Source: Nitrosopumilaceae archaeon
GTDB lineage: Archaea; Thermoproteota; Nitrososphaeria; Nitrososphaerales; Nitrosopumilaceae
Length of the DNA stretch: 64,000 nt
NCBI GenBank assembly: GCA_900620265.3
Contig: UYNY03000031.1
Location: 1-64,000 of the forward strand
Direction of reading: 5' to 3'
In this document: piece after piece, positions 1 through 64,000 of the stretch
Numbering within the stretch: the first letter of the stretch is position 1
Layout of the letters: each line of letters begins with the position of its first letter
Made by a program: the position numbers and the translations under genes
Notes under the pieces: model-generated
The model's input: the letters and a program-made list of their open reading frames with translations, nothing else
What the model was told of the DNA's origin: nothing
Database searches by the model: none

Positions 1-484
1 TGTAGATGCCGGCGTTCATCCACGAGCCGGGCACCTCCCCCTTCTCCCCAAAGCCGGCCACGCGCGGGCCGTCAAGGTCCAGCACGCCGTAGCTGCTCCT
101 GAGCGGGACGGCCGCCACGGAGCGCGGCGCGTCGAGCATCGCCCCGAGGTCGATGTCGGTTATGACGTCGCCGTTCATTATGATGAACGGGCCGCGCCTG
201 CCCCTGGCGGCCCTCTTTGCGGCGCCCGCCGTCCCGAGCGGGGACCTCTCCTCCGAGACGTCGACGCGCATGCCGCGCCCGGCCCTCGCCGCATAATCCG
301 CGAGGAGCCCGGCCTTGTAGCCGGCGCAGACGGTGACGTCGCGGATGCCGTGCCGCCCGAGGTGCCGCAGCTGCCACCCCAGTATCGGGACGTTGAGCAC
401 CGGCACGAGCGGCTTTGGAAGATAGTCGGTGACGGGCCGCAGCCGCTTCCCGAGCCCGCCTGCCAGTATCAGGGCGCGGGCCAT
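1..484 (-). CDS. Sugar-phosphate nucleotidyltransferase, 3' end cut by window edge
   Basis: Reading leftward from ATG at 484, 161 codons are visible and the frame runs off the window. The N-terminus has the nucleotide-binding signature LAGGLGKRLRP, then PKPLVPVLNVP, a GTAGA stretch and a FIIMNGDVITD metal-site motif, as in NTP_transferase enzymes that make NDP-sugars from sugar-1-phosphate and NTP (glucose-1-phosphate thymidylyl- or mannose-1-phosphate guanylyltransferase). The specificity-determining C-terminal half is missing, so substrate cannot be assigned. One base separates it from the zinc-ribbon gene upstream, so it is probably the third gene of a leftward operon. Likely role: activated sugars for surface glycans. 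Confidence 0.85.
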   Translation of the reverse strand, partial: MARALILAGGLGKRLRPVTDYLPKPLVPVLNVPILGWQLRHLGRHGIRDVTVCAGYKAGLLADYAARAGRGMRVDVSEERSPLGTAGAAKRAARGRRGPFIIMNGDVITDIDLGAMLDAPRSVAAVPLRSSYGVLDLDGPRVAGFGEKGEVPGSWMNAGIY

Positions 485-485
485 G

Positions 486-602
486 TCATTCCGTGAGCCT
501 GTGGTGCAGCTCCATATAGCACTCCTTGCACCACCCCTCAAAGTTGGTGTGCTCGCAGTCGTACGTCCTGCCCCCGGCCCCGCACGAGCCGCAGGAGGCC
601 AC
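486..602 (-). CDS. 38-aa zinc-ribbon-like protein
   Basis: A GTG at 602 follows a GGAGGT sequence and starts a 38-residue protein beginning MASCGSCGAG. It holds two CxxC pairs (Cys4/Cys7 and Cys25/Cys28) plus Cys15 and His17, the spacing of a single zinc ribbon. It starts immediately after the stop of the membrane-protein gene and ends one base before the nucleotidyltransferase, so all three are probably cotranscribed. The function is unknown; such mini zinc ribbons are common in thaumarchaea and may bind nucleic acid or protein. Confidence 0.7.
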   Translation of the reverse strand: MASCGSCGAGGRTYDCEHTNFEGWCKECYMELHHRLTE

Positions 603-604
603 CG

Positions 605-940
605 CTAGGACCTCCAGATCTTTACGGCTCCAAGGCCGGCCTGGACCGCCCCGGGCGCCGCCAGCACGGCCCCCATCGAGCCGCCGTCCCCGCTGGTCGC
701 GATCCCGCCTGCTATTATCATCGCCCCCGACGCTATTATCATCGCGCCCAGCCCCCTCGAGGGCTCGCGCCACGTTATCGCGAACGCCACGAACGGAAGT
801 ATGAGGGCGGGGCCGCCAAGTATCATGCCGCGCTCGCGGTCCTCGAGCGGCAGCAGGCCGCCGGCCGCGACGTCCGCCCCGTAGATGCCGAGCAGGACGA
901 GCGAGATGCCGGCCAGTACCACCGCCGCCGCAAGTGCCAT
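605..940 (-). CDS. Small integral membrane protein (111 aa)
   Basis: The protein starts MALAAAVVLAGISLVLLGIY and has about four hydrophobic segments (near residues 3-20, 40-57, 65-80 and 86-105), with a charged EDRERG loop between the first two. I recognise no family. The start is set by a box A (GTTTATTAGG on the minus strand, 962-971) about 27 bp upstream of the ATG at 940, giving a leaderless mRNA. It leads an apparent operon with the small zinc-ribbon gene and the nucleotidyltransferase, which hints at an envelope or glycan role, but that is context only. Confidence 0.65.
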   Translation of the reverse strand: MALAAAVVLAGISLVLLGIYGADVAAGGLLPLEDRERGMILGGPALILPFVAFAITWREPSRGLGAMIIASGAMIIAGGIATSGDGGSMGAVLAAPGAVQAGLGAVKIWRS

Positions 941-961
941 GCGCGCGCCGCGGGAATATCA

Positions 962-971
962 CCTAATAAAC
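962..971 (-). promoter_or_regulatory. Box A of the membrane protein/zinc ribbon/nucleotidyltransferase operon
   Basis: GTTTATTAGG on the minus strand is centred 27 bp upstream of the ATG at 940, the archaeal TATA-to-start distance expected for a leaderless transcript. It lies in the short gap after purK. Confidence 0.6.
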
Positions 972-2090
972 CTAGCAGGGGCGCACCGCTAGATCCAGTG
1001 ATCGCGACCTCTCAAGCAGCGAGCCGGCCGGGCCGCCGACCAGCGTGGCGTGCCCGAGCTTTCTTGACGGCCTCGACTCGGCCTTGCCGTACATCTTGAG
1101 GTGGACGCCGTCCCCGGGATCCGGCGGCGGCACGTAGGGGCCCTCGAACCCGGCCGGGCCCAGTATGTTCTGCATGACGGCGTCGCAGAGCAGGTCAGTG
1201 GGGCCAAGCTCCATGCCGAGGACGGCCCGGAGGTGCTGCTCGAACTGCGAGGTCGCGCACGACTGGAGCGTGTGGTGCCCCGAGTTGTGCACCCTCGGGG
1301 CAATCTCGTTGACCATGACGTCCCCGCCCTCGACGAACATCTCGATCCCAAAGACGCCCGCCCCCTCGAGGGCGTCCATGACGTCGCCGGCAAGGCGCCC
1401 GGCGGACTCGGCCACCCCCGACGGGATCCTGGCCGGGGCGACGGTGGTGCGCAGTATGCCGTCGCCGTGGATGTTCTCGACCGGCGCGTAGGTGGCCGTC
1501 CCGCCGGCGCCGCGCGCGGCGATGACCGATATCTCGGCGTCAAAGTCCACGCGCCGCTCCGCAAGGAGCGGCCTGTCCCCAAAGTACTCGAGGGCCGCGC
1601 GGGCGTCTCCTGCCGAGCGCACCATGTAGTTTCCCCTGCCGTCGTACCCGCCGCGCCTTGCCTTGACGACCATCGGGAGGCCGAGGCGGCCGGACGTGCC
1701 GGCGATGTCGGCCGGATCCACGCCCTCGAACTCCGGGACCGGGATCCCCCGCCCCCTGAGGAACTCCTTTTGCAGCAGCTTGTCCTGGATGGTGCGGAGC
1801 GTGCCCGGCGGGGGCTGGACCTCGGCGCGGCGCGAGGCGGCCTCGAGGTGCCCCGGGTCCCCCGACTCGATCTCGTACGTGATTATGTCGCACTCGGAGG
1901 CAAGGCGCATTATCGCCTCGCCGTCATCATATGCTGCCCGGATCTGGCGCGCGCCGGCCAGCGCCGCCGGGCAGCCGTCCCCGGGATCGAGCACCACCAC
2001 CCCGGAGACCTGGCCGGGCATGCGGGCGGCCGCCTCTGCAAGCATCATGCCAAGCTGCCCCCCTCCTATTATCCCGAGGACCCTTGCCAC
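972..2090 (-). CDS. purK: N5-carboxyaminoimidazole ribonucleotide synthase PurK
   Basis: ATP-grasp enzyme that carboxylates AIR with bicarbonate to N5-CAIR in de novo purine synthesis. The N-terminus VLGIIGGGQLGMML is the typical PurK Rossmann motif; the central part has the ATP-grasp signature MVVKARRGGYDGRGNYMV, followed by EISVIAARGAGG and the metal/phosphate region VNEIAPRVHNSGHHT. I chose the GTG at 2090 (372 aa) because a box A (2111-2120) sits 27 bp upstream and the protein then begins just before the Rossmann strand; the upstream ATG at 2123 would overlap the promoter. It is divergent from purE, the next enzyme, so the pair is a split purine locus. Confidence 0.93.
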   Translation of the reverse strand: MARVLGIIGGGQLGMMLAEAAARMPGQVSGVVVLDPGDGCPAALAGARQIRAAYDDGEAIMRLASECDIITYEIESGDPGHLEAASRRAEVQPPPGTLRTIQDKLLQKEFLRGRGIPVPEFEGVDPADIAGTSGRLGLPMVVKARRGGYDGRGNYMVRSAGDARAALEYFGDRPLLAERRVDFDAEISVIAARGAGGTATYAPVENIHGDGILRTTVAPARIPSGVAESAGRLAGDVMDALEGAGVFGIEMFVEGGDVMVNEIAPRVHNSGHHTLQSCATSQFEQHLRAVLGMELGPTDLLCDAVMQNILGPAGFEGPYVPPPDPGDGVHLKMYGKAESRPSRKLGHATLVGGPAGSLLERSRSLDLAVRPC

Positions 2091-2110
2091 GCGGCGGGCG
2101 GGCCGGGCCG

Positions 2111-2120
2111 CCAATATAGG
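2111..2120 (-). promoter_or_regulatory. Box A for purK
   Basis: CCTATATTGG on the minus strand, centred about 27 bp upstream of GTG 2090. It decides the purK start against the longer open frame that begins at ATG 2123. Confidence 0.65.
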
Positions 2121-2129
2121 CATTAGGCA

Positions 2130-2137
2130 TATTTAGA
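2130..2137 (+). promoter_or_regulatory. Box A for purE
   Basis: TATTTAGA is centred about 25-27 bp upstream of the purE ATG at 2158. Together with the purK box at 2111-2120, the two divergent purine genes have separate, adjacent TATA elements. Confidence 0.55.
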
Positions 2138-2157
2138 TCCCCCGCGCCGGCCCCGGC

Positions 2158-2712
2158 ATGGCTCGCGGGCCCCTTGCCGGGATCATCATGGGATCCTCGT
2201 CGGACGGCGCCGTGATGCGCGGGGCCGCCGGCGTTCTTGACGAGCTCGGCGTGCCGCACGAGGACATGATAATATCGGCCCACAGGACGCCCGACCGCAT
2301 TGGGTGGTACGCGCGGCACGCCGAGGAGGCGGGCATCAGGGTGGTGGTGGCGGGCGCGGGCGGCTCGGCCCACCTGCCGGGGATGGTCGCCTCGCACACG
2401 GTCCTGCCGGTGGTCGGCGTCCCGATAGCGCGGGGCGGGGCCGGCTCGGGGCCGAGGGGGGCGCCGCCGTCGCTAGGATCGTCCCTCGGCGGGCTTGACG
2501 CGCTGCTCTCCATGTCGGAGATGCCCACCGGCACGCCGGTCGCGGTGGTGGGCCCCAACAGGGCCGCCAACGCCGGGCTGCTTGCGGCAAGGATCATCGC
2601 GCTCGGCTCGCCGCAGCTGCAGAAAAGGCTGGCCGCCCGGGCCGGCGCGGCCCGCGCAAGGGTCGAGAAAGAGTCGGCCAGGCTTGCAAGGACGGGCCTC
2701 CGCGGCTCCTAG
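2158..2712 (+). CDS. purE: N5-carboxyaminoimidazole ribonucleotide mutase PurE
   Basis: Class I PurE converts N5-CAIR, the PurK product, to CAIR. Family motifs are in order: GIIMGSSSDG (phosphate loop), IISAHRTPDRIGWY (catalytic His in SAHR), VVVAGAGGSAHLPGMVASHT and LPVVGVPI. The 184-residue length includes a C-terminal helix rich in Lys/Arg/Glu beyond the roughly 160-residue core. ATG 2158 is leaderless relative to box A 2130-2137. Its last bases overlap the end of the convergent ilvA gene by 4 nt. Confidence 0.95.
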   Translation: MARGPLAGIIMGSSSDGAVMRGAAGVLDELGVPHEDMIISAHRTPDRIGWYARHAEEAGIRVVVAGAGGSAHLPGMVASHTVLPVVGVPIARGGAGSGPRGAPPSLGSSLGGLDALLSMSEMPTGTPVAVVGPNRAANAGLLAARIIALGSPQLQKRLAARAGAARARVEKESARLARTGLRGS

Positions 2713-3917
2713 CTGAGCAGCCTAAAGCTTACGCCCTTTGAGCGCAGCGACGCTATCAGCCTCTCTGACTGCTCCCTGCCCTGCGTCTCGAGGTTCAGCG
2801 TCACGCCGGCCGAGCCGGCGCTGATGCCGGAGCTGAGCCTGTCGTGGATCACCTCGACGATGTTTGCGCCCCCCGACGTCACCTCGTCGACGATCTCCTT
2901 GAACGCGCCCGGCCTGTCAGGCAGCAGCACGGAGACCTTTAGGAGGCGGCCGGTGGCCGCAAGCCCCTTGTCGACTATCTGGCCGAGCAGGTACATGTCG
3001 ATGTTGCCGCCTGCGAGCACGGCGGCCACCTTCTTGCCGGGGGACGGCCTCCTTGATATGAGGTACGCGAGGCTGGCGGCGCCGGCCGGCTCGACGACGA
3101 ACTTTGTGCGCTCCATCAGCAGGAACATGGCCTCCGTTATCTCCGAGTCGTCGACCAGGACCACCTCGTCTATGAGCCTCGAGACTATCTCAAACGTCAT
3201 GGATCCGGGGCGCCTGACTGCGATCCCGTCGGCGATGGTGCGCCCTCCCTCGGTGGAGACGAGCCGCCCCTCCCGGACGGAGTCGTGCATGGACGCGTGC
3301 GACCTTGACTGGACGCCCACCACGCGGACGTCCGGCCTCGAGCCCTTGACCGCAAGCAGGATTCCGGCGGCAAGCCCGCCCCCGCCCACCGGCATGTATA
3401 TCTCCTCGACGTCCGGCAGGTCCTCGAGTATCTCAAGCCCGACGACCCCCTGCGCCGCGATCACGTGCGGGTCGTCAAAGGCGTGTATCATCACGGCCCC
3501 CGTCCTCTCCGAGATGGCCGCCGCCTCCGTGTGCGCCTCGTCGTAGCTCGTCCCCGTCAGGACGACCTCGGCCCCGTACCCGCGCGTGGCGGCCACCTTT
3601 GCCGGCGAGGCGTTCCTCGGCATCACGATCGTGCACCGTATCCCCTCCAGCGAGGAGGCGTACGCCACCCCCTGGGCGTGGTTGCCGGCGGACGCGGCCA
3701 CGACGCCGCGGGCCCTCTCCGACTCTGGCATCGAGCGTATCTTGTGGTATGCGCCGCGTATCTTGAACGAGCCGGTCTTCTGCATGAACTCGGCCTTGAG
3801 GTGCACCTCCGAGCCGGTCATCTTGCTGAACGCCGGCGAGCTTATGAGCGGCGTCCTCTTTATGCCGCCCCCGACGGACTCGGCGGCCCGCCTGACGTCC
3901 TCGTACGTGGGTCCCAT
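2709..3917 (-). CDS. ilvA: Threonine ammonia-lyase (biosynthetic type, C-terminal ACT domain)
   Basis: PLP enzyme deaminating threonine to 2-oxobutyrate, the first committed step to isoleucine. Residues 47-56 give KTGSFKIRGA with PLP Lys52; AASAGNHAQGVAY and the glycine-rich phosphate loop PVGGGGLAAG follow. After about residue 325 an ACT-type segment begins (LLKVSVLLPDRPGAFKEIVD), which in this family binds regulatory amino acids, so feedback control is likely. Length 402 aa is normal for the single-ACT form. A box A (3939-3947, minus strand) lies 27 bp upstream of ATG 3917. ilvD, later in the same pathway, is at 27.2 kb. Confidence 0.93.
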   Translation of the reverse strand: MGPTYEDVRRAAESVGGGIKRTPLISSPAFSKMTGSEVHLKAEFMQKTGSFKIRGAYHKIRSMPESERARGVVAASAGNHAQGVAYASSLEGIRCTIVMPRNASPAKVAATRGYGAEVVLTGTSYDEAHTEAAAISERTGAVMIHAFDDPHVIAAQGVVGLEILEDLPDVEEIYMPVGGGGLAAGILLAVKGSRPDVRVVGVQSRSHASMHDSVREGRLVSTEGGRTIADGIAVRRPGSMTFEIVSRLIDEVVLVDDSEITEAMFLLMERTKFVVEPAGAASLAYLISRRPSPGKKVAAVLAGGNIDMYLLGQIVDKGLAATGRLLKVSVLLPDRPGAFKEIVDEVTSGGANIVEVIHDRLSSGISAGSAGVTLNLETQGREQSERLIASLRSKGVSFRLLS

Positions 3918-3948
3918 GCGCCGGCGGTCGGCGGCGGCGTATTTGACT

Positions 3949-4767
3949 TTATGGGCGGCGCGCCCGCCCCAGCGCGTCGGCCAGTGCGTCGAGGAGGGCG
4001 CCGATGTCGCGCTCGGCGGCCGGCGTGATCCCCGGCAGCCCGTCCCCCTCGAGATCCACGGAGAACGCCGCGCCCTCCTCGCCCGTCGCCAGCCGCGCCT
4101 CGTCTATGAGTACCTGCTCCGTCCCGTACGTCTCGACCAGGTGCGAGTCAAGCTCGGCAAGCAGGCTCTTCCTCCTGTCCAGTATGGCGCCCGCCCCGCC
4201 GCCGGCGGCGCCGTCGGCCATCCCCGAGACCCTGCCGAGCAGGTCCTCGTCGTTGTAGAGCGCCTCGAATATCTCCTGCACGCCGCCGTCGCCGGCCGCC
4301 CCCAGCCCCTCCCGGGCCGCCTCGTCCCCGCGGGACGCGGCCCGGCGCTGCGCCTCCTCGGCCGACGCGGCAAGGCGCTCAAGCTCCCTCTGGCACTCGA
4401 CGACCCTCTGCTCGGGCCGGTAGTACAGCAGCGCGTGGTACTGGATGGCAAGGTGCGCCCCGATCACGTATCCGGGGATCTCGGCCTCGAGCCTTACAAA
4501 GAGGCGCCGCGTCCCGCCCCCGCCCCCGTACTCGGGGCCCCTCGCGGTCCACCCCCCGAGGAGCGAGGCGACCTGTCCCATGTACGAGTGGACGGCGCCC
4601 GGGTCAAAGGTCGACTGGGAGGTGACGGTGGCATCTGCCAGCATCACCCGGGCCTGGCGGGGCCTTGTCATCTCGCCGACCGCCCCGAGGAACGTGCCCG
4701 CCATCGCCGTGCATGCGTCGCCGAGGCGTGCGGCCGCCCCCTCCCCGCGCCCCGCGCCGAGCCTCAC
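3949..4767 (-). CDS. Conserved-looking protein of unknown function (272 aa)
   Basis: I do not recognise the family. The protein is soluble, with a middle part (GYVIGAHLAIQYHALLYYRP) followed by a charged, probably coiled-coil region (RVVECQRELERLAASAEEAQ, then many Ala/Glu/Arg) and an acidic C-terminus. Codon use is normal for the window and the frame is intact. I prefer GTG 4767 to the longer TTG start at 4776 because the box A at 4791-4800 lies 27 bp upstream of it. It is transcribed away from the zinc-ribbon/cyclase operon. Confidence 0.55.
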   Translation of the reverse strand: MRLGAGRGEGAAARLGDACTAMAGTFLGAVGEMTRPRQARVMLADATVTSQSTFDPGAVHSYMGQVASLLGGWTARGPEYGGGGGTRRLFVRLEAEIPGYVIGAHLAIQYHALLYYRPEQRVVECQRELERLAASAEEAQRRAASRGDEAAREGLGAAGDGGVQEIFEALYNDEDLLGRVSGMADGAAGGGAGAILDRRKSLLAELDSHLVETYGTEQVLIDEARLATGEEGAAFSVDLEGDGLPGITPAAERDIGALLDALADALGRARRP

Positions 4768-4790
4768 GCCGCTCAAGGCCCCGCCCCCGC

Positions 4791-4800
4791 CATTAAAGCT
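4791..4800 (-). promoter_or_regulatory. Box A deciding the start at 4767
   Basis: AGCTTTAATG on the minus strand, centred 27-28 bp upstream of GTG 4767. A separate plus-strand element, CCTAAATAC at 4810-4818, sits 27 bp before the ATG at 4840. Confidence 0.55.
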
Positions 4801-4839
4801 TCACTAATGCCTAAATACGCAGGCGGCGGGGGGTAGGGC

Positions 4840-4959
4840 ATGGGGGAGCTGATCCAGTGCACCATCTGCTATAGGGAGATCTCCGAGTACTACCACCCAA
4901 AGTACAGGGGGCTGAGGGGCAGGTGTCCGGGCTGCGGGATCGACTTTCCCCTGGAATAG
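4840..4959 (+). CDS. 39-aa zinc-ribbon protein, first gene of the cyclase operon
   Basis: MGELIQCTICYREISEYY opens a 39-residue protein with two CxxC knuckles (Cys7/Cys10 and Cys30/Cys33), the full ligand set of one zinc ribbon. Box A CCTAAATAC (4810-4818) puts the transcription start at the ATG. Only 3 nt separate its stop from the class III cyclase, so the two are almost certainly cotranscribed. Function unknown; a cyclase-linked adaptor or regulator is possible but unproven. Confidence 0.75.
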   Translation: MGELIQCTICYREISEYYHPKYRGLRGRCPGCGIDFPLE

Positions 4960-4962
4960 GGC

Positions 4963-5772
4963 ATGGCGGACAGCCGGGCCGAGAACGCGGGGACCGTCGA
5001 CATGCTCCTCGGCAGGCGGCAGGAGAAGGTCCTTGACACCGAGAGCATGATGCTCGAGGTGCAGACGAGGGTGTGGAAGTCGCTGAAGAAGGGGTACGAG
5101 TACTCCGTCCTGATAGACGAGTCAGACAGGTTCCTCAGGAAGAACGTGCTCGGCTCGCTGAACATGGTGGTGCTGTACGTGGACCTGGTCGGATCGACCA
5201 CCATGACGCTCGAGATGCCGGCCGAGAAGGTGGCGACGATCGTCAGCTCGTTCTCGCAGGAGATGGCGATCCTGATACGCCAGTACAGGGGGTTCGTGCT
5301 AAAGTTCGTCGGCGACGCGGTGATAGGCTACTTTGTAGGGGAGGAGAGCGGGTCGCAGGCCTCCGAGAACGCCGTGGGGTGCGCAAAGTCCATGATCACG
5401 GTGATCCAGAGGGGGATAAACCCGATACTGAACCAGTACGACTATCCGGACCTGCGGATAAAGGTGGGGCTCGACTACGGGCAGAACATCGTGGTAAGAT
5501 ACAGCACGGATCCCGAGCGGGCGCGCGTCGACCTGATGGGGCCGGCGATGAACATCGCGGCCAAGATACAGGGGATGGCAAGGCCGAACCAGATACTGAT
5601 AGGCGAGGACGTCTACAAGAGGGCGCACCCGGACACGAGGTCCGAGTTCAGGGAGGCGGTCTGGCAGCCCGGCGAGTGGAAGTACAGGTCAAGGACCACC
5701 GGCAACATATACGGGGTGTACGAGCACGTCGATCAGACGCCGAACCGCCCGGGGCACTCGACGTGCTCGTAG
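4963..5772 (+). CDS. Class III adenylate/guanylate cyclase-domain protein
   Basis: A 269-aa cytosolic protein whose residues about 65-255 form a class III cyclase homology domain. Visible residues are the two metal-binding aspartates, Asp74 in YVDLVGST and Asp118 in KFVGDAVIGYF, then Asp190 and Asn197 in VDLMGPAMNIAAKIQ, matching the purine-specificity Asp and transition-state Asn. The usual transition-state Arg is Lys201. The roughly 60 N-terminal residues are a charged helical region that may transmit a signal; there is no membrane segment. It could make cAMP or cGMP, but the Arg-to-Lys change leaves activity open. Its 3' end overlaps the convergent zinc-finger gene by 40 nt. Confidence 0.85.
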   Translation: MADSRAENAGTVDMLLGRRQEKVLDTESMMLEVQTRVWKSLKKGYEYSVLIDESDRFLRKNVLGSLNMVVLYVDLVGSTTMTLEMPAEKVATIVSSFSQEMAILIRQYRGFVLKFVGDAVIGYFVGEESGSQASENAVGCAKSMITVIQRGINPILNQYDYPDLRIKVGLDYGQNIVVRYSTDPERARVDLMGPAMNIAAKIQGMARPNQILIGEDVYKRAHPDTRSEFREAVWQPGEWKYRSRTTGNIYGVYEHVDQTPNRPGHSTCS

Positions 5773-5873
5773 TGGTGCTCGGTGAGGCGGTCCTGCACCA
5801 CGTAGATGACTATCTTGTGCAGGTCCCCCTCCCGTATCGGCCCCTTGCAGACGAGGCAGGTCTTGTCGGCCAT
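5733..5873 (-). CDS. 46-aa Cys/His-rich protein convergent with the cyclase
   Basis: ATG 5873 starts MADKTCLVCKGPIREGDLHK. Cys6 and Cys9 form a CxxC; His19, His33, His34, His37 and Cys40 supply further possible zinc ligands. It ends inside the last 13 codons of the cyclase gene, on the other strand. A TATA at 5900-5908 lies about 30 bp upstream. It is too short for standard gene callers, but the codon pattern and metal-ligand spacing support a real gene of unknown function. Confidence 0.6.
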   Translation of the reverse strand: MADKTCLVCKGPIREGDLHKIVIYVVQDRLTEHHYEHVECPGRFGV

Positions 5874-5899
5874 TGCGATCAGGCCCCCTCGGGGGCAAA

Positions 5900-5908
5900 T
5901 CTATAAGG
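5900..5908. promoter_or_regulatory. Shared TATA between a zinc-finger gene and a Pro/Gly/Met-rich gene
   Basis: TCTATAAGG lies between divergent starts at 5873 (about 30 bp) and 5937 (about 33 bp) and is the only AT-rich element in the gap. An inverted repeat AGCTC-N5-GAGCT at about 5919-5933 lies between it and the plus-strand start. Confidence 0.45.
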
Positions 5909-5936
5909 ATCTGCGATCAGCTCTAGTTGAGCTAGG

Positions 5937-6419
5937 ATGGATCCGGGATCACGCGGCACGGGGCGCCCCACGCCTGAGGCAAGGATGAAATATGGCCGCG
6001 CCGGGCCCCCCGGCATGGATTGGGAGGAGCGCAACCCCGGGCTGCGTATGGGGCTTGACCCGGGGGCGCCGCACGAGGCGCTGCTCTTCCCGAGGATGCC
6101 GCCGGGCACTCCCCCCGGCCTGCAGATCGGCATGCCGCCCGGGATGAGGCCGCCGGCGGGGCCGGGCGCGATCCCCGGCGCGATCCCCGGCATGGCACCA
6201 GGCGCGGGGGCAGGCGGCCCGCCCGGCCTCGAGGCGTTCCAGCACGCGTACAGGATGCGCGCCGGCGCCCTTCTCCGGGCCGCGCGCCGCCCGGTGGAGC
6301 CGGGGCACCCGCTCGAGCCGGACGGCGGGTCGGCAGCGGCGCTGCGCGCCGAGGTGGAGGGGCTGCGCGCCGAGAACGCCGAGCTGCGCAAAAAGATCGC
6401 GGGATCTGACGAGGGATGA
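5937..6419 (+). CDS. Pro/Gly/Met-rich low-complexity protein with C-terminal coiled coil (160 aa)
   Basis: Residues about 45-100 are a low-complexity tract of Pro, Gly, Met and Ala (GAIPGAIPGMAPGAGAGGPP and similar). The C-terminus is a leucine/alanine/glutamate heptad helix (ALRAEVEGLRAENAELRKKI) that should form a coiled coil. No signal peptide. I cannot name a family. The stop overlaps the next start (ATGA at 6416), so it is translationally coupled to the following gene. The start could also be an internal ATG such as 5986; 5937 gives the longest frame. Confidence 0.5.
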   Translation: MDPGSRGTGRPTPEARMKYGRAGPPGMDWEERNPGLRMGLDPGAPHEALLFPRMPPGTPPGLQIGMPPGMRPPAGPGAIPGAIPGMAPGAGAGGPPGLEAFQHAYRMRAGALLRAARRPVEPGHPLEPDGGSAAALRAEVEGLRAENAELRKKIAGSDEG

Positions 6420-6817
6420 GCGGCGGCACGCCGGCCGACAAGTGGAGGCAGATGGTCGCAGAGCACAAGGAGCGCTGCCGCCGGATGGTCGACTCGTCGC
6501 CGCACGTGAGGTACGCCGGCGCCATCAACAGGTACGGGCGGACGCTCACCGGCGCGAGGCGGCACACCACGAGGCCGCTGATGCGCCCCGAGGACGCCAG
6601 GAACGAGTTCTTTGTGGCGTCGGGGATAACAGAGCAGCGAAGATCCACGTCGGCCCGGCTCGGGGCGTTTGACCACGCCGTCCTCGCGCACGCAAAGGTC
6701 TACGTCATACTGCTGCGCCGCGCCGGCGTCATGTACTACGTGTCGGTGGAGAAGGGGGCCGGCGACATCGAGGGGATCGTCAGGGGGCTCAAGAGGGCCG
6801 CCTCTAGGCGGGCGTGA
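6416..6817 (+). CDS. Conserved thaumarchaeal-type hypothetical protein (133 aa)
   Basis: The sequence pattern SPHVRYAGAINRYGRTLTG, then PLMRPEDARNEFFVASG, then VLAHAKVYVILL and VMYYVSVEKG resembles a small thaumarchaeal family that I think is the DUF6659 type; I cannot verify this. Alternating beta strands and helices suggest a compact alpha/beta fold. Its ATG overlaps the stop of the upstream coiled-coil protein, so the two products may interact. The 3' end overlaps the convergent VOC gene by 14 nt. Confidence 0.6.
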   Translation: MSGGTPADKWRQMVAEHKERCRRMVDSSPHVRYAGAINRYGRTLTGARRHTTRPLMRPEDARNEFFVASGITEQRRSTSARLGAFDHAVLAHAKVYVILLRRAGVMYYVSVEKGAGDIEGIVRGLKRAASRRA

Positions 6818-7217
6818 ACCCCTGGTAGCCGCTCGTCTGCTGCGCCGTGTCCTCAAAGTTCGGCTCGAAGAGCGATATCAGGTAGTCGTCCGGATCCAGT
6901 ATGACGGCGTTCTTGCCGGCGTCCTTGTCCACGATGTCGCGGTAGATCCGCACCCCCCTCTGGCGCATCTCCTCCACCGCCGAGGCCACGTCCCCGACCA
7001 GGAAGCCGATGGTGATGCCGTTCTCTATCGAGCTGCCTATGTGCTGGGCCGTCAGCGACGCCGGGTGCAGGCTCAGCAGGGCCCCCGACGTGCCAAGGTC
7101 CACCCAGGAGCGGCGCTGGTTCTTGATGGGGAGCCCTATCACCTCGTTGTAGAACTTTACGGAGACGTCAAGATCCTTTACCGCCAGTATCACGTTGCCC
7201 ACCTTTTTGATCTTCAC
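6804..7217 (-). CDS. VOC superfamily (glyoxalase/dioxygenase-fold) protein
   Basis: A 137-aa single-chain vicinal-oxygen-chelate protein: VGNVILAVKDLDVSVKFYNE gives the first beta-alpha-beta unit, GITIGFLVGDVASAVEEMRQ the second, and VILDPDDYLISLFEPN the last strand with the metal-binding Glu. The usual first metal ligand (His in the first strand) appears to be Asn8, so metal chemistry may differ and substrate cannot be predicted. Starts at GTG 7217 with a box A (GAGATTTTTAAGC on the minus strand) 27 bp upstream. Confidence 0.8.
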   Translation of the reverse strand: MKIKKVGNVILAVKDLDVSVKFYNEVIGLPIKNQRRSWVDLGTSGALLSLHPASLTAQHIGSSIENGITIGFLVGDVASAVEEMRQRGVRIYRDIVDKDAGKNAVILDPDDYLISLFEPNFEDTAQQTSGYQGFTPA

Positions 7218-7249
7218 GGGCTACCACGCCCCCGCCCTGCTTAAAAATC

Positions 7250-7468
7250 TCACTCTACGCCCACCATCGTCTCTGTCCTCTCGACCCCCGAGATCGCCTG
7301 TATCTGGCACGCCACGTCCCGTATCATGCCGAGGTCCTCCACGTCGGCCACGGCTACCGCGTCAAACTGGCCGCTGGTGGGGAACGAGTACGTGACCTGG
7401 GCGACCTTGCGGAGGCGGGCCGCTATCAGCTTCTTGGGGGACCTGACCAGGATTATCGCCCTTACCAT
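7250..7468 (-). CDS. Stand-alone Lrp/AsnC effector-binding (RAM) domain, second copy
   Basis: A 72-aa protein with the RAM/ACT-like fold of Lrp regulators but no helix-turn-helix: RAIILVRSPKKLIAARLRKV, SGQFDAVAVADVEDLGMIRD, and ERTETMVGVE as the last strand. Free-standing RAM proteins bind amino acids and can associate with full-length Lrp proteins. It overlaps the preceding RAM gene by 7 nt in the same operon, so a hetero-oligomer is plausible. Confidence 0.8.
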   Translation of the reverse strand: MVRAIILVRSPKKLIAARLRKVAQVTYSFPTSGQFDAVAVADVEDLGMIRDVACQIQAISGVERTETMVGVE

Positions 7469-7701
7469 CCCATGTCCACCTCCACCTCCATGAGCGTCTC
7501 CGTGGAGACTATCTCGGGGATCTTCTTAAAGTCGATCACCGCGGCGTTCAGCGACGATATGCTCCCCTGCAGCATCACGCAGATGTCGGCCCTTCCGGTC
7601 ACCACCATTATCTCCTTTGAGACCTTGCGCCGCCTCCTGAGGGACTGGACCACCTTGTCCACCTTGCCCGGCTTTACCATTATCATGCAGAGGGCCCGCA
7701 T
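7462..7701 (-). CDS. Stand-alone Lrp/AsnC effector-binding (RAM) domain, first copy
   Basis: A 79-aa RAM domain (MRALCMIMVKPGKVDKVVQS, then SKEIMVVTGRADICVMLQ, then STETLMEVEVDMGW) with no DNA-binding part. A box A RC of GGTTAAATAC (7724-7733) is 27 bp upstream of ATG 7701, giving a leaderless two-gene mRNA with the second RAM copy. Likely an amino-acid sensor; ligand unknown. Confidence 0.82.
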   Translation of the reverse strand: MRALCMIMVKPGKVDKVVQSLRRRRKVSKEIMVVTGRADICVMLQGSISSLNAAVIDFKKIPEIVSTETLMEVEVDMGW

Positions 7702-7733
7702 GGGGGGCAGGATGGCGGCGGCCGGTTAAATAC

Positions 7734-7943
7734 CTAGTCCGAGGCTTCCTGGGAGCGGGCCTCCTCGAGGTACGCCCTCCGCTCCTCGTTGACGCGGTCC
7801 CTGTCTATCTCGATCTCCTCGTCCATGATGATTATCCCGGTGTCGTCCGGGCCCGGATCCCCCGATCCGGGCTTGGCGCCCTTCTTCTGGGGCCTTGGCT
7901 TCTTCGCCTTGTGCGTGCCCCCGTCGGATCCCTTGCCTGCCAT
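7734..7943 (-). CDS. Small charged protein, basic N-half and acidic C-half (69 aa)
   Basis: The N-terminal half is Lys/Gly/Pro-rich and probably disordered (KAKKPRPQKKGAKPG); the C-terminal half is acidic and helical (EEIEIDRDRVNEERRAYLEE). I chose ATG 7943 rather than the longer frame from 7988 because the box A at 7967-7975 is 27-28 bp upstream and would lie inside the longer CDS. Function unknown; a nucleic-acid or ribosome-associated factor is only a guess. Confidence 0.55.
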   Translation of the reverse strand: MAGKGSDGGTHKAKKPRPQKKGAKPGSGDPGPDDTGIIIMDEEIEIDRDRVNEERRAYLEEARSQEASD

Positions 7944-7966
7944 GCGTCCCGCGCCCGCCGTACCGG

Positions 7967-7975
7967 GTTTTAAGG
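7967..7975 (-). promoter_or_regulatory. Box A deciding the start at 7943
   Basis: CCTTAAAAC on the minus strand, 27-28 bp upstream of ATG 7943. Confidence 0.55.
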
Positions 7976-7989
7976 ATTTTGGGGACACA

Positions 7990-7996
7990 CTTTAAT
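7990..7996 (+). promoter_or_regulatory. Box A for tRNA-Phe
   Basis: CTTTAAT is centred 29 bp upstream of the first base of tRNA-Phe, the normal archaeal spacing for a stable-RNA promoter. Confidence 0.65.
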
Positions 7997-8021
7997 CACG
8001 GGGCGGAAGGCGGCCCCCAGT

Positions 8022-8098
8022 GCCGTGGTAGCTCAGCCTGGGAGAGCACTCGGCTGAAGACCGAGCTGTCGCGCGTTCAAATCCCGCCCGCGGCACCA
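8022..8098 (+). tRNA. tRNA-Phe (GAA), CCA encoded
   Basis: The sequence folds as a cloverleaf: acceptor GCCGTGG/CCGCGGC with one U-G pair, D stem GCTC/GAGC, anticodon stem CTCGG/CCGAG around the loop CTGAAGA (anticodon GAA, phenylalanine), and TTCAAAT in the T loop. The T stem GCGCG/CCCGC has one C-C mismatch at 52:62. Discriminator A is 8095 and the CCA tail (8096-8098) is genome-encoded. No intron is seen. Box A is at 7990-7996. Confidence 0.95.
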
Positions 8099-8102
8099 CC
8101 GA

Positions 8103-8639
8103 TTACGGGCGCCAGGGGGCATCCCCCCGCCCATCCATCTTGTTGGCGAGCCTGGCGGCCACGAAGAGCAGGTCCGAGAGGCGGTTCAAGTACCTGATGC
8201 ACTCGGGGTTGACGTCCCCGGACTCTGCAAGGCGCACGGCTGCCGCCTCGGCCCTCCTCGTGGCGGCCCGCGCCTGGTGGAGCCGGGCGGCCGCCTCGCA
8301 GCCCCCGGGCAGCACAAAGCTTGCAAGGGGCGGCAGCTGCCCGTCCATCTCATCTATTGCCGACTCGAGGGACTCGACCATCCCCGGGGTGACCCTGCAG
8401 GAGGGGTCGGCCATGTCGGGGTTCGAGAGGTCGGCCCCGGCCACGAAGAGGTCGCGCTGGACTGCATCTAGCGCGTCTCGTATCTCGGCCCCCGGGCCGG
8501 CGGCGATGGCGGCCCCGACGGCGCAGTTGGCCTCGTCGGCGGCCCCGTACGCGGCTATCCGGAGGTGTGACTTTGCCACGCGGGTACCGCCCTGCAGGTC
8601 GGTCCGGCCGCCGTCCCCGCGCCTCGTATAGATCCTCAC
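8103..8639 (-). CDS. ATP:cob(I)alamin adenosyltransferase (PduO type)
   Basis: Transfers the adenosyl group of ATP to cob(I)alamin, making coenzyme B12. The N-terminal ATP loop YTRRGDGGRTDL corresponds to the family TRTGDxGxT motif, and the helical C-terminal part has RAATRRAEAAAVRL and YLNRLSDLLFVAAR with the conserved Arg residues. GTG 8639 gives 178 aa, the usual length; the open frame extends far upstream, but those residues are not family-like and overlap the divergent gene. The cbtAB cobalt-transport pair at 24 kb suits a B12-using organism. Confidence 0.9.
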   Translation of the reverse strand: MRIYTRRGDGGRTDLQGGTRVAKSHLRIAAYGAADEANCAVGAAIAAGPGAEIRDALDAVQRDLFVAGADLSNPDMADPSCRVTPGMVESLESAIDEMDGQLPPLASFVLPGGCEAAARLHQARAATRRAEAAAVRLAESGDVNPECIRYLNRLSDLLFVAARLANKMDGRGDAPWRP

Positions 8640-8671
8640 CGCCGGGCGCGGGGGCCCCCCACATATGTTTG

Positions 8672-8680
8672 AAATATAAC
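8672..8680. promoter_or_regulatory. Shared TATA between adenosyltransferase and HD-hydrolase genes
   Basis: AAATATAAC is 27 bp upstream of ATG 8704 on the plus strand; read on the minus strand it is the only TATA-like element near GTG 8639, at about 37 bp. Probably serves both divergent units. Confidence 0.5.
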
Positions 8681-8703
8681 GGAGCGGGGCGCCGCACGCG
8701 TCC

Positions 8704-9228
8704 ATGATGGGGTTCGTCGCGGCAGTCGAGGGGCTCAAGGAGGTGCCGAGGCAGGGGTGGAAGGACGCCCTCGGGATGGAGAGGCCCGAGTCGGTGGCCG
8801 ACCACACGTTCGCCGTGGCGGCCCTCTGCATGGCGGTATCTGACGCGAGGGGGCTTGACACGGCGCGCGTCCTCCGGATGGCCCTTCTGCACGACCTTGC
8901 AGAGTCAGAGACGGGCGACCTCGTGCCGGGGTCGGTCGACCCGGCGGAAAAGGCGCGGGCCGAGGACGCGGCCCTGCGCAGGATAGCGGGATCCCTCGAG
9001 GGGCCGGCCCGTGAGGCGTGCCTGCGCGCATGGTCCGAGTACTCGGAGGGGGCCACAGAGGAGGCGAGGCTGGTGAGGCAGGCTGACAAGCTCGAGATGG
9101 GCCTGCAGGCCGGGCGGTACGAGGACGCCGGACACGGGCGCGCCAAGCTTGGGCGCTTTTACGAGTCGGCCCGCGCCGCCGTGGATGATCAGGACCTTGC
9201 GGGGATCCTGCGGGGCGCGGCCCGATGA
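8704..9228 (+). CDS. HD-domain phosphohydrolase (YfbR/HDDC2-like)
   Basis: A 174-aa metal-dependent phosphohydrolase. The HD metal ligands are visible as His34 (in ESVADHTF), His63-Asp64 (LLHDLAE), Glu67, Asp72 and a late Asp in QADKLE, the arrangement of HDDC2/YfbR 5'-deoxyribonucleotidases. Substrate is probably a (deoxy)nucleoside monophosphate, by family. First gene of a three-gene operon: its stop overlaps the next start (ATGA at 9225). Confidence 0.83.
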   Translation: MMGFVAAVEGLKEVPRQGWKDALGMERPESVADHTFAVAALCMAVSDARGLDTARVLRMALLHDLAESETGDLVPGSVDPAEKARAEDAALRRIAGSLEGPAREACLRAWSEYSEGATEEARLVRQADKLEMGLQAGRYEDAGHGRAKLGRFYESARAAVDDQDLAGILRGAAR

Positions 9229-9434
9229 GCGAGGAGATAATCAGGTCGCAGAGGGAGGCCATCGGGATACTGCTCGAGGTGGTAAAGCGCTACCAGGCAA
9301 ACAGCGACCTTGACGAGGAGTACGTCCGCATAGCGGCCGGCGGCGGCCCCGAGGGGAGGGCCGCGCGGATACTGGAGGAGCGGAGGGCCAACTCGGAGGC
9401 CATATCGAGGCTGCTTTCCAGGCTGGAAGAGTGA
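9225..9434 (+). CDS. Small helical protein (69 aa), middle gene of HD operon
   Basis: Entirely helix-forming and highly charged (EEIIRSQREAIGILLEVVKR; then ILEERRANSEAISRLLSRLE), so probably a helical bundle or coiled coil. No family recognised. Overlaps the HD hydrolase stop by 4 nt and is followed 1 nt later by another unknown gene, suggesting a partner in a complex. Confidence 0.6.
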   Translation: MSEEIIRSQREAIGILLEVVKRYQANSDLDEEYVRIAAGGGPEGRAARILEERRANSEAISRLLSRLEE

Positions 9435-9435
9435 T

Positions 9436-9801
9436 ATGGGGCGCGGCGCCCGGCGCGCCGTGCTCTACTTCAAGGCGCTAAGGGAGGGGCAGAGGCGCGT
9501 GGCGGCCGCGCGCGGGTACCTTGACGGGATAACCGGCGGGCGGGCGATGCCGGCCCTGGCCCTTGCAGACTCGAGCGCCGGCTCGTGGGAGCCTGTCGGC
9601 GAGGAGAGCCTGTACGCGTTCGTGGACGCGTCGGGGTTCGTGCTGGCCGACGGGGGCTCGATACTGGCCCTCGTGGACAGGGCCGGCTCCTCAAAGGCGC
9701 TCGTCCAGGGGGTCGCCGCCTCCGAGAGGCCGGCCCTCGAGGCGAGGCTGGCCGCCGACGGCGTGCAGAGGTACGAGGGGCGCGTGCTGCTGCCCGCATA
9801 G
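9436..9801 (+). CDS. Hypothetical protein (121 aa), last gene of HD operon
   Basis: ATG 9436 follows the previous stop by one base. A basic helical N-terminus (GRGARRAVLYFKALREGQRR) precedes an alternating strand/helix region (LYAFVDASGFVLADGGSILA, SKALVQGVAASERPALEARL). I do not recognise it. The codon pattern matches its neighbours and the operon position supports a real gene. Confidence 0.55.
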   Translation: MGRGARRAVLYFKALREGQRRVAAARGYLDGITGGRAMPALALADSSAGSWEPVGEESLYAFVDASGFVLADGGSILALVDRAGSSKALVQGVAASERPALEARLAADGVQRYEGRVLLPA

Positions 9802-9837
9802 CAAGGCTTTTAGTCGCGCGCCGGCCCGCGATGCATC

Positions 9838-11061
9838 ATGGCAGAGTCCGGCGAGATAGAGGCAAGGGGCCACCTGATAGACTCGCTCATACTCGGCAAG
9901 ATCTTTGACGGGATAATGGACCTTGGCGGCCAGTTCAACGTGCTTGAGATAGACGTGGGGCGGAGGAAGAGGGACGCCTCGTACGTGAGGATGAGCGTCA
10001 CGGGCCGCGACAGGAGGCACCTTGGCAGGCTGCTGGCGGCAGCATACAGGGAGGGGGCCGTCCCCGTGGACGGGGGCGAGGCGGAGCTCGCAAGGGCCCC
10101 GCGCGACTGCGTCATGCCGGACGGGTTCTACAGCACCACCAACAACCGCACCCAGGTGCTGCTCGGCGGCAGGTGGATAGAGGTGGAGAACATGATGATG
10201 GACAAGTGCGTCGTGGTGAGGGGCAGGAGGGCCGCCTGCACCCCGGTCCGGGACGTCCGGCGGGGCGACATGGTCGTGGTCGGGGACCGGGGGGTCCGGA
10301 TAACGCCGCCCGAGCGCCCGCGCTCCGGCGTGAACGTCTTCGAGTTCATGGGCAGCTCCAGCTCCAGCGAGAGGCCGACGCGCCGCATGGCAAGGAGCAT
10401 AGCGTCCGACATGCGCGCCGTAAAGGGGCGCGGCGGGCGCATCGTGGCCGTGGCGGGCCCGGCCGTGGTCCACACGGGCGCCGCCGGGGCGCTCGCCGAC
10501 CTTGTGCGCCTCGGGTACGTCGACGGCCTGCTAGCTGGCAACGCGCTCGCCGTCCACGACATCGAGCTTGCGATCCTCGGCACGTCGCTGGGCCTTGACG
10601 CCAGGAGCGCGTCCCCCGCCGAGCGCGGGCACCGGAACCACATGGACACCATAAACGAGGTCTTCAAGGCCGGCTCGATACCGAGGATGGTCTCCTCCGG
10701 CAGGCTGCGCTCGGGGATCATGTACGAGTGCGTCAAGAAGGGCGTGCCGTTCGTGCTTGCCGGCTCGATACGGGACGACGGGCCGCTGCCCGGGGTCGTC
10801 ACCGACGTGACGGACGCGCAGCGCCAGTACAAGAGGGTGCTGAGGGGCGCCGACATGGTGCTGATGATATCGACGATGCTGCACTCGATAGCCGTCGGCA
10901 ACATGCTGCCGGCCGACGTAAAGGTCGTCGTGATGGACATCAGCCAGCCGACCGTCACGAAGCTGATGGACCGCGGCACGTGGCAGGCGCTCGGCGTGGT
11001 GACCGACGTCGGGGCGTTCCTCCCGATGGTCGCGGGGCACCTCGGGAAGAGGCCGGCCTGA
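9838..11061 (+). CDS. TIGR00300/LOR-SDH-domain protein (ornithine cyclodeaminase-like)
   Basis: A 407-aa protein with the hallmark MPDGFYSTTNNRTQVL of the TIGR00300 family and a C-terminal dinucleotide-binding half (SSGRLRSGIMYECVKKGVPF, GADMVLMISTMLHSIAVGNM, VVVMDISQPTVTKLMDRG). Members of this family have been reported as archaeal ornithine cyclodeaminases (ornithine to proline plus ammonia) and, in cyanobacteria, as part of arginine dihydrolase proteins. I infer an ornithine/arginine-to-proline function; the exact reaction here is untested. A box A GCTTTTAGT (9806-9814) is 28 bp upstream of the start. Confidence 0.8.
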   Translation: MAESGEIEARGHLIDSLILGKIFDGIMDLGGQFNVLEIDVGRRKRDASYVRMSVTGRDRRHLGRLLAAAYREGAVPVDGGEAELARAPRDCVMPDGFYSTTNNRTQVLLGGRWIEVENMMMDKCVVVRGRRAACTPVRDVRRGDMVVVGDRGVRITPPERPRSGVNVFEFMGSSSSSERPTRRMARSIASDMRAVKGRGGRIVAVAGPAVVHTGAAGALADLVRLGYVDGLLAGNALAVHDIELAILGTSLGLDARSASPAERGHRNHMDTINEVFKAGSIPRMVSSGRLRSGIMYECVKKGVPFVLAGSIRDDGPLPGVVTDVTDAQRQYKRVLRGADMVLMISTMLHSIAVGNMLPADVKVVVMDISQPTVTKLMDRGTWQALGVVTDVGAFLPMVAGHLGKRPA

Positions 11062-11063
11062 TC

Positions 11064-12401
11064 TCAGGCGGGTATCGGCTCGGGGGCAAGGCGCCCGGCG
11101 CGGGCGTCGGCCAGGAACCTTGCCATCATCCTGATGCCGGCCGCCACGCGCGGGGCGCACCGCTCTGCAAACTCCGTCCTCTCGTGGGCCGTCCTCGGCG
11201 GCGCCTCGGCGTACCTTGCAAAGGCCGCCTCCCCGTCATAGTCGACGTACGCGATGCGCGCGCTCAGGTCGGTCCTCTCAAGCACCAGGCTGTCCCCGCC
11301 CACGATGGCCGTGTGGTAGGGGTGCACGATGAGCGCCTCTGAGAGCTGCTGCGACGTGGTGATGCCTGCCCGCGCAAGGTCGCCGGACAGCGCGTTAAAG
11401 TCGGCAAGCAGGTAAAAGGTGGCCTCGGGCCGGGTCGCCCTCACCCCGTCTATCGAGCAGAGCTCCCTGTGCGTGTACTCTGCCATGATCCGGTGGATGG
11501 CCCTTGCGGTCGCAAAGTACTCGTCCATCTTGGGGCCCGGCTCGAACCCGGCCACGGCGGCGTGCTGGACTGGCGTCGAGACTGCCGTGTACTCGGTGGC
11601 AAGTATCTTCTTGAACTGGGCGCGGAGCGCCTGCGCGTGGTGCGGGAAGACCACGTACCCGAGGCGGTAGCCGCCGGCCGCGTGCGACTTTGAGAGCCCG
11701 TTGGTGACGAACGTCCCCTCTGGGTATATGCGGCCCATGCTGGTAAATGCGCCCGGATCAAAGGCCGTCTGCGCGTATATCTCGTCGGAGATTACCGCGA
11801 TGTTCTGCTCGCGGCAGACGGCCGCTATCTCCTCAAGGTCCCGCCTGCCGTAGATGAGGCCCGTAGGGTTGTTGGGGTTGTTGAGTATGAGTATCTTCTG
11901 CCGGTCGTGCAGGCGCAGCGCCAGCCGCCTGAGGTCCCCCGGGTGGATCCTGCCGCTTGCGCGCGCCGGCAGCATGTGGAAGTTCTTCTTGAGGTAGCGG
12001 ATCTGCGGCAGGTACCCAAGCCAGGCCGGCGTGGGCAGTATGACGGTCCCGTGCAGTATCTCGAGCAGGTTGAACATGAGCTCCTTGGTGCCGGGCCCCA
12101 CGTAGACGCGCTCGGGCGCCGCGTCGAACCCGAAATAGTGCCTGTTGTACCTTGAGATGGCCTCGCGCAGCTCGGGGATCCCGGGGACCGCGGCGTATGA
12201 GCCGGCCCCCGCGGCGGCGCAGAGCGCCTCGCGGACCGGGGCCGGCACGTGGAAGGGCGACTGGCCGAACGCGAACCCGTACAGCCCGAACCGGCACTCG
12301 GGGGCAGGGCAGTCGGAGTGGAACTCCTGCAGGAAGGTGTTCAGCTTTAGGTTCTCGGGCATCTCGATATCCTCGACCTGCTGGTCGGCGACAAAGCGCA
12401 T
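11064..12401 (-). CDS. PLP-dependent aminotransferase (class I/II)
   Basis: Fold-type I aminotransferase of 445 aa. Visible features are GSYAAVPGIPELREAISRYN (substrate/cofactor arm), YVGPGTKELMF, the Asn motif LNNPNNPTG, the PLP-phenol Asp/Tyr region ISDEIYAQ, and the Schiff-base Lys in TNGLSKSHAAGGYRLGY. Closest in character to aspartate/aromatic aminotransferases, but substrate is not determined. ATG 12401 is chosen because a box A (12424-12432) lies 27 bp upstream; the longer frame to 12458 would include that box. Confidence 0.85.
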   Translation of the reverse strand: MRFVADQQVEDIEMPENLKLNTFLQEFHSDCPAPECRFGLYGFAFGQSPFHVPAPVREALCAAAGAGSYAAVPGIPELREAISRYNRHYFGFDAAPERVYVGPGTKELMFNLLEILHGTVILPTPAWLGYLPQIRYLKKNFHMLPARASGRIHPGDLRRLALRLHDRQKILILNNPNNPTGLIYGRRDLEEIAAVCREQNIAVISDEIYAQTAFDPGAFTSMGRIYPEGTFVTNGLSKSHAAGGYRLGYVVFPHHAQALRAQFKKILATEYTAVSTPVQHAAVAGFEPGPKMDEYFATARAIHRIMAEYTHRELCSIDGVRATRPEATFYLLADFNALSGDLARAGITTSQQLSEALIVHPYHTAIVGGDSLVLERTDLSARIAYVDYDGEAAFARYAEAPPRTAHERTEFAERCAPRVAAGIRMMARFLADARAGRLAPEPIPA

Positions 12402-12423
12402 CGGCGGGGCGTGCCGGGATCCC

Positions 12424-12432
12424 GCTTTATGC
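12424..12432 (-). promoter_or_regulatory. Box A deciding the aminotransferase start
   Basis: GCATAAAGC on the minus strand, centred 27 bp upstream of ATG 12401. Confidence 0.6.
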
Positions 12433-12460
12433 GCGTGGCAGAAAAATCCCGGCCCCATAG

Positions 12461-14329
12461 CTAGAAACTTTTGACCCGGGGGACGCGGTCAAGGACGGCG
12501 GGGTCCTCGAGCGCCGAGACGTCCCCCGGATCCTCGCCGAGGAGGGCCGCCCTCAGCGGGCGCCTCATCGTCTTGCCGGTGCCCGTCTTTGGCAGGCGCG
12601 GCATCGGGACGACGCGGGCGGGCCTCGCGATGCCGCCGAGCCCGTCGGCCACGAGATCAGAGACCTCGCCCGGCGCGGCGCCCCCGACCACGAAGAGCAC
12701 GACTGCCTCCCCCCTCGTCTCGTCGGGTATCGAGACGGCCGCGGCGTCGTCCACGCCGGGGTGGGCAAGGGCCGCCTGCTCTATCTCGGCGATGCTGAGC
12801 CTGTGCCCCGCCGTGTTGACGACGTCGTCGGACCTTCCAAGCACGTACCAGAGGCCGTCCGGATCGATCCGGACGCGGTCCCCGTGGAACCACGACCCCG
12901 GCACCTCCGACCAGTACGTCCTGACATAGAGCTCGTCGTCCCCGAGCAGGCCGCGCGTCATGCCGGGCCAGGGCGAGCGGATTACAAGGTGCCCCTCCTG
13001 CGCCTCCCCGCCGCCCGCGCCGACGCAGGCGGCATCGACGCCGGGGACGGGCGCCCCCACGGTCCCGGCGCGAAGCGGCATGCCGGGGAGGGCCGAGAGC
13101 AGGGCGCCGCCGGCCTCGGTGCCGCCCGAGAGGTTCGCGACCTGCGCCCTCCCGCCCCCGACGCTGCCGGCGAGCCACCTCCACGTCCCCGCGTCAAGCG
13201 GCTCGCCCGTGCACGGGACAAGGCGGACTGACGAGAGGTCGTGCTCGGCGGCCGGCTCGGGGCAGGCGGCGCGGAGCATCCTCGCGCCGGTCGGCGAGGT
13301 GCCAAGTATCGTGGCCCGGTATCCGGCCGCCGCGCGCCAGACGTGCCGGGGGTCCGGGCTGTCGAGCGCCCCGTCGTACAGGACGGCCCCGGATCCGGCA
13401 AGCAGCATCCCGTAGACGTTCCAGACAAGCCCCGTTATCCAGCCGGTGTCGGCGGGCCAGAGGACCCGATCTGACGGGCGCATGTCGGTCACGTAGGCGG
13501 CCTGGTGGGCGGCAAAGACGGAGAACCCGCCGTGCGCCTGGATCGTCCCCTTTGGCCTCCCGGTGGTGCCCGACGTGTGCAGGATGAAGAGGGGGTCGTC
13601 TGATCCGGTGCGCGCCGGCGGCCCCGGCGTCCCGCGCATCATGCCAAGCTCCATGCCGCCAAGCTCCGGGGTTCCGGCCTCGATGAGCATGGCGCCGGTC
13701 CCCGATATGGCGCGCCTGATGGCCGGGCCCCTGTCCACCATTTTTCCGCGCCGCCGGTACGAGGCCGACGCGACCAGCGCCGCGGCGCCCGAGTCCTCGA
13801 GCCTGGCGCGGAGCGCGTCGCCGCCGTACCCGGAAAAGACGGGGACGGCGACCGCGCCCATCCTGGCGAGCGCCATCAGCAGCACGACGGCCTGGCGCAC
13901 CTGCGGCATGTAGACTGCCACTGCGTCCCCCGCGGATATGCCGGCGCCCGCCAGGCCGGCGGCCATCGACGAGGCCGCGGCGTCAAGCTCCCCGTACGTG
14001 ATCGAGCCGGCCGGCCCGTCCTCGGAGTGGAACAGGTACGCCGTCCCGTCCGGGTTCGCGGCCGCGTGCCGCCCCACCGACGAGCAGTAGATGTTGGTGA
14101 GCCCGCCGGTGAACCACCCGGCCCTCTCGGGGCCGCGCGACGTGTCCAGCACGGCGCCATACGGGCGCTGCCAGACTATGCCGAGATCGCGCTCGGCCTC
14201 GCCCCAGAACCAGGCCGGATCGGCCCGCGCGCGCCGCAGCAGATCATCAAGCGTTCCGATCCCGAGGCCGGCGGCGAGCCTGCCGAGGTTCGAGGCGGCA
14301 AAGGCGCCCGGCGGCGGCACATAGTCCAT
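12461..14329 (-). CDS. AMP-forming acyl-CoA synthetase (acetyl-/acetoacetyl-CoA synthetase-like)
   Basis: A 622-aa ANL-superfamily enzyme that activates a short carboxylic acid via acyl-AMP to acyl-CoA. Motifs: phosphate loop TSGTTGRPKG, aromatic/A5 region NLSGGTEAGG, A7/A8 hinge WFHGDRVRIDPDGLWYVLGR with NTAGHRLSIAEIE, and A10 KTGTGKTMRR with the catalytic Lys. The WFGEAERDLGIVW-type N-terminus is close to acetyl-CoA and acetoacetyl-CoA synthetases. Whether it feeds the thaumarchaeal 3HP/4HB cycle or simply salvages acetate is unknown. A weak box A (CGTTTATCG, 14355-14363 minus) precedes ATG 14329. Confidence 0.85.
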   Translation of the reverse strand: MDYVPPPGAFAASNLGRLAAGLGIGTLDDLLRRARADPAWFWGEAERDLGIVWQRPYGAVLDTSRGPERAGWFTGGLTNIYCSSVGRHAAANPDGTAYLFHSEDGPAGSITYGELDAAASSMAAGLAGAGISAGDAVAVYMPQVRQAVVLLMALARMGAVAVPVFSGYGGDALRARLEDSGAAALVASASYRRRGKMVDRGPAIRRAISGTGAMLIEAGTPELGGMELGMMRGTPGPPARTGSDDPLFILHTSGTTGRPKGTIQAHGGFSVFAAHQAAYVTDMRPSDRVLWPADTGWITGLVWNVYGMLLAGSGAVLYDGALDSPDPRHVWRAAAGYRATILGTSPTGARMLRAACPEPAAEHDLSSVRLVPCTGEPLDAGTWRWLAGSVGGGRAQVANLSGGTEAGGALLSALPGMPLRAGTVGAPVPGVDAACVGAGGGEAQEGHLVIRSPWPGMTRGLLGDDELYVRTYWSEVPGSWFHGDRVRIDPDGLWYVLGRSDDVVNTAGHRLSIAEIEQAALAHPGVDDAAAVSIPDETRGEAVVLFVVGGAAPGEVSDLVADGLGGIARPARVVPMPRLPKTGTGKTMRRPLRAALLGEDPGDVSALEDPAVLDRVPRVKSF

Positions 14330-14366
14330 CGGCCCCGCCCGCGGGCGGGCCCCCCGATAAACGGCG

Positions 14367-15767
14367 CTATCCGCCCAGCGCCCGCCTTATCTCGGAGATG
14401 GTGGCGGCCGGATCCGCCCTGCCGCGCGTCTTCTTCATCACCATGCCGACAAGATAGTTTACCGCCTCGGGGTTCGAGGCGGCGTCGGCGGCGGCGCCCG
14501 GCTCCTCGGCGATCACCTCGGCGACCACGCCCGCGATCTCCGCCGAGTCGGTCACGTTGCCAAGCCCCGCCTCGCGTATGATCCCCTCAAGATCGCCGCC
14601 GCCCTCGTGCATGCGCAGCAGCGCCTCCTTTGCTGACTTGCGGGAGAGCCTGCCGGAGATGACGGCGGCCGCAAGGTCCCGCAGGCCGCCTGCCGTGACG
14701 CCCGAGCCGCGGCGCTCCTCCCGCGTGGCGGCAAGCCCCATCAGGTCGGAGGTGACGAGGTTGGCGATCTCTTTTGCGTCAGGGCCGGTATGGGCCCGGT
14801 CAAAGAGGGCCGAGTAGTGGCTGTCAGACGAGAGGACGTCGGCCACCTGGGCCGGGATTCCGAGGCCGGCGTACCTTGCGCGCCGCTCCGCTATCCCCTC
14901 GGGGAGCGAGGCGCGCAGCGACGAGGCCGTCCCCCGGTCAAGGCGTATCCAGGGGATGTCGCCCTCCGGAAAGTACCGATAGTCGGGATCGTCCTCCTTT
15001 ACGCGCGCCCCCACGGTTATCCTGCGCCCCTCGTCCCACTGGCGCGTCTCGCCCGCGACCGTGCCGCCGCGCGATACGAGCTCCTCCTGCCTCGTTATCT
15101 CGAACCTGACTGCCCTTTCAAGGTCCCGGAACGAGCCGACGTTCTTGACCTCGACCCTGGCGCCGTCCCCGACAGAGACGTTCGCGTCGGCGCGCATCGC
15201 GCCCTCGAGCCCCGGATCCGTGACCCCGAGGTTCTCCAGCAGGTCGGCGAGCGCGGAGACGAACCGCCTCACGTGGGCCGGATCCTCAAGGTCCGGCTCC
15301 GTGACTATCTCGACCAGCGCGACGCCGGCCCTGTTATAGTCGACAAGGGTGGTCCTGTTGCGGCCCTCGCCCCCGTACGTTATGCGCCCGGGGTCCTCCT
15401 CGAGCTGCACGCGCCTTATCCTGACGCTGCCGCCCCCGAGATCCACCGAGCCGGGGCCGCCGGCGCTGCTGTGCCAGTACGCGTCAAGCTGCGTCGTCTG
15501 GAAGTTCTTTGGCAGGTCGGGGTAAAAGTAGTTCTTGCGGAAGAACGCCAGCCTCTCGGGGGTCTTGCAGCCGAGCGCCATCCCGATGAGCAGGGCGCCC
15601 CTGAGGGCCCCGCGGTTCAGGCGCGGCAGCGTGCCGGGCACCCCCATGCAGGTGGGGCAGGTGTTGGTGTTGGGGGCCATCCCGCGGTAGTCGGACCGGC
15701 ACGGGCAGAAGAGCTTGGACTCAAGGCCGGTAAGCTGGCAGTGTATCTCGAGCCCTATGCGCCTCAT
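14367..15767 (-). CDS. gatB: Asp-tRNA(Asn)/Glu-tRNA(Gln) amidotransferase subunit B
   Basis: The tRNA-binding kinase/transamidase subunit of GatCAB. The N-terminal cradle starts RIGLEIHCQL with zinc ligands Cys21, Cys23, Cys37 and Cys40 (LFCPCRS, NTCPTCMGVPG), then FFRKNYFYPDLPKNFQTTQ and the ATP-site region VRIRRVQLEEDPGR. The C-terminal helical and YqeY/tail region spans about 300-466. Length 466 aa is normal. It is last in the leftward operon aspS-gatC-gatA-gatB and overlaps gatA by 4 nt. Confidence 0.96.
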   Translation of the reverse strand: MRRIGLEIHCQLTGLESKLFCPCRSDYRGMAPNTNTCPTCMGVPGTLPRLNRGALRGALLIGMALGCKTPERLAFFRKNYFYPDLPKNFQTTQLDAYWHSSAGGPGSVDLGGGSVRIRRVQLEEDPGRITYGGEGRNRTTLVDYNRAGVALVEIVTEPDLEDPAHVRRFVSALADLLENLGVTDPGLEGAMRADANVSVGDGARVEVKNVGSFRDLERAVRFEITRQEELVSRGGTVAGETRQWDEGRRITVGARVKEDDPDYRYFPEGDIPWIRLDRGTASSLRASLPEGIAERRARYAGLGIPAQVADVLSSDSHYSALFDRAHTGPDAKEIANLVTSDLMGLAATREERRGSGVTAGGLRDLAAAVISGRLSRKSAKEALLRMHEGGGDLEGIIREAGLGNVTDSAEIAGVVAEVIAEEPGAAADAASNPEAVNYLVGMVMKKTRGRADPAATISEIRRALGG

Positions 15768-17209
15768 GGCGGCCCCCCCTCGACGCGCGATACGCCCTCG
15801 AGCGCCCTTGCGGCCGCGAGCAGGTCCGCGTCGCGCATGCTGTCCGCCATCAGCTGGACGCCGACGGGCCTGCCGTCCCGGATATCGTACGGGACGGAGA
15901 CGGCGGGGCGGCCCGTCAGGTTCGCCGCCACGGTGTTGGCGTCGACCAGGAACAGCGAGACGGGGTCGTCGATCCGCGAGCCGAGCTCGAACGGGAGCAC
16001 CGGGACCGTCGGGGACAGCAGAAAGTCAAACTCCTTGAACGCGGCGGCGACCTCCCTCGTCAGGGCGCCCCTCGCCTTTTGCGCCTTTAGAAAGTACCTG
16101 CCGGCGTGCCCGGCCGACGGGACGAGCGCGCCGAGCACCATGCGCCTTGCCACCTCGGGGCCTAGCAGCGAGCGCGCCTCCTCGAGATAGTCGGGGTACG
16201 CGAGCCCGGAGCCCTCCCTCGCCGCACCGTACCGGAGGCCGTCAAACCTTGCCAGGTTGCTGCCGGCCTCCGTCGACGTGATTACATAGTAGGCGGCGAC
16301 GGAGTACCTTGCCGCCTCGATCGACACCTCGGAGCACGAGGCGCCGAGCCCCTCGAGGCGCGACGCGGCGTCGCGCGCGGCCGAGGCGACGGCCCCGTCG
16401 ACGCCGTCGCCGACCATCTCGCGTATTATCCCGACGCGCCTGCCCTCGATGCCCGCCTCCGTCCCGGCAAGGTACGGGCCGCACGGGCCCACCGTGGTCG
16501 GATCCATCGGGTCGGGGCCGGCCACCACGTCGAGCATGAGCGCCGCGTCCCGGACGGTCCGAGTGAGGGGGCCGGCCTGCTCGATGCTGTTGGCGTACGA
16601 TATCAGGCCGTGCCGGCTCAGCAGGCCGTACGTGGGCTTGAAGCCGACCACCGAGCAGAAGCTGGCCGGGTTCCTGACGGAGCCGCCCGTGTCGGATCCG
16701 AGCGACGCTGAGCACTCGCAGGCGGCGACTGCCGCGGCGCTGCCGCCCGACGAGCCGCCGGGCACGAGATCCGTCCCCCACGGGTTCCTGGTCGGCCCGA
16801 ACGCGCTGAACTCGGTGGTCAGCCCCATCGCGAACTCGTCCATGTTTGTCTTGCCGACCAGCACGGCGCCCGCGCCGCGGAGCCGGGCCGAGACGGTGGC
16901 CTCGTAGGGGGGCACGTACCCCTCGAGCATCCGCGAGCAGCAGGTAGTCGGCGTGTCGGCGGTGCAGATGTTGTCCTTTAGGGTGACGGGCATCCCGCAG
17001 CAGGGCCCCGGGTCGCCGCCGGACCTTGCCACCTTGTCGACCCGCCTCGCCTCGTCGAGCGCCTCCTCGCGCACTGCCACGAGCGCGTGGAGGTCCCCGT
17101 CGATCCCGCGGATCCTCTCGAGCGTGGCGGCCACAAAGTCCTCGGCCGATATCGAGCCGGACCTGAACCCCTCGACGTACTCGAGGGCCGAGATCCCGAT
17201 GTCGGTCAT
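15764..17209 (-). CDS. gatA: Asp-tRNA(Asn)/Glu-tRNA(Gln) amidotransferase subunit A
   Basis: Amidase-signature glutaminase of GatCAB: releases ammonia from glutamine and feeds it to GatB. The Ser-cis-Ser-Lys triad is intact: Lys78 (VTLKDN), Ser153 (GGSSGGS) and Ser177 (GSDTGGSVRNPASFC). Length 481 aa is standard. The stop overlaps gatB and the start overlaps gatC by 4 nt each, so the three subunits are translationally coupled for stoichiometric assembly. Confidence 0.97.
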   Translation of the reverse strand: MTDIGISALEYVEGFRSGSISAEDFVAATLERIRGIDGDLHALVAVREEALDEARRVDKVARSGGDPGPCCGMPVTLKDNICTADTPTTCCSRMLEGYVPPYEATVSARLRGAGAVLVGKTNMDEFAMGLTTEFSAFGPTRNPWGTDLVPGGSSGGSAAAVAACECSASLGSDTGGSVRNPASFCSVVGFKPTYGLLSRHGLISYANSIEQAGPLTRTVRDAALMLDVVAGPDPMDPTTVGPCGPYLAGTEAGIEGRRVGIIREMVGDGVDGAVASAARDAASRLEGLGASCSEVSIEAARYSVAAYYVITSTEAGSNLARFDGLRYGAAREGSGLAYPDYLEEARSLLGPEVARRMVLGALVPSAGHAGRYFLKAQKARGALTREVAAAFKEFDFLLSPTVPVLPFELGSRIDDPVSLFLVDANTVAANLTGRPAVSVPYDIRDGRPVGVQLMADSMRDADLLAAARALEGVSRVEGGPP

Positions 17210-17472
17210 GGCATCCTTGGCGCGCGCAGGTAGCCGTCCCGGAACCTGTCCGGGTCGGCCGGCGGCGGCCCCCCGTACGGCACGTGCTCGTCCTCGCGCA
17301 GGTCGTCCACCCCCGCCTCGGGGTGGACCATCTCCTCGTCGGCGTACCCCGCAGAGTCGAGCGTCTCAAAATAGTCCAGCATGGCGCCCACCTTTGACTC
17401 GAGCACCCCCGGATCCGCCACGCGGATCCTCATCAGGCGGGCGGCCCGCAGCACGTCGTCGTGGCCGGCCAC
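17206..17472 (-). CDS. gatC: Asp-tRNA(Asn)/Glu-tRNA(Gln) amidotransferase subunit C
   Basis: An 88-aa subunit that wraps around and stabilises GatA/GatB. Family features are the N-terminal helix (LRAARLMRIRV), LDYFETLDS, and the conserved C-terminal LREDEHVPY-type segment. It starts at GTG 17472, directly abutting the aspS stop (17473-17475), and overlaps gatA by 4 nt. Confidence 0.92.
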   Translation of the reverse strand: MAGHDDVLRAARLMRIRVADPGVLESKVGAMLDYFETLDSAGYADEEMVHPEAGVDDLREDEHVPYGGPPPADPDRFRDGYLRAPRMP

Positions 17473-18762
17473 CTACGGCACCAGCCTGTCCACGTCCCGC
17501 GGGTACAGCGCGACGTCGCGTATGTTCTGGGATCCTGTCAGCGCCATCATCAGCCGCTCAAGCCCGATCCCAAAGCCGGCGTGGGGCGGCATCCCATAGT
17601 CAAACGCGCCAAGGTGGTGCCCGAACGCGGCCGGGTCGAGCCCCTTGTCGGCGAGCCTCCGCTCGAGGTCGGCCCGGCAGCTTATCCTCGAGCTGCCCGA
17701 CGATACCTCAAGGTCGCCGTACATGAGGTCGAACGACTCGGACGTGCGCGGGTCGCCCGGCGACCCCCTCACGTAGAACGGCTTGGGGGCCAGCGGCCAG
17801 TCCGTCACAAAGTAAAACCCCTCCATGCCCGCCTTTTTCAGGTGGGACGGGTACAGGTCGTCGCCCCACTCGGCGCCGGCGCCGGCGGCGCGGACGCGCT
17901 CTATCATCTCAGAGTAGGTGTGGCGCGGGATCACGCCTATCTCCGGCGGGGTGATCCCGGACGAGGGGTTCTCCGCCGCGTGCTCGGCGACGGCGCCGGC
18001 CGCTGCGCGCACGACACCCTCGGCCCTTGACATGGCCTCCCCGTACCCGGCGAACGACTCCTCGATATCTATCGAGACTGCCTCTGCAAGGTGGCGCGGC
18101 GTCCTTGACGCCTCGGCCCGGAAGATGGGGCCGATCTCGTACACGCGGTCAAGCCCCATCACGAGCTGCTCCTTGTACAGCTGCGGGCTCTGCGCAAGGA
18201 ACGCCTGCTTGTCGTAAAAGAAGATCGCAAAGAGCGCCGCGCCCCCCTCCGTCGCGCTCGATATCAGCTTGGGGGTGCTAACCTCCACAAAGTCCTCCCC
18301 CTCGAGGTACCTGCGGACGGCCGAGAGCGCCCGGGCCCTTGCCAAAAAGACGTGCCGCACGGGCGGGCGCCTCATGTCGATGTACCTTGCGCCGAGCCGG
18401 GTGTCGATGTTCCTGACGGTGAGGGCCGTCGGCTCGAACGGCGGCGCCCTCGAGGCCTCGGAGAGCACGTCCAGGCCGGACGGGGCCATCTCCCTGCCGC
18501 CGGGCGCCTTTGAGGAGGACCGGATCACGCCGCGGGCCGAGACCGACGTGTGCGGCCTCAGCGAGGCGACCTGCGAGACGAGCCCGTCCGCGCACTCGCC
18601 CCTCTTTGCGACAAGCAGGATCTCGCCGGTGCTGTCGGATATGGTGGCAAAGCTTATCGCCCCGTGCGCCCGAACCGTGACGACCCAGCCGGCGACCGCC
18701 GCCTCCTGCCCGTCCATACCTGCCGTGATGCGCCCGATGCTTGTCCGCGCCCGCCCCTCCAT
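17473..18762 (-). CDS. aspS: Aspartyl-tRNA synthetase (archaeal, probably non-discriminating)
   Basis: Class IIb synthetase of 429 aa: N-terminal OB fold (about 1-105, AGWVVTVRAHGAISFATISD), motif 2 (IFRAEASRTPRHLAEAVSID) and motif 3 (GFGIGLERLMMAL). Being first in an operon with gatCAB strongly suggests it also charges tRNA-Asn with Asp, which GatCAB amidates; discrimination residues cannot be judged by eye. I chose ATG 18762 because a box A (18788-18796) is about 28 bp upstream and the further N-terminal frame is a Pro/Arg-rich shadow. Confidence 0.95.
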   Translation of the reverse strand: MEGRARTSIGRITAGMDGQEAAVAGWVVTVRAHGAISFATISDSTGEILLVAKRGECADGLVSQVASLRPHTSVSARGVIRSSSKAPGGREMAPSGLDVLSEASRAPPFEPTALTVRNIDTRLGARYIDMRRPPVRHVFLARARALSAVRRYLEGEDFVEVSTPKLISSATEGGAALFAIFFYDKQAFLAQSPQLYKEQLVMGLDRVYEIGPIFRAEASRTPRHLAEAVSIDIEESFAGYGEAMSRAEGVVRAAAGAVAEHAAENPSSGITPPEIGVIPRHTYSEMIERVRAAGAGAEWGDDLYPSHLKKAGMEGFYFVTDWPLAPKPFYVRGSPGDPRTSESFDLMYGDLEVSSGSSRISCRADLERRLADKGLDPAAFGHHLGAFDYGMPPHAGFGIGLERLMMALTGSQNIRDVALYPRDVDRLVP

Positions 18763-18787
18763 GATGCGCGGGGCCCGGGCGCCATCC

Positions 18788-18796
18788 GTAATTAGT
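18788..18796 (-). promoter_or_regulatory. Box A for the aspS-gatCAB operon
   Basis: ACTAATTAC on the minus strand, about 28-30 bp upstream of ATG 18762. It excludes the open-frame extension that runs to 18915. Confidence 0.55.
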
Positions 18797-18848
18797 TTTT
18801 CACTGCGGGCGGATCGGATTAAATTGGAGCGTCCCCGGGGCCGCGGCG

Positions 18849-19049
18849 GTGGCGTTGTCCGAGAGGGAGAGGGCGGTGGCGGCGGTGGCGGGCGCCATAG
18901 CGGCCTTTGCGGCAAGGCCGACCGGCGGGGAGCCGGCCTCGATGTACGAGTTCGTCCTCCGGTGCGCCCCGGAGGGCGTGAAACCCATGATAGACGCGGC
19001 CCTCATAGACGAGGTCTTCGAGTACGCCGCCTCGGGGGGCGGGGCATGA
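18849..19049 (+). CDS. 66-aa hypothetical protein coupled to purP
   Basis: Begins at GTG 18849 and is mostly helical and alanine-rich (RAVAAVAGAIAAFAARPTGG), with a C-terminal part EGVKPMIDAALIDEVFEYA. No family recognised. Its stop overlaps the purP start (ATGA at 19046), so it is likely the leader gene of a two-gene unit. The AT-rich TTAAATT just upstream (about 18819-18825) may supply the promoter. Confidence 0.5.
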   Translation: MALSERERAVAAVAGAIAAFAARPTGGEPASMYEFVLRCAPEGVKPMIDAALIDEVFEYAASGGGA

Positions 19050-20071
19050 GGTCGGTCGCGACCCTCGGGTCCCACTGCGCCCTCCAGCTGCTAAAGGGCG
19101 CAAAGGACGAGGGGCTCCGCACCGTCCTCGTCTGCGAGAGGGGGCGCCTCGGGCTCTACGGGAGGTACCCGTTCATCGACGTGACCGTGCCGGTCGACTC
19201 GTTTGCAGAGGTGGCCGGCCAGGAGTGCAGGAGGGTGCTTGCCGAGAACAAGTCGGTGCTCGTGCCGCACGGCACGCTGGTGGCGCAGCTTGGCGAGTCC
19301 GAGATATCGTCCATAGAGGCGCCCGTCTTTGGGAACCGCCGGATGCTCAGGTGGGAGTCGGACCGAGTCCTCAAGGAGAAGCTGATGCGGGAGGCGGGGC
19401 TGCGCGTGCCGGATCCCGTCGCGTCCCCGGCCGACATATCGGGGCCCGTCATAGCAAAGAGGCAGGGGGCCGCCGGCGGGCGCGGGTACTTTGTCTCGTC
19501 GACGCCGCAAGAGTACGAGGAGAAGAGGGCCGCGCTCGTCTCTGACGGGACGATCTCTGACGGCGAGGAGCTCTACCTGCAGAGGTACGTGCCCGGCGTG
19601 CTCGCATACCTGCAGTACTTTTACTCGCCGCTCCACGGGCGCCTCGAGTTCTTTGGCGCGGACCAGCGGCACGAGTCCGACATCGAGGGGCTGGCCCGTA
19701 TCCCGGCCGCGCAGCAGCCCGGCTCGGGGTGGACGCCGTCCTTCAACGTGATAGGGAACAGCCCCATAGTGCTGCGCGAGTCGCTGCTTGACGGGGCGTA
19801 CCGGATGGGCGAGTCGTTCGTCGAGGCGTCAGGCAGGCTGGTCGGGCCCGGCATGAACGGCCCGTTCTGCATCGAGGGCGTCTACGGGGCCGACGCCTCG
19901 TTCACGTCGTTCGAGTTCTCCGCCAGGATCGTGGCCGGCACCAGCGTCTACATGGGCGGCTCGCCGTATTACGGGCTCCTCTTCGGGGAGGAGATGAGCA
20001 TGGGGCGCCGAATAGCCCGCGAGATACGGGAGGCCGACGAGTCGGGCAGGCTCGGCGAGGTCGCCTTCTAG
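19046..20071 (+). CDS. purP: FAICAR synthetase PurP
   Basis: Archaeal ATP-grasp enzyme that formylates AICAR to FAICAR with formate and ATP, replacing the PurH transformylase. The 341-aa protein shows MRSVATLGSHCALQLLKGAK at the N-terminus, PVIAKRQGAAGGRGYFV as the ATP-grasp loop, EELYLQRYVPGVLAYLQYFY, and the metal/ATP site FCIEGVYGADASFTSFEFSA. I chose ATG 19046 (ATGA overlap with the upstream gene); the open frame continues upstream into the antisense of aspS without family similarity. The 3' end overlaps phnE by 4 nt. Confidence 0.95.
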   Translation: MRSVATLGSHCALQLLKGAKDEGLRTVLVCERGRLGLYGRYPFIDVTVPVDSFAEVAGQECRRVLAENKSVLVPHGTLVAQLGESEISSIEAPVFGNRRMLRWESDRVLKEKLMREAGLRVPDPVASPADISGPVIAKRQGAAGGRGYFVSSTPQEYEEKRAALVSDGTISDGEELYLQRYVPGVLAYLQYFYSPLHGRLEFFGADQRHESDIEGLARIPAAQQPGSGWTPSFNVIGNSPIVLRESLLDGAYRMGESFVEASGRLVGPGMNGPFCIEGVYGADASFTSFEFSARIVAGTSVYMGGSPYYGLLFGEEMSMGRRIAREIREADESGRLGEVAF

Positions 20072-20838
20072 GGGCCCGAGTACGGCCTCACGATGTACCT
20101 GTCGCGGATCCTGGTGCTGGCCCAGTCGATGGCAAGCACCGAGGCGAGCACCACCAGCATGAAGACTGCCGCCTTGCCGTACTCGAAGAACTGCAGGTAC
20201 GTTATGACGTAGAACCCGATGCCGCCGGCCCCCACGAGCCCGAGTATGCTGGTCTGCCTGATGTTATAGTCCAGCATGTAGAGCAGCTGCCCGAGCAGGT
20301 GGGAGGCCGACTCTGGTATCACGACATGGCGCACAAGCTGCAGCCGCGAGGCGCCTATGGCAAGGACGGCGTCCATCGGCTCCGGATCTATGGCCTCTAT
20401 CACCTCGTACTGGAGCTTTGCGACGAACCCGACGGTATACATGATTATCGCGAGGATGCCGGCAAACGGGCCGATCCCGACCATTATCACGAAGAGGATC
20501 GCCCACAGTATCGAGGGGAAGGTTCGGACGGCCGCCAGCAGGGCGCGCACCGGCGCGTGGACGTACGCCGGCGCGATGTTGCGCGCCGCAAGCAGGCTCA
20601 TCGGCAGCGCGATTGCCACGCCCACCATCGTCCCGACGAACGCCATCTGGATGGTCTCGGCCATCGCCAGCAGCGCGTCGGGGACGAGCCCGGGGTCCAC
20701 CTGGATCATCTCCTCGGCCACTATCCAGAGGTTCGGCAGGCCCCCGATGAAGAGGCCGGGGTTGGCGCCCAGGTTGACGGAGGCGGCCACCACCAGGGCC
20801 ACTATTATCCCGGCCACCAGGTTGCCGCTAGGCGTCAC
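20068..20838 (-). CDS. phnE: Phosphonate ABC transporter permease PhnE
   Basis: A 256-aa inner-membrane permease with about six hydrophobic segments, starting GNLVAGIIVALVVAASVNLG. The EAA-type cytoplasmic loop that contacts the ATPase is visible (EAIDPEPMDAVLAIGASRLQ), followed by the PhnE-type IRQTSILGLVGAGGIGFYV. It is last in the leftward phnD-phnC-phnE operon; its start overlaps the phnC stop by 11 nt. Imports phosphonates or possibly phosphite. Confidence 0.92.
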   Translation of the reverse strand: MTPSGNLVAGIIVALVVAASVNLGANPGLFIGGLPNLWIVAEEMIQVDPGLVPDALLAMAETIQMAFVGTMVGVAIALPMSLLAARNIAPAYVHAPVRALLAAVRTFPSILWAILFVIMVGIGPFAGILAIIMYTVGFVAKLQYEVIEAIDPEPMDAVLAIGASRLQLVRHVVIPESASHLLGQLLYMLDYNIRQTSILGLVGAGGIGFYVITYLQFFEYGKAAVFMLVVLASVLAIDWASTRIRDRYIVRPYSGP

Positions 20839-21652
20839 GGCTGTACGCCTCCACCGCCTCCCTGGTGCTCTGCGAGCCGGTCTGAAAGTCCGTTATCGAG
20901 TCGCCGTCCACCCCGATCTCCAGCACCTTTTTTCCCTCGCTGATGACGGCGACGCGGCTGGCATACTCGAGGGCGAGGCTCACGTCGTGGTGGACCATCA
21001 CGGCCGTCAGGCCGGTCCTCCGCTGCGCCTCCGAGACGAGCCCCATTATCTCGCGCGCCGTGCCGGGGTCAAGCTCAGAGACGATCTCGTCGGCGAGCAG
21101 GATGGTGGGATGCTGCATCAGGGCGCGCGCTATGGCGACGCGGCGCCGCTCGCCCCCGCTCAGCGCGTGCGCCTTTCTATGGCCCATCCCGCCGAGCCCG
21201 ACGCTTGCAAGGACGCGCTCGGCCTCGGCCACCTCGCCCTCGGGAAAGCGGCCCAGCGCCGACTGGACGGCGCCGAGCCGCGGCAGCGCCCCGAGCAGGA
21301 CGTTGCGCAGCACGGTGGTGTTCTTTACGAGCCCCAGGTTCTGCGGTATGTAGCCGATGGTGCGCAGCGTGCGCCGGAAGCGCCTGCCGCGCGCGTCGGG
21401 GACGTCGTACCCGACGCGGACGGCGCCCCTCTCGGGCGCCAGCATGCCGTTCATCAGGCGGAGCAGGGTCGACTTGCCGGAGCCGGACCTGCCGACTATG
21501 GCATAGTTGGAGCCGCTCTCTATCGAGGCGCTGACCCCCCGGAGCGCGTGGCCGGAGCCGTACGTGGCCCAGACGTCGTTCATCTGGATTATCCGCCGCA
21601 GCCCGATGGGGCGCGCCCCCTCATCCATGGCGGGCAGGCCTGCCGCCTCCAT
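20828..21652 (-). CDS. phnC: Phosphonate ABC transporter ATP-binding protein PhnC
   Basis: A 274-aa ABC ATPase: Walker A GRSGSGKST, Q-loop YIPQNLGLV, signature LSGGERRRVAIARAL, Walker B ILLADEIVSELD and switch His in VMVHHD. ATG 21652 is 13 nt after the phnD stop; internal ATGs at 21628 or 21583 remain possible because the first 23 residues are not conserved in the family. It couples ATP hydrolysis to PhnE. Confidence 0.93.
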   Translation of the reverse strand: MEAAGLPAMDEGARPIGLRRIIQMNDVWATYGSGHALRGVSASIESGSNYAIVGRSGSGKSTLLRLMNGMLAPERGAVRVGYDVPDARGRRFRRTLRTIGYIPQNLGLVKNTTVLRNVLLGALPRLGAVQSALGRFPEGEVAEAERVLASVGLGGMGHRKAHALSGGERRRVAIARALMQHPTILLADEIVSELDPGTAREIMGLVSEAQRRTGLTAVMVHHDVSLALEYASRVAVISEGKKVLEIGVDGDSITDFQTGSQSTREAVEAYSRDA

Positions 21653-21665
21653 ATGACACTGCCGC

Positions 21666-22667
21666 TCACGTGCCCGCCGGCGCCGACTTGTCGTACTTTG
21701 CCAGTATCCTCTGCTCGAGGCCGGCAAGCCCGTCAAGCACCGTCCCAAAGTCGCCAAAGTGCAGGTCCGTGCTGGTCGGCACCATCGCCTCGGCCCCGTA
21801 CATGTCCACCAGTATCTGGTTGTGCTCGTCATAGTTGAGCTTTATCATCGCCTCGACGAGCGCCTCGCGCGCCGGGCCGCCCAGGTCGGCCGACGCCACC
21901 AGGACGTGCGAGGGGACGCGGCCGATCGATGCGGCGGGGCGGATCTTTGTCTGGTCCCCAGGTTCAAGGTACTTTTGCGCGGCGATGTCAGAGCCGAACG
22001 CGGCGTCCACCCTGCCCTCGATCAGCAGGTCGAGCGCCGCCTTGTAGCCGCCGGCGAACGTGTGGCTCTCAAAGTTCTCGCCGAGCGCCTTCTCGAGCGC
22101 CACGATGTCGTCACCTGCAACGGTTATCGAGCCGCCTGACACGAGCGTCCCGACGGGGCGCACGAACCCCGAGGACCCCGTGATGCTGGTAAACGCGACC
22201 CTCTTGCCGACGGTGTCCTCGAGCGACTGTATGCTGTTATCAGCGCTTGGCGCCCAGACCGTGGCCTGGTAGCTCGTCTTGCCGTTGACGAGCTCTGCCA
22301 TCAGCACCTCCGCGCCGGCCTGCCTGTGCGCTATCCAGGCCGGGCCCGTGTCCATCATGGCGGCATCAAGGTGGCCGAACCTGAGCGACTCGATTATAGG
22401 CTCGTACGCGGTGGCGTACGTGACTGATACTGGAATGCCAAGCTCCGATGAGAGGAACTGCTCTAGCGCGCGCGACTTTGCCTCCGGCTCCTTGCCCTTC
22501 TCGACGGGGATCAGCCCGATGTCCAGCCTCTCGATGCCGGCGTCCGTGTTTGCCTCGGAGATCTGCATGTCCGTGCCGTCAGGATCCACCGTGGCAGATA
22601 TGGCGATCCCGCCGCCGACTAGCGCGCCCGCGATGATGATTGCCGCAACGACTGGCATCTGCCTCAT
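21666..22667 (-). CDS. phnD: Phosphonate-binding protein PhnD (membrane-anchored)
   Basis: A 333-aa type 2 periplasmic-binding-fold protein: N-terminal membrane anchor (PVVAAIIIAGALVGGGIAIS), then the PhnD hallmark DIGLIPVEKGKEPEAKSRAL, LSSELGIPVSVTYATAYEPI and AAMMDTGPAWIAHRQAGAEV. There is no lipobox Cys, so anchoring is by the N-terminal helix. Box A (22689-22697) lies 27 bp upstream of ATG 22667 and a perfect 16-bp palindrome lies 11 bp further up, next to two regulator genes, so regulated expression is likely. Confidence 0.93.
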   Translation of the reverse strand: MRQMPVVAAIIIAGALVGGGIAISATVDPDGTDMQISEANTDAGIERLDIGLIPVEKGKEPEAKSRALEQFLSSELGIPVSVTYATAYEPIIESLRFGHLDAAMMDTGPAWIAHRQAGAEVLMAELVNGKTSYQATVWAPSADNSIQSLEDTVGKRVAFTSITGSSGFVRPVGTLVSGGSITVAGDDIVALEKALGENFESHTFAGGYKAALDLLIEGRVDAAFGSDIAAQKYLEPGDQTKIRPAASIGRVPSHVLVASADLGGPAREALVEAMIKLNYDEHNQILVDMYGAEAMVPTSTDLHFGDFGTVLDGLAGLEQRILAKYDKSAPAGT

Positions 22668-22688
22668 GCGGGCGGCCCGCCCGTGCGG

Positions 22689-22697
22689 CTATTTAAG
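22689..22697 (-). promoter_or_regulatory. Box A for phnDCE
   Basis: CTTAAATAG on the minus strand, 27 bp upstream of ATG 22667, giving a leaderless transporter mRNA. Confidence 0.7.
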
Positions 22698-22708
22698 AGT
22701 TATTTTCA

Positions 22709-22724
22709 TTCCAAAGTTTTGGAA
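22709..22724. promoter_or_regulatory. Perfect 16-bp palindrome upstream of phnD
   Basis: TTCCAAAGTTTTGGAA is an exact inverted repeat ending 11 bp upstream of the phnD box A. A related element (23492-23507) lies upstream of the neighbouring regulator operon, so this is a good candidate operator for one or both winged-helix proteins. Confidence 0.65.
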
Positions 22725-22767
22725 CAACTATCGGTAACGGGGCGCGGGCCCGGCAGGCACGGCGCCG

Positions 22768-23109
22768 CTACTCGGGGAGCCGCGCGTTCGGGCGCAGGCT
22801 CAGGACGGGCTCCGGCCCCTCCATCGTTATCTCGACCTTTGAGACGCGGCTCCGGTACTGCTTTACCTTCTTGCCCTCCGGCGATATTACGAACCGGCTC
22901 ACCTCGACGAGCCCCAGCTCCTCGAGTATCGAGAGCGACTTGTACGCCGTCGAGAGCGAGATTCCCGCCTCGTCTGACACCATGGTGGCGTCCTTTGGGG
23001 CGCCCGTCAGGGAGAAGAGGACGGCGCGCGTGCAGACGTTGCTGAGCGACTCGATGATCCGCTGGGTCGTGTCAAGCTCGAGGCCGGCCTCGCTGCGCGC
23101 GTCCACCAT
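22768..23109 (-). CDS. Winged-helix transcriptional regulator, second of a paralogous pair
   Basis: A 113-aa winged helix-turn-helix protein: TTQRIIESLSNVCTRAVLFS, recognition region AGISLSTAYKSLSILEELGL, and a wing VISPEGKKVKQYRSRVSKVE. The C-terminal beta segment (YRSRVSKVEITMEGPEPVLS) matches its upstream neighbour (YRSRIRGATIEIRAGAPRLK), so the two arose by tandem duplication. ATG 23109 is one base after the upstream stop, so both are on one mRNA. It probably regulates phnDCE and/or itself. Confidence 0.82.
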   Translation of the reverse strand: MVDARSEAGLELDTTQRIIESLSNVCTRAVLFSLTGAPKDATMVSDEAGISLSTAYKSLSILEELGLVEVSRFVISPEGKKVKQYRSRVSKVEITMEGPEPVLSLRPNARLPE

Positions 23110-23110
23110 C

Positions 23111-23440
23111 TCACCTCGGCACCAGCTTCAGCCGCGGCGCCCCGGCCCTTATCTCGATGGTCGCGCCCCTTATGCGGCTCCTGTACATCTTTATGTTCCT
23201 GCCCTTCCTGGTGAGCAGCTCCTCCTCCACTATGAGCAGCGTCAGCGTCTCAAGGTCCCCAAGCTTTTTGTACACGGTGCTCATCGGCATCTTTAGCAGC
23301 GCGGCCAGCGACGTGGCGCTCTGCGCCCTGCGGACGGTGGAGAGAAGTATCGAGCGCGCGTCAGAGTCTGCGAGCGCCTCTATCACCTTCTGCGTTACGT
23401 CCAGGCCGCTGTGGCGTGGCAGCGTGATCCGCCGTGACAA
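23111..23440 (-). CDS. Winged-helix transcriptional regulator, first of a paralogous pair
   Basis: A 109-aa winged-helix protein: VTQKVIEALADSDARSILLS, recognition helix region MPMSTVYKKLGDLETLTLL, wing and tail EELLTRKGRNIKMYRSRIRG. A TTG at 23440 is chosen because a box A (23463-23470) sits 26 bp upstream; the open frame continues to 23497 but would then contain the promoter. The second regulator follows immediately. Confidence 0.78.
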   Translation of the reverse strand: MSRRITLPRHSGLDVTQKVIEALADSDARSILLSTVRRAQSATSLAALLKMPMSTVYKKLGDLETLTLLIVEEELLTRKGRNIKMYRSRIRGATIEIRAGAPRLKLVPR

Positions 23441-23458
23441 CGGGCCGCCGCCAGGTGT

Positions 23459-23488
23459 TTGGTATTTAAGTGGTTGGTATTCAAGTCG
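23459..23488 (+). repeat. Tandem 15-bp direct repeat over the regulator promoter
   Basis: TTGGTATTTAAGTGG (23459-23473) is followed directly by TTGGTATTCAAGTCG (23474-23488), 13 of 15 identical. The copy nearest the gene contains the box A (23463-23470); the second is a degenerate copy, so this may be a duplicated promoter or an operator pair. Confidence 0.6.
23463..23470 (-). promoter_or_regulatory. Box A for the regulator operon
   Basis: CTTAAATA on the minus strand, 26 bp upstream of TTG 23440; it decides that start. Confidence 0.6.
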
Positions 23489-23491
23489 TTG

Positions 23492-23507
23492 TTCCAAGAT
23501 GTGGGAA
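23492..23507. promoter_or_regulatory. Imperfect 16-bp palindrome upstream of the regulator operon
   Basis: TTCCAAGATGTGGGAA shares its TTCCAA left half and GGAA right end with the perfect palindrome at 22709-22724, at equal 16-bp length. It lies 21 bp upstream of the regulator box A, suggesting autoregulation by the same protein. Confidence 0.5.
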
Positions 23508-23548
23508 TCACGCGGGCGATCAATTCCGGCCGAACCATCGCGGCCGGG

Positions 23549-24277
23549 CTATGCGGCCTGGGCCCGCGCGCTGATCCTGGGCCAGACCGACCCGAAGACG
23601 AGCCCCATGGCGGCCCAGAGCGCCGCGGCCCCCGCGACGGACGCGGCCCTAAAGCCTGCCGCGTCGGGCCCGGCCGAGGCCGGCGCGTCGGGCAGCAGCG
23701 CGAACGCGGCCGCCATGAGCGCCGCGTAACCTGCGGGCGCGAGCGCCTTTGAGGCGCCGCGCAGCCGGCCCGACGCCCTCCACAGTAGCGCCGCCCCGGC
23801 GCCCGAGATCACCATGAGCGCGGCATACGAGGCCGTGCGCTCATCAATTGTGTCAGGATCGCCGGAGGCTGGCAGCTCGGCCGGGTACTTTATCGACGGG
23901 ACCGCAAAGAGGACGGCCCACATTATCAGGGCCAGCGCCACGGATCTTGCAAGGGGGCCCCTCCCGGGCACCGAGCCGCCCCACAGCACGTAGACTATGC
24001 CAAAGAGGGCCGCCGATGACATGCCGAGCACGACGGCGGCGATGATCATGCCGGACCTCTGCCAGTCGCGGTATTCCTGGTACTCGGCGCGGAACTCGGG
24101 GGTGTCAAGGGCGTCCCCCGCGTCGATGAGGGCCCTGCTCTCAAGGAATGTCGCCTCCTCGATGTACGGGCCCGCCAGGGCCATGCTGACTGACCCCTGC
24201 ACGGCGCCGGCCGCGGCCCCCGATCCAAGCACGGCCAGCACGAAGAACAGCTGGGTGCGCCCGCCGCCTAGTGGCAT
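23549..24277 (-). CDS. cbtA: CbtA-family cobalt transporter subunit (membrane)
   Basis: A 242-aa membrane protein with about six hydrophobic segments; the start FFVLAVLGSGAAAGAVQGSV and the acidic loop EFRAEYQEYRDWQRSGMI are as in CbtA proteins, predicted cobalt transporters that often lie under B12 control. It overlaps cbtB by 10 nt. The match rests on its pairing with a CbtB-like gene and hydropathy, so it is moderately secure. Cobalt would serve cobalamin synthesis. Confidence 0.75.
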   Translation of the reverse strand: MPLGGGRTQLFFVLAVLGSGAAAGAVQGSVSMALAGPYIEEATFLESRALIDAGDALDTPEFRAEYQEYRDWQRSGMIIAAVVLGMSSAALFGIVYVLWGGSVPGRGPLARSVALALIMWAVLFAVPSIKYPAELPASGDPDTIDERTASYAALMVISGAGAALLWRASGRLRGASKALAPAGYAALMAAAFALLPDAPASAGPDAAGFRAASVAGAAALWAAMGLVFGSVWPRISARAQAA

Positions 24278-24483
24278 GGGAATCCCGCCGCGTGCCTCAT
24301 GTCGTGGGCAAGCTCGTGGAATATCTGGTCTATGAACGCCTGCTCACCGTACACGGTGCTCAGGATCTGCCCCTGGTCGAACCCGACCGCGAAGAGGCCG
24401 GCTATGAAGACGGCCGCAAGGGATACTATCACGCCGATCGGTGGGGACTGCCTGTGCCTGCCCACCTGCTGTATCTCTGGCAT
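24268..24483 (-). CDS. cbtB: CbtB-family small membrane protein
   Basis: A 71-aa protein with one membrane segment (PPIGVIVSLAAVFIAGLFAV) and a His-rich C-terminus (HELAHDMRHAAGFPCH), the metal-binding feature of CbtB. ATG 24483 is set by the box A at 24504-24513, about 26 bp upstream; the longer frame to 24558 is rejected. First gene of cbtB-cbtA. Confidence 0.8.
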   Translation of the reverse strand: MPEIQQVGRHRQSPPIGVIVSLAAVFIAGLFAVGFDQGQILSTVYGEQAFIDQIFHELAHDMRHAAGFPCH

Positions 24484-24503
24484 GGGCGGGGGGGCCGGAT
24501 GAA

Positions 24504-24513
24504 TATATTTAAG
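24504..24513 (-). promoter_or_regulatory. Box A for cbtBA
   Basis: CTTAAATATA on the minus strand, about 26 bp upstream of ATG 24483. No obvious cobalamin riboswitch fits in the leaderless arrangement. Confidence 0.65.
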
Positions 24514-24578
24514 CTCTTGTATGGGGGTTCTGATCGCAGCCGGCAAGGCTTTTACCACGCCCGCGCCGGGGGCGTGGC

Positions 24579-25250
24579 ATGGGGGACGTCCGCCTGCTTG
24601 CCATACCTGCCGCGATCGGCCTCGCTGCCGGCCTGCTGGTAGCGGCCGCCGGCCCGCAGGAGACGGCCGGGGCGGGGGGCCCGGCCAGGATATCGGCGGC
24701 CCAGCTGGAGGCGGGGGGCTCGCCCGTCCTCGGGGATCCGGGGGCGCCCGTCACGATCGTCGAGTGGGGCGACTACCAGTGCACGTTCTGCTTCAAGTTC
24801 CACCAGAGCACACTCGAGTCGCTCGAGGGGTACGTCGAGTCGGGGGAGGTCCGGATGGTCTTCAAGGACTTTGTCCTCAACGGGCCTGACTCGGGGCTGG
24901 CCGCCGAGGCGTCCCACTGCGCCGCCGAGCAGGGCCTGTACTGGGAGTACCACGACGCGCTGTACGAGAACTGGGGCGGCGAGCGGACCGGCTGGATAAC
25001 GCCCGGGTCGCTCGAGGTGCTGGCAGAGGGGGCCGGCCTCGAGGCGGGGCCGTTTGCAGAGTGCCTCGAATCCGGCAGGCACGCCGAGAAGGTGGCCGGC
25101 CTCTACGAGGAGGGCAGGTCGCTGGGGGTCGACGGGACGCCCTCGTTCCTCATATACGGGGATGAAAAGGCCGTCCGCATAACTGGCAACCAGCCGCTCG
25201 GGGCGTTCGAGGCGGCGCTCGCCGACCTCGGGGTGGGCGCCGGTGGGTAG
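24579..25250 (+). CDS. DsbA-like thiol-disulfide oxidoreductase, membrane-anchored
   Basis: A 223-aa extracytoplasmic thioredoxin-fold protein. Residues about 5-24 form a signal/anchor (LLAIPAAIGLAAGLLVAAAG); the active site is Cys68-Thr-Phe-Cys71 in WGDYQCTFCFKFH; the cis-Pro loop is DGTPSFLIYG. The central helical insert is DsbA-like. It likely forms or isomerises disulfides in exported proteins such as the Cys-paired giant surface protein at 57.8-64 kb (inference). Box A GCTTTTACC (24548-24556) is 27 bp upstream. prf1 follows after 21 nt with no separate promoter seen. Confidence 0.88.
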   Translation: MGDVRLLAIPAAIGLAAGLLVAAAGPQETAGAGGPARISAAQLEAGGSPVLGDPGAPVTIVEWGDYQCTFCFKFHQSTLESLEGYVESGEVRMVFKDFVLNGPDSGLAAEASHCAAEQGLYWEYHDALYENWGGERTGWITPGSLEVLAEGAGLEAGPFAECLESGRHAEKVAGLYEEGRSLGVDGTPSFLIYGDEKAVRITGNQPLGAFEAALADLGVGAGG

Positions 25251-25271
25251 GGGGGGCGCGGCGGATCCGGC

Positions 25272-26552
25272 ATGAGGCGCATCAACGTCGAAAAGCACGA
25301 CTCTGTAAAGATCTACAAGATCCGGCGCACCATCGAGGAGCTCTCCAAAAAGTCCGGCAGGGGGACGGAGCTCATCACGGTCTACATACCAAAGGGCAGG
25401 CAGCTGCACGAGGTGATAGGGGCGCTGCAGCAGGAGCGCGGCACGGCGGCCAACATAAAGTCGGACACGACGAGGACGCACGTCGTGGACTCGCTCGGCA
25501 AGGTCATACAGCGCCTCCGCCTCTACAAAAAGACCCCCGAGAGGGGGCTCGTCGTCTTCTGCGGGGCGCTGCCGCCGGAGGGTGGCGGCCCGCTCGGCAG
25601 CGAGGTGGTCAGGGCGTGGGAGATAGACCCGCCGAGGGACCTCAAGCAGTACCTGTACAGGTGCGACGACCACTTCCACGTCGACATACTAAAGGGGATG
25701 CTCCGCGACGAGAACCTGGTCGGGTTCCTGGCGATCGACTCCAAGGACGCCGGGTGGGGCCTGATGCACGGGGACCGCATCGAGGTGCTCGACCACACCG
25801 GGTCGGGGGTGGCCGGCAAGCACAGGCAGGGCGGGCAGTCGGCAAAGCGGTTCCAAAAGCTGCGCGAGATGGAGCTGACGTACTTTTTCAACAGGGTCGC
25901 CCAGACGACGAGGCAGTACTTTATCGACATCTACCAGGTAAAGGGGCTGATAATATCGGGGCCCGGCCCCACAAAGGAGGAGTTCGTCAACGGCAGGTAC
26001 CTCGAGTACAGGCTGCAGGAGGCCGTCCTTGCAACGCTTGACACGTCGTACGCCGGCGCCGAGGGGATCAGGGAGGCGTTCGCAAAGGCCGGCGACATAC
26101 TCTCCGACTTTAGGATGGTCGAGGAGAAGAGGCTCGTCGAGTCGCTCTTCCGGGAGATAAACTCGCACTCGGGGCTCGGCTCGTACGGGCTCGAGGAGGT
26201 CATCGGGCACATCGAGGGGAACGTCGCGGGGACCGTCCTCGTTGCCGACGACACGGGGCTGCGGATGGTCACCGGGACGTGCGGCAGGTGCGGCCAGGTG
26301 CGCCGCAGGGCCGTCGACGTCCGGGAGGCCATCCCGCTGGCAACGGAGTTCTCGTCGGGGCCGTGCCCCGGCTGCGGGGCGGGCGGGGTCGAGGCGTCAG
26401 GCCAGGACATCGTGGACTATCTTGAGACTGCCGCCTCGAGGACGGGCGCGGAGCTGCAGGTGATATCGGGCAAGTCAGAGTCGGGGGCGATGCTTGCCAG
26501 CCTCGGGGGGGCCGGGGCCATCCTGCGGTACAACCCGGAGCACTCTAGATAG
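25272..26552 (+). CDS. prf1: Peptide chain release factor aRF1
   Basis: Reads all three stop codons and triggers peptide release. Domain 1 has NIKS at 61-64 for stop-codon decoding; domain 2 has the GGQ tripeptide at 187-189 (KHRQGGQSAKRF); domain 3 carries two zinc-type knuckles, CGRCGQ and CPGCG. At 426 aa it is slightly longer than many archaeal aRF1 proteins. Nothing suggests stop-codon reassignment, relevant to the TAG inside the gene at 56265-56861. Confidence 0.97.
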   Translation: MRRINVEKHDSVKIYKIRRTIEELSKKSGRGTELITVYIPKGRQLHEVIGALQQERGTAANIKSDTTRTHVVDSLGKVIQRLRLYKKTPERGLVVFCGALPPEGGGPLGSEVVRAWEIDPPRDLKQYLYRCDDHFHVDILKGMLRDENLVGFLAIDSKDAGWGLMHGDRIEVLDHTGSGVAGKHRQGGQSAKRFQKLREMELTYFFNRVAQTTRQYFIDIYQVKGLIISGPGPTKEEFVNGRYLEYRLQEAVLATLDTSYAGAEGIREAFAKAGDILSDFRMVEEKRLVESLFREINSHSGLGSYGLEEVIGHIEGNVAGTVLVADDTGLRMVTGTCGRCGQVRRRAVDVREAIPLATEFSSGPCPGCGAGGVEASGQDIVDYLETAASRTGAELQVISGKSESGAMLASLGGAGAILRYNPEHSR

Positions 26553-26603
26553 GCGCGGCTGCCATCGAATGGTTTTTTAGGGAACCGGGGGGCCGGGGCG
26601 CGC

Positions 26604-27197
26604 ATGGGGCGCAAGGAGAGGCGGGAGCGCGAGCAAAAGCGCGAGAGCCACGCCATGAAGCACAGGACCGAGCAGCGGAAGCAGAGGATGATAGCAGTCG
26701 GGGTGCTGGCAGGTATCGCGGCCATCGTGGGGTATGCGGCGATCACGTTCGCCGAGACCGGCGGCAACGCTGCCAGCGGGGGCCCCGAGGGGGCCGGCGT
26801 CCTCGGGAGCGACCACACGCACACGGCCATACTGGTAAAGCTGCACGGGGACAGGTTCGACTTTTCAAGCCCTGCCTACCAGATAAAGTCAAGCTGGATA
26901 CACTTTGAGGGCAGCGACGGATCCACCATACACAAGCACGCCACCGGCGTCACGCTCGGGTACCTCTTTGAGAGCCTCGCCATATCGCTTGACGAGAACT
27001 GCTTTGTCTTTGCGGACGGGAGGCAGTTCTGCACCAACGACGAGTTCACGCTCCAGTACTTTGTCAACGGCGAGCAGGTCGACGACATACGGGACTACGA
27101 GCCGGGGGAGAGCGACAGGGTGCTTGTCACGTACGGGAAGGGCGAGCAGGTCCAGGGGGAGCTGCTGGAGCTTGAGAGCCAGCCGCTGATAAGGTAG
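26604..27197 (+). CDS. Membrane-anchored extracytoplasmic protein of unknown function (197 aa)
   Basis: A very basic N-terminus (RKERREREQKRESHAMKHRT) precedes one membrane helix (MIAVGVLAGIAAIVGYAAIT) and an exported domain with His residues (SDHTHTAILVKLHGDRFDFS, IHKHATGVTLGYLFESLAIS) and two Cys (CFVFADGRQFC). The HTH/HKH residues suggest metal binding, but I cannot name the family. Box A GGTTTTTTAG (26571-26580) is about 28 bp upstream. ilvD starts 2 nt after its stop. Confidence 0.65.
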   Translation: MGRKERREREQKRESHAMKHRTEQRKQRMIAVGVLAGIAAIVGYAAITFAETGGNAASGGPEGAGVLGSDHTHTAILVKLHGDRFDFSSPAYQIKSSWIHFEGSDGSTIHKHATGVTLGYLFESLAISLDENCFVFADGRQFCTNDEFTLQYFVNGEQVDDIRDYEPGESDRVLVTYGKGEQVQGELLELESQPLIR

Positions 27198-27199
27198 GG

Positions 27200-28882
27200 A
27201 TGGCGGCCACGGCGTCCCCCGGGATATCAAGCAGGAACGTCGTGGAGGGGGCGGCGCGCGCGCCCCACAGGGCCATGTACAAGGCGATGGGGCTCGGGGA
27301 CGAGGACCTTGCGAGGGGGTTCGTGGGGGTCTGCCACACGGGCAACGAGGCGACCCCGTGCAACATACACCTGCCGCGCCTGGCAGCCGCCGCAAAGGAG
27401 GGGGCCGCCGCCGGCGGGGCCACCCCGAGGGAGTTCTCGACGATCGCAGTCAGCGACGGGATAGCGATGGGGCACGAGGGGATGAAGGCGTCCCTGGTAT
27501 CGCGCGAGGTGATAGCAGACTCGATAGAGCTGATGGTGCGGGCCCACCAGTACGACGCGCTCGTCGGGATCGCCGGATGCGACAAGAGCCTGCCGGGCAC
27601 CATGATGGCGATGGCCAGGCTCGACGTCCCGTCGGTGTTCGTCTACGGGGGGACCATAATGCCGGGCCAGCTTGACGGGCGCGAGCTGACGGTGGTCGAC
27701 GTCTACGAGGCCGTCGGGGCCTGCGAGGCCGGCCGCATCGGAGCCGACGAGCTAAAGAGGATAGAGGACTCGGCGTGCCCCGGCGCGGGATCCTGCGGCG
27801 GCATGTTCACGGCCAACACGATGGCATCCGTCGCAGAGGCGCTCGGGCTTGCGCTGCCGGGCAGCTCGGGGCCGCCGGCCGAGGACGGGAGGAGGGACGA
27901 GGTCGCCAGGAGGTCCGGCGAGGCGTGCGCCCGGATGCTGGAGGCCGGCATCAGGCCGCGCCAGCTGCTCACGCCCGGGGCGTTTGAGAACGCGATAACG
28001 GTGCTCAACGCCGTCGGCGGATCCACCAACGGCATACTGCACCTGCTTGCAATAGCGCACGAGGCCGGCGTCCCCCTCGGGTACGACGACTTTGAGAGGA
28101 TCCGAAAGAGGACGCCGCACATCGCCGACATGATGCCCGGCGGGGCCCACCCGATGAGCACCCTTGACGCGGCCGGCGGCATACCGCTGGTGATGAGGCG
28201 GCTGCTTGACGCGGGGCTGCTTGACGGAGAGTGCCTGACGGTCACCGGCAGGACCGTGGCCGAGAACCTGGAGGGTGTGGATGCCGGCGCGTCGGCGCCG
28301 GTGGTGAGGGAGGCGGCCGACCCCATACGCGCCGAGGGGACGGCCCGGATACTGCGCGGCAGCCTGGCGCCCGACGGGGCCGTCATCAAGACGGCCGGGC
28401 TCGCGGTGCCGCGGTTCAGGGGGCCGGCGCGGGTCTTTGACAGGGAGGAGCCGGCGTTCGAGGAGGCCTCGCGCGGTGGCATCCGTGAGGGGGACGTGGT
28501 CGTGATACGGTACGAGGGACCCAAGGGGGGGCCCGGCATGCGCGAGATGCTTGCCACCACGGCGGCCCTCGTGGGGCAGGGGCTCGGCAGCCGCGTGGCG
28601 ATGGTGACGGACGGGCGGTTCTCGGGGGGCACGCGCGGCCTGATGATAGGGCATGTCGCGCCCGAGGCGTTCGCGGGCGGGCCGCTTGCGGCCGTGCGGG
28701 ACGGCGACACCGTATCGATAGACATCGAGGCGGGCACCATCGATCTCGAGGTGCCGGCCGCCGAGGTCGCGGAGCGCCTTGCGGGGTGGAAGAGGCCCGC
28801 GCCCAACTATACGGCCGGCGCGCTGGCAAAGTACGCGGCGCTGGTAGGATCGGCGGCGGGCGGCGCCGTCACGGGGCCCTGA
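27200..28882 (+). CDS. ilvD: Dihydroxy-acid dehydratase
   Basis: Fe-S dehydratase of isoleucine/valine synthesis, making 2-oxo acids from dihydroxy acids. Cluster and metal motifs are GFVGVCHTGNEATPCNIHL, GIAGCDKSLPGTMMAMAR and ACPGAGSCGGMFTANTMA; the C-terminal swivelling domain has GPKGGPGMREML and VTDGRFSGGTRGLMIGHVAP. Length 560 aa is standard. The start is 2 nt after the upstream membrane protein, so they are probably cotranscribed. Confidence 0.96.
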   Translation: MAATASPGISSRNVVEGAARAPHRAMYKAMGLGDEDLARGFVGVCHTGNEATPCNIHLPRLAAAAKEGAAAGGATPREFSTIAVSDGIAMGHEGMKASLVSREVIADSIELMVRAHQYDALVGIAGCDKSLPGTMMAMARLDVPSVFVYGGTIMPGQLDGRELTVVDVYEAVGACEAGRIGADELKRIEDSACPGAGSCGGMFTANTMASVAEALGLALPGSSGPPAEDGRRDEVARRSGEACARMLEAGIRPRQLLTPGAFENAITVLNAVGGSTNGILHLLAIAHEAGVPLGYDDFERIRKRTPHIADMMPGGAHPMSTLDAAGGIPLVMRRLLDAGLLDGECLTVTGRTVAENLEGVDAGASAPVVREAADPIRAEGTARILRGSLAPDGAVIKTAGLAVPRFRGPARVFDREEPAFEEASRGGIREGDVVVIRYEGPKGGPGMREMLATTAALVGQGLGSRVAMVTDGRFSGGTRGLMIGHVAPEAFAGGPLAAVRDGDTVSIDIEAGTIDLEVPAAEVAERLAGWKRPAPNYTAGALAKYAALVGSAAGGAVTGP

Positions 28883-28883
28883 G

Positions 28884-28964
28884 ATGGACATCACGTCGTG
28901 GAAGCTGCCGGCGGCGATCATCGTGGCGCTCTGCTGCATACTGGCCCTGATGTCGTGGAGGTGA
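28884..28964 (+). CDS. 26-aa single-span membrane peptide
   Basis: ATG 28884 begins one base after the ilvD stop and encodes MDITSWK followed by a hydrophobic segment (LPAAIIVALCCILALMSWR). Third positions are nearly all G/C, as in real genes here, and the spacing suggests translational coupling with ilvD. Too short for homology judgement; could be a small membrane regulator or simply chance. Confidence 0.4.
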   Translation: MDITSWKLPAAIIVALCCILALMSWR

Positions 28965-28986
28965 CCCCGCGGCCATGACCCCGGTG

Positions 28987-30654
28987 CTATGAATAGGCGC
29001 CGATGCGCAGCGCGTCGTGGTAGGCGCGCGGGATCATGTGGTCTGAGCGCAGCAGCTGCTCGACGGCACCGTCAAGCACGTACGTGGTGGCCCAGTCGTC
29101 GGGGCCGCGGACGGAGCGGCCGAGCCCCTGGAGCAGCTTTTTGATGGTCTGTGACTTGTACCAGAGGGGAAAGCGGTCCCTCTTTGCCCTGACGCGCCTG
29201 TCCCCGAGCGGCGGGTAGGGCACCTTTGCTATGACCTGGAAGCGGGAGAGGTCGCCGCTCAGGTCGACGCCCTCCCAGAGGGACGAGGAGAGCAGGACGC
29301 CGCCGGGGTCGGCCGCGTGCTCCTCCAGTATCTGGGCCTGCGTCCTGCCGTCGGGGTTCGTGCTGTGGCATATGCGCACCCGGGCGGCGGCCCCGGGCGG
29401 CAGGGCCGAGCGGATGGCGTGGCACCTTGAGACCGACGAGGTCAGTATCAGGCCCCGCTCGCCGCGGTGCGACTCGAGTATCCTGGCGACGGCCCCGATG
29501 ACGGCAAGCTCGTCCTCCTCGGACGAGCCGTAGCTGAGCCTCCTTGCCGGCTCGATCTTTACCTCCCTGTGCTCGACCGGGAAGGGCGACCTCGGCGTAT
29601 CAATCATGGCGACCGTCGAGGGGTCGAGGCCGAGCGTCTCGCAAAAGCCGGCCTTTTCGACCGTGGCGGACATGAAGAGGCGCATCCCTGCGCCGAGCAG
29701 GTCGCCGGCATAGGCCGAGATATCTATTGGGTGGACCGAGACTGACTTGATATCGCCGGCCTGGTCCGTGGCGGGATCCGCCACGACAAAGTTGCCCGGG
29801 TCCCCCTTCAGGTCGTCCCGTATGCGCTCGGCCGAGTCTATCTGCGAGTCGAGCTTTGCGAGCGCCTGGTGGTCGTCGGGGTTTGACTCGCGCTGCCTGC
29901 GCCGCTTCTCGAGGTAGGCGTGCGCAAGCGTGTCGGAGATGTCTATCATCGAGTCGACGGAGCCGAGGTCGTACGAGGAGGGGTCCATGCCGCACTCGCG
30001 CATCTGGCCGGCGTACGTCGTGTACCCGATGAAGCGGACCATCTCGTCCTCGATGCGGTGCGCCTCGTCAAAGACGGCCGCCCCGCGCTGCAGGTAGCTG
30101 CCGAACGCGTTCTGCCCGTACCGGACGGTCTGGAAGTACATCGAATAGTTCCACAGCGAGTGCGGGGCGGCGAGCGCCTCGTACTTTTGCTGGTAGTAGA
30201 GGCACGCGCCGTCCATGTGGGCGCCGGCGGCCACGTCGGCAAGGCGCGGCTTGTGCTCGCACGTCTCGACCTCCTCCCTCCCGTCCCGGATGACGCGGAC
30301 CTGGCAGGTGCCCCTGTCGCACGTCATGCCCGACCTCAGGGCGGCGTCCTCGTCGGACGTCTTTTCGGCATCCATTATCTTGAGGCAGGCAAAGTTGGGC
30401 TTGCCCTTTGCGGGGCGCAGGAACGGCACGTCCCGGATGTACTGGTCCTGGAGGTGCTTTGAGGCGGTGACGGTGAACGAGTCCGCGGCGCTCCTCGCGA
30501 ACGTGGCCCCGATGAGGGACTTGCCGACGCCGGTGGGGGCGCACAGCAGCACGGTCTTGTACCCGGAGGATATCCTCGACTCTATCTCGCCTATTATCTC
30601 CCGCTGGATCCCCCTCGGGGTGAACCAGTCGGGGAACGCCTCCATCATGCCCAT
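28987..30654 (-). CDS. XPD/DinG-like Fe-S superfamily 2 DNA helicase
   Basis: A 555-aa Rad3-family helicase: Walker A CAPTGVGKS (38-46), DEAH box AAVFDEAHRIED, VI-type motif QGLGRSVRGPDDW. Five cysteines (90, 112, 117, 132, 151) lie between motifs I and II, where XPD/DinG proteins bind a 4Fe-4S cluster. It unwinds DNA 5' to 3' by family analogy; archaeal XPD homologues are implicated in repair. ATG 30654 is chosen from the box A at 30677-30686, 27 bp upstream; the longer frame to 30786 is a shadow. Confidence 0.88.
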   Translation of the reverse strand: MGMMEAFPDWFTPRGIQREIIGEIESRISSGYKTVLLCAPTGVGKSLIGATFARSAADSFTVTASKHLQDQYIRDVPFLRPAKGKPNFACLKIMDAEKTSDEDAALRSGMTCDRGTCQVRVIRDGREEVETCEHKPRLADVAAGAHMDGACLYYQQKYEALAAPHSLWNYSMYFQTVRYGQNAFGSYLQRGAAVFDEAHRIEDEMVRFIGYTTYAGQMRECGMDPSSYDLGSVDSMIDISDTLAHAYLEKRRRQRESNPDDHQALAKLDSQIDSAERIRDDLKGDPGNFVVADPATDQAGDIKSVSVHPIDISAYAGDLLGAGMRLFMSATVEKAGFCETLGLDPSTVAMIDTPRSPFPVEHREVKIEPARRLSYGSSEEDELAVIGAVARILESHRGERGLILTSSVSRCHAIRSALPPGAAARVRICHSTNPDGRTQAQILEEHAADPGGVLLSSSLWEGVDLSGDLSRFQVIAKVPYPPLGDRRVRAKRDRFPLWYKSQTIKKLLQGLGRSVRGPDDWATTYVLDGAVEQLLRSDHMIPRAYHDALRIGAYS

Positions 30655-30676
30655 GCGCGGGCCCCCGGGGCGGGCC

Positions 30677-30686
30677 GATAAAAGCC
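30677..30686 (-). promoter_or_regulatory. Box A of the XPD-like helicase gene
   Basis: GGCTTTTATC on the minus strand, centred 27 bp upstream of ATG 30654. It touches the 3' end of the preceding gene. Confidence 0.6.
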
Positions 30687-31207
30687 TAGGGAGGGATCCG
30701 CAGGCCGGCCACGCCGGCCTCCTCCTCGAACGCGGCCTGGGCGGCGGCATCCCGCCCGCCGTCCGTCGCCGCGTCGTACCCTGCAAGGCGGCGCCCGAGC
30801 GCGGCCGACTCTGACTCGACCAGCGGGGCGATCATCCGGGCAGAGTCGTCGCGCGCGTTCTGCTTTGCCTGGTCGGGGTTGGAGCCCCGGGAGGGGAGGC
30901 GCGCTGGGACGGATCCAAGGCGCGCAGCGCGCGCGTGCAGCTCGGCGATGTCAAAGCGGGCCCGCTCGTGGCGCAGGGCCGCGTCGGTACGGGCCGGCCC
31001 CCGGGCCCACGAGAGGGACGGCACAAAGTCGGCGCGCAGCGCAAGGCCGCTTATCGAAAAGGTGGCGCCCCCGGGATCCGACTCGACCTTCCACTCCGGC
31101 CTGAGGCGTATCAGGCTCCGCACGTCGACGGGCGAGGCGGCGTCGGCCTCTGCAAGATAGTCGCCCCAGGACAGCATGCGCCCGGGGGACCAGGGGAACG
31201 GGTCCAC
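30686..31207 (-). CDS. Hypothetical protein (173 aa)
   Basis: Starts at GTG 31207 (MDPFPWSPGRMLSWGDYLAE), selected by a box A at 31231-31241. The C-terminal half is helical with many Ala/Arg/Glu (ARFDIAELHARAARLGSVPA, SARMIAPLVESESAALGRRL), possibly a coiled coil. No family recognised. The upstream extension of the open frame to 31624 is out of character and overlaps the next gene. Confidence 0.5.
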   Translation of the reverse strand: MDPFPWSPGRMLSWGDYLAEADAASPVDVRSLIRLRPEWKVESDPGGATFSISGLALRADFVPSLSWARGPARTDAALRHERARFDIAELHARAARLGSVPARLPSRGSNPDQAKQNARDDSARMIAPLVESESAALGRRLAGYDAATDGGRDAAAQAAFEEEAGVAGLRIPP

Positions 31208-31230
31208 GGCGGGAACCGGGCGCGCCCGGG

Positions 31231-31241
31231 ATAAAGTTTTT
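31231..31241 (-). promoter_or_regulatory. Box A deciding GTG 31207
   Basis: AAAAACTTTAT on the minus strand, about 28 bp upstream of GTG 31207. Confidence 0.5.
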
Positions 31242-31245
31242 GCGC

Positions 31246-31446
31246 CTAGATCTTGCCGTCGCGCCCGCCCATCCGCTGCGGCGCGTGGAACCCGAGCCAG
31301 AACGAGCCGCCGTCCCGCCCCGCGTCCTCCCGCCAGTGGTGGGCCTCGTGCTCTGAGAGCTCCGGGTCGCCCCAGGCCCCGTCGTGGACGAACCCGCACG
31401 GCTCGGCCACGCCGCCCCTCCGGGACCCCCTGCAGGTGATGATCAA
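31246..31446 (-). CDS. Small conserved-looking protein (66 aa)
   Basis: The segment RGGVAEPCGFVHDGAWGDPE with EHEAHHW and FWLGFHAPQR looks like a structured Trp/His-rich domain. I place the start at TTG 31446 (MIITCRGSRRGG) because the box A at 31470-31478 lies 27-28 bp upstream; the longer frame adds low-quality sequence. Two cysteines and several His could bind metal. Function unknown. Confidence 0.55.
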   Translation of the reverse strand: MIITCRGSRRGGVAEPCGFVHDGAWGDPELSEHEAHHWREDAGRDGGSFWLGFHAPQRMGGRDGKI

Positions 31447-31469
31447 GGGGGCCCCGTACGCCCGCCCCG

Positions 31470-31478
31470 TTGAAAAAT
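31470..31478 (-). promoter_or_regulatory. Box A deciding TTG 31446
   Basis: ATTTTTCAA on the minus strand, 27-28 bp upstream of TTG 31446. The 31447-31705 gap holds only this and the box A GGTTAAATA (31675-31683) of the next plus-strand gene. Confidence 0.45.
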
Positions 31479-31705
31479 CTTGCCCCCGGCGGATCCAAAA
31501 ATGCACACCAAGTGGACAGCTTTGCATGACATGATCCCGCATATGGGGCGGGCGCGAGGGGTGCACGGAGGCAAGGTGCTGCCTGCGTGGAGCCCAGAAG
31601 GGGCCGCCAAACGGCCACGCTCATTGGGGACCGCGCTTGCTTGCTTCCAACCTTTCATCTTCCGCCCCTGACGGGGTTAAATAGCCGCGCGGGGATTTAC
31701 CGCGC

Positions 31706-31897
31706 ATGGCAGAGTGTCCCGCCTGCGGGCTCGCGATGGAGTCGCACAGCACAGCCGAGCTGCTCGAGTGCTGCTCGGAGCAGGCCGGCCCCCTGGAGCC
31801 GGGCACGTGTCCGGGCTGCCTGCACGGGATCGAGATGCACACGGGGCCCGATCTTGCCGAGTGCATGCTTGACTTTCTCTCCCATGCAAAATCTTAA
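31706..31897 (+). CDS. Cys-rich zinc-finger protein (63 aa)
   Basis: MAECPACGLAMESHS carries CxxC at Cys4/Cys7, then Cys22/Cys23, then CPGC at 35/38 and a late Cys53, with several His residues; likely one or two zinc sites. Box A GGTTAAATA (31675-31683) sets the leaderless ATG at 31706. Followed by another leaderless gene. Function unknown. Confidence 0.7.
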   Translation: MAECPACGLAMESHSTAELLECCSEQAGPLEPGTCPGCLHGIEMHTGPDLAECMLDFLSHAKS

Positions 31898-31921
31898 TTC
31901 ACGGGCGCCCGGGCGCGCCCC

Positions 31922-32389
31922 GTGGAGGTGGGCATCACGTGGAAGAGGGACACGTTCGGGATATCGTGGGCGTACGAGGGCGAGCGGCTGGTCGTCTCGA
32001 CGGTCTTTGAGGACAAGTCAGAGGCCGCCTCGATAGCGCGCGAGGTCGAGGGGTGGAACACCAGGTTCACCCGGATCACCGTCGTGGAGCTTGACGACGT
32101 CCAGTACGCGCTCTGCGTGTACCAGGACCCGCAGGTCGCAAGGGGCGGCAGGACCGGCCTCTACAGGGAGGGGGTGCGCGGGACGGGGTACGAGCAGGCA
32201 AAGCCGATGATACTGGAGAGGCCGCCCCTGCTCCAGATAGCGTACGCCGAGGATATGCTGGACATGAGGACCTACGAGCAGGTCTCGAGCCTGGTCCCGC
32301 TGCGAAAGTGCCGGATAATATCGCCGAGGGACCTCAAGCGGCAGGAGTTCTTTTACGAAAAGGGGGCCGTCGGGGCCCGGATCCCTTAA
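31922..32389 (+). CDS. Hypothetical protein (155 aa)
   Basis: GTG 31922 with box A TCTTAATTC (31892-31900) about 27 bp upstream. The sequence alternates strands and helices (GISWAYEGERLVVSTVFEDK; TRITVVELDDVQYALCVYQD; LLQIAYAEDMLDMRTYEQVS), suggesting a compact alpha/beta protein. No family recognised. Normal codon use. Confidence 0.6.
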   Translation: MEVGITWKRDTFGISWAYEGERLVVSTVFEDKSEAASIAREVEGWNTRFTRITVVELDDVQYALCVYQDPQVARGGRTGLYREGVRGTGYEQAKPMILERPPLLQIAYAEDMLDMRTYEQVSSLVPLRKCRIISPRDLKRQEFFYEKGAVGARIP

Positions 32390-32415
32390 ATGGAGCGACG
32401 ACGGGGGGCGGGACG

Positions 32416-32808
32416 ATGGATCTTGGGAACCTCCTCCGGAGGATAATGGCCTCGGATGTCAACATCCGGCACAGCATCGTGACTGACGCCGAGGGCAAGA
32501 TACTGGCGACGGACCACCGCGAGGGGGTGCGGAACCACCTCTCGCAGGAGGAGACGGAGGCGTCCCTGAAGAGGGCGGCATCTGCGTGGAAGGCAAGAAA
32601 GCAGCTGGCCCCCAAGATAGGGACGGGCATGTACGCGGTGGCAGCCTTTGAAAAGATCACCAGGATGACGTTCCCGCTCGGCGAGGACCACCTGATATTC
32701 GTCAGCATGGGGTCGGATCCGGTGAGGAGCGATCTTCACGCGGGGGGCCAAAAGCAGATAATAGAGCACGTGCTGAACATACTGAGCCGCGACCCCACAA
32801 AAGAGTGA
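32416..32808 (+). CDS. Roadblock/LC7-like small protein (130 aa)
   Basis: ATG 32416 with box A CTTAAATGG (32385-32393) 27 bp upstream. The order helix (MDLGNLLRRIMASDVNIRHS), strand (IVTDAEGKILATDH), long helix (ETEASLKRAASAWKARKQL), strands (GMYAVAAFEKITRMTFPL, DHLIFVSMG) and C-terminal helix (QKQIIEHVLNILSRD) resembles Roadblock/LC7 dimerisation proteins. This is a fold-level guess. The longer frame from 32308 overlaps the upstream gene and is rejected. Confidence 0.55.
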   Translation: MDLGNLLRRIMASDVNIRHSIVTDAEGKILATDHREGVRNHLSQEETEASLKRAASAWKARKQLAPKIGTGMYAVAAFEKITRMTFPLGEDHLIFVSMGSDPVRSDLHAGGQKQIIEHVLNILSRDPTKE

Positions 32809-32868
32809 CCGCCGGCGCATCACCTGCAACCAGATGGCGCATCATCCAACAGGCTGAAACCGGGATTA

Positions 32869-33288
32869 CTACTGGCACGTGCCTGACCGTATCATCTCGG
32901 CCACGCCCGTGTCAAACGACCGGGCCATCCCGTTGGCGTCGGTGCACGTGTACCTGATCCCGCTCACGTCGGGGCCCGAATAGTCGATCTCGAGCACCAT
33001 GCTGCCGTCAGGGCTGCTGATCGTGTATGTGGACTCGCCGGGAAACGTCTCGACCGTCTCCTCGTCATAGCCTGCCACCGTCTCCATGAACGCCATGGCG
33101 GCCGGGTGCTCTTGCGCCACAGAGAGCATCGCCCCCGGATCCTGCTGGTTTGCGTTCATCCTGTCAATATCGTCTGCCACCGAGTCAAAGGTGCCAGTCA
33201 CCTGCGAGTACATCACCGCGGCGGCCCCGCCTATGATCGCGATTATCACCACGGCCGCAATCCCGGCTATTACCTTGCCTGATGGCAT
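32869..33288 (-). CDS. Membrane-anchored exported protein (139 aa)
   Basis: ATG 33288 begins MPSGKVIAGIAAVVIIAIIG, an N-terminal anchor, followed by an acidic, Met/Asp-rich exported domain with two Cys (YTCTDANGM and SGTCQ at the extreme C-terminus), which could form a disulfide. Box A CATTAAATAT (33310-33319 minus) lies 27 bp upstream and rules out the upstream ATG at 33339. Function unknown. Confidence 0.65.
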   Translation of the reverse strand: MPSGKVIAGIAAVVIIAIIGGAAAVMYSQVTGTFDSVADDIDRMNANQQDPGAMLSVAQEHPAAMAFMETVAGYDEETVETFPGESTYTISSPDGSMVLEIDYSGPDVSGIRYTCTDANGMARSFDTGVAEMIRSGTCQ

Positions 33289-33372
33289 GGCCGGCCCCCG
33301 ATTTTGCCTATATTTAATGCAAGCGCGGCGCCGTCCCAAAACTCTTTAGTGGCGTCCCCGCCCGCCGCGCCC

Positions 33373-33723
33373 GTGACGGAGTTCGCAGAGCGCCCCTACA
33401 GGAGGGTCCACGTCAGGGATCTTGCAAGGCTCTCCACGGACGACCTCGTGGCCATGATATCGTCACTTGAGACGCCAAGCTGCTACTGGGCCGGCGGCGT
33501 CCTATTTGCCAGCTTTGCGATGACAGAGTCCGAGGAGCTGGCAAAGAAGGAGATGGGCGACGAGATGTACCTTGACAGGGTCGTCTTTGCAAGATGCGAG
33601 AGGTTCGCAAGGACGGTCCGCTCCTCGGGCAACCTCGAGATAGGGGTCATCAACATGGAGGGGAGCGCCGCCTGCAGGGAGCTTGCCGCCTGGATAAAGT
33701 CCCGCCCCGCGTGGGGGGCGTGA
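33373..33723 (+). CDS. Hypothetical protein (116 aa)
   Basis: GTG 33373 is 27 bp from box A TCTTTAGTG (33343-33351). The protein (TEFAERPYRRVHVRDLARLS; SYWAGG-like CYWAGGVLFASFAMTESE; LDRVVFARCERFARTVRSSG) is soluble and mixed alpha/beta. No family recognised. The open frame upstream to 33304 overlaps the divergent promoter and is rejected. Confidence 0.55.
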   Translation: MTEFAERPYRRVHVRDLARLSTDDLVAMISSLETPSCYWAGGVLFASFAMTESEELAKKEMGDEMYLDRVVFARCERFARTVRSSGNLEIGVINMEGSAACRELAAWIKSRPAWGA

Positions 33724-33736
33724 GGCAGGGGCGCCC

Positions 33737-33745
33737 GTTTAAATA
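33737..33745 (+). promoter_or_regulatory. Box A for the trpEGDCBA operon
   Basis: GTTTAAATA is about 30 bp upstream of GTG 33771. No leader peptide or attenuator fits in this short distance, so control, if any, would be by a transcription factor. Confidence 0.6.
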
Positions 33746-33770
33746 TGGAGGGGCGGGCCGGCCCGCATGG

Positions 33771-35114
33771 GTGGACGCCTTTGGAGAGCTGCATACGAGG
33801 CGGCTGGATACGGGCGAGGACCAGTTCCAGACATACTCTAGGCTCTCAAGGGGCCACGATCACTCGTTCCTATTCGAGTCGCTCAGCGGCCCGGGGGACC
33901 TTGCAGAGACGTCGGTGATGGGGTTTGACCCGCGCGTCATATTCCGCGGGTACGCCGACAGGGCCGAGATAACGGAGGCGGGATCCACGAGGGTGGTCGA
34001 TACCGGCGACCCGCTCTCCGTGCTGCGCGGGATCGTCGGCAGGGTCGACGGAGGCGGGCGCAGGTACGCCGGCGGGGCCGTCGGCGCCGTCTCGTACGGC
34101 GCGGCGCGCCTCGAGGAGGAGATACCGGACTCGCACCCGGAGGGGATCCCGCTGATGGAGTTTGGGATCTATGATGACGGGATAATATTTGACGCCGGCG
34201 GCGCGCCCCCCGAGTACTTTTGGCGCGGCGAGGACAGGCTGGACGAGCTCGGGCTTGGCGCGGGGGACCCGGAGCCGTTCCGGGCGACAGAGCCGGTCCC
34301 GGAGATCGACGAGGCGGGCTTCTCAAGGATGGTCGATAGCGCAAAGAAATACGTGCACGACGGCGACGTCTTCCAGGTGGTGCTGTCAAGGAGGTACGGG
34401 TTCGAGGCGTCCGGCGACGGCCTGGATCTCTACGGGGCGCTCCGCAGGACGAACCCCTCGCCGTACATGTACCACCTCCGGCAGGGCGGCTCGGCCGTGG
34501 TCGGGGCCTCGCCGGAGATGCTTGTGCGCGTGACGGGGGAGAGGGTAGAGACGTTCCCGATAGCAGGCACGAGGCCGTCAGGCTCGACGGCCCGGGAGGG
34601 GGACAGGCTGGCGGCCGAGCTGCTCGCCGACGAGAAGGAGATAGCAGAGCACACGATGCTCGTGGATCTTGGCAGGAACGACATCGGGCGCGTCTGCACG
34701 TACGGGACGGTGCGCCCAGAGTCGCTGATGGAGGTGCGCCGGTTCAGCCACGTGCAGCACATCGTGACGCACCTTGCGGGCAGGCTGGCTCCGGGGCGCG
34801 ACATGTACGACGCCTTCAGGTCCGTCTTCCCGGCCGGGACCGTCACGGGGGCCCCCAAGGTGAGGGCGATGGAGATAATAGACGAGCTCGAGCCGCGGGC
34901 GCGCGGCAGGTACGCCGGGGCCGTGGGGTACTTTTCGGCCAGCGGGTGCTGCGACTTTGCCATCGCGATACGGAGCATATTCCTCGGCGGCGGGCGCGGG
35001 TACGTCCAGGCGGGGGCCGGGATCGTGTCCGACTCTGATCCGGGGCGCGAGTTTGCAGAGACGGAGCACAAGGCGGGCGCCATGCTCGATGCCATCAGGG
35101 AGGCGTCAGGATGA
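33771..35114 (+). CDS. trpE: Anthranilate synthase component I
   Basis: Chorismate-utilising enzyme making anthranilate with TrpG-derived ammonia. C-terminal catalytic motifs: VLSRRYGFEASGDGLDLYGA, SPEMLVRVTGERVETFPIAG, DEKEIAEHTMLVDLGRNDIG, and PAGTVTGAPKVRAMEIIDEL. The N-terminal region (TRRLDTGEDQFQTYSRLSRG, SFLFES) has the LLES-like element of TrpE that binds tryptophan for feedback. GTG 33771 gives 447 aa; the frame further upstream belongs to another gene. The stop overlaps trpG (ATGA). Confidence 0.95.
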   Translation: MDAFGELHTRRLDTGEDQFQTYSRLSRGHDHSFLFESLSGPGDLAETSVMGFDPRVIFRGYADRAEITEAGSTRVVDTGDPLSVLRGIVGRVDGGGRRYAGGAVGAVSYGAARLEEEIPDSHPEGIPLMEFGIYDDGIIFDAGGAPPEYFWRGEDRLDELGLGAGDPEPFRATEPVPEIDEAGFSRMVDSAKKYVHDGDVFQVVLSRRYGFEASGDGLDLYGALRRTNPSPYMYHLRQGGSAVVGASPEMLVRVTGERVETFPIAGTRPSGSTAREGDRLAAELLADEKEIAEHTMLVDLGRNDIGRVCTYGTVRPESLMEVRRFSHVQHIVTHLAGRLAPGRDMYDAFRSVFPAGTVTGAPKVRAMEIIDELEPRARGRYAGAVGYFSASGCCDFAIAIRSIFLGGGRGYVQAGAGIVSDSDPGREFAETEHKAGAMLDAIREASG

Positions 35115-35701
35115 GGTTCGTCATCGTGGACAACTATGACTCGTTCGTCTACAACATCGCCCACAGGCTCGGCGAGGCCGGCGTCGAGTCGGACGTGGTG
35201 CGCAACGACGCCATAGGCCCGGAGGGGATCATGTCGGGCGGCTATGACGCGGTGGTGATATCGCCGGGGCCCGGCACGCCCGAGGACCCAAGGTACTTTG
35301 GGGCGTGCGGCCCGATAATACGCGAGGTCGGCCCCCGGCTGCCCGTCCTCGGCGTCTGCCTCGGCCACCAGGGGATCGTCGACGCGTACGGGGGGCGCGT
35401 GGCAAACGCGGGGCTTGTGCGCCACGGCAAGACAAGCCCGGTGAGCCACGACGGGACCGGCCTCTTTGCCGGGGTGCCGAGCCCGTTCCGGGCCACCAGG
35501 TACCACAGCCTCGTGGGCGAGAGGACGTCCATACCGGCGGATCTCGAGGTGACGGCAGTCGCCGACGACGACGGCGAGGTGATGGCGGTGCGGCACAGGA
35601 GGCACCCCGTATTCGGAGTCCAGTTCCACCCAGAGTCGATAATGACGGAGGACGGGGGCCGGATACTTGCCAACTTTGCGGGGGAGGTGCGCCGCGCATG
35701 A
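35111..35701 (+). CDS. trpG: Anthranilate synthase glutamine amidotransferase component
   Basis: Class I glutamine amidotransferase of 196 aa supplying ammonia to TrpE. Catalytic Cys83 is in LGVCLGHQGI and the His/Glu pair in VQFHPESIM. The N-terminus VIVDNYDSFVYNI is typical. Starts at ATG 35111 overlapping trpE by 4 nt and overlaps trpD by 4 nt. Confidence 0.96.
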   Translation: MRFVIVDNYDSFVYNIAHRLGEAGVESDVVRNDAIGPEGIMSGGYDAVVISPGPGTPEDPRYFGACGPIIREVGPRLPVLGVCLGHQGIVDAYGGRVANAGLVRHGKTSPVSHDGTGLFAGVPSPFRATRYHSLVGERTSIPADLEVTAVADDDGEVMAVRHRRHPVFGVQFHPESIMTEDGGRILANFAGEVRRA

Positions 35702-36717
35702 TGGCGCGGCTCGCGGCGCTTGCATCGGGCGGCGGGAGCCTCACCTACGAGGAGGCGCGCGGCGCGGCCGGCGAGATACTGGCGGGGACGGCGCCCGCGG
35801 ACCAGACGGCGCGGCTGCTCTCTGCGATGGCCTCGCGCGGCGAGACCGCCGACGAGCTGGCAGGGATGCTTGACTCGATGATGGGGTCGTGTATCAGGCT
35901 CGACGCGCCGGGCGCGGCCGACCTCTGCGGGACGGGCGGCGACAAGCTCGGGACGTTCAACATATCCACTGCCGCCTCGTTCATCGCGGCGGCGGCCGGC
36001 ACGCGCGTCGCAAAGCACGGGAACAGGGGGTCGTCGGGGGCGGGGAGCGCCGACGTGCTCGAGAAGCTCGGGTGCGACCTCGGGCAGGGGCCGGAGGAGG
36101 CGGCGCGGCTGTACGATATACACGGGATCTGCTTTGCGTTTGCGCCCGCGTACCACCCGGCGGTTGCAAACGCGGCGCCCGCAAGAAGGATGGCCGGCGG
36201 GCGCACCATCTTCAACCTGCTCGGGCCGCTTGCGAACCCGGCGCGCCCGGCATCGCAGCTGGTCGGCGTCTCGGCCGGCGCCGACATGGGGGCGATGGCG
36301 CGGCTGCTCGAGGGGCGCGGCACGTCGTGCATCATCGCAAGGTCCGCGTGCGGCGCCGACGAGCTGGTAACAGCCTCGGCATGCGAGGTGCTCTGGAAAG
36401 GCCGCATCCTGGCGCTACGTCCCGGGGACGTGGGGCTGCACGAGTCGGATCTCTCGGAGATCAGGGCCGGCGGGCCGGACGGGGCGCTCGGCGCCCTGGT
36501 CGGGGCCGTCTCGGGGGGCGGCCCGAGGGGGGCCGTCGAGACTGCCGCGTTCAACGCGGGCGCGGCGCTCGCCGCGGCCGGGGCAGAGCCCGACATTGCC
36601 GCAGGGGTGGCAGCGGCGCTAGATACGGTTAAAGGCGGGCGGGCGTACCGGCTGCTTGAGCGCTTTGTCAGGGACGCGGGGGATCCGGCGGTGCTGGAGG
36701 GGATAGGAGACGGCTGA
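35698..36717 (+). CDS. trpD: Anthranilate phosphoribosyltransferase
   Basis: Transfers phosphoribosyl from PRPP to anthranilate. Family motifs: LCGTGGDKLGTFNISTAASF, KHGNRGSSGAGSADVLE and GRTIFNLLGPLANPARP. ATG 35698 overlaps the trpG stop (ATGA) and gives 339 aa, the normal size; the open frame extends upstream within trpG without similarity. Confidence 0.96.
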   Translation: MMARLAALASGGGSLTYEEARGAAGEILAGTAPADQTARLLSAMASRGETADELAGMLDSMMGSCIRLDAPGAADLCGTGGDKLGTFNISTAASFIAAAAGTRVAKHGNRGSSGAGSADVLEKLGCDLGQGPEEAARLYDIHGICFAFAPAYHPAVANAAPARRMAGGRTIFNLLGPLANPARPASQLVGVSAGADMGAMARLLEGRGTSCIIARSACGADELVTASACEVLWKGRILALRPGDVGLHESDLSEIRAGGPDGALGALVGAVSGGGPRGAVETAAFNAGAALAAAGAEPDIAAGVAAALDTVKGGRAYRLLERFVRDAGDPAVLEGIGDG

Positions 36718-36721
36718 CGGG

Positions 36722-37477
36722 ATGCTCGGGCGCCTGGTCGAGAACTCGCGCCAGGAGGTGGCGGCCGGCACGTACGAGGCCGGCGGGGACGGCTCCGGGT
36801 GCGGGACCGGGCTTGCAGAGGCGGTCAGGGCGCGGCGGGGACGGGCCGTGATAGCAGAGGTAAAGTTCGCGTCCCCCTCGCGCGGCACGATAACGTCGGG
36901 GGATCCGGCCGGCATTGCAAGACGCATGGAGGCCGGCGGTGCGGCGGCCATCTCCGTCCTGACGCAGCCGCGCCTGTTCGGGGGATCGCCGGGGAACCTT
37001 GCCGCGGTGCGGGGCGCCGTCGGCATCCCGGTCCTGATGAAGGATATCATAGTGGATGCGCGCCAGGTCGACGCGGCGGCCAGGCTCGGGGCCGACTGCA
37101 TACTGCTCATCCAGGCAGTCTTTGACAGGGGGCATGCGGGCAACATGGGGGCGCTGCTCTCAAGGGCGCGCGGCCTCGGGCTTGGCGTGCTGGTAGAGGC
37201 GCACGACGAGGGCGAGTTCGGGAGGGCCGCCTCGTCGGGCGCCGACATCGTCGGGATAAACAACCGCGACCTTGACACGCTCGAGGTGGATCCGGGCACC
37301 ACGTGCCGCGTCCTAGGCGGGGGGGACCGGGACGGCCCCGTCATATCGGAGAGCGGCATATCGGGCCCGGATGATGTCAGGCGGCTGCGCGGGTGCGGCG
37401 CCGACGGGTTTCTCGTGGGATCTGCCATAATGGGCGGGGACGTCGAGTCTGCGACGAGGGGGCTGGCAGAGGCTTGA
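36722..37477 (+). CDS. trpC: Indole-3-glycerol phosphate synthase
   Basis: TIM-barrel enzyme of 251 aa. Motifs: [13 protein letters not shown] (catalytic Lys), [47 protein letters not shown] and VISESGIS. Starts 5 nt after trpD. No trpF (phosphoribosylanthranilate isomerase) is fused or adjacent. Confidence 0.95.
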
Positions 37478-38631
37478 CCGGCTTTGGCGGCAGGTACGTC
37501 CCGGAGACGCTCGTGCCGGCGCTCGACAGGCTCGAGTCCGACTATGCGCGGCTCTCGCGGGACCCGGGGTTCAGGCGCGAGCTCGGGACGTACCTGTCGA
37601 CGTATGCGGGCAGGCCGACCCCGGTGTACTATGCGGCGAACCTGACGCGCCGGCTCGGGGGCGCGCGCATCTACCTCAAGAGGGAGGACCTGCTCCACGG
37701 CGGCGCCCACAAGATGAACAACGCGCTTGGCCAGGCGCTGCTTGCAAAGAGGTCCGGCAGCGGGAGGATAATCGCCGAGACGGGCGCCGGCCAGCACGGG
37801 GTCGCGACCGCGATGGCGTGCGCCGCGCTCGGCATGAAGTGCGAGGTGTACATGGGCGCCAAGGACATGCGGCGGCAGCGCCCAAACGTGCTGCGGATGA
37901 GGCTGCTGGGCGCAAGGGTGGTGCCCGCGGGCGGCCCGGACGGGACGCTCCGCGACGCGATAGGCGATGCCATACGAGACTGGACTGCCAGCGTCCGGAC
38001 CACCCACTACCTGCTCGGATCCGCCGTCGGGCCGCGCCCGTATCCGGCGATGGTCAGGGGGTTCCAGAGCGTCATAGGCAGGGAGGCCAGGTCCCAGATG
38101 CGCAAGATGGGCCGCCGGATCGACGCGGCCGTCGCCTGCGTCGGGGGCGGCTCCAACGCGGTCGGCACGTTCGCGCCCCTGCTCGGTACGGGGGCGGAGC
38201 TTGTCGGCGTGGAGGCCGGCGGGTCCGGGCTGAAGACCGGGAGGCATGCTGCCACCCTGGCGGCAGGGCGCCCGGGGATACTCCACGGGATGAGGTCCTA
38301 CATACTCCAGGATGCCGAGGGCCAGGTGAGCGAGACGCACAGCGTCTCTGCCGGGCTTGACTATCCGGGGGTGGGGCCCGACCACGCGGGGTACAAGGAG
38401 TCGGGGCGCGCAAGGTACGTTACCGCCACGGACAGGGAGGCGCTGGGCGCCTTTGCAATGCTGGCAGAGGAGGAGGGGATAATACCTGCCCTCGAGTCGG
38501 CGCATGCGATCGCCGGCGCGGCAAGGATGGCGCCGAGGATGAAAAAGTCGCAGAACATACTCGTGACGCTCTCCGGCCGGGGGGACAAGGACATTGATCA
38601 CGCGGGGGGGCTGCTTGGAATCAAGGATTAG
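37474..38631 (+). CDS. trpB: Tryptophan synthase beta chain
   Basis: PLP enzyme joining indole and serine. PLP Lys80 lies in [30 protein letters not shown] and the phosphate loop [12 protein letters not shown] follow. TTG 37474 overlaps the trpC stop (TTGA) and gives 385 aa beginning [12 protein letters not shown], the usual TrpB1 N-terminus. This unusual start fits the operon's tight coupling. It overlaps trpA by 17 nt. Confidence 0.95.
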
Positions 38632-39427
38632 CGCGGCCATATCGGCGGCGCGTGATCGCGGCAGGTGCGCCCTTGCGACGTACGCCGTCGCCGGCCACCC
38701 AAGCTATGCGGGGACGTCGGACGTGGTGGCCGGGATGGCGCGCGGCGGCGCGGACATAATCGAGCTCGGGTACCCGTTCTCTGACCCGATGGCGGACGGG
38801 CGCGACATACAGGGGGCCTCGGCGTCGGCCATAGCGGGCGGCGCCACCAGGAAAAGGTTCCTGCGGCTCGTGCGGTCCATCAGGTCGAGGTTCGACGTGC
38901 CGCTGGTCCTGATGACCTACTCGAACATACCATACAGCGCCGGGTTCGGGGGGTTCATCAAAGAGGCGGCCGATGCGGGGATCGACGGCATGATACTGCC
39001 GGACATGCCCGTCGACGAGTCGGCCGAGTACAGGAGGGCCGCCCGGGGCCGGCTTGACACGATATTCCTGGCCTCGCCGAACACGGCGCCGGCCCGGATG
39101 AGGCAGATAGCGGCCGCCTCGACGGGGTTCATGTACCTGGTGGCAGTCTACGGGACGACCGGCTCGGCGGGCGGCCCCGGGGAGGGCGCCGCTGCCCTCG
39201 GGAGGGCCAGGCGCGCCTCGCAGGTGCCCGTCGGGGTCGGGTTCGGCATATCGAGCGCCGCCGACGCGCGCGCCTATGCGCGGGCCGGCGCGGACCTCGT
39301 GATAGTGGGGAGCGCGTACGCCAGGCTGATAGCGGCCACGCCGCGCCGCCGCCTCGGGGCGGCCACGGAGGCCCTCACGAGGCGCCTGGCGGCCGGCTGC
39401 CAAAAGATACAAAAGAAGGCCGCCTGA
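38615..39427 (+). CDS. trpA: Tryptophan synthase alpha chain
   Basis: Releases indole from indole-3-glycerol phosphate. Catalytic Glu and Asp are in [15 protein letters not shown]; later loops [10 protein letters not shown] and [10 protein letters not shown] bind phosphate. Both in-frame starts near the trpB end are TTG (38594 or 38615); I prefer 38615, which gives 270 aa and the usual SRISAAI start. pyrG follows after 9 nt. Confidence 0.93.
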
Positions 39428-39436
39428 GCGGGCCGC

Positions 39437-41035
39437 GTGCGGGCAAGACTTGTGTTCGTGACCGGCGGGGTCATGTCCGGGCTCGGCAAGGGGATCACCG
39501 CCTCCTCCATCGCAAAGCTGCTCCAGCTTGCGGGCCAGAGGGTCTCGTGCGTAAAGATAGACCCCTACCTGAACTATGACGCGGGGACGATGAACCCGGT
39601 CGCCCACGGCGAGGTCTTTGTCACGGAGGACGGCGGCGAGTGCGACATGGACATCGGCAACTATGAGAGGTTCCTGAACCAGGACATCCCAAAGAGCCAC
39701 AACATCACCACGGCCCAGGTCTACTCGTCCGTGATAGAGGCAGAGCGGGACGGCAGGTACCTCGGGGCGTGCGTGCAGATAATCCCGCACGTCACGGACG
39801 AGATAAAGAGGAGGATCACCTCGATAGCGGAGGACGAGGGGCTTGACTTTCTGGTGGTAGAGTGCGGCGGGACGGTCGGGGACATCGAGTCGCTCCCGTT
39901 CCTCGAGGCGCTGCGGCAGCTCCGCGCGGAGAGGGGGGCGCCGGGCGTCGTCTTTGTGCACGTGACGCTGGCCCCCTCGCTTGACGTCGTGGGGGAGCAA
40001 AAGACAAAGCCGACGCAGCACAGCGTGCAGGAGCTGCGGAGGATAGGCATCCAGCCGGACTTTCTGGCGGTCAGGTGCTCGGAGCCGCTGTGCGCGTCCA
40101 CCCGGCAGAAGATAGGCATGTTCACCAACGTGCCGGCGCGGGACGTGCTCTCGTGCCACGACGCGCCGTCCGTCCTGCACGTGCCGCAGATGCTGCACGA
40201 GCAGGGCATAATCGACTCCGTGTTTACAAAGATGGGCAAGGCGGGCATGGTCGACGCGTCGGCAAACTGGGAGAGGTGGAACCGCGTGGCCGGCAGCATG
40301 GCGGCCGGCGGCCCGGAGGTCAGGATAGCGATGGTGGGCAAGTACGTCACGCTCTCTGACAGCTATGTGAGCGTCAACGAGGCGCTGCGCCACGCCGGGG
40401 CGGGCGCCGGCAGGACGGTGCGCATCGACTGGATAGACTCCGAGCAGCCCGGCGGCTGGGGGATGCTCTCAGGATACGGCGGCGTGCTGGTGCCCGGCGG
40501 CTTTGGCACGCGGGGCTCGGAGGGGATAATCGGGGCGGCCGCCTATGCGCGGGACAACGGCATCCCGTACCTCGGGATCTGCTTTGGGTTCCAGCTGGCC
40601 GCCGTCGCGTTCGCCAGGGGGGATCTCGGGCTCGGGGGGGCCAACACGACCGAGGTGGACGGCAAAGCAGAGCACCCGGTGGTGGGGCTGCTGCCGGACC
40701 AGGAGGGCGCCGAGGGGACCGGCGGCTCGCTGCGCCTTGGCTCCAACGAGATAACGGTCCGCGAGGGGACGCTTGCGGGCAGGACGTACGGCAGGACGTC
40801 GATAAGGAGGCGCCACCGGCACAGGTACGAGATAAACAAGGACTACCTTGAGAGGTTCGAGCGGGCCGGCATGAGGTTCACGGCCGAGAGCGACGGCGGG
40901 CGCAGGATGGAGGCGCTAGAGATCCCCTCCCACAGGTTCTACCTCGGCGTCCAGTTCCACCCGGAGTTCAGCAGCAGGCCGGGGTTCCCGGAGGAGTCGT
41001 TTGCCGCGTTCATCAGGGCCGCCTCATCTGCCTGA
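39437..41035 (+). CDS. pyrG: CTP synthase
   Basis: Two-domain enzyme converting UTP to CTP with glutamine. The synthetase domain opens VFVTGGVMSGLGKGITASSI and has NITTAQVYSSVIEAER and LDFLVVECGGTVGDIES; the amidotransferase half has LVPGGFGTRGSEG, catalytic Cys in LGICFGFQLA, and QFHPEFSSRPG. GTG 39437 gives 532 aa. It is 9 nt behind trpA with no visible promoter, so it may be cotranscribed with trp. The 3' end overlaps the convergent NAD kinase gene. Confidence 0.96.
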   Translation: MRARLVFVTGGVMSGLGKGITASSIAKLLQLAGQRVSCVKIDPYLNYDAGTMNPVAHGEVFVTEDGGECDMDIGNYERFLNQDIPKSHNITTAQVYSSVIEAERDGRYLGACVQIIPHVTDEIKRRITSIAEDEGLDFLVVECGGTVGDIESLPFLEALRQLRAERGAPGVVFVHVTLAPSLDVVGEQKTKPTQHSVQELRRIGIQPDFLAVRCSEPLCASTRQKIGMFTNVPARDVLSCHDAPSVLHVPQMLHEQGIIDSVFTKMGKAGMVDASANWERWNRVAGSMAAGGPEVRIAMVGKYVTLSDSYVSVNEALRHAGAGAGRTVRIDWIDSEQPGGWGMLSGYGGVLVPGGFGTRGSEGIIGAAAYARDNGIPYLGICFGFQLAAVAFARGDLGLGGANTTEVDGKAEHPVVGLLPDQEGAEGTGGSLRLGSNEITVREGTLAGRTYGRTSIRRRHRHRYEINKDYLERFERAGMRFTAESDGGRRMEALEIPSHRFYLGVQFHPEFSSRPGFPEESFAAFIRAASSA

Positions 41036-42007
41036 TATGGCGTAGATCTTTTGGCGGGCGTCGCGCGGAGAGACCCTCCGGCTCACATAGCCGCGCGACG
41101 CAAGGTTGCTGAGCGCCATGCGGACCGTCCTTGCCGGCAGCAGAGTCCTTGCGGCAAGCTGCCTCTGCGTCATGGGCCCCTCGTACTCGAGCGTCTTTAG
41201 GAGGAGCTTTGAGCTCGGGGGCATGCGGAGCAGGTCGCCGGCAAGGTGCACCTTTTTTGCAAGGGCCGACACGGCCGAGGAGCCGCGCCCGAGGCGCACC
41301 AGCCTTGCCGGCTCTGGAAAGCGCGAGCACTCGACGGCCGAGACGACGCGGTGGCGGTCGGTCCCGTCAAGGACGGCCTCGCACCGCATGCTGGCCGACA
41401 CCTCTGATATCCGGACCGTCGCAGAGTCGGGGACGACCAGGGGGCGGCGCGTGACGTCCAGCGAGTTGACCGAGATTATCCCGAACGCCGCGGAGCCCGG
41501 GTATATGACGGGGCCGCCGGCCGACATCGAGTAGGCCGACGAGCCTATGGGGGTGGAGATGATGACGCCGTCCCCGTTGTCGTGCCAGACCTCCTCCCCG
41601 CCGACCGTCAGGGTGTGCTCCATCAGGGTGGCGCTCCTCGAGGGAAAGACCGCCACATCGTTGAGGACGGGGAAGGCGTCCCGCCCGTCTATCCGGACTG
41701 CCAGCCGGGGCACCTCCTCCACTAGATAGTCGCCCCTTGAGAGCTTTGAGAGGTACGAGGGGAGCTGGCGCACGTCGGCCTGGGCAAGAAAGCCGGCCTC
41801 CTCGCCCTCGGCAAGCCCCAGGACGGGGGCCGCGCCCCGCTGCGATCTCAGGTAGCTGCGCACCCCCCTGTCGCCGCCGAGCACCACCACGCAGGCCGCC
41901 TCGTCCAGCCTCTGCCTCGGCAGGACGCGCATGCCGGCCTCGGCGAGCAGCGCGGCCACGCGCCTCTGCGCCGCCCTTGCGCCGGGGCCCCACACCGCCA
42001 CGTCCAC
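41024..42007 (-). CDS. NAD kinase fused to a C-terminal winged-helix domain
   Basis: Residues 1-255 are NAD kinase-like: VVVLGGDRGV (44-48), LNDVAVFPS (Asn116-Asp117), DNGDGVIISTPIGSSAYSMS and AGGPVIYP. The family GGDGT motif is GGDRG here, so NADP synthesis needs testing. Residues about 264-327 form a MarR-like winged helix (SSKLLLKTLEYEGPMTQRQL, RTVRMALSNLASRGYVSRRV), which standard NAD kinases lack. GTG 42007 with box A CAATTATTA (42030-42039 minus) 27 bp upstream. The enzyme may act as, or be regulated like, a redox-linked repressor (inference). Confidence 0.85.
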   Translation of the reverse strand: MDVAVWGPGARAAQRRVAALLAEAGMRVLPRQRLDEAACVVVLGGDRGVRSYLRSQRGAAPVLGLAEGEEAGFLAQADVRQLPSYLSKLSRGDYLVEEVPRLAVRIDGRDAFPVLNDVAVFPSRSATLMEHTLTVGGEEVWHDNGDGVIISTPIGSSAYSMSAGGPVIYPGSAAFGIISVNSLDVTRRPLVVPDSATVRISEVSASMRCEAVLDGTDRHRVVSAVECSRFPEPARLVRLGRGSSAVSALAKKVHLAGDLLRMPPSSKLLLKTLEYEGPMTQRQLAARTLLPARTVRMALSNLASRGYVSRRVSPRDARQKIYAISGR

Positions 42008-42041
42008 GCCGGGGCGCGCCGGCGCCGGGATAATAATTGAT

Positions 42042-42656
42042 CTATAGCTCCCTGAACCGGGCCAGGTTGTACATGTACGAGGCGTTCACCTGGATGGACC
42101 TCCTGCGCGGGACCTTGCCGGGGCGGGCCGCCTGCGCGGCGCCAGCCGCAAAGCAGAGCGCCCAGAGCGGGTCGCGCTCGCGCACCATGGTGCAGCAAAA
42201 GACGGACGACATCACCCAGCCGGCCTCGTCGCTGTGGCGCCACCCCGGGACGTCCACCTCGTACGCGCGCGACCCGTCCACCAAGGCGACGACCCCCGCC
42301 CAGTCGGCAAGCAGCAGGCGGTCCCCGGGTGCCGGCGAGCCGCCGCGCGTGATGGACTGCGCCTCGCCGGCGCCGACCCGGACGGCGTCGGCCCCGCGCC
42401 CGGATCCGCCGCCCCTCAGGTCGGCCATCTTAAAGGCGCCCCCCTCCGGGAGGTCCGAGCCTGGCACGGCGAGGCAAAAGTCCGCGGACCCCGGATCCCA
42501 GCCGGGGGGCGCCGCCCGGACCCCCTCAAGGTCCGGCGGGGGCGGGGGGGAGAGGTACGCCTGAAACCCCATCTCGACTGCGGCCAGCGAGCAGTACGCC
42601 CCGGGGCCGGACGGGCCGGGGTCGCACCGGGCCAGTATGGCGGCCTTTTTTGCCAT
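42042..42656 (-). CDS. Hypothetical protein (204 aa)
   Basis: ATG 42656 with box A GGCTTTAATTCC (42677-42688 minus) 26 bp upstream. A globular N-terminal half (AILARCDPGPSGPGAYCSLA), a Pro-rich linker (LSPPPPPDLEGV) and a C-terminal region ending ASYMYNLARFREL. No family recognised. It precedes the NAD kinase gene on the same strand. Confidence 0.5.
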   Translation of the reverse strand: MAKKAAILARCDPGPSGPGAYCSLAAVEMGFQAYLSPPPPPDLEGVRAAPPGWDPGSADFCLAVPGSDLPEGGAFKMADLRGGGSGRGADAVRVGAGEAQSITRGGSPAPGDRLLLADWAGVVALVDGSRAYEVDVPGWRHSDEAGWVMSSVFCCTMVRERDPLWALCFAAGAAQAARPGKVPRRRSIQVNASYMYNLARFREL

Positions 42657-42729
42657 GCCGGGGGGCCGGCATGCCCGGAATTAAAGCCATACCGCAGGAT
42701 TATAAGGAGGCGGGCGGGGGGCGCCCACC

Positions 42730-43017
42730 ATGCCGCTAAAGCGCGCCAGCAGGGGGAGGACCAAGGGGGGCAAGGGCTCCTCGGGGGTCGTCCAGTGCAC
42801 CAACTGCGGGCAGACCGTCCCCAAGGACAAGGCCAAAAAGGTCACCTCGAGGCTCAACCTGGTCGAGCATACGCTGGCAAAGGAGCTGCGCGCGCAGGGG
42901 GCCTATATCGCGGCCCCGACCGTCCTAAAGTGGTACTGCATATCGTGCGCCATCCACTTCAAGATACTAAAGATCAGGTCGGCCGACAGCAGGCGCAAGC
43001 GCGGCAAGCTCCGCTAG
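42730..43017 (+). CDS. rps26e: Ribosomal protein S26e
   Basis: A 95-aa small-subunit protein: basic N-terminus (PLKRASRGRTKGGKGSSG), zinc knuckles VQCTNCGQ and WYCISCAIH, and a basic tail (RSADSRRKRGKLR). S26e is found in eukaryotes and in crenarchaeal/thaumarchaeal lineages, supporting the taxonomic call. Box A GATTATAAG (42698-42706) is about 28 bp upstream. The 3' end overlaps the convergent gene by 4 nt. Confidence 0.95.
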   Translation: MPLKRASRGRTKGGKGSSGVVQCTNCGQTVPKDKAKKVTSRLNLVEHTLAKELRAQGAYIAAPTVLKWYCISCAIHFKILKIRSADSRRKRGKLR

Positions 43018-43574
43018 CCGAGCTTTCGCACGGCGGAGGCGGCCCTCTGGATCGCGGCCGCTGCCGCCATCACCGCCACGATGATCACGCCGTACTCTGT
43101 ATAGCCGGCCATCCCCGATACCGCAAGGACCAGCAGCCGCTCGGCCCTGCCGCCCACGTACGCCCTGCCGGCAGAGGCCCCGAGCGAGTCGGCCCTTGCG
43201 CGCGCGTACGTCGCCAGCATGGAGATCGAGAGGGCGGCAAGCACGTGCATGGGGTCAGCGAGCCCGGCGGCCAGTATCCCCGCGAATACCGCGATCTCTG
43301 ACGCCCTGTCAAGGAACGAGTCGAGGAACGCGCCGCGGCGCGACTCGCGCCCCGATATGCGGGCCACCTGCCCGTCCACGATGTCAAGCGCCCCCGATGC
43401 GAGCAGCAGGGCGCCGCCGGCAAGCGGGCCGGCCAGCCAGTAGGCAAGGCCCGAGGCGCACGCGAGCGCGAACGAGAGGGCGGTCCAGAACGTGGGGGGC
43501 AGGCCGGCCGCCGCAAAGGCGCCCCCGGCCCTGCGCAGGGCGGGGCCGAGCGGCCCCCTCAGGTCGTCGAGCAC
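43014..43574 (-). CDS. CDP-alcohol phosphatidyltransferase (archaeal phospholipid synthesis)
   Basis: Membrane enzyme of 186 aa with the signature D(x2)DG(x2)AR(x8)G(x3)D(x3)D at residues 64-89 (Asp64, Asp67-Gly68, Ala71-Arg72, Gly81, Asp85, Asp89) and several membrane helices. It transfers a CDP-activated lipid to an alcohol; archaetidylinositol-phosphate synthase is the likeliest role in archaea. GTG 43574 with box A (CTTTATTAG, 43597-43605 minus) 27 bp upstream. Confidence 0.88.
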   Translation of the reverse strand: MLDDLRGPLGPALRRAGGAFAAAGLPPTFWTALSFALACASGLAYWLAGPLAGGALLLASGALDIVDGQVARISGRESRRGAFLDSFLDRASEIAVFAGILAAGLADPMHVLAALSISMLATYARARADSLGASAGRAYVGGRAERLLVLAVSGMAGYTEYGVIIVAVMAAAAAIQRAASAVRKLG

Positions 43575-43643
43575 GGGCGCGCGCGGCGGGCGCCGCCTAA
43601 TAAAGTCAGGGGGCGGCCCGGACGGGGGGGCGCCCTGCGGGCC

Positions 43644-44522
43644 TCACCCGGACGCGTGCCGGACGGCCGACTCTGCCATCCATGAGAGGACCCGGGCGGC
43701 GGCAGCGGCGGCCGCCCCGCTGTCATGGACCGGGTTCAGCTCGACGATGTCAGAGCACGGCAGCCTCGTCTCGTCGAGGGCGCCGAGCAGCGCCAGCAGC
43801 TCGCGCGACGTGATGCCGGCCGCCTCGGGGTTTCCCACGCCGGGGGCGAACGCCGGATCCAGCACGTCGATGTCGACGCTCAGGTAGGCGGATCCCAGGG
43901 TGGAGGCAAGGTCCGCCAGCAGCGCCGGCCCCCTCCCGTCCTCGATATCCCGCGCCGTGACGGTCCTGATGCCGCTTTTTGTCAGGTACTCGGCCTCCTC
44001 CCGGGCAAACGCCCTGGCCCCCACGTGTATTATCGAGTCGCCGCCCCTCTCCTCTGCGATCCTCCTCAGGAACGAGGCGTGCCCGTCGCGCACGCCGGCC
44101 AGCTCGTCGCGCAGGTCATAGTGCGCGTCAAGCACGACGAGGCCGGGCCTGCCGGGCACCGCCGTGTACGAGCCGTACGTGAGCGAGTGCTCGCCGCCGA
44201 GCAGCACGAGCGGGCGCGCCGGCGCCGCCTCTGCCACGGCCTCTGCCACGACCCCCGAGACCATCTTTAGCATCTGCTTTGTCAGGACCGTGTGCGCAAG
44301 GTCCCCCATGTCATCTATGGCCACGTCCTCAAGGTCGGTGCCGGATCCCGGGTGGTACACCTCGATGTTGTTGAACGCCTCCCGGATCGCCTGCGGGCCG
44401 AACCGGCAACCGGGCCGGTACGAGTGGGTCGAGTCAAACGGCACGCCGAGGACCGACAGCGCCGGCTCGCCCGCGCCCGACATTATCAGCGGGCCGCCGG
44501 AGTAGAGGTCTGCAAGCCCCAT
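43644..44522 (-). CDS. speB: Agmatinase/ureohydrolase family enzyme
   Basis: A 292-aa dinuclear Mn enzyme of the arginase/agmatinase family. Metal ligands appear in GGEHSLTYG (His), VVLDAHYDLRDE (Asp, His, Asp) and LSVDIDVLDPAFAPG (Asp, Asp), followed by the substrate Glu in IVELNPVHD. Likely makes putrescine from agmatine. ATG 44522 lies 3 nt after the thrS stop, so it is cotranscribed with thrS. Confidence 0.9.
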   Translation of the reverse strand: MGLADLYSGGPLIMSGAGEPALSVLGVPFDSTHSYRPGCRFGPQAIREAFNNIEVYHPGSGTDLEDVAIDDMGDLAHTVLTKQMLKMVSGVVAEAVAEAAPARPLVLLGGEHSLTYGSYTAVPGRPGLVVLDAHYDLRDELAGVRDGHASFLRRIAEERGGDSIIHVGARAFAREEAEYLTKSGIRTVTARDIEDGRGPALLADLASTLGSAYLSVDIDVLDPAFAPGVGNPEAAGITSRELLALLGALDETRLPCSDIVELNPVHDSGAAAAAAARVLSWMAESAVRHASG

Positions 44523-44525
44523 GTG

Positions 44526-46376
44526 TCACACCATCAGGCGGGGCCGCCTGGAGAGGTCGCGCGGCAGGTTCAGCGGGGCGCCCGGCATGCCCTCCACCTG
44601 CCCCCTTACGAGGCCGGCAAGCCCGTCCGCCGTGGTCTCGATGGGATCCTTGCGCCCGCGCTCCCGGACGCTGAGGTTCCCCGACTCGGCCTCGCGCGGG
44701 CCGGCCACCACCACGTACCGGATCCACTCCTTCTCGGCGTCGCGCACGCGCCTTGCCACGCTCTCGTCCCGGTCGTCGACGTCTGCGCGCACGCCGGCGG
44801 CGGCCAGCGAGGAGGCCACGCCGTCGCAGAACCCGTAGAACTCGGGCTTTAGCGGGACGAGGCGCACCTGGGTGGGGGCCAGCCAGAGCGGCAGGGACGG
44901 CTTTGTCCCGCGCGCCGACTCGGCGGCCGCCTTTTCAAGCAGCGCATAGATGACCCGCTCGACGGCCCCGCTCGGCGAGTTGTGCAGGATGACTGGGTGC
45001 CGGGTCTCGTTGGCCTCGTCGATGTACGTGATGCCGTACCTGGCGGCGTTCTCGACGTCTATCTGGTCGGTGGAGAGGGCCGACGCCTTGCCGGCCGGAT
45101 CCACATAGTTGAACTCCCACTTTAGCACAAAGTAAAAGAACTTCTCGCTCCACATCTCGACCAGCGCGGGGCGCCCGTGCAGCCTTACCAGCCGCTCGAC
45201 GGCGGCCCGGTTCTCGCGGTAGAACTCCTCGGTCATCCGGATCGCCATCTCATAGTCGTCAGGCTTTATGCCGAGCCCGCCGAGCACGTCGCGCGAGAGC
45301 GCAAAGCGCTCCTCGAGCTCCGAGACGGCCTGCGGCATGTCGCGGCAGAACGCGTGGCAGTCCGGCATTGTGAACGCGCGCAGGCGCCGGAGCCCGACGA
45401 GCTCGCCGGACTGCTCGCGCCTAAAGCTGTACCGGGTCAGCTCGTACAGCCTGAACGGGAGTCCCCTGTGCGAGAGCTGGTACCTAGCCGCCATCATGAA
45501 CTGCCCAAAGCAGGCCGCAAAGCGCAGAAACAGCCCCCTGCCGTCAGAGTCGACGCTGTACTGCCGGGCAGGAAACCTGCCAAAGTAGGCGGCCATCCCG
45601 GGGTGCGCGGGATCATACATTATCGGGGTCTCGACCTCGCACCCGCCGTACCTCCGCACCCTCTCGGTCACGTACGACTCGATGAGCGACTTTACGAGCC
45701 GGCCGGCCGGGAAGAAGCGCATGTTGCCCGGATCCGAGGCCGGCTCATAGTCGGCGATGCCAAGCTTCTTCATCAGGTTCACGTGCGGCGGGGCCTCGCC
45801 GGCCGCCCTGCTGCCGGACTCCTCGTACCTTGCAAGCATGCGGAGCTTTTCATGCCCGGCAAAGTCAAACGAGTCCGCGTCGGTCATCGAGCCGTCAGGC
45901 TCTATCACCTTCCACGACGAGGTGACCTGCGGCTCCCTGGCGGGCTCAGCCTGCCCGGTGCCGGCGGGATCCGCCCCCGTGATCTGCCGAAACGACTCTG
46001 CAAGCGGGTGGCCCTTTACCGACGCCCTGTAGGACTTTGTCCACCCGAACGGCGATACTGACACCTCCAGCCCGCCGAGCCCGCCCTCGACATCCCCTAG
46101 CACGCGCAGCGCCGAGGCCGGATCGGCCAGGCTGCCGCTCAGGTGCGCGTACGGGTAGAGCATGACGCGCGCGCACCCTATCTTGCCGAGGTGGGCGCGT
46201 ATCTGGCCGGCCGCCTCTGACGCCTCGGCCGGCCCGTCGCCCTTTTCGACGCTGACGAGCGCCGCCAGCACGTCCTCCATCGAGCCGGGGCCGCCGGGGT
46301 CCTCGACTGCAGACCCAATCTCCCGCTTGACGGGCTCGTACTCGAAGCGGTCGCAGTGGAGCAGGAGCATGCGCAT
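44526..46376 (-). CDS. thrS: Threonyl-tRNA synthetase (archaeal type)
   Basis: A 616-aa class II synthetase with the archaeal N-terminal editing domain (D-aminoacyl-tRNA deacylase-like fold, about 1-140, MRMLLLHCDRFEYEPVKREI). Catalytic motif 2 is RYSFRREQSGELVGLRRLRA with FTMPDCHAF; motif 3 is in the SPSGAVERVIYALLEKA region; the anticodon domain closes it. ATG 46376 is chosen from box A GGTTTAATT (46401-46409 minus) 28 bp upstream, excluding 13 extra codons in the open frame. speB follows. Confidence 0.94.
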   Translation of the reverse strand: MRMLLLHCDRFEYEPVKREIGSAVEDPGGPGSMEDVLAALVSVEKGDGPAEASEAAGQIRAHLGKIGCARVMLYPYAHLSGSLADPASALRVLGDVEGGLGGLEVSVSPFGWTKSYRASVKGHPLAESFRQITGADPAGTGQAEPAREPQVTSSWKVIEPDGSMTDADSFDFAGHEKLRMLARYEESGSRAAGEAPPHVNLMKKLGIADYEPASDPGNMRFFPAGRLVKSLIESYVTERVRRYGGCEVETPIMYDPAHPGMAAYFGRFPARQYSVDSDGRGLFLRFAACFGQFMMAARYQLSHRGLPFRLYELTRYSFRREQSGELVGLRRLRAFTMPDCHAFCRDMPQAVSELEERFALSRDVLGGLGIKPDDYEMAIRMTEEFYRENRAAVERLVRLHGRPALVEMWSEKFFYFVLKWEFNYVDPAGKASALSTDQIDVENAARYGITYIDEANETRHPVILHNSPSGAVERVIYALLEKAAAESARGTKPSLPLWLAPTQVRLVPLKPEFYGFCDGVASSLAAAGVRADVDDRDESVARRVRDAEKEWIRYVVVAGPREAESGNLSVRERGRKDPIETTADGLAGLVRGQVEGMPGAPLNLPRDLSRRPRLMV

Positions 46377-46411
46377 GGCGGGGGCGGGCCGGGGGAATCG
46401 AATTAAACCTT

Positions 46412-46729
46412 TCACTGCCGGAGGGCCAGCAGCGAGCGCTCTACCAGCCCCGAGACGCCGAGGCAGCCTGACACGAACCTGGCCGCGTCCTCGAGGGCGG
46501 ATCCGCCCCTGTACCCCTCGTCGTATATCATCTCGACGGACCCGGCGTCGGTCTCCACGTACGAGGTTATCAGCGAGTACGGGCCGAGCGAGGCGTCGGC
46601 CCCCTCCCGGTACAGGCGCAGCTCGGCCCGCCTCACGGTGGAGCCGCCGTGATCATAGCTCCCGGAGAGCAGCACGCGCGTCTCGTCCGGGCCGCCGGCG
46701 ACGCGGCCCGGATCCGGCATGTCTATCAC
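46412..46729 (-). CDS. Hypothetical protein (105 aa)
   Basis: GTG 46729 (MIDMPDPG) is set by a box A at 46755-46762; the ATG nine bases later is an alternative. Beta-rich (TRVLLSGSYDHGGSTVRRAE, LITSYVETDAGSVEMIYDEG) then helical (LEDAARFVSGCLGVSGLVER). No family recognised. Located just upstream of thrS on the same strand. Confidence 0.5.
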   Translation of the reverse strand: MIDMPDPGRVAGGPDETRVLLSGSYDHGGSTVRRAELRLYREGADASLGPYSLITSYVETDAGSVEMIYDEGYRGGSALEDAARFVSGCLGVSGLVERSLLALRQ

Positions 46730-46754
46730 GGGCGCGCCGGCGGGGGGCCTCCCA

Positions 46755-46762
46755 CATAAACC
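46755..46762 (-). promoter_or_regulatory. Box A deciding GTG 46729
   Basis: GGTTTATG on the minus strand, 27-30 bp upstream of GTG 46729. Confidence 0.45.
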
Positions 46763-46822
46763 AGCCCCGGCGCGCCCGGGGCGCCGCCAACCGTTAAATA
46801 CGCCGCCGGCCGGGGCAGCCGC

Positions 46823-46969
46823 ATGCCGACCGACCCCGTCTGCGGGATCGAGATGGACGAGGACCTGGCCCTCCCGTACGAGCACGGCGGCCGCAGGTTC
46901 TACTTTTGCTGCAACGGGTGCATGCGCATATTCCTCAAAAAGCCCTCAAAGTACAGCAAGGGGCGCTAG
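46823..46969 (+). CDS. YHS-domain metal-binding protein (48 aa)
   Basis: MPTDPVCGIEMDE, then YEHGGRRFYFCCNGCMRIF and KKPSKY, is a complete short YHS domain with Cys7, Cys29, Cys30 and Cys33 as likely metal ligands; such domains bind copper or other soft metals in transport and sensing proteins. Box A GTTAAATAC (46793-46801) is 26 bp upstream of the ATG. Its stop overlaps the convergent asparagine synthetase gene by 4 nt. Confidence 0.88.
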   Translation: MPTDPVCGIEMDEDLALPYEHGGRRFYFCCNGCMRIFLKKPSKYSKGR

Positions 46970-47919
46970 ATCGGGTACGCCCCGCACGTCCGGCAGTACC
47001 TCTTGCCCCCGGCGTCGGCGCCGCAGAACTTGCACCCGCCCTCCGCCTTTTCGTGCATCGGACAGTACCTGCGGTACAGCGAGTAGTAATAGGCCGACTC
47101 GCGGCTGCGCAGCAGCACGCCGTCGCGCTCGAGCGCCTCGCGCCGCCTCTCCTCGAACTCTGATCCCGCCATCAGCGCCTCGATCAGCCCGGCAAGGCCC
47201 GACGTGCCGGCCCCGTCCTGCATGGGCGACTTTGGGCGCCACGCTATGGCGGCGGGCACCGTCCCCTCGAACGCCTTGCGCAGGATCCACTTGCCCACCC
47301 TCCTGCCGCCGACCTCGCGCACCTTTAGCGACGCGGGCACCCGCATCGCGGCGTCGATGACGCGCCGCTCGAGGAACGGCGACCAGACGCGGACGCCGAG
47401 CTCCTCGCCTAGGAGGACGGACGTGTGCCCCATCGACGAGGCGACGCGGCGCACCTCGGCGTCAAGCTCCCCCTCTGGCATCCTCTCCATGAACCCGTAC
47501 CCCGCAAAGAGCTCGTCGGCGCCGTCGCCTGTCGCCATCTCCGCGTGGCCGGCGCGCGCGGCCCACGAGGCGGCTATCTGCATCACGATCCCGTTCCTGA
47601 CCTCTATCTCGCCGAACCTGCCGAGGGCCCGCACCACGGATCCGGCCGCGTCGAGCATCTCGGAGGTGGACGCCCGGACGATCTCAAGGCGCAGCCCCGC
47701 CCCGCGGGCGGCGATCTGGCAGTACGCGAGATCCGAGGAGACAAAGTCCTCCGAGACGACCGCGACGGCGTCGGGGCGCCCGGGCAGCATGCAGGCCACG
47801 ATGGTGCTGTCAAGGCCGCCGGAGAGCGCCACGAGCGGCGCGCCGCGCCCGCACGCGGCCCCCACCTCCGAGCGGATCACGCCTGCGTGGTCCATCCCCG
47901 GCGCGGCGCGCCCGTCCAT
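46966..47919 (-). CDS. Asparagine synthetase-type amidotransferase without glutaminase domain, with C-terminal zinc ribbon
   Basis: A 317-aa PP-loop ATPase of the AsnB C-terminal type: the pyrophosphate loop ALSGGLDSTIVACM (33-39), ATGDGADELFAGYGFMER, RVWSPFLERRVIDAAMRVP and KWILRKAFEGTVPAAIAWRP. The N-terminal glutaminase half of AsnB is absent, so it would use free ammonia or amidate another substrate. The last about 25 residues form a zinc ribbon (CKFCGADAGGKRYCRTCGA). Box A is the bidirectional element at 47941-47949. Possibly a synthetase for a modified nucleobase or protein instead of Asn. Confidence 0.85.
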   Translation of the reverse strand: MDGRAAPGMDHAGVIRSEVGAACGRGAPLVALSGGLDSTIVACMLPGRPDAVAVVSEDFVSSDLAYCQIAARGAGLRLEIVRASTSEMLDAAGSVVRALGRFGEIEVRNGIVMQIAASWAARAGHAEMATGDGADELFAGYGFMERMPEGELDAEVRRVASSMGHTSVLLGEELGVRVWSPFLERRVIDAAMRVPASLKVREVGGRRVGKWILRKAFEGTVPAAIAWRPKSPMQDGAGTSGLAGLIEALMAGSEFEERRREALERDGVLLRSRESAYYYSLYRRYCPMHEKAEGGCKFCGADAGGKRYCRTCGAYPI

Positions 47920-47940
47920 ACAATACCCTTTCCATGCAAG

Positions 47941-47949
47941 CTATAAATG
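47941..47949. promoter_or_regulatory. Bidirectional TATA for asparagine-synthetase-like and HTH genes
   Basis: CTATAAATG reads as a box A on the plus strand and CATTTATAG as one on the minus strand. It is centred about 27 bp from ATG 47919 (minus) and 27 bp from GTG 47971 (plus), so one TATA appears to serve both leaderless genes. Confidence 0.65.
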
Positions 47950-47970
47950 AAGCGGCCCGCGGGGCGGGGC

Positions 47971-48372
47971 GTGCTCCTGCCAGCCGAGATCGAGTCAAAG
48001 ACCCTGATACCGGCCCTCCGGGCGATCGTCGCAAAGAGGCTTGCCGAGGACCACGGGTTGCGCGAGGACGAGATATCGGGCATGCTCGGCGTCACGCAGG
48101 CGGCCGTCAGCAACTACATACGGGGCACCAGGGGCGACCCGTCCCTCATCGCAAAGCTGCTGGCCGAGGAGCGCGTCTCGCAGATGATAGCGGAGCTGTG
48201 CGACGGGCTGGCGTCCGACAGGGCGTACACGCCGGCGAGCCTCTCGAGGTTCATCGGCCTGTGCAACTATGTAAAGTCGAGCCTGCTGATCTGCGAGATA
48301 CACCACGGCCTCGAGTCGGACATCGACGAGAAGGTCTGCAAGGAGTGCGAGAGCATGCTGCTGCGCTCCTAG
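47971..48372 (+). CDS. HTH transcriptional regulator (133 aa)
   Basis: GTG 47971 (MLLPAEIESKTLIPALRAIV) precedes a helix-turn-helix of Xre type: LREDEISGMLGVTQAAVSNYIRG. The C-terminal region has LCNYVKSSLLICEIHHGLES and Cys residues CKECESM that might bind metal or a ligand. Box A placement at 47941-47949 favours GTG 47971 over the ATG at 47947, which lies on the box itself. It may regulate the divergent synthetase gene with which it shares the TATA. Confidence 0.8.
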   Translation: MLLPAEIESKTLIPALRAIVAKRLAEDHGLREDEISGMLGVTQAAVSNYIRGTRGDPSLIAKLLAEERVSQMIAELCDGLASDRAYTPASLSRFIGLCNYVKSSLLICEIHHGLESDIDEKVCKECESMLLRS

Positions 48373-48815
48373 CGCTCTGCGTACTCGATGGGTATGTTCT
48401 GATAGTCCCCGTTTGGCAGGACGCGCCGGATGGTGATGGGGATTACGCGCTGCTCTAGCTCCTCCATCGAGATGTCAAGTGATATGCGGGCCGTCTTTGG
48501 TATTGGTATGAACGGCGGCGCACCCTGCGAGAGCTGGAGCGCCCTTGCTCCCATTATCCGCGCCTTTTCGAACCGGGTCAGCGTCGGCGGCCCCACGGTG
48601 ATCCGCCCGTCGGTGCACGGTATCTCGACCGGCTCGTGCTCCTCTGAGCGCTCTACGATCTCGCGCTCCTCTATCTCGTTCAGGCGCCTCTCCATCTCGT
48701 CCCGGACGGCCTCGGGCATGTCCTCGCCCTCGCGCCTCTCGACGACCCTGCGGTACGCCTCTAGGGCCTTGTCAAGTCCCGGGTTCTTCGGCTCCTCCTG
48801 GGTCTGTCCTGACAA
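48369..48815 (-). CDS. rpoK: RNA polymerase subunit K (omega homologue) with N-terminal extension
   Basis: The C-terminal about 90 residues match RpoK/Rpb6: TLTRFEKARIMGARALQLSQ, then IPITIRRVLPNGDYQNIPIE. The N-terminal about 65 residues are a charged helical extension (LDKALEAYRRVVERREGEDM; DEMERRLNEIEEREIVERSE), longer than in most archaeal RpoK. TTG 48815 is placed 28 bp from the bidirectional TATA at 48838-48849. RpoK helps assemble the polymerase. Confidence 0.9.
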   Translation of the reverse strand: MSGQTQEEPKNPGLDKALEAYRRVVERREGEDMPEAVRDEMERRLNEIEEREIVERSEEHEPVEIPCTDGRITVGPPTLTRFEKARIMGARALQLSQGAPPFIPIPKTARISLDISMEELEQRVIPITIRRVLPNGDYQNIPIEYAER

Positions 48816-48837
48816 GCGTGGCCCGCCCCCCGGGGCC

Positions 48838-48849
48838 TTTATATAATTC
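48838..48849. promoter_or_regulatory. Bidirectional TATA for rpoK and cyclophilin-like gene
   Basis: TTTATATAATTC lies between TTG 48815 (minus, 28 bp from centre) and GTG 48868 (plus, 25 bp). The core TATATAA is close to self-complementary, allowing promoter activity in both directions from one site. Confidence 0.6.
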
Positions 48850-48867
48850 AAGCAGGCGCGGGGGCGC

Positions 48868-49236
48868 GTGGAGGCCCCGTCGCTGCGCAGGATCGTGCTG
48901 GAGGCAGGCGGCTCGACGTCGGGGATCTCGATAAGGAGGCACCTGGCCCCGAGGACGGCGGGCCTCCTGCTGCGGGCCCTGCCGGTCTCGGGCAACGCGC
49001 ACGGGCTCGGCGGGTCGGCCGCGTACGTGGTGTGCGGGATCGGGGCCGGGCTCGAGAGGCCGAGGTCGTCGTTCTCGAGGGGGGACGTGGCGTTCCTGCC
49101 GCGGGCCCAGGCGGTCTGCTTTTTTACCGGCGATGTCGAGCCGGGCCCCATGACGCCGCTTGGAACGCTGGAGGACCCGGGGATACTTGACGGGATCGGC
49201 GGAGGGGACAGGATGAGGATCTATGCGGGGCGGTAG
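48868..49236 (+). CDS. Cyclophilin-like fold protein (TM1367/DUF369-like)
   Basis: A 122-aa protein with APRTAGLLLRALPVSGNAHG, SSFSRGDVAFLPRAQAVCFF and a C-terminal GILDGIGGGDRMRI, similar to the cyclophilin-like beta-barrel family around TM1367. The catalytic residues of true cyclophilins are not recognisable, so it may bind a small ligand. GTG 48868 uses the TATA at 48838-48849. Overlaps the convergent rps25e gene by 16 nt. Confidence 0.65.
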   Translation: MEAPSLRRIVLEAGGSTSGISIRRHLAPRTAGLLLRALPVSGNAHGLGGSAAYVVCGIGAGLERPRSSFSRGDVAFLPRAQAVCFFTGDVEPGPMTPLGTLEDPGILDGIGGGDRMRIYAGR

Positions 49237-49517
49237 ATCCGGCGCCCTGCGCGTCCGCCGGCGACCGTGACGGCACCCGCCGCCTCCAGCCCCCTTAGGA
49301 ACGCGCCCGCCGTGGATATGCGGACGTTCGTCTGCCGGGCAAGCCATGACGCGGTGACGGCCTTTGCCGACCTTACCGCCCCCTCGGCCTTTGCCTTGTC
49401 GATGGCCACGTCCGGTGCCTGCCTCTTTACGCCGTCGGGCTTTTTCTTCTTTGCGTCGCCCTTTGGGCCGGCCTGCTTTTCCTTCTTTGCGGCAGTCGTC
49501 CTCTTTGCCCCTCCCAT
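49221..49517 (-). CDS. rps25e: Ribosomal protein S25e
   Basis: A 98-aa protein with a Lys-rich N-terminus (KRTTAAKKEKQAGPKGDAKK) and a winged-helix core (AVTASWLARQTNVRISTAGA, FLRGLEAAGAVTVAGGRAGR), as in archaeal/eukaryotic S25e. Box A (CTTATAACC, 49540-49548 minus) is 27 bp upstream of ATG 49517. Confidence 0.9.
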   Translation of the reverse strand: MGGAKRTTAAKKEKQAGPKGDAKKKKPDGVKRQAPDVAIDKAKAEGAVRSAKAVTASWLARQTNVRISTAGAFLRGLEAAGAVTVAGGRAGRRIYRPA

Positions 49518-49590
49518 GGGGCGGCGGCCCCGCCCGTCCGGTTATAAGTCATGGCAGGCATTAAATACGGCCCCGCCGTCCATGCGGGCC

Positions 49591-49803
49591 ATGGGGGTCG
49601 TGGCCAAGGGGGCAAAGTGCGGGATCGACGGGTGCGACGAGGCCGGAGCCCGGTCGCTCGGGACCGCCCGCGTCGAGGCCGCCGGGCTCCGGGTGGCAAC
49701 AGGCGGCAAGAAGGCGGTCCTCTGCAGGGCCCACTACAAGGAGTGGAAGAAGGAGTCAAAGGACGACCGGGACCTCGAGCGGGCCCGGTACGGGCGCCCC
49801 TAG
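49591..49803 (+). CDS. Small zinc-finger protein (70 aa)
   Basis: ATG 49591 encodes GVVAKGAKCGIDGCDEAGAR with Cys10 and Cys15, then AVLCRAHYKEWKKESKDDRD with Cys and His: a C-x4-C...C-x2-H zinc site. The C-terminus is basic and acidic in alternation. Box A CATTAAATAC (49559-49568) lies 27 bp upstream. Function unknown. Overlaps convergent dys by 4 nt. Confidence 0.7.
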   Translation: MGVVAKGAKCGIDGCDEAGARSLGTARVEAAGLRVATGGKKAVLCRAHYKEWKKESKDDRDLERARYGRP

Positions 49804-50852
49804 CCGAGGCAGTCGCGCCTGAGCCTCTCGTACATCGGCCCGAGCGAGTCGTACAGCCTGCGCTGCCTGCGCGGCCTGCAGACCTGCATCGCGTACGAGG
49901 CGATCACCGGCAGCGCTATCGTGGCGTCGGCGTAGACGGTCGCCATGCCGCTGCGCGGGTCCTGCACCTTGCCCCAGCTCTTGCCCTCTGACAGCGTGGC
50001 GCCCGACAGGCCGCCCGTGTCGGGGCGGGCGTCGGTCACCTGGATGATATAGTCCTGGCCGCCGTCGCTCCTGCGCAGTATCTGGTCGAGCAGCGGCCCC
50101 GTCTGCTGCGCCGTGTTCTTGGGGACGCCGCCCCCGAGCTCCAGTATGCCGGACTTTTCCGACGAGTAGACGATGGCCGCCTGCTCCAGTATCTCCCTTG
50201 CAAAGTCGAGGTTGTACCCGGTCCCGCGCAGGCGGTGCGCGGCCAGGTTGAGCGCCAGCGACGAGTCCTTCAGGGTCGAGACGTAGACGGGGACGCCGTG
50301 CCTCTGCGCGCTCGCGACAAAGCTGAGGTCCGGGCGCGGGGCGTGCTCGTTGGTCAGCTCGCCCAGCCTGGCGCAGAACTCGGCCGTCGTGAACGGGTCG
50401 CGGCCGAACCCGGCGAACATCTTTTGGATCACCTGGTCCTGCGCCTCGAGCGTCTCGTAGAACTTTATAAAGATGTCACGGATGCGCACTATCTCGTCCC
50501 GGTACAGCCGGGCGTCGTCCACCTCGTGGCTTCCCTGGCGCACCGGCAGCCCCCACGCAAAGTGCTCCTCGTGGTACACGTTTGCACCCGTCGCGATTAT
50601 CCAGTCGACAAAGCCGCGCTCGACAAGGTCCCGCACGACGCCGCCGAGGCCGGCGGGCGTGAGCGCCCCCGACACGGTCAGGCAGATGGTCGCCCCCTCG
50701 TCTATCATGCGGGCGTAGAGCTTTGCGGCCTCGCCGAGGCGCCTGCCGTTGAACCCGGATCCGGCCAGCGCGTCGACGAGGCCGGTTATCCCGGAGGAGG
50801 GATCAAGGCGCATGTGGGGGATGGGGGGGCCGTCAAAGGCGTGGGGGTCCAC
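49800..50852 (-). CDS. dys: Deoxyhypusine synthase
   Basis: NAD-dependent enzyme that transfers aminobutyl from spermidine to a lysine of aIF5A. The catalytic Lys lies in ELGGGVPKNTAQQTGPLL, and NAD-binding segments include VDWIIATGANVYHEEHFAWG and DARPDTGGLSGATLSEGKSW. GTG 50852 (MDPHAFDGPPIPHMRLDPSS) is selected by the box A at 50875-50883; the ATG at 50813 would lose 13 residues. The agmatinase at 43.6 kb plausibly feeds the same polyamine pathway. Confidence 0.94.
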   Translation of the reverse strand: MDPHAFDGPPIPHMRLDPSSGITGLVDALAGSGFNGRRLGEAAKLYARMIDEGATICLTVSGALTPAGLGGVVRDLVERGFVDWIIATGANVYHEEHFAWGLPVRQGSHEVDDARLYRDEIVRIRDIFIKFYETLEAQDQVIQKMFAGFGRDPFTTAEFCARLGELTNEHAPRPDLSFVASAQRHGVPVYVSTLKDSSLALNLAAHRLRGTGYNLDFAREILEQAAIVYSSEKSGILELGGGVPKNTAQQTGPLLDQILRRSDGGQDYIIQVTDARPDTGGLSGATLSEGKSWGKVQDPRSGMATVYADATIALPVIASYAMQVCRPRRQRRLYDSLGPMYERLRRDCLG

Positions 50853-51153
50853 GGGCGGCGCCCGGATCCCGGGAGTAAAAAACGGTTCGGCCGGGGGGAG
50901 CCGGATCTGGCAGGGCAGGCGGCGCCCCCGGGTGATCGACGCGGGCGGGGAACGCGCTTGTGGAAACCGGCCGCCGCGCGTCCGCAGACGGAAGGATTCC
51001 ATACGGGGGCCCAAAGGGGGGGGGGCGGAACCCGGGCAGGATGTAGAGCTTGTGACATCACACGCCCGCGTACGCGCGCGGGCAAATGCCAGATCCGCCC
51101 CGGGTGGGGGTCCGCACGCTGCGGGGCCGCGCGGCCCGGATCCGCGGCGCCAG
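50853..51153. other. Gene-free interval between dys and the aldo-keto reductase
   Basis: Apart from the dys promoter at 50875-50883 I see no coding or RNA signal. A GC-rich inverted repeat near 51067-51084 (stems CCCGCG/CGCGGG) could form a hairpin but has no T-run after it. Confidence 0.5.
50875..50883 (-). promoter_or_regulatory. Box A deciding the dys start
   Basis: TTTTTTTAC-type element (TTTTTTAC on the minus strand) centred 27 bp upstream of GTG 50852. Confidence 0.55.
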
Positions 51154-52236
51154 TCACGAGACCAGGCGCCGCACCAGGTCGTCCGCCTCGCCGGGGGTCA
51201 TCGGCGGCATCCCCATCAGGCGCAGGTTCTCCTCTACATGGGCCGGCGACTTGTGGCCGGCCAGCGGAGCCAGCACGCCGGGGACCGAGCGGAGGAACTG
51301 GAGGGCGCGCTGCGCCGGCGGCAGGTCGCCGAACTCGGGCATCGTGCCGGGCGCAAGCAGGCGGCCCTGCATGAACGGGGCGCTGGTAAAGACGCCGAGC
51401 CCGAGCGAGCCGGCCGCCTCGAGCGCCGTCACCTCGCGCCCGCCGGCCACCTGCGTCCTTTGGAGCAGCGCCTCGCCATAGTACATGTTGAGAGGCAGCT
51501 GGACGAACCGGAGCCCGTGATCCTGCCCGCCGGCGCGCCTTGCTATGGACACGACCTCCTCCAGCGAGAGGTGGCGCGGGTCGGACGGCGGGACGCGGAG
51601 CGAGTCCCACGTCGCTATCCCATAGTGGGCTATGCGCCCCCTCTTGCGCTCCTCCTCGTACATGCAGAACGCGTCGTGGATCATCGAGTGGAGCGCCTCC
51701 ATGCCGCGCGCCTGGAGCTGCCCCTCGGCGGGGTTGTGCAGGTACAGCAGGTCTATGCAGTCAAGGCCGAGGTTTGCCAGGCTCCTGTCCAGCTGGTCCC
51801 TCAGGTACGCGGGCGACATGCAGTGGTAGGTGGGCGCCACGTCGCCCTCCTTTACTATCCCGGTGTCGGTGAACTCTTTCTTTACGTACGCCCAAAAGTC
51901 GGCGCCCGACTCCGAGTCGGCCGACAGGTAGCCGCCCTTTGTCGATACAAAGACGCCATCGCGCGGGACGCCGCCCCCGGCCGCAAGGGCCCGGCCCACG
52001 GAGCGCTCTGCGCGCTGCCCCCGGTAGTTTGCCGCCGTGTCTACCACGTTGACGCCGGCCCCGAGCGAGCTTGCGACCGCGGCCTCGACGAGGCGGTCAG
52101 TCGCGTCGTCCTGATCACCGAGGTACGTGCCCATCCCCACGGTCGAGAGGGAGAGTCCGGCAAACTCGCGGTAGCAGGCGGGGTTGGCCGCGGCGACCCT
52201 GGCGGTGCCGGCGGCGGTCGCGTGCCCGGGGATCAT
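51154..52236 (-). CDS. Aldo-keto reductase family protein
   Basis: A 360-aa TIM-barrel oxidoreductase: Asp and Tyr of the catalytic tetrad in NVVDTAANYRGQRAE, Lys in VFVSTKGGYL, His in LLYLHNPAEG. It has an insertion after the Lys strand (ADSESGADFWAYVKKEFTDT) and a long C-terminal extension, making it longer than usual (about 330 aa). Carbonyl substrate unknown. Box A (CTTTAAATTT, 52258-52267 minus) is 27 bp upstream of ATG 52236. Confidence 0.85.
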   Translation of the reverse strand: MIPGHATAAGTARVAAANPACYREFAGLSLSTVGMGTYLGDQDDATDRLVEAAVASSLGAGVNVVDTAANYRGQRAERSVGRALAAGGGVPRDGVFVSTKGGYLSADSESGADFWAYVKKEFTDTGIVKEGDVAPTYHCMSPAYLRDQLDRSLANLGLDCIDLLYLHNPAEGQLQARGMEALHSMIHDAFCMYEEERKRGRIAHYGIATWDSLRVPPSDPRHLSLEEVVSIARRAGGQDHGLRFVQLPLNMYYGEALLQRTQVAGGREVTALEAAGSLGLGVFTSAPFMQGRLLAPGTMPEFGDLPPAQRALQFLRSVPGVLAPLAGHKSPAHVEENLRLMGMPPMTPGEADDLVRRLVS

Positions 52237-52261
52237 GCCGGGCCGGGCGGGCGGGCCAAAT

Positions 52262-53143
52262 TTAAAGCAGTGGCGAGGCCGCGATGGCCGCGACTAGGGC
52301 GGCGCCCGAGATCCTAGAGTAGGCGATGGTGGTGCGCACGTGCGGGACGCACCCCCTGCCGGAGGATCCGGCGAGTCCGGCGGCGGCCCTTGCGGCAAGC
52401 GGCAGCGGGAGGAGGGCGGCAAGGGATATCCAGGGCAGCGGGCCGTAAAGGACGCCGGCGCAGACGGCGGCGCAGTATGCGGCCGGAAAGGCCCAGAAGA
52501 GGCGGGATCTTGACGGGCCGGCGATGACTGCAAGGGTGCGCCTGCCGCGCGGCGCGTCGGTCGCAGAGTCGGGCATCGAGGCCGCATACAGGACGAGCGC
52601 CGACAGTGACCCGGCCGCGATGCCGGCAAAGACGGAGCCGGGCAGCACCTCGCCTGCCTGGAGCAGGGACGTCCCGGCGACTATGAGGGCGCCCTTTGCG
52701 CCGACAAAGAGCTCGCCCAGCCCGCGGCACGCTATGCTTGTAGAGTAGAGCAGCACCGATACGACTGCGAACGCGAGCAGGAGAGCCACGAGCGGGCCGC
52801 CAAGGACGGCAAGGTACGCGCCCGCCGCGGCACCCAGTACAAGCATCGCGATGCCGGCGCGGTACACGGATGCGGGATCCAGCAGGCCGCCGGGCAGGAC
52901 GCCGGTGCCGCCGCTCACGCCGGTGCTGGTGCCCGGCGTGTCGATGCCGCGCCTGTAATCCCAATAGTCGTTGAGCAGGTCGACGCTCGCGTGGAGCGCA
53001 AGCACGCCGCCGAGCGTGACGGCAGCCACCCAGGGGTCCAGTGTGCCCGTATGGGCCCACGCGACTGACAGGCCGGCCGAGACTGAGACGACGGACGCGA
53101 GCAAAAAGCGCGCGCGGACGACGCGCAGCCAGGCGGAGATCAC
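52262..53143 (-). CDS. UbiA-family prenyltransferase (MenA-like)
   Basis: A 293-aa membrane prenyltransferase with about eight hydrophobic segments; the first Asp-rich motif is DLLNDYWDYRRGID and the second ASMPDSATDAPRGRR, both Mg-prenyl-diphosphate sites. The NDYWDY form and pattern resemble MenA/1,4-dihydroxy-2-naphthoate prenyltransferase, plausibly for menaquinone, though archaeal lipid prenyltransferases (GGGP-type) are also in this family. GTG 53143 is the first start matching the family N-terminus (ISAWLRVVRARFLLAS); upstream codons are unsupported. Confidence 0.85.
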   Translation of the reverse strand: MISAWLRVVRARFLLASVVSVSAGLSVAWAHTGTLDPWVAAVTLGGVLALHASVDLLNDYWDYRRGIDTPGTSTGVSGGTGVLPGGLLDPASVYRAGIAMLVLGAAAGAYLAVLGGPLVALLLAFAVVSVLLYSTSIACRGLGELFVGAKGALIVAGTSLLQAGEVLPGSVFAGIAAGSLSALVLYAASMPDSATDAPRGRRTLAVIAGPSRSRLFWAFPAAYCAAVCAGVLYGPLPWISLAALLPLPLAARAAAGLAGSSGRGCVPHVRTTIAYSRISGAALVAAIAASPLL

Positions 53144-53636
53144 GGCGGGGGCCCCCGGACGGAATACGGGCCGCCGTGCATGATGCAGGTGCGGCTCATG
53201 CGTACCTGCGCCCTTGCGCCAGGCCGGGATCCGGGCGCGCCGCGTATGATTCAGGTATTGGAGCGCCCCGGGGGATGCAGTCGGGGCCAGGCCGCTCGCC
53301 GGGGCCAGAGCTGCATACGGGCGCCGCGGATGGCAGGTGCCGCATGTGAAGAACGCCAAGAGCACAGCAGGGGCCAAAGTCGGGGATCATTCCCAGCGCC
53401 GCTCCGGGGCCGGCTCGTGTTAAATACGTATTGGATCCGGCAGAGGTTGCGGGCCAATCGCGGATCCCGGCGCAACATGGCGTTGATAGCGCCGATGGAA
53501 AACTTGGAAACGTCCCGCGCCCAGGGCCACACGTGCCAAGCACGGGGGTTCCGCAGGCGGGGCGCGCGGGATCAGGATCCGGGACGGTGGGCAGGGCGGC
53601 CACAGTTTCGTCCCGCTGCAACATCCCAGCACAATC
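53144..53636. other. About 490 bp without a supported gene
   Basis: Open frames here (such as one at 53180-53662 and one at 53431-53940) are Arg/Pro/Gly-rich with weak third-position GC and no family signs. Two copies of TTAAATACGTAT (53420-53431 and 53833-53844) mark TATA-like patches; only the second has a credible gene nearby. Could hold an unseen RNA. Confidence 0.5.
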
Positions 53637-53810
53637 TCACTTGCGCATCGCGGATCTTATGATCGACTGTATCTTGCCAAGCTCGCGCTCAAACGCGATC
53701 CTTTCGGGGGACTTGTACGGTGAGCCAGAGATCACCCTGAGCGACCAAGCGGAATCAGTCCAGCCGCATTCATGGCCCGGATCCCTGTCCGCCAGCCAGT
53801 CATCCCTCAT
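53637..53810 (-). CDS. 57-aa small protein not in the longer-ORF set
   Basis: ATG 53810 encodes MRDDWLADRDPGHECGWTDS, then WSLRVISGSPYKSPERIAFE and RELGKIQSIIRSAMRK, ending at TGA 53637. The box A at 53831-53840 lies 26-27 bp upstream, third positions are G/C-rich, and the Arg/Glu-rich C-terminal helix looks amphipathic. Unknown function; it sits between the sparse region and the Hef-like helicase. Confidence 0.55.
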   Translation of the reverse strand: MRDDWLADRDPGHECGWTDSAWSLRVISGSPYKSPERIAFERELGKIQSIIRSAMRK

Positions 53811-53830
53811 GCCCATGCCCCGCGGGGGCG

Positions 53831-53840
53831 CATTAAATAC
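53831..53840 (-). promoter_or_regulatory. Box A for the 57-aa gene
   Basis: GTATTTAATG on the minus strand, about 26 bp upstream of ATG 53810. Confidence 0.55.
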
Positions 53841-53895
53841 GTATATGATCGGTGCGATCCTGCCCGATCGGGGGGCTCGGCCGGCCCGGGTTCAA

Positions 53896-53904
53896 CCTAT
53901 ATAC
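53896..53904 (+). promoter_or_regulatory. Box A for the Hef-like helicase
   Basis: CCTATATAC is 28 bp upstream of GTG 53928 and decides that start over the open frame beginning at 53772. Confidence 0.55.
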
Positions 53905-53927
53905 GAACGGCCCCGGGGGGCGGCGCG

Positions 53928-55397
53928 GTGCAGTACATAGAGAGGAGGTACGTGCGCAGGGGGGCCGTCGAGTCGCGCAGGTACCAGGTGGACCTTGCCG
54001 CCCAGGCCGTCGCCGAGAACTGCATCGTGGTGCTGCCGACCGGGCTGGGCAAGACGGCAGTCGCGCTGCTGGTCGCAGCAGAGTACCTCTCAAGGGGCAC
54101 GGGCGTCCTCTTTTTGGCGCCGACAAGGGTGCTTGCCGGGCAGCACCAAGAGTTCATGGAGGGCGGCCTCACCATCGACGACATCACGCTGGTGACCGGC
54201 GAGGACCCGCCAAAGAAGAGAAAGAAGGCGTGGGCGGCAAGCCTTGTCTGCGCGACCCCGGAGATAGCAAGGAACGACCTTGAGAGGGGGCTGGTTCCCG
54301 CCGATCAATTCGGGGCCGTCATATTCGACGAGGTGCACAGGACGGTCGGCGACTATGCGTACTCTGTGATAGCCGACAGGTTCTGGGACGCGGGGGCCCG
54401 GATGGTCGGCATGACGGCGACCCTGCCGAGCGAGAAGGCAAAGGCGAGCGAGATAATCAGCCGCCTGCGCGCCTCGCGCGTCGCAGAGATGAGGGAGGAC
54501 GACCCGGAGGTCAAAGAGTTCACGCACCAGACCAGCGTAGAGTACGTCTCGGTGAGCCTGCCCCCGGAGCTGATCTCGGTCCAGGCCCATCTCAGGGCGG
54601 CCCTTGACAGGAGGTACTCGGAGCTGCGCGCAAACCCGCGGCTGAAGATCGGGCAGCAGTCGGTCTCTGCCCTGCTGCGGATCCGCCCGTTCGTGATAAC
54701 AAAGGCGAGGGGGTCTGCAAGGGCGCTCTTTGAGGCCATACGGCTGCACCACGCGCTCGCCATGCTAGAGGCGCACGGGACGACGCCGTTCCTGCGGTTC
54801 TGCGAGAGGACGAGGGAGAAGCGGGGGGCGGCGCCGCTCTTCCGCGACGTGGACGTCGATACTGCCATCCGGCTCGCGCGGGAGGCCAGCGGGTCGGGGA
54901 TCGAGCACCCAAAGCTCAAGAAACTGGTGGAGATAATGGGGTCGACCACCGAGAGGACGCTGATATTTGCAAGCTATCGCGATACCGTGGGGGTGATACG
55001 GTCGGCGCTCGAGGAGGCGGGGATGCCGTCAGTCGCGCTCGTCGGCAAGGCCGGCGAGACGGGTCTTGGGCAGAGGGGGCAGGCGAGGGCCGTGCAGGGG
55101 TTCAGGGACGGGCAGTACCGCGCGATGATAGCCACGCGCGTCGGCGAGGAGGGGCTTGACATATCGGAGGTGGGGCAGGTCATATTCTATGACAACGTGC
55201 CAAGCTCGATACGGTTCGTGCAGCGCAGGGGGAGGACGGGCAGGAGGAGCGACGGCCGGCTGGTCGTGCTGGTCGCAAAGGGGACCATCGACGAGACGTA
55301 CAGGTGGATAGGGGAGCGCAAGGTAAAGGCCGCAAGAACCATGGGGGAGAAGATGTCCGGGATGATAGAAAAGGGCGGGCTTGACGGGTACATGTGA
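53928..55397 (+). CDS. Hef/FANCM-type superfamily 2 helicase (helicase part only)
   Basis: A 489-aa DEAH-like helicase: RRYQVDLAAQAVAENCIVVL with Walker A PTGLGKT (37-43), VIFDEVHRTVGDY, GMTATLPSEKAKASEI, and C-terminal RTLIFASYRDT, ATRVGEEGLDISEVGQVIFY and QRRGRTGRRSDGR. Hef proteins of euryarchaea add an XPF-type nuclease; here the protein ends soon after the helicase motifs (MSGMIEKGGLDGYM). By analogy it remodels stalled forks. Transcribed away from the 57-aa gene. Confidence 0.88.
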   Translation: MQYIERRYVRRGAVESRRYQVDLAAQAVAENCIVVLPTGLGKTAVALLVAAEYLSRGTGVLFLAPTRVLAGQHQEFMEGGLTIDDITLVTGEDPPKKRKKAWAASLVCATPEIARNDLERGLVPADQFGAVIFDEVHRTVGDYAYSVIADRFWDAGARMVGMTATLPSEKAKASEIISRLRASRVAEMREDDPEVKEFTHQTSVEYVSVSLPPELISVQAHLRAALDRRYSELRANPRLKIGQQSVSALLRIRPFVITKARGSARALFEAIRLHHALAMLEAHGTTPFLRFCERTREKRGAAPLFRDVDVDTAIRLAREASGSGIEHPKLKKLVEIMGSTTERTLIFASYRDTVGVIRSALEEAGMPSVALVGKAGETGLGQRGQARAVQGFRDGQYRAMIATRVGEEGLDISEVGQVIFYDNVPSSIRFVQRRGRTGRRSDGRLVVLVAKGTIDETYRWIGERKVKAARTMGEKMSGMIEKGGLDGYM

Positions 55398-55563
55398 GGG
55401 ATTGCGCGCCGTTGCGCGTGATAGGGGGCATTGCCAGAGTGCAAGACTCGCGCCATGATCCGCGCCGTGACACGGATTCGTACGGCACCACGCTGTACGG
55501 GAGATCCGTGCTACGGGGCGATCCTTTTGTTATTAGCGGGATCACAGTCCCACATCTAGCCGT

Positions 55564-56142
55564 CTACCGGGCAGGGTCCGGCCGCGGCGTGCCGGAACCG
55601 CCGGCAAGGCCGAGGGATCGGAGCAGCCTCATGCCGTCCTCTGCCTCGCTTCCTGTCATGTCCCACCCGAGCCCCCCGGCCATGCGGGCCGCCTCGACAG
55701 GCGAGCAGTCCCTGCCCGCCGCGCCGTGCCTTGCGGCCGCAAAGTGCAGCATCGCCGCGTGGTAGAGGGGCTCTGACCGGAGGCCGCAGTGGGACCGGCA
55801 CTCTTTGACGATCTCTGATATCACGCCGTACGTGGCGCCGTGCTCGCTCACGGCGGCCTCGGCGCACTCCCGCCCGTCCTCGGTGAGGCGGTATACAAAG
55901 CCGTTGTTGCTCCAAGACGCCATGTCGACGTATATGAGGACGAACGACGAGAGATCCACCAGTGCCCCCGCCAGGCCGCCGCTGTACGGGCCGTAATGGA
56001 GGGCCCTGTAGTCGCGGATCCCAAGTCCGGGGATCCTCTGGGCCTGGAAGTAGAGCAGCTTTTGCATGGCAAGCTTGCCGGTGATTGTCCCGCCGCACGC
56101 GTGAAGGGTCATCTCTATCGCGTCGTAGATGGTCGCGGCCAC
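55564..56142 (-). CDS. Panacea-like domain protein, copy 1
   Basis: A 192-aa protein whose first half matches a Panacea (SocA-like) pattern: ACGG-type CGGTITGKLAMQKLLYFQ, YRALHYGPYSGGLAGALVDL, then SWSNNGFVYRLTEDGREC. The C-terminal part is helical with a long variable tail. It is clearly paralogous to 56880-57422 (shared MAATIYD N-terminus, MQKLLYFQ, YGP(Y/F)S). Panacea domains neutralise toxins in diverse bacterial toxin-antitoxin pairs; here no toxin is evident. Box A (CGTTTTTATCG, 56164-56174 minus) is 27 bp upstream. Confidence 0.65.
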   Translation of the reverse strand: MAATIYDAIEMTLHACGGTITGKLAMQKLLYFQAQRIPGLGIRDYRALHYGPYSGGLAGALVDLSSFVLIYVDMASWSNNGFVYRLTEDGRECAEAAVSEHGATYGVISEIVKECRSHCGLRSEPLYHAAMLHFAAARHGAAGRDCSPVEAARMAGGLGWDMTGSEAEDGMRLLRSLGLAGGSGTPRPDPAR

Positions 56143-56230
56143 GGGCGGCGGCGGGGGCAGTCCCGATAAAAACGTGTCCCGGCGGCGGGGCGATCGCGGT
56201 ACCGCGTACCTAGACAGATCCTGCCCAGGT

Positions 56231-56240
56231 ATCTTGATAT
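56231..56240 (+). promoter_or_regulatory. Weak box A before the TAG-interrupted gene
   Basis: ATCTTGATAT is 27-29 bp upstream of ATG 56265. It supports that start rather than the GTG at 56241. Confidence 0.35.
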
Positions 56241-56264
56241 GTGGATCGGGCGGGCGCGGGCCGC

Positions 56265-56861
56265 ATGCACGAGGACGAGGGGATCGCAGACCCGGGCAGG
56301 TACATCATCGACGACGTCGACGCGTCCGTCATCGTGCTGGCCGGGACGGGCGGGGTGCCGGTCAACGGGAGTACAAAGATGCAGTTGGCGTTCTTCCTGA
56401 TGGCCGATGACATACCGGGGTTTGCCGACCAGGTGGGCTTTGTGCCGCACAGGCTCGGGCCGTACAGCGAGGTCATCGCCAACAGGTGCGCCGTGCTTGC
56501 CAGGGAGGGGGCCGTGCGCGACGACGGGGAGACGATCTTGCTCACGGGCCTAGGCGCGTAGCTGTATGAGGGGACCGGGGCCCGGCTGGACGCCAGGTAC
56601 CTTGAGGCCATGGACGTGTACAAGAAGATGATGAACCCGATGGAGCACGACATGCTGCTGGCATACGTGTACCTGATGTACCCGAACATGTCGTACAGGT
56701 TGGACGACTATGGGCGCATAGTCAAGAACAGGAAGGAGCTGGTAATGTCGCTGATCAAGGACAGGAAGATCAGCTCCCAGCGCGGGTCAGAGCTGTGGGG
56801 AGTCTCGCACTCGGTCGTCATTGCAGAGATGAACAAGAGAAGGATGCAGGTGCTCAGGTGA
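56265..56861 (+). pseudogene. Panacea-like/UPF0175-like protein interrupted by in-frame TAG
   Basis: From ATG 56265 the frame reads VPVNGSTKMQLAFFLMADDI and FVPHRLGPYSEVIANRCAVL, homologous to its two minus-strand neighbours, then stops at TAG 56559-56561 after LLTGLGA. The same frame continues without another stop for 99 codons: LYEGTGARLDARYLEAMDVY, DVYKKMMNPMEHDMLLAYVY, and a C-terminus RKISSQRGSELWGVSHSVVI like UPF0175 antitoxins. One base (AAG to TAG) explains the break, by mutation, sequencing error or readthrough. The downstream part could also start at ATG 56610. Confidence 0.6.
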
Positions 56862-56879
56862 GCTCCACGCCGGGCCGGA

Positions 56880-57422
56880 TCACCTTGTAAGATCCAGAGA
56901 CCTGAGCAGCTTGGCCCCAGCCCGTGCGTCTGATGGATCCATCCGCCATGCTGACTCCACCATTGAGGACATTTGATCCGCATCATAGCCGTGCTCGTCG
57001 TTTTCCACCATTATATGGTGCGACTTGGCGGCGCATGACATTACGATCCCACGTAGGCCGCACGCATCCCTGCACATTTGCACGATCCCGCATATCTGAT
57101 CGTACGTGGCGGCGTATTTTTCGGCCGCCCTCCTGGCGCACCCCTCGCCGCCCTCTGAAAATCTGTACACGTAGCCGTCGTTGCCCCATGATCTCAGCTC
57201 GATCCGTATGAGATCAAACGACGCGAGGGAGAGCAGGGCACCCTGCACATTGCGGCTGAACGGCCCATAGTAACGGTGGACGTGGTCGTTGATCACGGCA
57301 TGTACCTCCGGGATCTTCAGGGACTGGAAGTAGAGCAGCTTTTGCATGGCCGTGCTGCCCGTGACGGTCCCGCCGCACGCGACCATCGTCATCTGGATAA
57401 TGTCGTATATGGTCGCGGCCAT
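56880..57422 (-). CDS. Panacea-like domain protein, copy 2
   Basis: A 180-aa paralogue of 55564-56142: MAATIYDIIQMTMVACGGTV, TGSTAMQKLLYFQSLKIPEV, VHRYYGPFSRNVQGALLSLA and RSWGNDGYVYRFSEGGEGCA. It ends LLRSLDLTR, like LLRSLGLAGG of copy 1. Third positions are less GC-biased than in most neighbours, which may indicate recent acquisition. Box A (CTTATTAACC, 57444-57453 minus) is 27 bp upstream of ATG 57422. Confidence 0.65.
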   Translation of the reverse strand: MAATIYDIIQMTMVACGGTVTGSTAMQKLLYFQSLKIPEVHAVINDHVHRYYGPFSRNVQGALLSLASFDLIRIELRSWGNDGYVYRFSEGGEGCARRAAEKYAATYDQICGIVQMCRDACGLRGIVMSCAAKSHHIMVENDEHGYDADQMSSMVESAWRMDPSDARAGAKLLRSLDLTR

Positions 57423-57485
57423 CGCCGGGGGGCGGGACGGCGCGGTTAATAAGAATTCGCGGGCGGCGGGCCCCCGGATCCGGCC

Positions 57486-57764
57486 CTAGCCGGTCCTGCG
57501 GATCACGTGGTACCCGAACTGCGACCTCACGGGGCCCGACGTGCCGCCGACCGACAGCGAGAAGGCCTCCCTTTCAAACTCCTTTACCATCGCGCCCCTC
57601 CCGAACCACCCAAGGTCGCCGCCCCGCCTGGCGCTGCCGCCGTCGATCGAGACGGCCCTTGCGACTGTGGCAAATTTCTCGCCCCCGTCAAGGCGGGCAA
57701 TGACCCCCTCGGCCTCTGAGAGCTTTTTGACCAGTATGTGCGAGCACTTTACCTTGGATGACAT
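57486..57764 (-). CDS. Parvulin-type peptidyl-prolyl isomerase
   Basis: A 92-aa single-domain parvulin: KCSHILVKKLSEAEGVIARL, DGGSARRGGDLGWFGRGAMV, EFEREAFSLSVGGTSGPVRS and QFGYHVIRRTG are the canonical motifs. No signal peptide, so it acts in the cytoplasm unless exported otherwise. Its ATG overlaps the giant gene's stop codon by one base (TAATG at 57766-57762), so translation is probably coupled to the surface protein. Confidence 0.9.
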   Translation of the reverse strand: MSSKVKCSHILVKKLSEAEGVIARLDGGEKFATVARAVSIDGGSARRGGDLGWFGRGAMVKEFEREAFSLSVGGTSGPVRSQFGYHVIRRTG

Positions 57765-60700
57765 TACTCGTACGACTCTAGGTACTCGAGGGCCAGCTGC
57801 TCTGAGATGCGGAGCTTTTCGAGCACCACCGGGTCCTTTAGCTTTTCGACCCTGACGGGCGCGTCAATGCTGAACGACTCGCCGACCTCGCTCCGTATCG
57901 ACTCTGCGTCAAAGACGAGGGCCGCCTTCCTCCGCTCCTCCTCCACCAGGTCGGCAAAGCTGCCGTGGCTGCGGGTCATCACCGAGACGTGCGGGTCCGC
58001 CAGCCTCTCAAAGCCGGCCTGGGTCAGCTGGAACCACGACCCGTACGAGTTGCGCAGCCACGCGAACCCGTCCTGGTCGGTCCATACGTCGTACCTGCGG
58101 TCGTCCTGGACGAGGTGGTACGTCTCGACGGGGTGCTGGTTGCCCCGCTTGATTGTAAAGGTGGCAGTCTTTGCAGGCAGGGTCGGCTCGCCGGTGAACT
58201 CTACGCCGTCGTTGACATAGGTGGTCGTCTCGCGCCGCTCCACGTCCATGGCCGATATCGCCATCACGTCGGACTTTAGCGGGGCCGTCACCGCGAACGA
58301 GATGGTAAACTCGTGGCAGGTGATCTCCTGCTCTGCGTTGCACTTTTTCTTCTCGACGGTGGCAGAGGTCACGTCCACGTCGACCAGCTCGTCAGGCTGC
58401 TCGTGCCGGACGGCCACGATCTCGTACTCGGCCTCGAGGTCATAGTTCGGTATGACGTCCACGTAGATGTGGGCCTCGGCGTCGGTGAACCTGGAGAGGT
58501 CCGGCACGCCGAGCGAGAGGGTCATCGTCTCCAGGTGGACGGGGGCGTACGCCTTCATGGTGACCGTGTTCACCTGGCCTATCTCGGAGGACTGCCTCGC
58601 AAAGTCGACGTGGAAGTTGTCAGTCACATCGAACGTCCTCCCGTTGAACGAGAACCCCTGGGTGACCCGCAGCTCGTTGCTGTCCCACGTCCTGCCGAAC
58701 GTGGGGTTGAGCTTCCAGTCCTCCTCGGAGCTCCGCTTTATGATCAGTATGTCCAGCGAGACGCGGGAGGCCAGCTGCGGGTCGGCGTTGTCCTCGCAGT
58801 CGTACAGGGCCACGTACCTGCCGGCGGGGGCCTTTCTGATGAACTCGGCGACGGTCAGGCCGTTCTCAAGGTCGATGTCGGCCCTCTCTGGGATCCCGTA
58901 CCGGATCGTGTTGGTCAGCACCTTTAGGACGGCCCCGGCCTCGTTGGCATCGACCCTGTTGCTGACTGCCACGTCTATCCTGCCGTCCCCGAGCCTCGCC
59001 TCTGGTATCTTTAGCGGGGTCTCGTCGATGAACGCGGCCGCCGTTATCAGCGGGATGAGCGGGTCGCCGTCCTGCGAGGTGCACTTTATCTGCGTCTCGT
59101 CGAACTTTGCGCCCGGAGCCTGGGTGATCCTCATGGACCCGAAGAAGGGCTCGTCCTTGAAGGTGAACGTGGGCCGCTCGCGGGCCCGCTGCTCCTCCGG
59201 GGCCTCCTCGACCACGGTGACCAGCCTCGTGACCGGCGCGGCGGATCCCGCCCCGTCGATCGAGCAGGTATACTCTACCATGTACTCGCCCAGCTCGCTC
59301 GTCTGCACGCGGTCGCCGCCGACGGTCGCGTTGGTCGCCATCGGGTTCTGGAACGTGCCGCGCGGGTCGAGGCAGACTGCGCCCGGCTCAAGATACAGCT
59401 CGCCCTGCTCCAGCGTGACCTCGTCGACGCCGGATATGGTCAGGTTGTCGGCCCGCACGTACTGGTGCAGGATGATCGAGGGGGCGTTCCTGGTGCTCAC
59501 CACGGACGTCCAGTTCATCACGCGGTTGTCAAAGTTGTCGCGGCAGCTGAACGTGGCGTTCATCTCGCCCACGTACTCTGGGCGCGGCTGGTCTATGACG
59601 CCAAGATAGCTGTGGAAGTAGGTCCTGACGAACGACTTTGCCGGGAGGCGCTCGTAGGGGGGCTCCGGCGGCTCCAGCGGCGACGGCAGGCCCGCCGGGA
59701 ACACGCCGTATCCTGGCGGGTCGTACGACGCCGGGTTGGCAAGCGGTATGTCGGTCGTCGACGTCCTCGGATCCGGCAGGTTGTCCGTGCAGGTGGCGCC
59801 GATGTCCATGAACTCCGCGCTCGGATCCAGCAGGTACAGGGGCCACGACGGGACGCCGCCGGTGTCAAGGTCCACGAGTATCTTGGGCGGGACCTCGTCC
59901 CGGACGACCTGGAGATCGCCGGTGGTGGAGTTGTCATACCCGTACCTGTCCACGCACTCGTAACTGACTTCGTTACTGCCAAGCTTCGTCTTGTCTATGC
60001 CCGCGTTCGAGACGGGTTCTGCCGTCGTCTCAAAGTTGCCCTGCAGCAGGTCGCGGCAGATACCAATTGGCAGCACGACCGTCTGGTTCTGTATGGTGAA
60101 CGAGGGATCCACGATATCGATCTTTGGTGGGGACCGGTCGCGCACCTTTATCACCCACGTCTCAGTCCTCGTGTTGGGGGGCGTCTCGCTGTCAGAACAC
60201 GTCATCTGGAACCCCCAGTCACCCGGTAACGGGCGGTCAAAGTCGATGGTGCCGCCAAGCGTGTGGCCCCCGACAATCATGCCGTTCTTGCCGTCAATGT
60301 CGGTCGCCAGATTTCCAAGCGGCACGATTGCCGCGGGATCCATTGCGCCCATCTGCCCGGCCTGGTCCATACACCCGTAGGAGGGCCTCGTCCCCGTGTC
60401 AAAGACGGTGATGGGCTCGGCCGCCTCCGCCTCTGTGTTGTTGGCAAAGTTGGGCACTATCTCGGGGGCGGTCCTGTCCTTTACGTCTACCCATCGGGTC
60501 ACCTCTACTGCGTCGTTGCCGTCGCTGTCGGTGCAGGTATAGTTGTGCCTCTGCATGCCGAGCGTGTACAGGTCGACCCCCGCCTCGAACCCGGCGTCCT
60601 TTGTGGGATCGGTGAGATCCGTGCATGTTGCCCCGGGGTCAAGGTCCCCGTACGGCAGCACGTCGTCGGCGGCCACGTCCGACGGGCGCGGGACGTGGTC

Positions 60701-63700
60701 CACCTCGTGCGGGTTCTTGCCCGGCTCCTTGAGCGTGATGACGGGCGGCACCAGGTGGGCGGCCGGCCCCTGCGCCGCATAGCACTCGGGGGCGCTGGTG
60801 GGGAGGGATCCCATGACCTCCCGCGTCCTGTTCATGTCGGGCGGCTCGACGTAGATTGGGCGCCCGTTCGGGGTCAGTATGGTGGGGCCCTTGAACGAGT
60901 CAAAGCTGGCAAGGTGGCCCAGCAGTATGTCGTTGATGCTGATGAACCTTGCCGACTTTTGCTGCTGCGCCACCGTGACGTCCGCCTTTGATATCACCGC
61001 CCTGAGGGTGAGCGGGGTCTCGTCGTTCTCCTGGATGAGGTCCATCGCGATGGTGGGGACTGTAAACGAGGTGGTACTGCCGCTTATCTGGAAGTCAAAG
61101 ATCTCTATGTGGTCAATGCTGCTCTGCACCTGGTAGTACGCTATGGACTGGTTGTCGGGGATCCCCGTGTGGTCGAGGGTGACTGACATGGACCTGTCGC
61201 CGTTGATGGAGGTGTCGAATATGACCGCGTTCTCCATGGCCACGTCAGAGCACGCGGTGGTCACATCCTGCGGGTCCGTAAAGTACCCGGGGATCATCGG
61301 CAGCGCGAGTATCTCGACGGACATACTCACCCTCTGTGCGGCGCCGTTAATGCTGTTGACGCTGTTGTCGTCGCACTCAAAGTCGCGCGTGTACGTGCCC
61401 GGCGTCGATGTGTCAAGAGGCGGCATGCTGTCGGTGACGACCGGGTCGAACTGGCTGCCTCGGTCGCGGACATCGTCGGTGCATTTTACCGTCGGCCACT
61501 CGAAGTTGATGTTCTGGTTGCTCCTGAACTCGGTCGGGCCCGCGTACACCAGCGTCGGGGGTACCTGATCCAGTATGTGGTACGCATCCACATACCGGAT
61601 GGGGTGGTTTCCGCCAGTCTGCACGTTTGTAGTGGTGGTCGTTCCGTCGGCCCGTATCAGTATCGGTATGGGACGGGACAGCAGAACCGAATCATAGTTG
61701 AACGAGCTGAACGTCTTGTACTCTTCCACGCCGATCGCAGGATGCTCTATTCTCGTCCTGGCAACATCTCGCTCTTGGGAGTGTGTGGCCAATGCGACCC
61801 TGAACGAGGTCTCCGCAGGGTCATCTGCGATGACCTTCAGTATCTCCTCCGGAACGGTGGCGGAGGCTGTTATTTTGAAATTAGCAGCCGTACGTGCATT
61901 AGTTTCAGTGGAAGTATAGTTATAGATTGCAAGCCACTTGTTGCCTCCTACAAGCCCGATCTCTATATAGGCTATCGCCAGGCCCCTGCCGTTGTTCTGG
62001 GAGGGATCCTTTTCAATCGAGACGGTCAGGCCGTCGCTTCCGTATGATAGCTCATTTAGCACTTCCGTATCCCTTGATCCACTAGTCGTTCCGGTAGATC
62101 TGTCAGGAGTCCTCGGGTAGAGCGGCCTGTCGGGCAGCACGATCACCGTCCTCATCTCGGATGTGGACTTTGACCTTGTGGGATCGGTGCACGTTATAGT
62201 GACCGTCTTTGTCCCGTGGCTGTCTATCGTGTCCACATCGCCTGCCACGATGTTCGACCTGTCGATCGGGTTGTCATCCCGGTCGAGGCACGTCCCCAGC
62301 GGGTCGGTATACGGGACGCTGTCGTTCCTGATCACGGTGATCGGGTTCGGGCCCGTAAGCGTCAGCTTTGGCGAGTCCGCGTCGGGCACCGACCCCATCC
62401 TGCTCGCCGTGCTGCCGGCCCCGGTGTTCATGGCAAGGTCCGTGCACGTGTACGTGAACGTGTAATCACCCCCCGAGTTCTTGTCAAACGCGGGCGTGGA
62501 CGTGATGGTGAGCGTCTCGGCGTTGGTCAGGTTGCCGTCCACGTTGTCCCGGCAGACGACCCCCGGCTCTACAAGGTCCTCACCGGACGGGAACGTAATG
62601 CCGGATGTCGGCCCGGTCAGAAATATATCCGGGGCCTCTGTATCCGTGACAGGCACCACGTCGACTATCCTCTTGTCCCACGCCGCCTGCCCGACGCCGT
62701 CCTGGCAGGTATAGTCAATCACGTACCTGCCCACGGTCGTAATGTCCACCTTGCCCGATGCCACGGGATCGATGTGCACTGACACCGAGTCCGTGCAGGC
62801 GGCGCCCGGGTCGTGCCACCTCTGACCGCCGTTCCCCTCTGGTATCTCCAGGTACCGCCCGCCGATCACCTGGAGGAACGGCGGGTGCGTGTCGGCGTTG
62901 CTGAACATGGCATTGTTTGAGGTGGGGGTTAGGGTCAGCGTATTGGTATTTCCGGCCGCGTCGGTGCACCGGAGTACTATGGTTACCGTCGTAGTGTGCG
63001 CGGCACGGTGATCCGGCAGCACCGTCGTGACCCCGCCGGAGGTCGACGAGATCACATCAGATGGAAACCCGTCCCCGTTGACATCGTCGCTGCACGTTAT
63101 GTCAAGGCCCGCATAATGGACGCCCTGCCCTCGGATCGTCGAGGGCCCCGTCGCCATATCGAACGTCGGCCGGGTCGTGTCCTCTGCCGGCGAGTCCTCC
63201 ACCACCACCTTCCTGTGCACCTCCGTGGAATCAAAGCCGGCGCACCAGAACCGGGTTGTGTGCTCCTTTGCAACGTCTGCCACGGCCGTCCCGTTGTTCA
63301 GGACGTCCAGGAACCCGCCGTCCGGATCCACGCATATGGCACCGGCGTCGCGGTAGGTGGTCCCCGTTGCCACGACCACGCGCGGGAACCCGACAAGCTC
63401 TATCGTGGGATCCTCGGGGTCTATGACCCCCCCGCTCCGCACAAGCGCGTCGGCCGCCTGGCCGCTTATGGTGCACGCATAACTGACCGTGCCGGCTCCG
63501 ACGGCGTTGATGTTAAAGTTGGTCCGATCCCTTGTCACCGTCCCGACGGCGCCATCGCCGTTGAGGCAGACCACGTCCCTTGGGTCAAAGTCAGGCAGCC
63601 CCGCGCCCTTTGGATTTACCAGCAAGTCGGTCGTGTTGAGTATCAGCACCGGCTTTGCGCCGCCGACCTTTATCGAGCGCGTCGCCTCCTCCGTGTGCGT

Positions 63701-63997
63701 CCCGTCGTTGCAGACGTACGTGACGGTGAACGTGCCAGGTATGCTCCCGTCGATGCTGTCCACCGTCTTAAAGACGGGGTGCGTTATCGTGCTGGTGGTG
63801 AACCCGGGCGGGTAGACATACCCGCCGCTGGTAACGCACTTTGCCCCCGGATCCGTCCAGGGACCGCTGCCAGAGTACGCAGTATCCTCGGGTGTTACTG
63901 TTAGCGTATGGGTCGCGTACGCCTCTCCCATGCCGGCCACGGCAAGGGCCGCCGCCAGCAGGAGCGCCATCCTGCCTACCAACGGGGCACCGTCCAC
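57764..63997 (-). CDS. Giant secreted multi-Ig-like surface protein, 5' end near window edge
   Basis: About 2077 residues open leftward to TAA 57766. A signal peptide (MALLLAAALAVAGMGEAYA, ATG 63970) precedes about 12-13 HYR/DUF5011-like Ig modules, each with a first Cys in (D)PGAxCxD and a second in xYTCxD (for example YTDPLGTCLDRDDNPIDRSN and VTITCTDPTRSKS). Three other regions (about residues 650-800, 930-1090, 1690-2077) are non-repeating beta-rich domains. I see no C-terminal membrane helix or LPXTG-like sorting signal. Likely an adhesin or S-layer-associated protein. The start codon is uncertain: GTG 63997 is in frame and more may lie outside. Confidence 0.8.
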   Translation of the reverse strand: MDGAPLVGRMALLLAAALAVAGMGEAYATHTLTVTPEDTAYSGSGPWTDPGAKCVTSGGYVYPPGFTTSTITHPVFKTVDSIDGSIPGTFTVTYVCNDGTHTEEATRSIKVGGAKPVLILNTTDLLVNPKGAGLPDFDPRDVVCLNGDGAVGTVTRDRTNFNINAVGAGTVSYACTISGQAADALVRSGGVIDPEDPTIELVGFPRVVVATGTTYRDAGAICVDPDGGFLDVLNNGTAVADVAKEHTTRFWCAGFDSTEVHRKVVVEDSPAEDTTRPTFDMATGPSTIRGQGVHYAGLDITCSDDVNGDGFPSDVISSTSGGVTTVLPDHRAAHTTTVTIVLRCTDAAGNTNTLTLTPTSNNAMFSNADTHPPFLQVIGGRYLEIPEGNGGQRWHDPGAACTDSVSVHIDPVASGKVDITTVGRYVIDYTCQDGVGQAAWDKRIVDVVPVTDTEAPDIFLTGPTSGITFPSGEDLVEPGVVCRDNVDGNLTNAETLTITSTPAFDKNSGGDYTFTYTCTDLAMNTGAGSTASRMGSVPDADSPKLTLTGPNPITVIRNDSVPYTDPLGTCLDRDDNPIDRSNIVAGDVDTIDSHGTKTVTITCTDPTRSKSTSEMRTVIVLPDRPLYPRTPDRSTGTTSGSRDTEVLNELSYGSDGLTVSIEKDPSQNNGRGLAIAYIEIGLVGGNKWLAIYNYTSTETNARTAANFKITASATVPEEILKVIADDPAETSFRVALATHSQERDVARTRIEHPAIGVEEYKTFSSFNYDSVLLSRPIPILIRADGTTTTTNVQTGGNHPIRYVDAYHILDQVPPTLVYAGPTEFRSNQNINFEWPTVKCTDDVRDRGSQFDPVVTDSMPPLDTSTPGTYTRDFECDDNSVNSINGAAQRVSMSVEILALPMIPGYFTDPQDVTTACSDVAMENAVIFDTSINGDRSMSVTLDHTGIPDNQSIAYYQVQSSIDHIEIFDFQISGSTTSFTVPTIAMDLIQENDETPLTLRAVISKADVTVAQQQKSARFISINDILLGHLASFDSFKGPTILTPNGRPIYVEPPDMNRTREVMGSLPTSAPECYAAQGPAAHLVPPVITLKEPGKNPHEVDHVPRPSDVAADDVLPYGDLDPGATCTDLTDPTKDAGFEAGVDLYTLGMQRHNYTCTDSDGNDAVEVTRWVDVKDRTAPEIVPNFANNTEAEAAEPITVFDTGTRPSYGCMDQAGQMGAMDPAAIVPLGNLATDIDGKNGMIVGGHTLGGTIDFDRPLPGDWGFQMTCSDSETPPNTRTETWVIKVRDRSPPKIDIVDPSFTIQNQTVVLPIGICRDLLQGNFETTAEPVSNAGIDKTKLGSNEVSYECVDRYGYDNSTTGDLQVVRDEVPPKILVDLDTGGVPSWPLYLLDPSAEFMDIGATCTDNLPDPRTSTTDIPLANPASYDPPGYGVFPAGLPSPLEPPEPPYERLPAKSFVRTYFHSYLGVIDQPRPEYVGEMNATFSCRDNFDNRVMNWTSVVSTRNAPSIILHQYVRADNLTISGVDEVTLEQGELYLEPGAVCLDPRGTFQNPMATNATVGGDRVQTSELGEYMVEYTCSIDGAGSAAPVTRLVTVVEEAPEEQRARERPTFTFKDEPFFGSMRITQAPGAKFDETQIKCTSQDGDPLIPLITAAAFIDETPLKIPEARLGDGRIDVAVSNRVDANEAGAVLKVLTNTIRYGIPERADIDLENGLTVAEFIRKAPAGRYVALYDCEDNADPQLASRVSLDILIIKRSSEEDWKLNPTFGRTWDSNELRVTQGFSFNGRTFDVTDNFHVDFARQSSEIGQVNTVTMKAYAPVHLETMTLSLGVPDLSRFTDAEAHIYVDVIPNYDLEAEYEIVAVRHEQPDELVDVDVTSATVEKKKCNAEQEITCHEFTISFAVTAPLKSDVMAISAMDVERRETTTYVNDGVEFTGEPTLPAKTATFTIKRGNQHPVETYHLVQDDRRYDVWTDQDGFAWLRNSYGSWFQLTQAGFERLADPHVSVMTRSHGSFADLVEEERRKAALVFDAESIRSEVGESFSIDAPVRVEKLKDPVVLEKLRISEQLALEYLESYE

Positions 63998-64000
63998 AGA

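What the first reader, a model, noticed from the sequence alone, without database searches (positions are those of the whole stretch)
55564..57422. Three homologous Panacea-like genes clustered in 1.9 kb, two leftward and one rightward carrying a TAG
Two minus-strand genes share MAATIYD, MQKLLYFQ and YGP(F/Y)S motifs, and the plus-strand gene between them has the equivalents STKMQLAFFL and RLGPYS plus a UPF0175-like tail. Panacea domains act as antitoxins in many bacterial toxin-antitoxin pairs, and UPF0175 proteins are antitoxin-like. No classical toxin gene sits beside them, so this may be an undescribed archaeal TA, defence or regulation module. Presence of three relatives in different orientations suggests repeated duplication.
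Basis: partly seen in the sequence, partly recalled or inferred. Interest (0 to 1): 0.72.

Follow-up and report, generated by a model that had tools for sequence, protein, structure and literature searches.

The report
Orphan antitoxin-like genes, partner enzymes missing
Three small neighbouring genes in a probably sponge-associated ammonia-oxidising archaeon are relatives of toxin-neutralising proteins; their partner enzymes (a DNA-building-block-destroying enzyme for two of them, an RNA-cutting toxin for the third) sit next to their relatives elsewhere but are missing here, so the cluster looks like the leftover antidote halves of two different two-gene systems.

Summary
A (55564-56142, -) and B (56880-57422, -) are sister paralogues (46% identical). 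C (56241/56265-56861, +, TAG at 56559) shares only their N-terminal domain. None matches Panacea in Pfam; the shared domain belongs to a wider Panacea/SocA and DarG toxin-binding superfamily (B's model matches DarG in 7yk3; haloarchaeal proteins bridge to Panacea). The absent toxins are explained. In eight Nitrosopumilaceae genomes an A/B relative overlaps a downstream SAMHD1/EF1143-like HD dNTPase gene; four more loci keep broken copies, and a Bacillota HD gene has a related neighbour. C belongs to a family expanded in this genome (about 15 close and 20 distant copies) with a UPF0175-type helix-turn-helix tail; relatives sit directly upstream of PIN-type toxin genes, some in tandem arrays. 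No HD or PIN gene or remnant was found in the 64-kb window. Best reading: orphaned partner proteins of two different two-gene systems, A and B intact, C probably a pseudogene. New: the HD pairing and its loss. Pairing, decay and domain make-up are shown by sequence; neutralisation and present role are inferred.

The parts
55564..56142 (-). Gene A, 192 aa (GTG start): A/B-family protein, DarG-toxin-binding/Panacea-superfamily fold; orphan of an HD dNTPase partner
   Evidence: 46% identical to B; A3 profile E 2e-76; DarG C-terminal match 3e-4 and 1e-4; third-position G+C 0.85
56165..56172 (-). TATA-like TTTTTATC, 23-30 bases before the start of A (leaderless pattern; by eye, inference)
   Evidence: sequence printed
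56233..56240 (+). TATA-like CTTGATAT, 25-32 bases before the ATG of C at 56265 (by eye, inference)
   Evidence: sequence printed
56241..56861 (+). Gene C, antitoxin-type reading frame with in-frame TAG (likely true start ATG 56265)
   Evidence: frame open under TAG=X; A2 profile E 1e-69 across the TAG
56310..56594 (+). C, N-terminal domain shared with A and B
   Evidence: hhalign A2 vs A3 96.8%; PADLOC PDC-M19A 4.9e-6
56559..56561 (+). in-frame TAG of C, in a variable column where relatives often have E, K or R
56721..56843 (+). C, UPF0175-type helix-turn-helix tail
   Evidence: UPF0175 0.13 for C itself, 4e-4 to 3.9e-11 in relatives
56880..57422 (-). Gene B, 180 aa: sister of A, orphan of an HD dNTPase partner; convergent with C, 18 bases apart
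   Evidence: model pLDDT 90, match to DarG in 7yk3
57446..57455 (-). TATA-like TTCTTATTAA, 24-33 bases before the start of B (by eye, inference)
   Evidence: sequence printed

Best explanation
The cluster holds the antidote or regulator halves of two different two-gene systems, each without its enzyme. A and B are sister copies of a small winged-helix-like protein that elsewhere is the first gene of an operon with an HD-superfamily dNTPase (SAMHD1/EF1143-like); by analogy with DarG and Panacea it is inferred to bind and restrain that enzyme. C is a decayed antitoxin: its N-terminal domain would bind a PIN-type ribonuclease toxin, and its UPF0175-type helix-turn-helix tail would bind DNA for autoregulation. 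Here A and B have no HD partner, and C has a premature TAG and no PIN gene. A and B are intact and look coding; they may buffer leftover or incoming enzymes of the same kind, act on the genome's stand-alone HD protein, or simply decay more slowly than the enzyme did. Shown: domain make-up, operon partners in relatives, absence of partners here, decay states of other copies. Inferred: binding, neutralisation, dNTPase and RNase activities, any present role.
For: A/B family: in G009, G025, G136, G209, G183, G104, G285 and G284 the gene is directly followed by an HD gene with open frames overlapping by 7-31 bases; four further loci (G025 x2, G120 x2) keep a broken HD gene. The HD proteins carry Pfam HD + HD_assoc_2, match SAMHD1 at 7e-32 and EF1143 (2o6i) at 6e-30 and keep the H/HD motifs. 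In Priestia megaterium an HD + HD_assoc_2 gene is followed after 23 bases by a relative of A/B (45 bits against the A/B profile), gene order reversed. Model of B (pLDDT 90): the only significant PDB match is DarG bound to DarT, 7yk3, E 3e-4, TM 0.6. C family: PIN-type genes overlap or directly follow relatives in C17 (x2), C40 (x2), G019 and a Methanomethylophilaceae MAG and alternate with antitoxin-like genes in C113, C93 and C55; toxin remnants lie behind other copies. UPF0175 3.9e-11 in a family member; UPF0175/COG2886 is a predicted PIN antitoxin in archaea (PMC2701414). No PIN or HD profile hit in the whole window at E 5. The genome's only HD hit is a 37% stand-alone gene without an A/B-like neighbour.
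Against: No binding, toxicity or enzyme activity was measured. The HD pair could be a regulated housekeeping enzyme rather than a toxin-antitoxin pair. The genome is a 113-contig draft, 96% complete, so a partner elsewhere could be missing. The TAG in C could be a sequencing or assembly error. The model of C's family has no significant PDB match. The PIN assignment rests on acidic-residue motifs, DUF3368 at 2.7e-5, PADLOC PDC-S70 at 1.5e-12 and a weak PIN structure match at 0.049.
Confidence: 0.7

Rival explanations
1. A and B are not leftovers but working regulators in trans: they bind the genome's stand-alone HD dNTPase and adjust dNTP levels, as a duplicated, uncoupled form of the Bacillota HD/YwgA-like pair.
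For: Window genome and G105 both keep a stand-alone HD protein (37-38% identity to the operon HD) and have uncoupled A/B genes. In Priestia the pair sits among core-type genes. A vs B dN/dS about 0.45 (dN 0.47, dS 1.04) suggests selection on the protein.
Against: G104 and G136 have both HD kinds, and there the A/B gene sits with the operon kind, not the stand-alone one. Broken HD genes beside intact A/B genes point to decay of a pair.
Confidence: 0.2
2. A and B are DNA-binding transcription regulators of nearby genes, unrelated to neutralisation.
For: Winged-helix-type fold; lower-ranked structure matches are MarR- and PadR-type regulators.
Against: The only significant match is a toxin-binding domain; the conserved neighbour is an enzyme gene, not a regulated pathway.
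Confidence: 0.1
3. C is functional: the TAG is a sequencing or assembly error (or is read through), and C neutralises PIN toxins encoded elsewhere in the genome.
For: Frame and third-position G+C unchanged after the TAG; many PIN-type genes elsewhere in the genome.
Against: A second family member (C69) also has an in-frame TAG and an incomplete toxin behind it, a pattern of decay; antitoxin-toxin pairs are usually specific.
Confidence: 0.25

Closest known systems
UPF0175/COG2886-PIN type II toxin-antitoxin pairs of archaea (PMC2701414)
   Same: C's tail is of this type and PIN-type genes directly follow its relatives
   Different: C's family carries an extra N-terminal Panacea/DarG-like domain; in the window C has a TAG and no PIN gene
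DarTG, the DarT-binding C-terminal domain of DarG (PDB 7yk3)
   Same: fold of B along nearly its whole length; weak profile matches
   Different: no macrodomain; no DarT in the genome; the family's operon partner is an HD enzyme
Panacea/SocA (PF13274) antitoxins (PMC8832971)
   Same: layout of conserved motifs; transitive profile link through haloarchaeal proteins, one of which (WP_049938427.1) that paper lists as a DUF4065 protein
   Different: no Pfam match; no direct profile similarity to this genome's own Panacea genes
HD/YwgA-like gene pair of Bacillota (B. subtilis ywfO-ywgA is recalled from memory; checked here only in Priestia megaterium)
   Same: HD + HD_assoc_2 gene next to a relative of A/B
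   Different: gene order reversed; core-type gene setting; no account of YwgA's function found
Clover (CloA dNTPase + CloB) anti-phage system (PMC12265719)
   Same: an HD dNTPase kept in check by the product of a neighbouring gene
   Different: CloB is a nucleotidyltransferase that makes an inhibitory nucleotide; A/B match no such domain

Membership tests
Panacea (PF13274) | match to the Pfam profile over its cut-off | tested here: not met
   no match for A, B or C at E 10; not among the matches of A2 or A3 members; hhalign to own-genome Panacea genes 0.3-0.6%
Panacea (PF13274) | superfamily relationship through intermediates | tested here: met
   haloarchaeal proteins hit PF13274 (1.3e-6, 2.9e-5, 6e-4) and match A2 at 99.4% and A3 at 97.8%
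DarG | fold of the toxin-binding C-terminal domain (tested for B) | tested here: met
   model of B vs 7yk3 E 3e-4, probability 1.00, TM 0.6
DarG | macrodomain and adjacent DarT | tested here: not met
   180-192 aa proteins, no macrodomain match; no DarT in the genome
UPF0175-PIN toxin-antitoxin (gene C) | UPF0175 helix-turn-helix | tested here: inconclusive
   0.13 for C itself, below cut-off; family members 4e-4 to 3.9e-11
UPF0175-PIN toxin-antitoxin (gene C) | adjacent PIN toxin gene | tested here: not met
   present beside relatives but not beside C or anywhere in the window
UPF0175-PIN toxin-antitoxin (gene C) | neutralisation of the toxin | not testable with these tools
   needs a growth assay
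A/B-type partner of an HD dNTPase | homology to the operon partner of HD + HD_assoc_2 genes | tested here: met
   profile, tree, and intact operons in 8 genomes; Priestia protein 45 bits
A/B-type partner of an HD dNTPase | adjacent HD gene | tested here: not met
   no HD profile hit in the window
A/B-type partner of an HD dNTPase | binding to or inhibition of the enzyme | not testable with these tools
   no complex prediction or assay available

The most novel reading that the evidence does not exclude
The A/B-HD pair, found in several Nitrosopumilaceae and seen once in Bacillota, is an undescribed toxin-antitoxin or anti-viral module in which a DarG/Panacea-like protein restrains a SAMHD1-like dNTPase, and some symbiont lineages keep and multiply only the antidote, as immunity against such modules.
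Probability: 0.3. Interest if true: 0.75.

Novelty: new variant of a known kind. Interest (0 to 1): 0.45.

Why it matters
It turns an unexplained cluster into a testable pairing: a Panacea/DarG-superfamily protein as operon partner of SAMHD1-like dNTPases, supported by overlapping genes in eight archaeal genomes and by a reversed gene order in a bacterium. If the small protein restrains the enzyme, this would be a protein-based control for dNTPases of the type used against viruses. The window genome and G105 (by its size probably Cenarchaeum symbiosum A) also give natural material for asking why antidote-type genes outlive and outnumber their toxins.

Tried and rejected
Membership in Panacea proper: rejected by Pfam and by direct profile comparison; only a transitive link remains. 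DarTG: no DarT in the genome. Viral, plasmid or phage carriage of the A/B family: no hits in viral contigs, plasmids or phages. Structure search with the model of C's family gave nothing significant. Literature searches found no account of YwgA function and no A/B-HD toxin-antitoxin system. Pieces of HD or PIN genes in the window: none. HD genes on other bacterial plasmids looked at (Listeria, S. aureus, Klebsiella) had no obvious small A/B-like neighbour by annotation, so the bacterial pairing is shown for one record only.

Full report
Observation. Genes A (55564-56142, -), C (56241 or 56265 to 56861, +, TAG at 56559) and B (56880-57422, -) are present as described. A and B are 46% identical over their length and form a fully supported pair in a tree of 24 relatives. 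C resembles B only over 56 residues and has no meaningful BLASTP match to A, but a profile of C's own relatives, built without A and B, finds both (5e-8 and 6e-6), and profile-profile comparison gives 96.8% over 83 columns. Third-position G+C supports coding in all three, in C also beyond the TAG.

What the shared domain is. Pfam finds no Panacea in any of the three. NCBIfam and PADLOC place A in the C-terminal region of DarG (3e-4 and 1e-4). The predicted structure of B (mean pLDDT 90) has one significant match among solved structures, DarG in the M. tuberculosis DarTG complex (7yk3, E 3e-4, TM 0.6). Haloarchaeal plasmid proteins that score with the Panacea profile match C's family at 99.4% and the A/B family at 97.8% in profile comparison; one of them, WP_049938427.1, is listed as a DUF4065 protein in the Panacea paper (PMC8832971). 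Direct comparison with this genome's own Panacea genes gives nothing. So 'Panacea-like' is right as a superfamily label and wrong as a family label.

Gene C. A search with C finds about 20 relatives in the same genome and few in 99 related genomes; a profile finds 39 matching places in the genome (window A and B among them), of which 15 are close. Members have the N-terminal domain and a C-terminal helix-turn-helix of UPF0175 type (one relative 3.9e-11). UPF0175/COG2886 is a predicted antitoxin of PIN toxins in archaea (PMC2701414). Directly behind two copies in C17, two in C40, one in G019 and a Methanomethylophilaceae gene (L050) lies a PIN-type gene: conserved acidic residues, DUF3368 at 2.7e-5, PADLOC PDC-S70 at 1.5e-12. 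In contigs C113, C93 and C55 antitoxin-like and PIN-type genes alternate in tandem. Behind several other copies only toxin pieces are left. Of the 15 close copies only three have an intact-looking PIN gene directly behind them. In the window there is none, and C itself has a TAG. A second copy with an in-frame TAG (C69) is followed by a PIN-type gene that lacks its N-terminus. C is therefore most likely a decayed orphan antitoxin.

Genes A and B. Full-length relatives occur patchily in the family. In eight genomes the gene is followed, with overlapping frames, by an HD-superfamily gene; in four more loci the HD gene is broken, once with transposase-like frames at the break. The HD proteins carry HD + HD_assoc_2, match SAMHD1 and EF1143 structures and keep the H/HD motifs. 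In Priestia megaterium the same kind of HD gene is followed by a relative of A/B, in reversed order, which makes a functional link more likely. Genome G105 (one contig of 2,045,086 bases, the size recalled for Cenarchaeum symbiosum A) has 11 A/B-family places, seven genes in one array, and no HD beside any that was looked at. The window genome has A and B and only a stand-alone HD gene of 37% identity. A and B are therefore orphans too, but intact.

How it most likely works. By analogy with DarG and Panacea the small protein binds its partner enzyme and keeps it off; in the HD pair the enzyme would deplete dNTPs, in the PIN pair it would cut RNA. A two-gene dNTPase system with a restraining partner is known (Clover, PMC12265719), with an unrelated restrainer. 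Losing the enzyme first is the harmless order of decay for such a pair, and this is what the copies show: many antidote-type genes, fewer toxins, several toxin remnants. Whether A and B still do something (buffering, control of the stand-alone HD protein) is open; A versus B has dN 0.47 and dS 1.04, which suggests some constraint on the protein since their split.

Limits. No activity was measured. The genome is a draft and unnamed. G+C near 68% in the window fits high-GC sponge symbionts (66% reported for Ca. Cenporiarchaeum stylissum, PMC6697440), but this is inference. The bacterial pairing was seen in one record only.

Noticed in passing
L107 (own genome C113:3393-12317): Tandem array of about eight antitoxin-like genes and five PIN-type genes on one strand; four of the PIN genes are 66-84% identical to the first.
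   Followed up: partly
L154 (G105:C1:1992071-1997334): Seven A/B-family genes in a row without any HD partner, in a genome of the size recalled for Cenarchaeum symbiosum A.
   Followed up: partly
L103:2821-3801: HD gene of an A/B-HD pair truncated, with transposase-like frames at the break.
   Followed up: no
window 57764-63997; L051, L054, L055, L057, L063: Giant related proteins (probably surface, repeat-rich) lie near several C-family genes.
   Followed up: no
own genome C46, C66, C35, C25, C73, C53, C61: Seven true Panacea (PF13274) genes; those on C25, C53 and C73 share the contig with C-family genes.
   Followed up: partly
L054:6136-7684 (C69:58135-59683): Second C-family gene with a single in-frame TAG, at the Tyr of GPYS, followed by a PIN-type gene lacking its N-terminus.
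   Followed up: partly
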